This document shows positions 1-38,761 of a DNA stretch of 38,761 bases, piece by piece. The stretch's first letter is position 1; every line of letters begins with the position of its first letter. Source of the DNA: Pseudorhodoplanes sinuspersici. Lineage in GTDB: Bacteria > Pseudomonadota > Alphaproteobacteria > Rhizobiales > Xanthobacteraceae. The notes beneath the pieces were generated by a model, which worked only from the letters and a program-made list of their open reading frames with translations, made no database searches and was not told where the DNA came from. Position numbers and translations under genes: made by a program. The DNA lies in assembly GCA_945878025.1 (NCBI GenBank), contig CAMDXM010000007.1, forward strand, positions 1 through 38,761. Direction: 5' to 3'.

Positions 1-734
1 CTGGCGTTCGGATTGACGAGCACGATGCGGTGCGCGGCGGGATCGACCTTTGCCAGCGTGCGGATGCGCTCGCGCATGGTCTCGCGCGACGCCGCGCTCG
101 GCGCCGGCAGCGAGACTTTCAGATCGGCGTCGATGACCGGCGTCTTCGAATAGGGAACCTGCGGCGACGGCACGAGCAAAGCGTTCACCAGCGCGATCAG
201 ATTCTGCGAAATGTGGATATGCGGATTGTAAGCCACGCGATGCGTCAGCATCTCGCCGCGATAAAGCCCTTCATTGTGAAAGCGGTGGAATGCGACGCGC
301 CGCGAAGCGCCGGAGAATCCCGTGAGCAAGGCCGTGAAGCGGGAGAACAATTCCAGATCGAGCACGGTGTCGATGGAATTCCTTCGCGTCCAGAGCAAAA
401 ATTTCAGCGTGTCCGCCACGAGGGTCACAATGGAGGTGTCGCGGATGGTGAACACATTCTCGGGCGGGAACGTGCCCAACAGATCGAGCGAGCCGACATT
501 CTTGGCAAAGATCGCAAAATAAAGTTCGGCGCCGAGTTCGGTGCGCACCTTTTTCATTGCCGGCGCGGCCAGGATGGTGGTGCCCATTTCGGACAATTCG
601 ATCATCAGCACACGCCGCGCGCGATCCGGCTCCGCGCGGCGGAACCATGACGCGACCCGCAGCATAACCGTCGCCAGCGCACACAAAGGAACGCCGGCCA
701 GCCGGTCGATCCGGCGCATGGTGTCGACTTTCAT
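1..734 (-). CDS. Glycosyltransferase family 9 (heptosyltransferase-like), 3' end truncated by window edge
   Basis: Reverse-strand open frame missed by the ORF track because it has no stop inside the window. ATG at 734; reads MKVDTMRRIDRLAGVPLCALATVMLRVASWFRRAEPDRARRVLMIELSEMGTTILAAPAMKKVRTELGAELYFAIFAKNVGSLDLLG..., which resembles GT9 N-termini. Confidence 0.75.
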   Translation of the reverse strand, partial: MKVDTMRRIDRLAGVPLCALATVMLRVASWFRRAEPDRARRVLMIELSEMGTTILAAPAMKKVRTELGAELYFAIFAKNVGSLDLLGTFPPENVFTIRDTSIVTLVADTLKFLLWTRRNSIDTVLDLELFSRFTALLTGFSGASRRVAFHRFHNEGLYRGEMLTHRVAYNPHIHISQNLIALVNALLVPSPQVPYSKTPVIDADLKVSLPAPSAASRETMRERIRTLAKVDPAAHRIVLVNPNA

Positions 735-914
735 CGATCTTGGCTCTGATCTTGGCTCATGGTTGCGCTGTCCGGATGCATTCCGGCCTTAGTTGACGGC
801 ATTTCGGATTGTTTAGCGCGCCTTTGCGCGGCTTGGAACATGAAAGGCCGCAATAGGTAGGTTGCGCGCTTTGTCCGCTTGCCGCTAGGGAGTGCCGATG
901 CTATCCCGCGCGCC

Positions 915-2720
915 ATGACGGCGTCCAAGATCGACAATATACGCAATTTCTCCATTGTCGCGCATATCGACCACGGCAAGTCCACGCTTGCCGACCGGCT
1001 GATTCAACTCACCGGCGGACTCGAAGCGCGCGAGATGAAGGAGCAGGTGCTCGATTCGATGGATATCGAGCGCGAGCGCGGCATCACCATCAAGGCGCAA
1101 ACGGTGCGCCTGAAATACCGCGCCAAGGACGGCCGCGACTATATCCTCAACCTGATCGATACGCCCGGCCATGTCGACTTCGCCTATGAGGTGAACCGCT
1201 CGCTTGCCGCCTGCGAGGGCTCGCTCCTTGTGGTCGATGCCAGCCAGGGTGTGGAGGCGCAGACGCTCGCCAATGTCTATCACGCGCTCGACGCCGGGCA
1301 CGAAATCGTGCCGGTGCTCAACAAGGTCGATCTTCCGGCCGCCGAGCCCGAAAAGATCAAGCAGCAGATCGAGGACGTGATCGGGCTGGACGCCTCGAAC
1401 GCGATCCTGATCTCGGCCAAGACCGGCCTCGGCGTGCCCGACGTGCTGGAGGCGATCGTGACACGCCTCCCGCCGCCCACCGGCGACCGCGACGCGCCGC
1501 TCAAGGCGCTGCTGGTTGACTCCTGGTACGATTCTTATCTGGGCGTGGTGGTGCTGGTGCGCATTGTCGACGGCTCGATGAAAAAGGGCATGCGCATCCG
1601 CATGATGGGCACCAACGCGGCCTATGATGTCGACCGCGTCGGCGTGTTCACGCCGAAGTTAACGGCGGCTGACGAACTCGTCGCCGGCGAAATCGGCTTT
1701 CTCACCGGCTCGATCAAGGAAGTGGCCGACACGCGCGTCGGCGACACCATCACCGACGATCGCAAGCCCGTGACCGAGATGCTGCCGGGCTTCCGCCCGT
1801 CCATTCCCGTTGTGTTCTGCGGATTGTTCCCGGTCGATGCCGCGCAATTCGACGATCTGCGCGCGGCGATGGGGAAACTCCGCCTCAACGACGCGAGCTT
1901 CTCGTTCGAAATGGAAACCTCAGCCGCGCTCGGTTTCGGTTTCCGCTGCGGTTTTCTCGGCCTCCTGCATCTCGAAATCATCCAGGAGCGCCTTGAGCGC
2001 GAATTCAATCTCGATCTGATCGCGACCGCGCCGTCGGTCGTCTACAAGATGACGCTGATCGACGGTTCCGAAATTGAACTGCACAATCCGGTCGACATGC
2101 CGGATGTGATGAAGATCGAGGAAATGCGCGAGCCCTGGATCGAAGCGACCATCCTCACGCCCGATGAATTTCTCGGCGCGGTGCTCAAACTCTGCCAGGA
2201 CCGGCGCGGCGTGCAGAAAGAGCTGACTTATGTGGGAAACCGCGCCATGGCGAAATACGATCTGCCGCTCAACGAAGTGGTGTTCGATTTCTACGACCGG
2301 CTCAAATCGGTGTCGAAGGGCTATGCCTCGTTCGATTATCATCTCACCGATTACAAACCGGCCGACCTCGTGAAAATGCAGATCCTGGTGAACGACGAGC
2401 CGGTCGATGCGCTCTCGATGCTGGTGCACAAGACCCGCGCCGAAGGCCGCGGGCGCGGCATGGTGGAGAAGCTGAAAGAGCTCATTCCGCCGCACATGTT
2501 CCAGGTGCCGATCCAGGCCGCGATCGGCGGCAAGATCATCGCGCGCGAAACCGTGCGTGCGCTGCGCAAGGATGTGACCGCGAAATGCTACGGCGGCGAC
2601 GCCACGCGCAAACGCAAGCTTCTGGAAAAGCAGAAGAAGGGCAAGAAGCGCATGCGGCAATTCGGGAAAGTGGATATTCCGCAGGAAGCGTTTATTGCGG
2701 CGCTGAAGGTGGATGTGTAG
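915..2720 (+). CDS. lepA: Elongation factor 4 (LepA)
   Basis: [31 protein letters not shown]; GTPase motifs [17 protein letters not shown]; LepA C-terminal region. Start chosen at ATG 915 inside the 879 ORF. Confidence 0.97.
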
Positions 2721-2820
2721 TTCGCGATAGCGTTCCCAGGCTGCTGTATTTTACGCCAACACAACGTTTGCTTGCGTCACTTCCAGTGCTTAACCTTGGG
2801 CTGATCCAAGGGAGGGCCAC

Positions 2821-3660
2821 ATGCATCTCATCAGGATGTATGCCGAAGATGTTATCGGTGGTGCAATTACGACGATCATCGGGACCGCGATTGTCTGGCT
2901 GGTGTCAAGTTACGGAACGCTCACACTTGACGTTTTGTACGTCGTGGCACCGGTATTATTCTTCGCATTTTTTCTCATCAAATTTCTCACGCGATGGGCT
3001 TCATTTGTTTTCATGACGGGCCTACGGGAAGCACGCGGTCTATTTATCGAAATTTACATTGTAGAGAAGAACGCTCGCCGTTGCGTTATCATTGCGCCGA
3101 TGGTTGTTTACTTTGATGTGTGGAGAGATTCTCTCGCAATCGCAGGGCAGGCATTCGAGAGAATGGAGACGAAAACGCCGAATTTCAAATTACACGCACA
3201 TTGGCACAGCCTCTGTATTCATCCCATAGTTCACAAAGACGACTTTCATATTTCCTATTTGCACGATGGCGAGCTGGTCGGCGAGAAACCGGATGAAATA
3301 CCGGGAACCACCGCCTGTAAGCTCCCACGATCTTCCGCGATGCATTGCCGAAGGGGCTATTTCTGTGATCTCGTGCAAGTCAATAACGCGCTCGACGACG
3401 CCAACGGCACGGGCCCTGATTATTTCTCAGCTTCCTATTTTGAAGTTATTCGTGCACCACGAAACTTGGAACAGGAGTTTTTCAACGGAATCATAAGACG
3501 ATGGGAGAGATGGGCGTGCCGCTTACGGCTGATGTCGCCTCGTGAGGATACGTTCACGAGCTTTGTGAACGGATACGGGGATGCGGTGCTCGCCAACAAT
3601 CCAAATGCACAAGGCCCCATCATGCAAGAGGCGAAAATGATTGTAGAGAGGTTCGTATGA
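2821..3660 (+). CDS. Hypothetical membrane protein, two N-terminal TM helices plus a soluble, apparently beta-rich domain
   Basis: 279 aa; hydrophobic segments near aa 10-28 and 35-58; SD-like gggagg just upstream; stop overlaps the downstream ATG (ATGA at 3657-3660). Confidence 0.8.
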   Translation: MHLIRMYAEDVIGGAITTIIGTAIVWLVSSYGTLTLDVLYVVAPVLFFAFFLIKFLTRWASFVFMTGLREARGLFIEIYIVEKNARRCVIIAPMVVYFDVWRDSLAIAGQAFERMETKTPNFKLHAHWHSLCIHPIVHKDDFHISYLHDGELVGEKPDEIPGTTACKLPRSSAMHCRRGYFCDLVQVNNALDDANGTGPDYFSASYFEVIRAPRNLEQEFFNGIIRRWERWACRLRLMSPREDTFTSFVNGYGDAVLANNPNAQGPIMQEAKMIVERFV

Positions 3661-4049
3661 CTGACGACAAGCGGGCAATACATGATCGCCTCAAAAATCT
3701 TTTGCGGCATGCCCATGCGCCGTATTCCGGATTCAAGGTCGCCGCTGCCGCAATCGATGAACAAGGAAACGCTCATTTCGGAGTGAACGTGGAGAATCAA
3801 TCTTTTCCAGTCGGCACATGCGCCGAGGCCGGAGCACTTTCGGCGCTCCGGGTCGGCGGCGGAGCGCGCGTGGTCAGGCTCTATCTTCTTTCAGAACCCA
3901 ATATTGAGGTCGTACCTTGCGGCGCGTGCCGGCAAAGGCTAGCGGAGTTGGGGGACGCGTCGACTGTTGTCGTTACATTCAGCGCCAACGGTGATGAAAT
4001 TTCATATCCAATGGAAAAGCTATTTCCACATAGCTTTCGGTTCAGGTAG
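3657..4049 (+). CDS. Cytidine deaminase family protein
   Basis: Zn/catalytic motifs GTCAEAGAL and PCGACRQ; NVENQSF substrate motif; overlaps upstream gene by 4 nt. Confidence 0.9.
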   Translation: MTDDKRAIHDRLKNLLRHAHAPYSGFKVAAAAIDEQGNAHFGVNVENQSFPVGTCAEAGALSALRVGGGARVVRLYLLSEPNIEVVPCGACRQRLAELGDASTVVVTFSANGDEISYPMEKLFPHSFRFR

Positions 4050-4096
4050 CAAGCTTTCGATGACGCGCTCGCGAATTCATCGGCAGATCAATTTCC

Positions 4097-6292
4097 CTAC
4101 GCCACCTTGGTCCGCTTCGTGGTCAGGAACTGGAAAATATCCTTCGCCGGCCGCGCCTTGCTGAACAGATAACCCTGCCCCTCGTTGCAGCCTTCCGCCC
4201 GCAGCTGCGCGAGATCGCTTTCGGTCTCGACGCCTTCCGCCGTGATGGTGATGCCAAGACTCGCGCCGAGACTGACGATGGCGCGCACGATCGCCTGCGA
4301 ATCCGCGTTGGCCTCGAGGTCGTGCACGAAGGAGCGGTCGATCTTGATCTTGTCGAATGGAAAGCTGCGCAGATAGCTCAGCGACGAATAGCCGGTGCCA
4401 AAGTCATCCATGGAAATGCGCACGCCGAGCGCGCGCAACGCATGCAATGTCGCAAGGATATGCTCGCTCTTTTCGAGCAGCAGCGTTTCGGTGATTTCGA
4501 GCTCGAGCCTTTGCGCCGAAAGCCCTGACACTTTCAGCGCATCCATCACCTGCACCAGCAGATTGCCGTGGCGGAATTGCAGCGGCGAGAGGTTGATCGC
4601 GACCTTCACATTGCGCGGCCAGCGCGCGGCATCGGCGCAAGCCTGGCGCAGCACGAAGGCGCCCAATGGTGCAATCAAGCCGGTTTCCTCGGCCACCGGA
4701 ATAAACTCGATCGGCGGAATCATGCCGCGTTCCGGATGCGGCCATCGGATCAGCGCTTCGAACGCCGTGACTTCGCCCGAGCGCAGATCGACCAGCGGCT
4801 GATAATGCAATTCGAGCCCGCCCGATTGCAAAGCCGCGCGCAGATCCACCTCAAGACGATGGCGCGCCTGCACGCGCGCGTCCATGTCCGGTTCGAAGAA
4901 GCGGAAGGTGCCGCGGCCGTCGGCCTTGGCGCGATAGAGCGCCATGTCGGCGCTTTTGAGCAGCCGGTCGGCGTCGTTGGCGTCGCCGGGTGCCAGCGCG
5001 ATGCCGACACTGCCGGCGATCGAAATCTGGTGGCCGTTGAGATCGTAAGGCTCGCTGATCACCGCGAGCAATCTTTGCGCAAAAGCGCTCACCTGTTCGG
5101 GCGCCGTCACGTCGGACTGCAGCATCGCGAACTCGTCGCCGCCGAGCCGCGCCACGCAATCCTGCTCGCGCGCCACGCTTTGCAATCTTTTCGACACCGT
5201 CTGCAGAAGGAGATCGCCGAAGGAATGACCGAGCGCGTCGTTGACCGACTTGAACCCGTCGAGATCGATGCAGAGCGCGGCGACGCCGCCGCCATTTCGT
5301 TGCACGCGGGCGAGCATCTCCTCCATGCGAAGGCGCAGCAGCACGCGGTTGGGCAAGGCGGTGAGCGCGTCATGATGCGCCATGAAGGCGACGCGCGCCT
5401 CGGCGCGTTTGCGCTCGGTGATGTCCATTGCCGCGATCAGCACGGCGGGGATATCGTTATGCGCCAGCCGGCGCGAGAAGATCGCGACATCGATGGTCGA
5501 GCCGTCGGCCTTGCGGTGCCGCCAGGTCTTGCCGGCGTCCTGCTTCGCGCCTTCCGAATCCGGGTCGTGGAATTCAGGCTGATCGTCGCCTTCCTGGATG
5601 TCGTGAAGGCGCATGGTCAGGAGCTTCGGGCGGTCATAGCCGTAATGGCCGATGGCCGCGTCGTTGACCGCGAGAATCCGCCGGTCGTCGAGCGCGCAGA
5701 CGAACATCGGCACCGGATTGCCGTCGAACAGAAGGCGGAACGAGGCTTCGCGCTGCTTCATCTCGGAGATGTCGACGCGAAGCCCGATCACGCCGCCGTC
5801 GCTGGTGCGGCGTTCCTCGATCATGATCCAGCGGCCGTCGGACAGGCGCTGCTCGTGGCGGCCGCGCGGATTGGCCAGCAGCGACAGGCGCTGCTCCAGC
5901 CATTCCTCCTCGCGGCCGATCGCTTCGGGATAGTCGCCGCGCGCGACGCCGATCCGCAGCGTGTCCGCGAGCTTCGCGCCGGGATGAAACAGATCCGCGC
6001 TGCGCTTGTAGATGTCCGCGTATTGCTGGTTCCAGAGAATGTAGCGGCCTTCCGCGTCGAGGAAGACGATGCCCTGGGGAAGAATATCGAGCGCGTCGCG
6101 CAGCCGCGCATGCGCGGCGTCCGCGTTCGCGATCGCCGTCCTGGTCTCGCGGCGCGCCAGCGCGAGCGCGGCGGCGCCGTCGTGACCGTTCGCCGCGGAT
6201 TGCGGCGCGCCATTGGCGCGCTTGCGGCCGCGCGGCGTATTTTTCGATTTTTGCAAACGTTCCGCTCGAAGACGCGACATGTGATGTCCCAC
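4097..6292 (-). CDS. PAS-PAS-GGDEF-EAL cyclic-di-GMP signalling protein
   Basis: Intact LGGDEFAML, FEALIRW, ITETLLL, DDFGTGYSSL, KIDRSF, AEGVET motifs; PAS-like N-terminal half. Confidence 0.95.
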   Translation of the reverse strand: MGHHMSRLRAERLQKSKNTPRGRKRANGAPQSAANGHDGAAALALARRETRTAIANADAAHARLRDALDILPQGIVFLDAEGRYILWNQQYADIYKRSADLFHPGAKLADTLRIGVARGDYPEAIGREEEWLEQRLSLLANPRGRHEQRLSDGRWIMIEERRTSDGGVIGLRVDISEMKQREASFRLLFDGNPVPMFVCALDDRRILAVNDAAIGHYGYDRPKLLTMRLHDIQEGDDQPEFHDPDSEGAKQDAGKTWRHRKADGSTIDVAIFSRRLAHNDIPAVLIAAMDITERKRAEARVAFMAHHDALTALPNRVLLRLRMEEMLARVQRNGGGVAALCIDLDGFKSVNDALGHSFGDLLLQTVSKRLQSVAREQDCVARLGGDEFAMLQSDVTAPEQVSAFAQRLLAVISEPYDLNGHQISIAGSVGIALAPGDANDADRLLKSADMALYRAKADGRGTFRFFEPDMDARVQARHRLEVDLRAALQSGGLELHYQPLVDLRSGEVTAFEALIRWPHPERGMIPPIEFIPVAEETGLIAPLGAFVLRQACADAARWPRNVKVAINLSPLQFRHGNLLVQVMDALKVSGLSAQRLELEITETLLLEKSEHILATLHALRALGVRISMDDFGTGYSSLSYLRSFPFDKIKIDRSFVHDLEANADSQAIVRAIVSLGASLGITITAEGVETESDLAQLRAEGCNEGQGYLFSKARPAKDIFQFLTTKRTKVA

Positions 6293-6320
6293 TGTTCCCG
6301 CGGGCTTTGTGCGGCAACAA

Positions 6321-6357
6321 AATTAAGATGCGGTAGCGCGCTATCGCGCGCTTAATT
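6321..6357. promoter_or_regulatory. Nested palindrome upstream of the GGDEF-EAL gene
   Basis: AATTAAG (6321-6327) ... TAGCGCGCTA (6334-6343) ... CTTAATT (6351-6357), 28 nt upstream of the start at 6292. Confidence 0.4.
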
Positions 6358-6620
6358 CACACGAAACCGATGGAATCATTGTCATAATTCTCCGCGCACA
6401 AATGCGAGGCGGAGATGCGCGTCTTTGCCGGGAATTTCAGCGAAGTTGCCGCCCAGCGCGGGCGAAAACGAATCCTCATGCTTTCAAAATGGTAACGCGC
6501 GCGCGTGTTCGCCCGCGAAAGCGGCAACTGCTCGAAAACTCGACAACGAAAACGATGGTTAAAAATGTTTGTCGAAAAACGCGCGCAAAGCGGCGACGCT
6601 TGCGCTTCGCGGGTCGCGAT

Positions 6621-7106
6621 CTAGCGGATCGCCGCCATTGTCCTTGCCGCACGCCGCCGGTCGACGCGCGCCGTGGCGCCGGATTCCACGATGATCCGCG
6701 TGCTTTTCATCCCGCGCTTCGACACCAGATCGAACAGGATCGCGGCGTTGTCCGGATGCAGCCGCACGCAGCCTTTCGACGCGCGCTGGCCGAGCTTCGC
6801 CACATGAGTGGTGCCGTGAATCGCATAGGGCCCGTCGAAGAAGATGGAATAAGGCATCGGCGCCATATTGAATGTGCGGGAGAACCATTTCCGCTCGAGG
6901 CGCTGCGGCGTGAAGGTTCCCGAATGCGGGCCGCCGCCGGTTCCGGTCGAGACCACCCAGGTGTAGGAACTGACGCCGTCGATGATGACGGCCATGCGCT
7001 GGGTCGCCTTGTCGACGCGGACTTCGATATCCGCCCTGGCCGGCGCAGCCGATCCAAACAGGCCGATCGCGAAAAACACGGCTGCGGCGATGCGTGTCAG
7101 CGTCAT
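6621..7106 (-). CDS. L,D-transpeptidase (YkuD domain), secreted
   Basis: HGT...SKGCVRL active-site motif; signal peptide MTLTRIAAAVFFAIGLFGSAAPARA. Confidence 0.92.
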   Translation of the reverse strand: MTLTRIAAAVFFAIGLFGSAAPARADIEVRVDKATQRMAVIIDGVSSYTWVVSTGTGGGPHSGTFTPQRLERKWFSRTFNMAPMPYSIFFDGPYAIHGTTHVAKLGQRASKGCVRLHPDNAAILFDLVSKRGMKSTRIIVESGATARVDRRRAARTMAAIR

Positions 7107-7225
7107 GGTTTTGTTTCCCCTCTGCCAAAATCGTGTCAATGCCCGTTGCCTTTGTAAAGCACCCCGGTTGCGAAAAGCTAAAAGACCGGCTGACAGATGG
7201 GCGCAAGATAGGTAGACCCGGCGGC

Positions 7226-8146
7226 ATGATGACGCGCGGAATAGTCCTCACCCTGGCGCTGCTTGCGACGGTCCTGCCGGCGAACGCGCAGGACCGCGGC
7301 AGCGTCGATCCGGCGCCGCTTCCGCCGCTTGCCAACCCGCAGGACCCCAAGACCGCGGCCAGGGATCTGTTCGGGCGCAAGACCAATCCGGCCCCGCTCG
7401 CCGCCCGCTCCATCGGCTTCTACACCCGCGGCTGCCTCGCCGGCGGCATCGCGCTGCCGGTCAACGGCCAGACCTGGCAGGTGATGCGGCTGTCGCGCAA
7501 CCGCAATTGGGGCCATCCGGAGCTGGTGAAAGCCCTCGAACATTTCGCCGCCAAGCTGCCGAAGGCCGGCTGGCCGGGATTGCTGGTCGGCGACATGGCG
7601 CAGGCGCGCGGCGGGCCGATGCTGACGGGACATGCGAGCCACCAGGTCGGGCTCGACGCCGATATCTGGCTGACGCCGATGCCCAAGCGCGAATTGACGC
7701 GCGTCGAACGCGAGGAGATGTCGGCGACGGACATGGTGCGTCCGGACAAGCGCGATATCGATCCGTCGGTGTGGACGCCGGCGCATACCGCGCTCATTCG
7801 CGCCGCCGCGCTCGAGCCCGCGATCGAACGCATCCTGGTCAATGCCGCGATCAAGAAGGCGCTCTGCCGCGAGGCCACCGGCGATCGCAAATGGCTGCGC
7901 AAGGTGCGGCCGTGGTGGGGGCACAATTATCACATGCATCTGCGGATCGGCTGTCCGGCCGACAGTCCGGAATGCAAGCCGCAGGATGCGACGCCGGAAT
8001 CCGAAGGCTGCGGCGCGGAGCTCGATTACTGGTTCAGAGACGCCATTCTCAATCCGCCGCCGCCGAAGGAGCCGCCGAAACCCAGGGCCCCGCTGACCAT
8101 GGCGGACCTGCCGCCGGCCTGTAAGCAGATCGTCTTCACGCCCTGA
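7226..8146 (+). CDS. mepA: Penicillin-insensitive murein endopeptidase
   Basis: GPMLTGHASHQVGLDADIWL and WGHNYHMHLRIGCP motifs of MepA (M74); signal peptide from ATG 7226. Confidence 0.93.
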   Translation: MMTRGIVLTLALLATVLPANAQDRGSVDPAPLPPLANPQDPKTAARDLFGRKTNPAPLAARSIGFYTRGCLAGGIALPVNGQTWQVMRLSRNRNWGHPELVKALEHFAAKLPKAGWPGLLVGDMAQARGGPMLTGHASHQVGLDADIWLTPMPKRELTRVEREEMSATDMVRPDKRDIDPSVWTPAHTALIRAAALEPAIERILVNAAIKKALCREATGDRKWLRKVRPWWGHNYHMHLRIGCPADSPECKPQDATPESEGCGAELDYWFRDAILNPPPPKEPPKPRAPLTMADLPPACKQIVFTP

Positions 8147-8164
8147 TCGCGGAACGCGAGCGAG

Positions 8165-8926
8165 TCACAGCAGCTTGAAACTGCGCGCCAGCTGCCAAGC
8201 CGCGAGCGCGAGGATCAGCGCGCCGATCATGATCATCAGCGCGCGCGGCGAGATATGCTTGACCAGCCAGCCGCCGAACGGCGCCGCGATCACCCCGCCC
8301 GCGACCAAAGCCGCGACGCTCGGCAGCGGCGACGCGCCGAGCTCGACGAAGAACGTGGTGGCGGCCGCGCTGGTGACGAAAAATTCCGTGGTGTTGACCG
8401 AGCCGACGGCCGTTCGCGGCGCATGTCCCGATCCGACCAGCGCCGATGTCGCGACCGGGCCCCATCCGCCGCCGCCGCTGGCGTCGAGAAATCCGGCCAC
8501 GAATCCGACCGGCGCAACCCACGGCGCCGGCGCGTCGCGCAGCGGCGGATTGCGCATCGCCTTGAACAGGATGAAAACGCCGATCGCACAGAGATAGAGC
8601 GACACGAAGGGCCGCACCGCGCCACCATCGAGATTCGACACGATCCATGCGCCGAGCACGGCGCCGGCGACGCCCGCGATGCCGAGCCGCGTCACCAGCC
8701 GCCAATCGACATTGCGGTGATAGATGTGCGAGGCCGCCGACGCGCCGGTCGTGAAAATCTCGGCGGTGTGGACCACCGCGCTCGCCTGCGCCGGCGGCAT
8801 GCCGAGCATCAGCATGGCCGACATCGACACGACGCCGAACGCCATCCCGAGCGCGCCATCGATCAGCTGCGCCGCGAAGCCGATGCCGACAAGCGCAAGC
8901 AGTTCGGGTGTGATGAATTCGAACAT
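8165..8926 (-). CDS. TauE/SafE family sulfite exporter-like permease
   Basis: Multiple TM segments; GALGMAFGVVS, DASGGGGWGP and GSVNTTEFFVT patterns. Confidence 0.9.
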   Translation of the reverse strand: MFEFITPELLALVGIGFAAQLIDGALGMAFGVVSMSAMLMLGMPPAQASAVVHTAEIFTTGASAASHIYHRNVDWRLVTRLGIAGVAGAVLGAWIVSNLDGGAVRPFVSLYLCAIGVFILFKAMRNPPLRDAPAPWVAPVGFVAGFLDASGGGGWGPVATSALVGSGHAPRTAVGSVNTTEFFVTSAAATTFFVELGASPLPSVAALVAGGVIAAPFGGWLVKHISPRALMIMIGALILALAAWQLARSFKLL

Positions 8927-8947
8927 CGTTCAGCAGCCGCCGGACGT

Positions 8948-9526
8948 TCAGTAAGGGCGCGGAATCGACGCCATCGTGCTCTGGACGATGGCGAGAACGA
9001 TGGTGACCACGATCGCGGCCACCACCGCGCAGATCGCGTAAAAGAACGATTTGTCGCGCGGCGATCCCATCAATGGCGTGAGACCCGTCCACATCAGATA
9101 AAATCCGTAGAGGCCGAGGATGGTGAGAAATCTCAAGCCCGGAATGAGAAGGAAAATCCCCGCGACCCAGACCGGCGTGAAGGAATAGACCGCGAGCTTG
9201 AGCGCGGCGGGAAAATTGCGCTCGGTGCGGAAACTCGGAGCCAGCGCGTCGATGATGAGCGCAACCGCGTAGACGATGACGAAGGTGAAGGCATAACCGA
9301 GCACAAGATTGATCAGGCCGGGCAGCAGCGGAACGCGGAATGTTCCGACCGAGACGGAAACCCCGATGATCGAGGCGCCGATGAATCCGGCAAGCGCCGG
9401 GATCAGAGCCAGGATCGCCACGTAGCGCGTGAACAGGAATTTCACGTCGCCGGTTTCGCGTGCAATCACCGGCCATTCGGCGTCCGGATCGAGCATGATG
9501 GCTTTGACGCGCGCGATCAGATTCAT
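8948..9526 (-). CDS. Yip1 family membrane protein
   Basis: MNLIARVKAIMLDPDAEWPVIARE N-terminal motif followed by about five TM segments. Confidence 0.8.
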   Translation of the reverse strand: MNLIARVKAIMLDPDAEWPVIARETGDVKFLFTRYVAILALIPALAGFIGASIIGVSVSVGTFRVPLLPGLINLVLGYAFTFVIVYAVALIIDALAPSFRTERNFPAALKLAVYSFTPVWVAGIFLLIPGLRFLTILGLYGFYLMWTGLTPLMGSPRDKSFFYAICAVVAAIVVTIVLAIVQSTMASIPRPY

Positions 9527-9565
9527 GTGCCGCCCTTTCGACTCTGTGAATTGCACCTTCGCCGA

Positions 9566-11227
9566 TCAGGCGGCCTTGTTCAATGTTTTCGCGTCGTCGA
9601 GCATCATCGTGGCGGCCTTCTCCGCGATCATGATGGTCGGCGAATTGGTATTGCCGGAGGTTATGGCCGGCATCACCGAGGCATCGGCGATGCGCAAATT
9701 CTCGATCCCGATCACGCGCAGGCGCTCGTCCGCCACGGCCAGCGGATCGTCCCGGCGGCCCATCTTGGCGGTCCCGACGGGATGAAAGATGGTGGTGCCG
9801 ATATTGCCGGCGGCCTGCGTGAGCGCCTTCTCGTCGTCGCTGCGTACATTGTCGCCCGGCAGATATTCGACCGGATGAAAACGCTGCAGGGCCGGCTGCG
9901 CGATAATGGCGCGCGCGACACGGATGGAATCGGCGGCCACCTGGCGGTCTTCCTGCGCCGACAGATAATTCGGCTGGATCACGGGTTTGTCGGCGGGATC
10001 GGTTGAGCGCAGCCGGATCGTGCCGCGGCTCTGCGGCCGCAAATTCGCGACGCTCGTGGTGAAGGCCGGAAACGGATGCAGCGGATCGCCGAATTTGTCG
10101 AGCGAGAGCGGCTGCACGTGAAACTGGATATTCGGCCGCTCCTGATGAGGGTCCGAGCGCGTGAAGGCGCCGAGTTGCGACGGCGCCATGGTCAGCGGCC
10201 CGCGGCGGCGGAACGCATAATCGAGCCCCATCGCGGCGCGGCGCCACAGCGACGAATAGGTTTCGTTCAGGGTGCGCACGCCGGAAACCTTGTGGATCAG
10301 CCGCAGTTGCAAATGATCCTGCAGATTTTCACCGACACCGGCGCGATAAAGCATGGTCGCTATTCCATGCTCCTTGAGTTGCGGGCCCGGACCGATGCCG
10401 GACAGAAGCAGAAGCTGCACCGATCCGATCGCGCCCGCCGACAGCACGATTTCGCCGCGGCAGCGCGCGAATTTTTCCGCGCCATTCTGCCGGAAGCGGA
10501 TGCCGGTCGCGCGTTTTCCCTCGAGCGCGATGGCTTCGGCGAGGCATCCGGTCTCCAGCCGCAGATTGGATCGTCGCAGCACGGGCGCGAGAAATCCCCG
10601 CGCCGACGACCAGCGGCGGCCGCGTTTCTGGTTGACGTGAAAATATCCGCAGCCTTCGTTGTCGCCGGTGTTGAAATCGGCAACCGTGGGAATGCCGTAT
10701 TGCGCCGCCGCGTCGCGGAAGGCGTCGGTGATGTCCCAGCGCACGCGCGGATGCTCCACGCGCCATTCGCCGGATGTGCCGTGATGCTCGCTGTCGCCGA
10801 GAAAATGGCTGACCTGTTTGCGGAAGATCGGCTGCACATCGTCCCATCCCCAGCCCTTCAGACCGAGCTGTCGCCAGTGATCGTAATCGGCCGATTGCCC
10901 GCGGATATAGATCATGGCGTTGATCGCGGACGAGCCGCCGATCACCTTGCCGCGCGGATAGGCAAGGCTTCGCCCGTTGAGCCCCGGCACGGCTTCGGTC
11001 CGGAACATCCAGTCGGCACGCGGATTGCCGATGGCGAACAGATAACCGACCGGAATATGAAACCAGATCCAGTTGTCGCGGCCGCCGGCTTCCAGCAGCA
11101 GGACCTTGTTGCGCGGATCGGCCGACAGGCGGTTGGCAAGGACGCAGCCGGCGGAGCCCGCCCCAACGACGATATAATCGTATTCGCCTTCGATCGTTTC
11201 CCGCTGCGGCATCGCCCGTCCCTGCAA
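9566..11227 (-). CDS. GMC family oxidoreductase (choline dehydrogenase-like)
   Basis: FAD motif [34 protein letters not shown]-terminal HPVGTAKMG and [13 protein letters not shown]. Confidence 0.93.
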
Positions 11228-11408
11228 TGATTTGACAATAATCTGGGGTGCATTTCACCGCTTGGCAATCGTTGCAGGCTTGCTAGAGTGCCCCTGCGAT
11301 CCGCGATGCGCCGTGCGCGCGTCACGATCAGCGGGACGGCGGTTCCGACGGCGATTGCAACCCAATCCATCGCTTTCAAAGGCGCGCTTCTGCGCCGGGA
11401 GAACCGCC

Positions 11409-12185
11409 ATGTTTGCCCGTCTTGCTTTTGTATTCGGCCTGACCGTGCTGTCGGCGCTCAATCCCGCCACCGCGCAGGAGACCGTCACCGTCTTTGCCGC
11501 CGCCTCGATGAAAAACGCGCTCGACGACGTCAACGCGGCGTTCGGCACGAAAGCGCCGATCAAGATCGTCACCAGCTACGCCGCGAGCTCGGCGCTGATG
11601 AAACAGATCGAGCAAGGCGCGCCAGCGGATGTGTTCATCTCCGCGGACCTCGACTGGATGGATTACGGCTCTCAGAAGAAGCTGATCAAGGATGAGACGC
11701 GCGTGAATTTGCTCGGTAACCGCCTGGTCCTGATCGCGCCGAAGGATTCGAAGCTCAGTGATGTGACGATCGGACAAGGCTTCGATATCGCGAAGCTCGC
11801 CGGCGATGGCCGCATCGCGACCGGCGACGTGCGCGCGGTGCCGGCCGGGAAATATGCCAAGGCGGCTTTGGAAAAACTCGGCGCCTGGAGCGCGGCCGAG
11901 CCGAAACTGGCAATGGCTGAAAATGTGCGCGCGGCATTGGCTTTAGTCGGCCGCGGTGAGGCGCCGCTCGGCATCGTGTATGAGACCGACGCCAAGGTCG
12001 AGCCGAACGTCAAAATCGTCGGGGTGTTTCCGGCCGGCTCGCATCCGCCGATCACTTACCCCGTGGCGCTGACCGTCACCGCGAATTCCGCCGCCGCGCA
12101 ATATCTCTCGTTTCTGCGCTCGCAACCGGCCAAGGCGATTTTCGAGCAATACGGATTTTCGTTTCTGATCCGGCCAACCTCGTAA
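11409..12185 (+). CDS. modA: Molybdate ABC transporter substrate-binding protein
   Basis: Signal peptide then VTVFAAASMKNALDDV; followed by modB and modC-like genes. Start at ATG 11409 inside the 11232 ORF. Confidence 0.93.
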   Translation: MFARLAFVFGLTVLSALNPATAQETVTVFAAASMKNALDDVNAAFGTKAPIKIVTSYAASSALMKQIEQGAPADVFISADLDWMDYGSQKKLIKDETRVNLLGNRLVLIAPKDSKLSDVTIGQGFDIAKLAGDGRIATGDVRAVPAGKYAKAALEKLGAWSAAEPKLAMAENVRAALALVGRGEAPLGIVYETDAKVEPNVKIVGVFPAGSHPPITYPVALTVTANSAAAQYLSFLRSQPAKAIFEQYGFSFLIRPTS

Positions 12186-12194
12186 AGACCGCGC

Positions 12195-12890
12195 GTGTTC
12201 GACCTCACTCCCGACGAATGGGTTGCGGTGCGTCTGTCGCTGCGGATCGCGGCGGTCGCAACGCTTTTCGCCTTGCCGCTCGGCGTGGCGGTGGCGTGGC
12301 TGCTGGCCAGAAGGAATTTCTGGGGCAAGTCGCTGCTCGACGGCTTCGTCCATTTGCCCTTGGTGCTGCCGCCGGTCGTCACCGGGTATCTGTTGCTGAT
12401 CTGGTTCGGTCGGCGCGGTTTGATCGGCGCTTTCCTCGCGGATCATTTCGGCATTGTGTTTTCGTTCCGCTGGACCGGCGCGGCGCTCGCCTGCGGCGTG
12501 ATGGGTTTTCCGCTTTTGGTGCGTGCGATCCGGTTGTCGCTGGAGGCGGTCGACCGCAAGCTTGAGGATGCCGCATCGACATTGGGCGCGAGCGGGATCT
12601 GGACTTTCGCAACCGTGACCTTGCCGCTCGCCTTGCCGGGCGTCGTCGCAGGCATGGTGCTGTGCTTTGCCAAGGCGCTCGGCGAATTCGGCGCGACGAT
12701 TACCTTTGTGTCGAACATTCCCGGCGAAACGCAGACGCTTTCGGCGGCGATCTATACCTACACGAATATTCCCGGCGGTGACGCGGCGGCCGGACGTCTG
12801 GTGATTGTGGCCATCGTGATCGCGCTGGCCGCGCTCGTGATCTCGGAATGGTTCGCGCGCCGCGCCGGCATGCGCTATCGGGGCGACTGA
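12195..12890 (+). CDS. modB: Molybdate ABC transporter permease
   Basis: LPLVLPPVVTGYLLL and GEFGATITFVSNIPGETQTL; GTG start. Confidence 0.94.
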   Translation: MFDLTPDEWVAVRLSLRIAAVATLFALPLGVAVAWLLARRNFWGKSLLDGFVHLPLVLPPVVTGYLLLIWFGRRGLIGAFLADHFGIVFSFRWTGAALACGVMGFPLLVRAIRLSLEAVDRKLEDAASTLGASGIWTFATVTLPLALPGVVAGMVLCFAKALGEFGATITFVSNIPGETQTLSAAIYTYTNIPGGDAAAGRLVIVAIVIALAALVISEWFARRAGMRYRGD

Positions 12891-12891
12891 C

Positions 12892-13575
12892 ATGCTGTCC
12901 TTCGACGCGGAAAAGAAACTTTCCGATTTCACCGTTACGGCGAAATTCGAAACCGGCGCGGGCGTCACCGCCTTGTTCGGACCGTCGGGCGCCGGCAAGA
13001 CCACGATCGTGAACATGATCGCGGGCCTTGTCGCGCCCGATCGCGGGCGAATTGAAATCGATGGCGCATTGCTGTTCGATTCCGCGGCGAAACTCAATGT
13101 GCCGCCGCACCGCCGCCGCATCGGCTATGTGTTTCAGGACGGCCGGCTGTTTCCGCATTTGTCGGTCGCGCAAAATCTCGACTATGGCCGCTGGATGCGC
13201 GGATTGCCGCGCGACGACGCAGAACGCGACCACGTGGTCGCCATGCTTGGCATCGGGCATCTCCTGAATCGAAGACCCGGCAAATTATCGGGCGGCGAGC
13301 GCCAGCGCGTCGCCATCGGCCGCACGCTGCTGACGCAGCCGCGATTGCTGCTGCTCGACGAGCCGCTTGCCTCGCTCGATGCGGCGCGCAAGGTCGAAAT
13401 CCTGCCCTATCTGGAGCGCCTGCGCGACGAGGCGGAAATCCCGATGATCTATGTCAGCCACCAGGCGTCCGAGATTCGGCGGATCGCTTCGCGCGTGGTG
13501 CGGCTCGATAGCGGGCGGGTGACCGGGATCGGCAGTCTCGAACTGATCGATGCGGCGGAGACAATGCTGGCCTAA
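12892..13575 (+). CDS. modC: Molybdate ABC transporter ATP-binding protein, short form without C-terminal TOBE/Mop region
   Basis: Walker A GPSGAGKTT, LSGGERQRVAIGR, Walker B LLLLDEPL; only 227 aa, ends shortly after the ABC domain. Confidence 0.88.
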   Translation: MLSFDAEKKLSDFTVTAKFETGAGVTALFGPSGAGKTTIVNMIAGLVAPDRGRIEIDGALLFDSAAKLNVPPHRRRIGYVFQDGRLFPHLSVAQNLDYGRWMRGLPRDDAERDHVVAMLGIGHLLNRRPGKLSGGERQRVAIGRTLLTQPRLLLLDEPLASLDAARKVEILPYLERLRDEAEIPMIYVSHQASEIRRIASRVVRLDSGRVTGIGSLELIDAAETMLA

Positions 13576-13583
13576 GATCAATC

Positions 13584-14384
13584 ATGTATCCGCCTGCGCG
13601 AATCGTCTGCCTGACCGAAGAAACCGTGGAGACGCTGTATCTCCTCGGCGAGCAGGATCGCATCGTCGGCGTCTCCGGCTATGCCGTACGCCCGCCGCAG
13701 GTTCGTAGAGAAAAGCCGCGCGTTTCGGCGTTTATCAGCGCCGATATTCCGAAAATCCTTGCGCTCAAGCCCGATCTGGTTCTGACCTTCTCCGATCTGC
13801 AGGCCGATATCGTCGCTGCGCTCATTCGCGGCGGCATTGCGGTCCATGCTTTCAATCACCGCGACATTGCCGGAATTTTCGACATGATCCGCACGCTTGG
13901 TGCGCTCGTGAATGCGGCGGACAAAGCCGATGCATTGACCAAATCACTGCGGGCGCGCCTGGATGACCGCCGAAAAGTCTCGGCGCAAATCAAGCGCAAG
14001 CCGCGCGTCTATTTCGAGGAATGGGACGAGCCGATGATTTCCGGCATCGGCTGGGTGTCGGAACTGATCGAGGTCGCGGGCGGCGTCGACGCCTTTCCTC
14101 ACCTCGCCACGCGCAAAAGCGCGATTGAACGGATCGTGAGCGCGGATGAGGTCATCGCGGCGAAGCCGGATATCATCATCGGCTCCTGGTGCGGAAGGAA
14201 ATTCGTGCCGCACAAAGTCGCCGCACGGCAGGGCTTCGATGCAATTCCGGCCGTGCGCAACGGTGAATTGCACGAGATCAAGTCCACGCTGATCCTGCAA
14301 CCAGGTCCGGCGGCGTTGACGGATGGACTCGACGCGCTCTCGCGGATTGTGGATGCGTGGGTCGTCCGTTCCGCCTCATCCTGA
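13584..14384 (+). CDS. BtuF-like cobalamin/iron-binding protein lacking an evident signal peptide
   Basis: RIVCLTEETVETLYLLGEQDRIVGVSGYA fold pattern; no hydrophobic leader; the stop codon lies in a REP-like element. Confidence 0.85.
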   Translation: MYPPARIVCLTEETVETLYLLGEQDRIVGVSGYAVRPPQVRREKPRVSAFISADIPKILALKPDLVLTFSDLQADIVAALIRGGIAVHAFNHRDIAGIFDMIRTLGALVNAADKADALTKSLRARLDDRRKVSAQIKRKPRVYFEEWDEPMISGIGWVSELIEVAGGVDAFPHLATRKSAIERIVSADEVIAAKPDIIIGSWCGRKFVPHKVAARQGFDAIPAVRNGELHEIKSTLILQPGPAALTDGLDALSRIVDAWVVRSASS

Positions 14385-14465
14385 GGAGCGCGAAGCGCGT
14401 CTCGAAGGATGAGGTCGGCCCACCCTTCGAGACGCATTGCTTTGCAATGCTCCTCAGGGTGAGGC
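14374..14465. repeat. REP/BIME-like palindromic element, family A1
   Basis: cctcatcctgaggagcgcgaagcgcgtctcgaagg ... ccttcgagacgcattgctttgcaatgctcctcagggtgagg; similar copies at 17186 and 20991. Confidence 0.9.
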
Positions 14466-14485
14466 CGAATAAAGACGGCGCAATG

Positions 14486-15322
14486 TTACGGATTCGCCTT
14501 CGCCAAAACGTCCGCCAGATATTCGAACGCCGCGACCAAGGCCGGCCCGCCGCACATGGTGAAACGCGTCGGCAGCGCGATGCGCCGCTCGGGCGGATAC
14601 AAGGCCTGCATCGCCGGATGCATGAGATAAAGCGCACCCTGGTCGCCGGGCGCGGACGGCGGATCCTTCACGAACACCAGATCGGATTTCAGCATCAGAA
14701 GCTTTTCCAGCGGAATGAATCCGCCATAACCCTTCGGCGCGCCCGGCGGAGATTTTAGCCCCGCCTCGTCCAGCAAGGTCGCGGCGAGGCTCGATGGTCC
14801 CTGCGCGTAGCCGCCGCGTTCGACGACGATAGCCGTGCGCGGAGCCGCGCTGCGCCGGGCAACGAGCCGCGCGCGTGCCGCATCGAGCGCTGCGACCAGT
14901 TTTTCTCCGCGATCCGCATGACCCAGCAGCTTCGCCACGTCGCGGATCTGCGTGCGTGCGCTGTCGAGGTCTGTCACGAATTCGACCGCGACCACGCGCA
15001 ATCCTTGCGAGGCGAGCATGCGCCGCGTCACCGAACGGTCGTTCGGCCCGACAAAAACCAGATCGGGTTGCAGCACGATGGTCGATTCGGCCTGCCAGTC
15101 GAGCTTTCGGAAACGTTTTGCCTCATTGGCGACGACCGACAAACCCGGCTGGGTGGCATAGGGAGAAAGGCCCGCGATCTGTTCCGGGTCGGCCAATGCG
15201 ACCACGAGTTGGTCGGCGCAAAGATTGAAGGACGCGACGCGACGCGGGGCGTCGGCCCTCGCCGCCGGCGGAATCGCCAGCGCCAAAGCGAGACAAAGCG
15301 GCAATGGCATAATTGTTTTCAT
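14486..15322 (-). CDS. Periplasmic ABC transporter substrate-binding protein (iron-siderophore/cobalamin type)
   Basis: Signal peptide MKTIMPLPLCLALALAIPPAARA; RRVASFNLCADQLVVALADPEQIAGLS; next to FecCD and FecE type genes. Confidence 0.88.
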   Translation of the reverse strand: MKTIMPLPLCLALALAIPPAARADAPRRVASFNLCADQLVVALADPEQIAGLSPYATQPGLSVVANEAKRFRKLDWQAESTIVLQPDLVFVGPNDRSVTRRMLASQGLRVVAVEFVTDLDSARTQIRDVAKLLGHADRGEKLVAALDAARARLVARRSAAPRTAIVVERGGYAQGPSSLAATLLDEAGLKSPPGAPKGYGGFIPLEKLLMLKSDLVFVKDPPSAPGDQGALYLMHPAMQALYPPERRIALPTRFTMCGGPALVAAFEYLADVLAKANP

Positions 15323-15369
15323 GCGGGCATAGTCGCCCGCCAATGACCGGGCCTGCAAGCATTCCATTC

Positions 15370-16383
15370 ATGACGACCCAAATGTCCGCCGCCATCCGGC
15401 TCAATCTCGCGCTCCTCACCGTCATCGTTGTGCTGATGGCTGTGTCGCTCATCGTCGGCCCGGCTGGCCTGTCGCCGCGAACGGCCATCGCCGCGTTGTT
15501 TTCGGGCGATGGACCCGCGGGCATCGTCGTGCGCGACATCCGCCTGCCGCGCACCGTGCTGGCGGTGCTGATCGGCGCGACCCTCGGTCTGTCGGGCGCG
15601 GCCTTGCAAGGTCTCCTTCGCAATCCCCTGGCCGAACCCGCACTCTTCGGCGCGCCGCAAGCGGCGGCGGCGGCATCGTCGTTCACGATCGCGTTCGGAT
15701 TTGCGTCGGCAACGTCGCTCGCGGTGCCGCTCGCCGGAATCGCAGGCGCGCTTGTCTCCATCGGCGGGCTGGTCCTGATCGCGGGACGGCGCGCAAGCCT
15801 CGCGGTCATATTGCTCGCAGGTCTTGCGCTGGCGAGCTTCGCGGGGGCCATGACCGCGCTCGTTCTCAATCTCGCGCCCAATCCTTTCATCGCGCTGGAA
15901 GTCGCGTTCTGGCTGCTCGGCTCGCTGGAAGACCGCTCCGTGGATCACCTGATGATCGCCGCTCCCTTCCTGATCGCAAGCTGGGGCGTGCTGTTCGTCA
16001 ATGCGCGCGCCTTTCGCGCGCTGACGCTCGGCGAGGACGTCGCGGCCTCGCTCGGCGTCGATCTTCTGCGCACGCGGCTCCTGGTCGTGATCGGCGTCGC
16101 GCTCGGCGTCGGGGCGTCCGTGGCGGTCGCGGGTTCGATCGGATTTGTCGGCCTCGTCGCGCCGCATCTCGTGCGCCGCGCGGCAGGTTTCGATCCTGCG
16201 CGCGTGATGCTGCCCGGCGCATTGGCGGGCGCGGCCTTGCTGCTCGCGGCGGACGTCGCGGTGCGCATCATCCCGGCGGCCATCGAGCTCAAGGTCGGCG
16301 TCGTGACGGCGCTGATTGGCGTACCGTTCTTTCTGGCGATGATTTTCAGCGAGCGGCGCATGCTGGAGGGCTCTCCGTCATGA
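15370..16383 (+). CDS. FecCD family iron/cobalamin ABC transporter permease
   Basis: RLPRTVLAVLIGATLGLSGAALQGLLRNPLAEPALFG and GFVGLVAPHLVRR motifs. Confidence 0.94.
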   Translation: MTTQMSAAIRLNLALLTVIVVLMAVSLIVGPAGLSPRTAIAALFSGDGPAGIVVRDIRLPRTVLAVLIGATLGLSGAALQGLLRNPLAEPALFGAPQAAAAASSFTIAFGFASATSLAVPLAGIAGALVSIGGLVLIAGRRASLAVILLAGLALASFAGAMTALVLNLAPNPFIALEVAFWLLGSLEDRSVDHLMIAAPFLIASWGVLFVNARAFRALTLGEDVAASLGVDLLRTRLLVVIGVALGVGASVAVAGSIGFVGLVAPHLVRRAAGFDPARVMLPGALAGAALLLAADVAVRIIPAAIELKVGVVTALIGVPFFLAMIFSERRMLEGSPS

Positions 16384-17153
16384 CCGCTCTCTTGCGCGCG
16401 GAAAGCGTGACTATCCGGCTCTCGCATACCGACATCGTGAAAGGCGCGAGCTTCTCGCTTGCCCGCGGCGAATTGACGGCGCTCGTCGGCCCGAACGGCG
16501 CCGGCAAGACCACATTGATGCGGGCGCTGGCGGGCCTGATCGCGGCGCAGGGACATATCGAAATCGAGGGACGGCCGCTTGCCGAAATTCCGCAGCGCGA
16601 ACGCGCGCGCATGATGGCGTATCTTCCGCAGGGCAATATCTTCCACTGGCCGATGCCGGTCGACGCCATTGTCGGACTTGGCCGTTATCCGCATGGCGAT
16701 CCTTTCGCTGCACCAACCGACGCGGACAAATCAGCGATCCGGGACGCGCTGGCCGCGACCGCGATGCAGAGCTTTGCGCATCGCGCCGTGACAACGCTGT
16801 CGGGCGGCGAACGCGCACGCGTCGCGCTCGCCCGCGCGCTGGCGACACAGGCGCCGATCCTTCTGGTCGACGAGCCGACCGTGTCGCTCGATATCCGGCA
16901 TCAGCTCGTGGTGATGGAATTGCTGCGCAAGGCCGCGCGCAACGGCGGCGGCGTGCTCGCCGTCATCCATGACCTTTCGCTCGCCGCGCGTTTCGCGGAT
17001 CGCGTGCTGGTCATGGAGAGCGGGCGGATCACGGCGCAAGGCGCGCCCGCGGAGACGCTCGATCCGGCCCGCATCGCCGAGGCGTTCGGCGTGGAGGCGC
17101 AGATGCTGCCCTTCGACGGCGCGGAAATCCCGGTCGCGCGACGGCCGCTTTGA
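16380..17153 (+). CDS. ABC transporter ATP-binding protein (FecE/BtuD type)
   Basis: Walker A GPNGAGKTT, LSGGERARVALARALA, Walker B ILLVDEPT; overlaps the permease by ATGA. Confidence 0.93.
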   Translation: MTALLRAESVTIRLSHTDIVKGASFSLARGELTALVGPNGAGKTTLMRALAGLIAAQGHIEIEGRPLAEIPQRERARMMAYLPQGNIFHWPMPVDAIVGLGRYPHGDPFAAPTDADKSAIRDALAATAMQSFAHRAVTTLSGGERARVALARALATQAPILLVDEPTVSLDIRHQLVVMELLRKAARNGGGVLAVIHDLSLAARFADRVLVMESGRITAQGAPAETLDPARIAEAFGVEAQMLPFDGAEIPVARRPL

Positions 17154-17185
17154 AGCTCGTCTTGCATTCGTTGAACCAAATCCGA

Positions 17186-17282
17186 CCTCATCCTGAGGAG
17201 CCCGCGAAGCGGGCGTCTCGAAGGACAAGGTCGGCCCCATCCTTCGAGACGCATTGCTTCGCAATGCTCCTCAGGATGAGGC
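17186..17282. repeat. REP/BIME-like palindromic element, family A1
   Basis: cctcatcctgaggagcccgcgaagcgggcgtctcgaagg ... ccttcgagacgcattgcttcgcaatgctcctcaggatgagg. Confidence 0.9.
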
Positions 17283-17321
17283 CGAAGAGAGATCGGAATC
17301 GCATAAATTCTCGTTCAGGAG

Positions 17322-19091
17322 TTATCTAGACGTAAGCCGCCCAAACCACGACTGGACGCGATTGCGCAGCGTCATCGCGTCGGATTCGGCAAGCTGCAAG
17401 CCGATGGTCGCGGCGCGTCCGTCCTTGATGCGGTGCGCAACCAGGGCCACCGAGCCGACTGCGATCCTGTCGCCCGGCAATATCTTGCGCGCCAATCGCT
17501 TCACGAAATAATCGGCGAGCCTGATATCCTGTTCGCTTTCCGAAATCTCAAGGCCATACAATTCCGCGAGCGCGCCGAGCGTGATCTCGCCCGAAACGAA
17601 GAAATCGCCGAGAAGCTGCGGGTCCGGCGACTTCGGCGGCGGCAAATCGGCAAAGAAGCGATCGAGCGTCTGCGCCTTTTCGGGAGGCGCCAGCAGATAC
17701 ACGTGGTCGCCTTCATGCACGCCGTGCGCTTCTTCCGGCGTCAGCACTTTTTCGCCACGCACAACCAGGGTCAATTTCGCCCAGGGCGGCGTGATCCCGC
17801 GCCGCAGATACGGACTGCCCGCGACGATGGGATAGCCGACGAGTTCCTGATTGCGCTGCCCCGGCAGGTCCAGTTCGACGCGCGGATGAAAAACGTCAGG
17901 GCGTTTTTTCGCGATGCGCAAGCGCCGGGCGGCGAATGGCACGGTCCAGCCCTGGATCAGGAGCGAGACCACCACCACGACGAACCCAATATCGAAATAG
18001 GTCTGCGCCTTGGGCAGACCCACCAGCAACGGAATGGATGCAAGGAAGAATCCGACCGCGCCACGCAAGCCGACCCACGAGATGAAAATCTTTTCGCGAA
18101 ACGAAAATCCGAATGGCGCGAGACACAGAAACACCGCCGCCGGGCGCGCGATCAGCATCAATGTGAACGCGACGGCAAGCGCCGGCAGCAACTGGTCCGG
18201 CAGCCGGCTTGGCCATGCCAGCAATCCGAACAGCACGAACATCACGATCTGCGCGAGCCAGGTGACCGCATCGAGAAAGACCACGATGGCGTTGTGCGCG
18301 CGGAGCGCGCGATTCCCGACGATCAATCCGGCGAGATAGACCGCGAGAAATCCCGAGGCATGGATCGACTGGCAGAGACCGAAGACCACGATCGCCGCCG
18401 TCGCGACGAACGGCGCCTGCAGCCCCTGCGGCAAAGTCACCCGGTTGAGCATGAATGAGATCGCGTGCCCGCCGAGATAGCCGAGGAGCGCTCCGAGCAG
18501 CGCTTCCTGCACCAGCAAGGTTGCAATGTCGGGCCAGGACTTCCCGCCCGACAGCAGGATCTCGACCAAGACGATGGTGAGAAAAATGGCGAAGGGATCG
18601 TTGGTGCCGGATTCCACTTCGATGGTCGCGCCGACGCGCGGCCGCAGCCGCAAGCCGCGCGCATGCATGAGGAAGAAGATGGCGGCCGCGTCGGTCGAGG
18701 CGACCATCGAACCGACCAGCAGGCCCTGAATCCAGTTCAGGTCGAATGCATAGACTGCGACGGGCGCAACGAGGGCGGAGCTCACCACCACGCCAAGCGT
18801 CGCGAGCGTGCCGGCCGGCGCCAAAACAGAGCGGAAGGTGGCGAAACGGGTGCGCAACCCGCCATCGAACAGAATCAGCGCCAGCGCCAGCGACCCCACG
18901 AGATAAACCATCCGGACATCGTCGAAATGGATGCCGAGCGGGCCTGATTCTCCCGCCAGCATGCCGACCAGAAGGAAGATCAGCAGCAACGGCCCGCCGA
19001 AGCGCAAGGCGACGAGGCTCGACAATATGCCGGCGAGCACCAGCACCGCGCCGAACAGGATCAGCAAGCTTATTGAATCGAGTGATGCCAT
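17322..19091 (-). CDS. nhaP2: Potassium/proton antiporter (NhaP2/CvrA type, C-terminal TrkA-C-like domain)
   Basis: CPA1 membrane core (FDGGLRTRF, GSMVASTDAAAIFF, ESGTNDPFAIFLT) plus a cytosolic regulatory tail. Confidence 0.88.
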   Translation of the reverse strand: MASLDSISLLILFGAVLVLAGILSSLVALRFGGPLLLIFLLVGMLAGESGPLGIHFDDVRMVYLVGSLALALILFDGGLRTRFATFRSVLAPAGTLATLGVVVSSALVAPVAVYAFDLNWIQGLLVGSMVASTDAAAIFFLMHARGLRLRPRVGATIEVESGTNDPFAIFLTIVLVEILLSGGKSWPDIATLLVQEALLGALLGYLGGHAISFMLNRVTLPQGLQAPFVATAAIVVFGLCQSIHASGFLAVYLAGLIVGNRALRAHNAIVVFLDAVTWLAQIVMFVLFGLLAWPSRLPDQLLPALAVAFTLMLIARPAAVFLCLAPFGFSFREKIFISWVGLRGAVGFFLASIPLLVGLPKAQTYFDIGFVVVVVSLLIQGWTVPFAARRLRIAKKRPDVFHPRVELDLPGQRNQELVGYPIVAGSPYLRRGITPPWAKLTLVVRGEKVLTPEEAHGVHEGDHVYLLAPPEKAQTLDRFFADLPPPKSPDPQLLGDFFVSGEITLGALAELYGLEISESEQDIRLADYFVKRLARKILPGDRIAVGSVALVAHRIKDGRAATIGLQLAESDAMTLRNRVQSWFGRLTSR

Positions 19092-19270
19092 CGCGAGCCG
19101 TTTGATTGCATGTTTGTCGCACAGATTGTCGCAAATCGAGCGCTCTATACCAATCGTTTACGATATTCCCCGACACCGGCCTTAATTTAAGCGTGAGCCA
19201 AGGCAAGAGTGATTGGTTGGGGTTTCTGCCAAGGCTCGCAAGGATTGGGCTGCAGGGGTCGAGACAGCGT

Positions 19271-20479
19271 ATGAGTATGGGGACCGGCCGCGCATCATTC
19301 GCACATTCGGTGCGCGGTCTTGCCGTGGCCGCGCTCTGCATGGCCGCCGCCGATTGCGCGACCGTCGAACGCGTCGCTTTTACGCAGCAAGAACAGATCG
19401 TGGCGACCGTTCCCGGCTTTCCGGATGCCAGGGTCTGGGCCGACGATCCGGCCATCGCGCAAAAAAGCTCCGCTCTTGCGCCGGGCGTGACAAAACAGCC
19501 GACCATTCTCGCCTTGTCGGGCGGCGGCGCGGACGGCGCATTCGGCGCCGGCCTCCTGAGCGGCTGGTCCGCGCGCGGAAGCCGCCCGCAATTCACCGTC
19601 GTGACAGGCGCGAGCGCGGGCGCTCTGATCGCGCCCTTTGCGTTTCTCGGCTCCGGCTACGATGAAGTCCTGAAAAACGTTTTCGCCGGCGGCGAGATGG
19701 AGAATTTCCTCCAGTTCGACGGCGTGAGCGGCCTCGTCGGAACCGGCCTGTTCAAGGCCGGACCGTTGCGCGCGCTGATCGCAAAATATGTCGACGGCAC
19801 GACGCTGGACGCCATCGCCCAGCAATATCGCGCCGGCCGCAAGCTGTTCATCATCACCACCAATCTCGACGCGCAGCGCACCGCGATCTGGGACATGGGA
19901 CGCATCGCCTCGAGCGGACACCCCAAAGCCCTCGATCTGTTCCGCAGGGTGTTGGAAGCCTCGGCCAGCATTCCCGGCGTGTTCTCGCCGGTCCTGATCG
20001 ACGTCGAAGCCGGCGGAAAAGCCTTCTCGGAAATGCATGTCGATGGCGGCGTGACCGCCAATATCATGGTCGTGCCGGAAGCGATCCTGGTCGCCAACAA
20101 GGCAGTGCTGCAGCCGAATGTGCGGCCCAAGGTCTATATCATCATCAACGGCAAGCTCGATCCTTATTTCGAAGTGGTGAAGCCGCGCACGCTGCAGATC
20201 GCGATCCGCTCGTTCGAGACATCCGTGCGCGCCAACACGCGCAATACGCTGCTCGCGACTTACGAATTCTCAAAGCGCCGAAACTGGCAGGTCAATCTCG
20301 CGGCCATTGAGGATTCGGTGCCGAACCAGGCCAAGCCCGGCTTCGACACGGCCTATATGCGCGGATTGTTCGAATATGGATTCGAACGCGGCAAGAGCGG
20401 GCAGCTCTGGCAGGCCAACCCGGGGGATCCGATCGAGCAGCGGATGCGATCCCCGCGCGTCGCAGCGAGCCAGCAGTAA
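19271..20479 (+). CDS. Patatin-like phospholipase
   Basis: LALSGGGADGAFGAG, GXSXG as TGASAGAL, catalytic Asp in MHVDGG; hydrophobic leader from ATG 19271. Confidence 0.92.
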   Translation: MSMGTGRASFAHSVRGLAVAALCMAAADCATVERVAFTQQEQIVATVPGFPDARVWADDPAIAQKSSALAPGVTKQPTILALSGGGADGAFGAGLLSGWSARGSRPQFTVVTGASAGALIAPFAFLGSGYDEVLKNVFAGGEMENFLQFDGVSGLVGTGLFKAGPLRALIAKYVDGTTLDAIAQQYRAGRKLFIITTNLDAQRTAIWDMGRIASSGHPKALDLFRRVLEASASIPGVFSPVLIDVEAGGKAFSEMHVDGGVTANIMVVPEAILVANKAVLQPNVRPKVYIIINGKLDPYFEVVKPRTLQIAIRSFETSVRANTRNTLLATYEFSKRRNWQVNLAAIEDSVPNQAKPGFDTAYMRGLFEYGFERGKSGQLWQANPGDPIEQRMRSPRVAASQQ

Positions 20480-20497
20480 CGCATACGATTTCTCGTC

Positions 20498-20626
20498 CGT
20501 CATGGCCGGCACCCGGGTCCGGCCTTCGGCCGGCCTGAGCACAAGCCTTATGCCGGGCACCCACGTCTTGCTTTCTTTTCATGGCATCCAAAGACGTGGA
20601 TGGCCGGGACGAGCCCGGCCATGACG
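20498..20626. repeat. Palindromic repeat, family B, MITE-like (no internal ORF)
   Basis: Outer arms CGTCATGGCCGG ... CCGGCCATGACG; inner arms CACGTCTT / AAGACGTGG; right arm closely matches the 38.3-38.7 kb inverted repeats. Confidence 0.85.
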
Positions 20627-20647
20627 AATGAGAGAGCACCGCGATCA

Positions 20648-20968
20648 TCACCGAGCCTTACTAGGCCGCGCCTTTCCCGGGTCCGGATACCAGGTCCATT
20701 CGCTCGACCAGTCGGGAGGGCGGCATAATCGTCCGCCGATCAGCTCGCCCAGCTCGCTGTTTTTGAAGACGACGGTGACGCCGATATCGAAGGGTCCGCC
20801 GCAGGGCACGCGGGTGCCGAGAATTTGAAACCAATGGATTTTGCGCGCCCGCAGATCGGCCTGCGCCGCGTCGATAAAGGGACGGCGCAAACTCCAGACG
20901 CCCACCAGCGCCGCGAGGCAAGCGCTCGTGGCGACGAAAGTAGCGACTCGCTTTTGCAGGGTCGTCAT
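20648..20968 (-). CDS. Hypothetical small signal-anchored protein
   Basis: 106 aa, N-terminal hydrophobic segment; lies between two repeat elements; no family recognised. Confidence 0.55.
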   Translation of the reverse strand: MTTLQKRVATFVATSACLAALVGVWSLRRPFIDAAQADLRARKIHWFQILGTRVPCGGPFDIGVTVVFKNSELGELIGGRLCRPPDWSSEWTWYPDPGKARPSKAR

Positions 20969-20990
20969 TAGACCGGGCTTCTCTCCATAA

Positions 20991-21088
20991 CCTCATGGTG
21001 AGGAGCGCGTAGCGCGTCTCGAACCATGAGGCCCGAGTCTGGGCCGCCTTCATCCTTCGAGACGGGCTTCGCCCTCCTCAGGATGAGG
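20991..21088. repeat. REP/BIME-like palindromic element, family A1
   Basis: cctcatggtgaggagcgcgtagcgcgtctcgaaccatgagg ... catccttcgagacgggcttcgccctcctcaggatgagg. Confidence 0.85.
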
Positions 21089-22787
21089 CGGGGCCAGACC
21101 GCGCCAGAAAATCGAAATCGCAGCCCTCGTCCGCCTGCTGCACATGCTCGCGATAGAGCCGCGCATAGCCGCGCTGCGCGACTTCCGGCACTGGCGGCGC
21201 TTGCCAGGCAGCTCTGCGCTTTTTGAGCTCGGCATCATCGACAAGCAGGTCGATCCGGCGCGCATTCACGTCGAGGCGGATGCGGTCGCCGTTTTTCACC
21301 AGCGCCAGCGGTCCGCCGCTCGCGGCTTCCGGCGCGATATGAAGAACGATGGTGCCGAAGGCCGTGCCGCTCATGCGGGCGTCCGACATGCGCACCATGT
21401 CCTTGATGCCCTTCTGCGCGAGTTTTTTCGGGATCGGCAGATAGCCCGCCTCCGGCATGCCCGGCGCGCCGATCGGCCCGGCATTGCGCATCACCAGAAT
21501 ATCGTCCTCGGTCACGTCGAGCGCGGGGTCGTCGATCCTTTTGGTCATGTCGGCGACCGAATCGAACACCACCGCGCGGCCTTCATGCTGCATCAGCTTC
21601 GACGACGCCGCGCCCTGCTTGATGACGGCGCCGCGCGGCGCGAGATTGCCGCGCAGGATCGCGATGCCGCCTTCCTTCCTGAGCGGATTTGCGCGCGGGC
21701 GGATCACGGTCTGGCCCGGCACGTCCTCGAATTTTTTGATTGCGTCACCGAGCGTGCCGCCCATCACATGCTTCGCACCGAGCGCCAGCAGGTCTTTCAG
21801 TTCCTGCATCAGCCGGGGCACGCCGCCGGCCTGATGGAAATGCTCCATGTAATGCTCGCCCGTGGGCTTGAGATCGACCAGCACCGGCGTCTTGCGGCCG
21901 ATCTCGTCGAAGTCCTCGAGCGCGATCGGGCTCGTCGTGCGGCCGGCGATGGCGGAGAGATGCACCACGCCATTGGTGGAGCCGCCGATCGCCTGCAGCA
22001 TGACAATGGCGTTGCGGAAGGCGTCCCTGGTCAGAATCTCCGACGGCTTCGGGCCGCCCTTGGTCATTTCGGCCGCGCGCTTGCCGGTCGCCTCCGCGAT
22101 CCGCACGCGGTCGGCATGGGTCGCAGGGATCGAAGCGCTGCCGGGCAGCGCGATGCCGAGCGCTTCCACCATGCAGGCGATGGTCGACGCGGTACCCATC
22201 ACGCCGCAGGTGCCGACCGACGGCACGAGCCGCTCATTCGCCACCTCGATATCGGCCTCGCTGATGCGCCCGCCGCGGAATTCGCCCCACAGGCGCCGGC
22301 AGTCCGTGCAGGCGCCGAGAACCTCACCGCGAAAATGCCCGACCAGCATCGGCCCGACCGGAAGCACGATTGCAGGCTTGTCCGCGCTCGCCATCGCCAT
22401 CACCTGCGCCGGCGTGGTCTTGTCGCAGCCGCCGATCAGCACCACCGAATCGACCGGCAGCGCGCGGATCATCTCCTCGGTGTCCATCGCCATCAGGTTG
22501 CGAAGGAACATCGAGGTCGGATAGGCGAAGCTTTCGTGGATCGAGATGGTCGGAAACACCATCGGCATCGCGCCCGCGAGCATGACGCCGCGCTTCACGG
22601 CTTCGATCAGCGCCGGCACATTGCCGTGGCAGGGATTGAAGTCGGAATAGGTATTGGTGATGCCGACGATCGGGCGCGCCAGCGCGTCGTCGGAATAGCC
22701 CATCGCCTTGATGAAGGCCTTGCGCAGGAACAGCGAAAAATCGTCATCGCCGTAGCTGGTCAATCCCTGGCGTAGTCCACCCGTCAT
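21078..22787 (-). CDS. IlvD/Edd family dehydratase (probable sugar-acid dehydratase)
   Basis: IGGCDKTTPAQVMA, NPCHGN, GTCGVMGTASTIACMVEALG; downstream of TRAP transporter genes. Confidence 0.93.
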   Translation of the reverse strand: MTGGLRQGLTSYGDDDFSLFLRKAFIKAMGYSDDALARPIVGITNTYSDFNPCHGNVPALIEAVKRGVMLAGAMPMVFPTISIHESFAYPTSMFLRNLMAMDTEEMIRALPVDSVVLIGGCDKTTPAQVMAMASADKPAIVLPVGPMLVGHFRGEVLGACTDCRRLWGEFRGGRISEADIEVANERLVPSVGTCGVMGTASTIACMVEALGIALPGSASIPATHADRVRIAEATGKRAAEMTKGGPKPSEILTRDAFRNAIVMLQAIGGSTNGVVHLSAIAGRTTSPIALEDFDEIGRKTPVLVDLKPTGEHYMEHFHQAGGVPRLMQELKDLLALGAKHVMGGTLGDAIKKFEDVPGQTVIRPRANPLRKEGGIAILRGNLAPRGAVIKQGAASSKLMQHEGRAVVFDSVADMTKRIDDPALDVTEDDILVMRNAGPIGAPGMPEAGYLPIPKKLAQKGIKDMVRMSDARMSGTAFGTIVLHIAPEAASGGPLALVKNGDRIRLDVNARRIDLLVDDAELKKRRAAWQAPPVPEVAQRGYARLYREHVQQADEGCDFDFLARSGPASS

Positions 22788-22829
22788 TCCAGCTCTTTCA
22801 ATCGTCGAATCGCGCGGGCATGTCCGCCA

Positions 22830-24170
22830 TCACGGACAGATATAGCCCGTGCCACTCGGGTTTTTGAAGCATCCGACCGACTCCGGCAAGAGATGTTTCG
22901 GAAGCCAGAGAACGATCTCGGGAAAGAATATGGCGAATGCGATGGCGCCGAAGAAGATCACGTAGATGGGGAACGAGGCGAGCATCGCCCTCGAGAAACG
23001 CACGCCGACGAATTTCGAGGCCATGAGCAGACAGAGACCATAGGGCGGCGTGATCAGGCCAAAGGCAAGAGTGACGATGATCACCACGCCCATATGAACC
23101 GGATTGATGTCGGCGGTCTGGCTCAAGTCGACGATGATCGGCATAAAGATGATGATGGCCGGAATCGCATCGATGAAATCGCCGACCACGATGAACAGCA
23201 GCGTCAGCAGCAGCATGATCATGAAAGGATCGTTGCCGGCCGCATTGGAGATCCAGCCCGACACCACCGCGGGCCCCCGCAGATAGGCCAGCATCCAGCC
23301 GAACATCGACGCCGCGCCGATGGTGATCAGCGGAATCGAGTAGAGCAGCCCCGTCAGCGCCATGTCGCGCGGCAGCTTTGTGACATGGCGCGGATTGAGC
23401 AGCGGGATCGCGACGAACAGGATATAGGCGACGGCGATGACGCCGGCCTCGGTCGGTGTGAAAAATCCGGTGAGAATCCCGCCCATGATGATGACGGGAA
23501 TCATCAGCGGCACCGCCGCGCTCTTGGCCGCTTCGCTGAATTGCCCGAAGGTCGCGCGCCGTTTCTGGATGCCGACCGGACCGAAGAAAAAGCTGTAGAT
23601 CATCAGGCCAACGCCGACGAACAGGCCCGGCGCCACGCCGGCGAGAAACAACCCGCCGATCGAGACATTGCCGGTGGCCCCGTAAACCACCGCCATGATG
23701 CTCGGCGGAATGAGATTCGCCATCGTGGCGGCTGAGGCAATCAGGGCCGCGGTGAAGCCAAGATCGTAGCCTTCGCGCTTCATTTCGGGCGCCAGCGTGC
23801 GCGACAGAACCGCGACGTCGGCGGCGGACGAACCCGACACGCCCGCAAAGAACATGCTGAACACCGTGACCACCTGCGCGAGGCCGCCGCGAAAATGTCC
23901 GACCATCGTCTGCGACAGCGCGATCATGCGGCCGGTGACATTGGCCGACGTCATCAAGTCGCCGACCAGCAGAAAGAACGGAACCGCCAGCAGCGCTTCG
24001 GTATCCATGCCGTTGAAAAGCTGCGCCATCATCGAGGCGAGGCCGACCGGCGTGAACGCCGTCACGACGAGCACCGCGCCGATCAGCGCGAAGGCGACCG
24101 GCACGCCCATATAGCCGAGAAAGAGAAAAAGGAATCCCATCAGGAAAATGAGAGTGCCGTTCGCAGTCAT
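22830..24170 (-). CDS. dctM: TRAP transporter large permease, DctM type
   Basis: FFAGVSGSSAADVAVLSRTLAPEM, IPPSIMAVVYG, GFFTPTEAGVIAVAY; ATGA overlap with dctQ. Confidence 0.94.
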   Translation of the reverse strand: MTANGTLIFLMGFLFLFLGYMGVPVAFALIGAVLVVTAFTPVGLASMMAQLFNGMDTEALLAVPFFLLVGDLMTSANVTGRMIALSQTMVGHFRGGLAQVVTVFSMFFAGVSGSSAADVAVLSRTLAPEMKREGYDLGFTAALIASAATMANLIPPSIMAVVYGATGNVSIGGLFLAGVAPGLFVGVGLMIYSFFFGPVGIQKRRATFGQFSEAAKSAAVPLMIPVIIMGGILTGFFTPTEAGVIAVAYILFVAIPLLNPRHVTKLPRDMALTGLLYSIPLITIGAASMFGWMLAYLRGPAVVSGWISNAAGNDPFMIMLLLTLLFIVVGDFIDAIPAIIIFMPIIVDLSQTADINPVHMGVVIIVTLAFGLITPPYGLCLLMASKFVGVRFSRAMLASFPIYVIFFGAIAFAIFFPEIVLWLPKHLLPESVGCFKNPSGTGYICP

Positions 24171-24718
24171 AGCGCCTGCCTCCGCTCGAAATCGGCCACC
24201 GAGTCGTCGTCGAATCCATTGCGCCAGCCGTTGACCAATTGCTCGATCGTGAACAGCGAGACGAGAATTCCGCACAGGGGTATGGCGGCGTAGAGGCTCG
24301 ACAGCGGCGTCATCGACGGCATGCGCAGGCTTTTGAAGCCGTCGAGAAAATTGAGATAGCCGAAATAGATCATGCAGACGGCGACCGCCAGAACGACCAG
24401 ACGATTGAATGTCTCGAAATAGATCCGGCGCCGGCCGGTCATCGATTCCGCAAGCACGGCGAGATAGAGGTGATCGTTGCGGCGCGTCGCGGCGGCGACG
24501 CCGATGAAAATCCCATAGATGAAGAAGGTCATGGTGACTTCCTGCAGCCACAGCCACGGCCTGCCGATCGTGCGCGTGACGATGTCGCACAGCACCAGGA
24601 TCGTGAAACCGGTGATCGCGACGCCGCACAGAATCATCAGCACGCGTTCGACGATATCGAAGGCCCGCCATTTCAGATGGCGCTGCGCGTGCAGCACCAG
24701 ATCGTCCGATTCACTCAT
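24167..24718 (-). CDS. dctQ: TRAP transporter small permease, DctQ type
   Basis: Four TM segments; WLQEVTMTFFIYGIFIGVAAATRRNDHL. Confidence 0.9.
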   Translation of the reverse strand: MSESDDLVLHAQRHLKWRAFDIVERVLMILCGVAITGFTILVLCDIVTRTIGRPWLWLQEVTMTFFIYGIFIGVAAATRRNDHLYLAVLAESMTGRRRIYFETFNRLVVLAVAVCMIYFGYLNFLDGFKSLRMPSMTPLSSLYAAIPLCGILVSLFTIEQLVNGWRNGFDDDSVADFERRQAL

Positions 24719-24756
24719 CGGTTATGTCCAAGCGGCTTTGAGAAGAGCGAGACGCG

Positions 24757-24784
24757 GCGAGAGGCCGAAAGACCGGCCTCTCGC
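24757..24784 (-). promoter_or_regulatory. Intercistronic stem-loop between dctP and dctQ
   Basis: GCGAGAGGCC-gaaagacc-GGCCTCTCGC, perfect 10-bp stem with 8-nt loop. Confidence 0.75.
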
Positions 24785-24797
24785 GCGTTCGACCGGA

Positions 24798-25802
24798 TTA
24801 CTTCACGTTGCGGACGAGAGCGAGGACCTTCTCGGCGTTCGGCCCGAGATCCTTGGCAAGCTTGTCCTGGATCGGCTTCGAGATGTCCTGGAAGCCCTTT
24901 TTGTCGACATCCTTGACGATCTTGATGCCGATCTTCTGCAGCTTCGCCAGCGCTTCGTGTTCGAGCTTGAATGCGATCGCCGGCTGATTGCGGCTGAGCT
25001 CGTCGGCGGCCGCCTGCACCCATTTCTTCTGGTCGTCGTTGAGGCTCGACCAGACCTTGTCGCTCACGAACAGAACGGAGTTGTTGGCTTCGTGCTCGGT
25101 GAGCGAAAGGGTCGGCGCAACTTCGTAATGCTTGTTAATGAGATAATTGTTGATGCCGTTCTCGGCCATGTCGACGACGCCGGTCTGCAGCGAGGTGTAG
25201 ACTTCGCCGAACGGCATATGCACGACCTGCGCGCCATAGGCCGGGAACAGCGTGTCCTCCGTCACCGTCGCCTGCACACGGATCTTCGAGCCCTTGAGGT
25301 CGGCGACTTTGCCAACCGCCTTCTTGCCGTAGATGTGGCGCAGGCCCTGCGAGCCCAGCCCAAGCATATGCGCGCCCTTCATCTTGGCCGCATACAATGT
25401 CTTCATCGCCGCGATCACGGTCGGATCGCCGAGCACTTTGATCGCATGCGCTTCGTCGCGGAAAATGAAATGCAGCGAGAACACGCCCGATTCCGGCTGC
25501 GCGGTCGAGGCATTCGCGGTCGAGAGCAGCACGAAATCGATATCGCCGGTCTGCACTTTCTGCAGCGTCTGGGCTTCGGTGCCGAGCTGGGCGCCGGGAT
25601 ATTGATTGATCGAGAGCGTGCCTTTGGAGAGCTCCATCAGCTTCTTGTTGAACATTTCGCCGCCGGCGCCGTAGCCCGAGGTCTTGGGCTGATCGTAGGC
25701 GAACGAGAATTCACGCTTCTGGGCATTGGCGGCGGATGACAGGACCACGAGCGCGGCGCTGAACACGGCGGCCGCCGTGAAGAATTTTCGCATATTGGGC
25801 AT
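24798..25802 (-). CDS. dctP: TRAP transporter substrate-binding protein, DctP type
   Basis: Signal peptide; GSKIRVQATVTEDTLFPAYGAQVVHMPFGEVYTSLQTGVVDMAENG. Confidence 0.93.
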   Translation of the reverse strand: MPNMRKFFTAAAVFSAALVVLSSAANAQKREFSFAYDQPKTSGYGAGGEMFNKKLMELSKGTLSINQYPGAQLGTEAQTLQKVQTGDIDFVLLSTANASTAQPESGVFSLHFIFRDEAHAIKVLGDPTVIAAMKTLYAAKMKGAHMLGLGSQGLRHIYGKKAVGKVADLKGSKIRVQATVTEDTLFPAYGAQVVHMPFGEVYTSLQTGVVDMAENGINNYLINKHYEVAPTLSLTEHEANNSVLFVSDKVWSSLNDDQKKWVQAAADELSRNQPAIAFKLEHEALAKLQKIGIKIVKDVDKKGFQDISKPIQDKLAKDLGPNAEKVLALVRNVK

Positions 25803-25891
25803 GGGGACTCCCTCCCTGAGAGTTCATTGCGTGACTGAAGGCCCGTGACCGGGCGGTGTTTTTTCTTTCACCTTGCAAGGACATGGCTAGG

Positions 25892-25903
25892 ATTGTCAAC
25901 AAT
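25892..25903. promoter_or_regulatory. Candidate GntR/FCD operator 1
   Basis: ATTGTCAACAAT, inverted repeat ATTGT-ca-ACAAT upstream of dctP. Confidence 0.55.
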
Positions 25904-25955
25904 GTGGCTATTGGATTGGCATTTATGCCGATTTAAGGCCGATAAACTGGCGATT

Positions 25956-25965
25956 TTGTCGACAA
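25956..25965. promoter_or_regulatory. Candidate GntR/FCD operator 2
   Basis: TTGTCGACAA, perfect 10-bp palindrome; centre 63 bp from that of operator 1. Confidence 0.55.
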
Positions 25966-25981
25966 TTACCAATCTTTCCGC

Positions 25982-26084
25982 CGTCATGGCCGGGCTTGTC
26001 ATCGCAAGTCGGGGATACCCGACCTCCGCAATGTGAATGCGCAAGTCGGGTAAACCCGACTTTCGCCCAAGCCCGCGCATGACA
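25982..26084. repeat. Palindromic repeat, divergent family B-like element with two inner hairpins
   Basis: cgtcatggccgggcttg ... caagcccgcgcatgac outer arms; inner GTCGGGgataCCCGAC and AAGTCGGGtaaaCCCGACTT. Confidence 0.8.
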
Positions 26085-26112
26085 GCGGAGCAAGCGGTTT
26101 GGTTTTTCGCGT

Positions 26113-26790
26113 CTATTCCGCCGGGATGTCTTCGGCGGCGGCTTCGCGCAGACGGCCGATATACTTGTCCTTGTTCGGCCGCAGATGCTGCACGCACAAT
26201 TCCGAAAAGGCCCAGGAGTCGCGGCCCTTGAGGTGCTCGATCATCAATTCATGCTGGAAACGTGAGACCTCGAGCGCCTGCGGATCGGAGAAGGTGTTGG
26301 TGCGGATCACGTAGGTGAGATCCATATATTGCTTGACCAAGGCCAGCAGATGGTTGTTGCCGCACAGCGCGAAGAGCGCGAGATGAAAGCGGTCGTTGCA
26401 GGCGTGAATGCCGCGGAGATCCCCGGTTTCGACGCAGGCCGTGTATTCGCGCTGGATCCCGGCGATGCGCGCGATATCGTCCTTCGACGCGGGCAACCGG
26501 ATCCGGAGCGCGGCCTGCCGCTGCACCATTTCGCGCACGTCGTAGATTTCCTCGACTTCTGAAATCGTGAAGGCGCGCACCGCCGCCCCGACATTGCGGG
26601 TGCGCACCAGGATTCCCTTCTTTTCGAGCCGCACGAAGGCCGCGCGAATGAAATGGCGGGAATGGCCGAAGCGTTCGAGCAAGGCCTCCTCGCGCAGACG
26701 CTCGCCCGGCTTGAGACGGCCGAAGATGATATCGCCTTCCAGTGCGTCGGCGATTTCCTCGTCCGGCGGATATTCGGGCTGCGAGGTCAT
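26113..26790 (-). CDS. GntR family transcriptional regulator (FCD type)
   Basis: N-terminal wHTH LKPGERLREEALLERFGHSRHFIRAAFVRLEKKGIL; FCD-like helical C-terminus. Confidence 0.92.
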   Translation of the reverse strand: MTSQPEYPPDEEIADALEGDIIFGRLKPGERLREEALLERFGHSRHFIRAAFVRLEKKGILVRTRNVGAAVRAFTISEVEEIYDVREMVQRQAALRIRLPASKDDIARIAGIQREYTACVETGDLRGIHACNDRFHLALFALCGNNHLLALVKQYMDLTYVIRTNTFSDPQALEVSRFQHELMIEHLKGRDSWAFSELCVQHLRPNKDKYIGRLREAAAEDIPAE

Positions 26791-26898
26791 GGCTCCCTAT
26801 AGCACAGGATTGCGGACTGGCGCAGGGCGGACTCATCTGCGAAATTGCCGGTCCGGCACTGTCGCCGCGTAAAGTCGAGAAAGTTAAGAGAACTGGCA

Positions 26899-27894
26899 AT
26901 GGCGCGCATTTTCCTCACCCACATTCCTCACATGCTGCAGAATTACTACGGCGAACGGGCGGTGGCCGCGCTCCGCAAGCTGGGCGAGGTGAAGATCAAC
27001 ACGAGCGACGACGTGCTGGACGCCAGGGCGCTGTTCGAGGCCTCGAAAGGCTGCGACATCATCGTGTCCGACCGGCAGACGCCCGGACCGGGCGAATTTT
27101 TCGACATGGGGCCGGACGCGGTGGCGTTCCTTCGTTGCGCGGTCGATATCCGCAACATCGATGTCGCGGCCGCGAGCAAGCAAGGGATACTCGTCACGCA
27201 TGCGACGCCGGGCTTCATCGCATCGGTCAGCGAACAGACCATCGGCATGATGATCGACTGCGCGCGCAACGTGTCGGAATACGTGATGGATTATCGCGCC
27301 GGCAAGACGCCGGTCGCGCGCCCCGGCCGCCAGCTCAAAGGCGCGGCGCTCGGCATCATGGGCTATGGCGATATCGGGCAATATCTTGCGCCATTGGCCC
27401 TGGCATTGGGCATGACGGTGATGATCAGCGATCCGTTCAAAACGATCGACGATCCGAAGTTGCAACAGGTCGATCTGCCGACGCTCCTGCGCGAGAGCGA
27501 TTTCGTCGTCTGTCTCGTGGTCGCCAACGAGAAGACCGAGAACCTGATGAACGAGGCGACCTTCGCGCAGATGAAAAAGAGCGCCTATTTCATCAACATG
27601 TCGCGCGGCAATCTCGTCGACGAGGACGCGCTCATTCGCGCGCTCGACAAGAAAGTGATCGCGGGCGCCGCCATGGATGTCGGCCGCGCGCAAGACCAGA
27701 TGCCCTCGCTGAAACTCGCGCGCCGCCCGGACGTGGTCGCGACCCCGCACTCGGCAGGGCTCACCCCGCAGGCGATCGAGCATCAGGCCTTCGACACCGT
27801 GAACCAGGTGGCGGAACTCGTCGCCGGCCGCATGCCGCCGGGCGCGGCGAATGCCGACGCTGCGACCCGCTTGTCGCGTCTTCGCAAAGGATAA
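26899..27894 (+). CDS. D-2-hydroxyacid dehydrogenase, NAD-binding (phosphoglycerate dehydrogenase-like)
   Basis: LGIMGYGDIGQYLA Rossmann motif; INMSRGNLVDEDALIRAL; C-terminal His in TPHSAGLT. Confidence 0.9.
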   Translation: MARIFLTHIPHMLQNYYGERAVAALRKLGEVKINTSDDVLDARALFEASKGCDIIVSDRQTPGPGEFFDMGPDAVAFLRCAVDIRNIDVAAASKQGILVTHATPGFIASVSEQTIGMMIDCARNVSEYVMDYRAGKTPVARPGRQLKGAALGIMGYGDIGQYLAPLALALGMTVMISDPFKTIDDPKLQQVDLPTLLRESDFVVCLVVANEKTENLMNEATFAQMKKSAYFINMSRGNLVDEDALIRALDKKVIAGAAMDVGRAQDQMPSLKLARRPDVVATPHSAGLTPQAIEHQAFDTVNQVAELVAGRMPPGAANADAATRLSRLRKG

Positions 27895-27895
27895 G

Positions 27896-38761: not shown

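What the first reader, a model, noticed from the sequence alone, without database searches (positions are those of the whole stretch)
2821..4049. Low-GC, translationally coupled cassette: 2TM protein with beta-rich domain plus cytidine deaminase
The two genes overlap by ATGA, are visibly AT-richer than neighbouring lepA and the GGDEF-EAL gene, and sit between those core-like genes. The deaminase keeps CAE and PCGxC motifs. The partner has two N-terminal TM helices and a soluble domain with spaced W/G/Y patterns (FDVWRDSLAIAGQAFE, HAHWHSL, DFHISYLHDGEL, CRRGYFCDL), suggesting a beta-barrel. This outline recalls the S-2TM-beta effectors of CBASS (Cap15 type), but I cannot show homology by eye. 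A membrane effector paired with a nucleotide-modifying enzyme is a plausible undescribed defence or nucleotide-signalling module.
Basis: partly seen in the sequence, partly recalled or inferred. Interest (0 to 1): 0.7.

Follow-up and report, generated by a model that had tools for sequence, protein, structure and literature searches.

The report
Orphan membrane protein–cytidine deaminase gene pair
A foreign-looking pair of overlapping genes, one for an unknown two-helix membrane protein and one for an intact cytidine deaminase, sits at a site that is occupied differently in each related genome checked (one holds a phage-defence gene); it may be a small defence or nucleotide-control module, but no function is shown and the proposed kinship to the CBASS effector Cap15 does not hold.

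Summary
Two ORFs overlap by ATGA (2821-3660, 3657-4049). Both have GC3 0.55, against a mean of 0.777 (sd 0.061, minimum 0.651) for 26 other window ORFs. The second is a cytidine deaminase with its active-site residues intact. The first has a two-helix N-terminal hairpin and an unknown ~215-aa domain; it is an orphan in every collection searched. The Cap15/S-2TMbeta idea was tested and not met (no PF18153 match; profile probability 0.7%; no PDLNGxW motif).

Two new points. (1) The interval between lepA and an L,D-transpeptidase gene is variable in the genus; the slot next to lepA holds an AbiD gene (GC3 0.41) in one relative and an unknown low-GC3 gene in another. (2) In this bacterial family, where such deaminases are rare, the four others found also neighbour a small membrane protein. 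Those partners weakly resemble the phage-defence effector PycTM but are not related to this orphan. None of 30 other loci of the order has such a partner; several are nucleoside-salvage operons.

Best reading: an acquired module of a nucleoside enzyme and a membrane protein, plausibly defence; the mechanism is inferred. An ordinary passenger salvage gene is nearly as likely.

The parts
2821..3660 (+). Orphan inner-membrane protein, 279 aa: predicted two-helix hairpin (about residues 11-29 and 38-56), both ends probably cytoplasmic, then a soluble domain of about 215 aa of unknown fold
   Evidence: ORF; hydropathy and charge after TM2; no family match; no credible relative; GC3 0.55
2851..2994 (+). 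Predicted two-TM hairpin of the orphan protein (codons 11-58)
   Evidence: Hydropathy peaks 1.97 (start 11) and 2.49 (start 38); helices at pLDDT 70-78 in the AlphaFold2 model
3657..4049 (+). Cytidine deaminase, 130 aa, free-nucleoside type (TIGR01354/PF00383), with F26, N44, E46, C55, E57, C88 and C91 in place
3657..3660 (+). ATGA start/stop overlap coupling the two genes
   Evidence: Sequence
2721..2820 (+). 100-bp intergenic stretch after lepA, with a Shine-Dalgarno-like GGGAGGG 4 bases before the first ATG; no convincing promoter in the scan
   Evidence: Sequence; scan at chance level

Best explanation
A horizontally acquired, translationally coupled two-gene module inserted in a variable interval just downstream of lepA. 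Gene 1 makes an inner-membrane two-helix hairpin carrying a cytoplasmic domain; gene 2 makes an active deaminase of free cytidine/deoxycytidine. The proposed mechanism (inferred) is that the membrane protein is the output of a small conflict or defence system and that its cytoplasmic domain responds to a pyrimidine nucleoside or nucleotide whose level the deaminase sets. A change in that pool, for example when phage infection breaks down host nucleic acid, would release or trigger the membrane protein and disturb the membrane. Shown: the coupling, the foreign composition, the catalytic residues, the variable site, and that related deaminases in this bacterial family also have small membrane partners. 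Inferred: membrane toxicity, ligand sensing and the defence role.
For: ATGA overlap and identical GC3 of 0.55 in both genes, lower than any of 26 other window ORFs. Catalytic and ribose-binding residues intact. The lepA-LDT interval differs in the relatives compared, and its lepA-proximal slot holds an AbiD gene (GC3 0.41), an unknown gene (GC3 0.48) or a caspase-like gene in other members of the genus. Deaminases this similar are rare in the family (5 of 300 genomes) while a related query finds one in 228 of 398 genomes of the order. The four other family loci found each have a small membrane protein beside the deaminase; those partners match PADLOC PycTM models weakly (E 2.7e-4, 4.2e-4 and 0.014). 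One partner overlaps the deaminase by 4 nt, as here. None of 30 control loci of the order has a small membrane partner.
Against: No relative of the membrane protein exists in any collection searched, so its pairing with a deaminase cannot be tested across genomes. The PycTM-like partners are not detectably homologous to it (hhalign probability 0.3%). Their PycTM matches are weak, and Pfam PycTM was not matched. Loci L090-L092 are one orthologous site, so independent cases are few. Small membrane neighbours of cdd also occur in housekeeping operons elsewhere (for example a dgkA-like gene, L079). Several genes in the variable interval are not defence genes. No phage-defence family matches either protein.
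Confidence: 0.38

Rival explanations
1. Ordinary acquisition: a pyrimidine-salvage cytidine deaminase moved in together with an unrelated or species-specific membrane protein; the coupling is incidental and there is no defence role.
For: The deaminase is a catalytically normal free-nucleoside enzyme. Homologues in the order and on plasmids sit in salvage operons with ABC permeases, purine-nucleoside phosphorylase, deoC or deoA. Orphan genes of odd composition are common in genomes (general knowledge).
Against: No salvage gene was seen near the pair; the overlap and shared GC3 argue that the two genes travelled and are translated together; the other deaminases of the family also have small membrane partners.
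Confidence: 0.36
2. The deaminase is the effector: it depletes or corrupts cytidine nucleosides on infection (as AvcD does with deoxycytidine nucleotides), and the membrane protein is its sensor, anchor or inhibitor.
For: Deaminases are proven anti-phage effectors in avcID (PMC10511110); the genes are coupled.
Against: The family is the free-nucleoside type (N-V-E ribose-binding motif; TIGR01354), not dCMP or nucleic-acid deaminases; hosts tolerate such enzymes as housekeeping salvage genes; no Rfam antitoxin RNA match.
Confidence: 0.12
3. Resistance or detoxification cassette: the deaminase inactivates a cytosine-nucleoside antibiotic and the membrane protein assists at the membrane.
For: Blasticidin-S deaminases are weakly similar; the cassette looks acquired.
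Against: The closest families are cytidine, not blasticidin, deaminases; a two-helix protein is not a typical exporter; no resistance neighbour was seen among the genes scanned near it.
Confidence: 0.08
4. The membrane protein is a Cap15/OptE-type S-2TMbeta effector gated by a cyclic dinucleotide.
For: Two N-terminal TM helices plus a soluble domain; the genome does carry a CD-NTase with JAB and ThiF-like genes, on another contig.
Against: No PF18153 or PADLOC match; own-genome PF18153 search empty; hhalign against seven Cap15 relatives gives probability 0.7% (self-control 100%); the PDLNGxW motif is absent (consensus against P0001); no CD-NTase is adjacent.
Confidence: 0.03

Closest known systems
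Pycsar (PycC cyclase + PycTM membrane effector)
   Same: Small operon of a pyrimidine-nucleotide enzyme and a membrane protein (PMC11224242); the membrane partners of related deaminases (L090-L093) weakly resemble PycTM
   Different: The enzyme is a deaminase, not a cyclase; the window's own membrane protein does not match PycTM
CBASS Cap15 / Panoptes OptE (S-2TMbeta)
   Same: Two-pass membrane element followed by a soluble domain (PMC12657218)
   Different: No sequence or profile relationship, no shared motif, no CD-NTase or mCpol partner seen beside it
2TM effectors with other sensor domains (2TM-CARF, 2TM-SAVED, Cap1)
   Same: Two TM helices plus a cytoplasmic ligand-binding domain; in Cap1 it opens a pore (PMC12642688; PMC12657218)
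   Different: No family match of the soluble domain; no CRISPR or mCpol partner seen beside it
AvcID deaminase defence
   Same: A cytidine-type deaminase in a two-gene unit
   Different: AvcD is a deoxycytidylate deaminase paired with an RNA antitoxin (PMC10511110); here a free-nucleoside deaminase with a protein partner
Kongming (dITP-signalled defence)
   Same: Precedent for a non-cyclic nucleotide as a defence messenger (PMC12948488); that KomA is a deaminase is from memory
   Different: Different chemistry and a different effector; no homology tested
Housekeeping cytidine deaminase (cdd) of pyrimidine salvage
   Same: Enzyme family and active site
   Different: No salvage operon; divergent (tree end branch 1.53, highest identity 49% over 104 columns); coupled to an orphan membrane protein

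Membership tests
S-2TMbeta (Cap15/OptE) | Match to Pfam PF18153 or a PADLOC model | tested here: not met
   No match at E up to 10; none in own genome
S-2TMbeta (Cap15/OptE) | Profile similarity to real members | tested here: not met
   hhalign probability 0.7% against 7 members; positive control 100%
S-2TMbeta (Cap15/OptE) | Two-pass TM element before a soluble domain | tested here: met
   Hydropathy and helices in the model
S-2TMbeta (Cap15/OptE) | Soluble beta-barrel | tested here: inconclusive
   AlphaFold2 soluble part mostly below pLDDT 50; mixed alpha/beta suggested
S-2TMbeta (Cap15/OptE) | Adjacent cyclic-nucleotide synthase | tested here: not met
   Neighbours are lepA, the deaminase and GGDEF-EAL; the CD-NTase found is on another contig
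PycTM (Pycsar effector) | Match to PycTM profiles | tested here: not met
   No match of the window protein in Pfam or PADLOC; none in own genome
Cytidine deaminase, homotetrameric free-nucleoside type | Family profile match | tested here: met
   PRK05578 106.2 bits (cut-off 74) and PF00383 44.7 bits (cut-off 25) are over cut-off; TIGR01354 109.3 bits is just under its cut-off of 113.65
Cytidine deaminase, homotetrameric free-nucleoside type | Zinc ligands and catalytic Glu (C-A-E, PCxxC); ribose-binding N-x-E | tested here: met
   C55, E57, C88, C91, N44, E46, aligned with solved enzymes
Anti-phage defence system | Protection against phage | not testable with these tools
   Needs plaque assays
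Anti-phage defence system | Location among defence genes | tested here: inconclusive
   No defence gene beside it, but the same slot holds AbiD in one relative

The most novel reading that the evidence does not exclude
An undescribed class of two-gene conflict systems in which a free-nucleoside cytidine deaminase is paired with interchangeable small membrane effectors (PycTM-like in L090-L093, an orphan 2TM protein here), the deaminase setting a pyrimidine signal that gates membrane damage.
Probability: 0.22. Interest if true: 0.75.

Novelty: new variant of a known kind. Interest (0 to 1): 0.42.

Why it matters
If the pair works as proposed, a plain salvage enzyme would act as the control element of a membrane effector, extending nucleotide-signalled immunity from cyclic nucleotides to free pyrimidine nucleosides. 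The lepA-downstream slot would also be a marked place to look for further small defence genes in this genus.

Tried and rejected
Cap15/S-2TMbeta membership: rejected by Pfam, PADLOC, hhalign and motif. Relatives of the 279-aa protein: weak short hits in G003, G398, G524 and G775. The first three were read and fall in or across other genes in another frame or strand; the fourth has 3 stops inside; all judged chance. AlphaFold2 on the whole protein and on the soluble part: too poor for a fold search, so Foldseek was not run. Plasmid and phage searches with the membrane protein, and plasmid searches with the cassette DNA and the partner proteins: no match. Plasmid-borne deaminases: the Azospirillum and Burkholderia cases read are salvage operons; the Synechocystis copies have hypothetical neighbours. 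Promoter and terminator scans near chance; no boundary repeats that explain insertion. No structured-RNA match above a gathering score. The literature searches found no cytidine deaminase + membrane effector system, but only open-licence papers are held.

Full report
Observation. Both ORFs are present at the stated coordinates: 2821-3660 (279 aa) and 3657-4049 (130 aa), overlapping by ATGA. The composition claim is right and stronger than stated. Third-position GC is 0.550 in both genes, against 0.815 in lepA, 0.817 in the GGDEF-EAL gene, and a mean of 0.777 (sd 0.061, lowest 0.651) over 26 other window ORFs of at least 130 aa. Equal, unusual composition in two overlapping genes points to joint acquisition. 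The window lies in a 3.94-Mb draft genome of 365 contigs, whose name the tools do not give.

Gene 2. The 130-aa protein is a cytidine deaminase of the free-nucleoside type: PF00383 and PRK05578 are above their cut-offs, and TIGR01354 scores 109.3 bits against a cut-off of 113.65. Alignment with solved enzymes and residue positions show the zinc ligands C55, C88 and C91, catalytic E57, and the N44-V-E46 ribose motif. It should therefore be active on cytidine/deoxycytidine; this follows from the family and was not assayed. It is divergent: its end branch in a 115-row tree is 1.53, its best identity there is 49% over 104 columns, and it has no well-supported placement. The genome has three other PF00383 loci; one lies between ruvA- and ruvB-like genes.

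Gene 1. The 279-aa protein has two strong hydropathy peaks (windows starting at 11 and 38) separated by a short loop, with basic residues after the second. This suggests a hairpin with both ends in the cytoplasm (inference, positive-inside rule). It matches nothing in Pfam, PADLOC or PHROGs at E up to 10, only a chance-level match (E 0.084) in NCBIfam, and nothing in PDB sequences. Searches of plasmids, phages, viral contigs and one scan of GTDB contigs gave no relative. Whole-genome searches over 200 family, 398 order and 318 class genomes (the samples overlap in part) gave only weak short hits. The three loci read place those hits in or across other genes in another frame or strand, and the fourth contains three stops. 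Single-sequence AlphaFold2 models are poor (mean pLDDT 44.7 and 37.3). Only the hairpin reached 70-78, and both models drew mixed strands and helices with a helical C-terminus, not an all-beta barrel. I did not run a fold search on them because matches would be meaningless.

The Cap15 idea. Seven Cap15/S-2TMbeta proteins from the same order were fetched with PF18153 and aligned. They share PDLNGxW-like, GxYW-like and RxxxG motifs that gene 1 lacks. hhalign gave a probability of 0.7%, with the positive control at 100%. The own genome has no PF18153 or PycTM match. It does have a CD-NTase (SMODS, DncV-like) next to JAB and ThiF-like genes, but on another contig. So 'is a Cap15' fails. 'Works like a 2TM effector with a cytoplasmic sensor' remains possible: the two-TM plus sensor-domain plan is known from OptE, 2TM-CARF and 2TM-SAVED (PMC12657218) and Cap1 (PMC12642688).

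The site. In most related genomes read, lepA is followed, after a variable interval, by an L,D-transpeptidase gene (LDT) and a conserved downstream block (an endopeptidase-like gene, often the TauE-like and Yip1 genes). The lepA-LDT interval is about 3.9 kb here, 4.9 kb in G093, 2.4 kb in G112, 3.3 kb in G071 and 4.5 kb in G038. None of the relatives read carries the window's pair. Next to lepA, G071 has an AbiD/Abi_2 gene of GC3 0.41, G093 an unknown 245-aa gene of GC3 0.48, and G144 a caspase-domain gene. Other relatives have sensory, glycosyltransferase-like or unassigned genes there, judged by eye. The interval is thus a general variable region that also receives a defence-type gene, not a defence island.

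Related deaminases. In the same bacterial family, deaminases similar to gene 2 are rare: 5 of 300 genomes at E 1e-15, including the window. In the order, 228 of 398 genomes have one at E 1e-18 with the L092 query. The thresholds and queries differ, so the contrast is indicative only. The four other family loci all have a small membrane protein with three hydropathy peaks beside the deaminase on the same strand: L090, L091 and L092 at one orthologous site (downstream; 4-nt overlap in L092), and L093 (upstream, gap 112 bp). The partners match PADLOC PycTM models weakly: L092 2.7e-4, L090 4.2e-4, L093 0.014. The L090-L092 family also aligns to a more PycTM-like protein in G055 (L173, PADLOC 6.2e-5; hhalign 91%) and more weakly to the L093 partner (42%, E 2.6e-4). 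In 30 control loci of the order no membrane partner under 300 aa with several TM peaks was found by the same script; hits were ABC-permease-like and purine-nucleoside-phosphorylase-like neighbours. Leaving out the window, two independent sites against none of 30 gives p = 0.002; counting it, 1.8e-4. This was noticed after the fact and is to be read with caution. Elsewhere small membrane neighbours also occur in plain operons, such as the dgkA-like gene of L079. Gene 1 is not detectably homologous to these partners (hhalign 0.3%). If the pattern is real, the membrane partner is exchangeable.

Mechanism. The most likely reading is a small acquired conflict module in which the deaminase governs a pyrimidine ligand of a membrane effector. 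The sequence supports coupling, catalysis, foreign origin and an exchangeable site. Sensing, gating and toxicity are inference. The ordinary passenger reading is nearly as probable, because a single orphan gene beside a normal enzyme allows it. I found no paper describing a cytidine deaminase with a membrane effector in the open-licence library, which does not prove absence.

Noticed in passing
L178 (G000:C148), 140-2129: The same genome carries a CD-NTase (SMODS, DncV-like) next to oppositely oriented JAB and ThiF-like genes, apparently a CBASS-type locus at a contig end; its effector was not seen.
   Followed up: partly
L161 (G071), 276-1232: An AbiD/Abi_2 gene of GC3 0.41 sits directly downstream of lepA in a genus relative, in the slot of the window's cassette.
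   Followed up: yes
L159 (G093), 208-945: Unknown 245-aa protein of GC3 0.48 in the same slot; by eye a stretch hints at a nuclease fold, with no Pfam or PADLOC match.
   Followed up: partly
L165 (G144), 365-1222: Caspase-domain (Peptidase_C14) protein in the lepA-downstream region of another genus member.
   Followed up: partly
L172 (G000:C183), 59-1755: Three successive small membrane proteins of similar layout, probably paralogues, one weakly matching the deaminase-partner profile (E 3e-4).
   Followed up: no
L006 (G000:C19), 1414-1836: A second divergent cytidine-deaminase-like gene (140 aa) lies between ruvA- and ruvB-like genes.
   Followed up: no
L173 (G055), 1255-2231: A PycTM-like membrane protein follows an unknown 159-aa gene, with no deaminase among the ORFs listed; possibly another two-gene module.
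   Followed up: no
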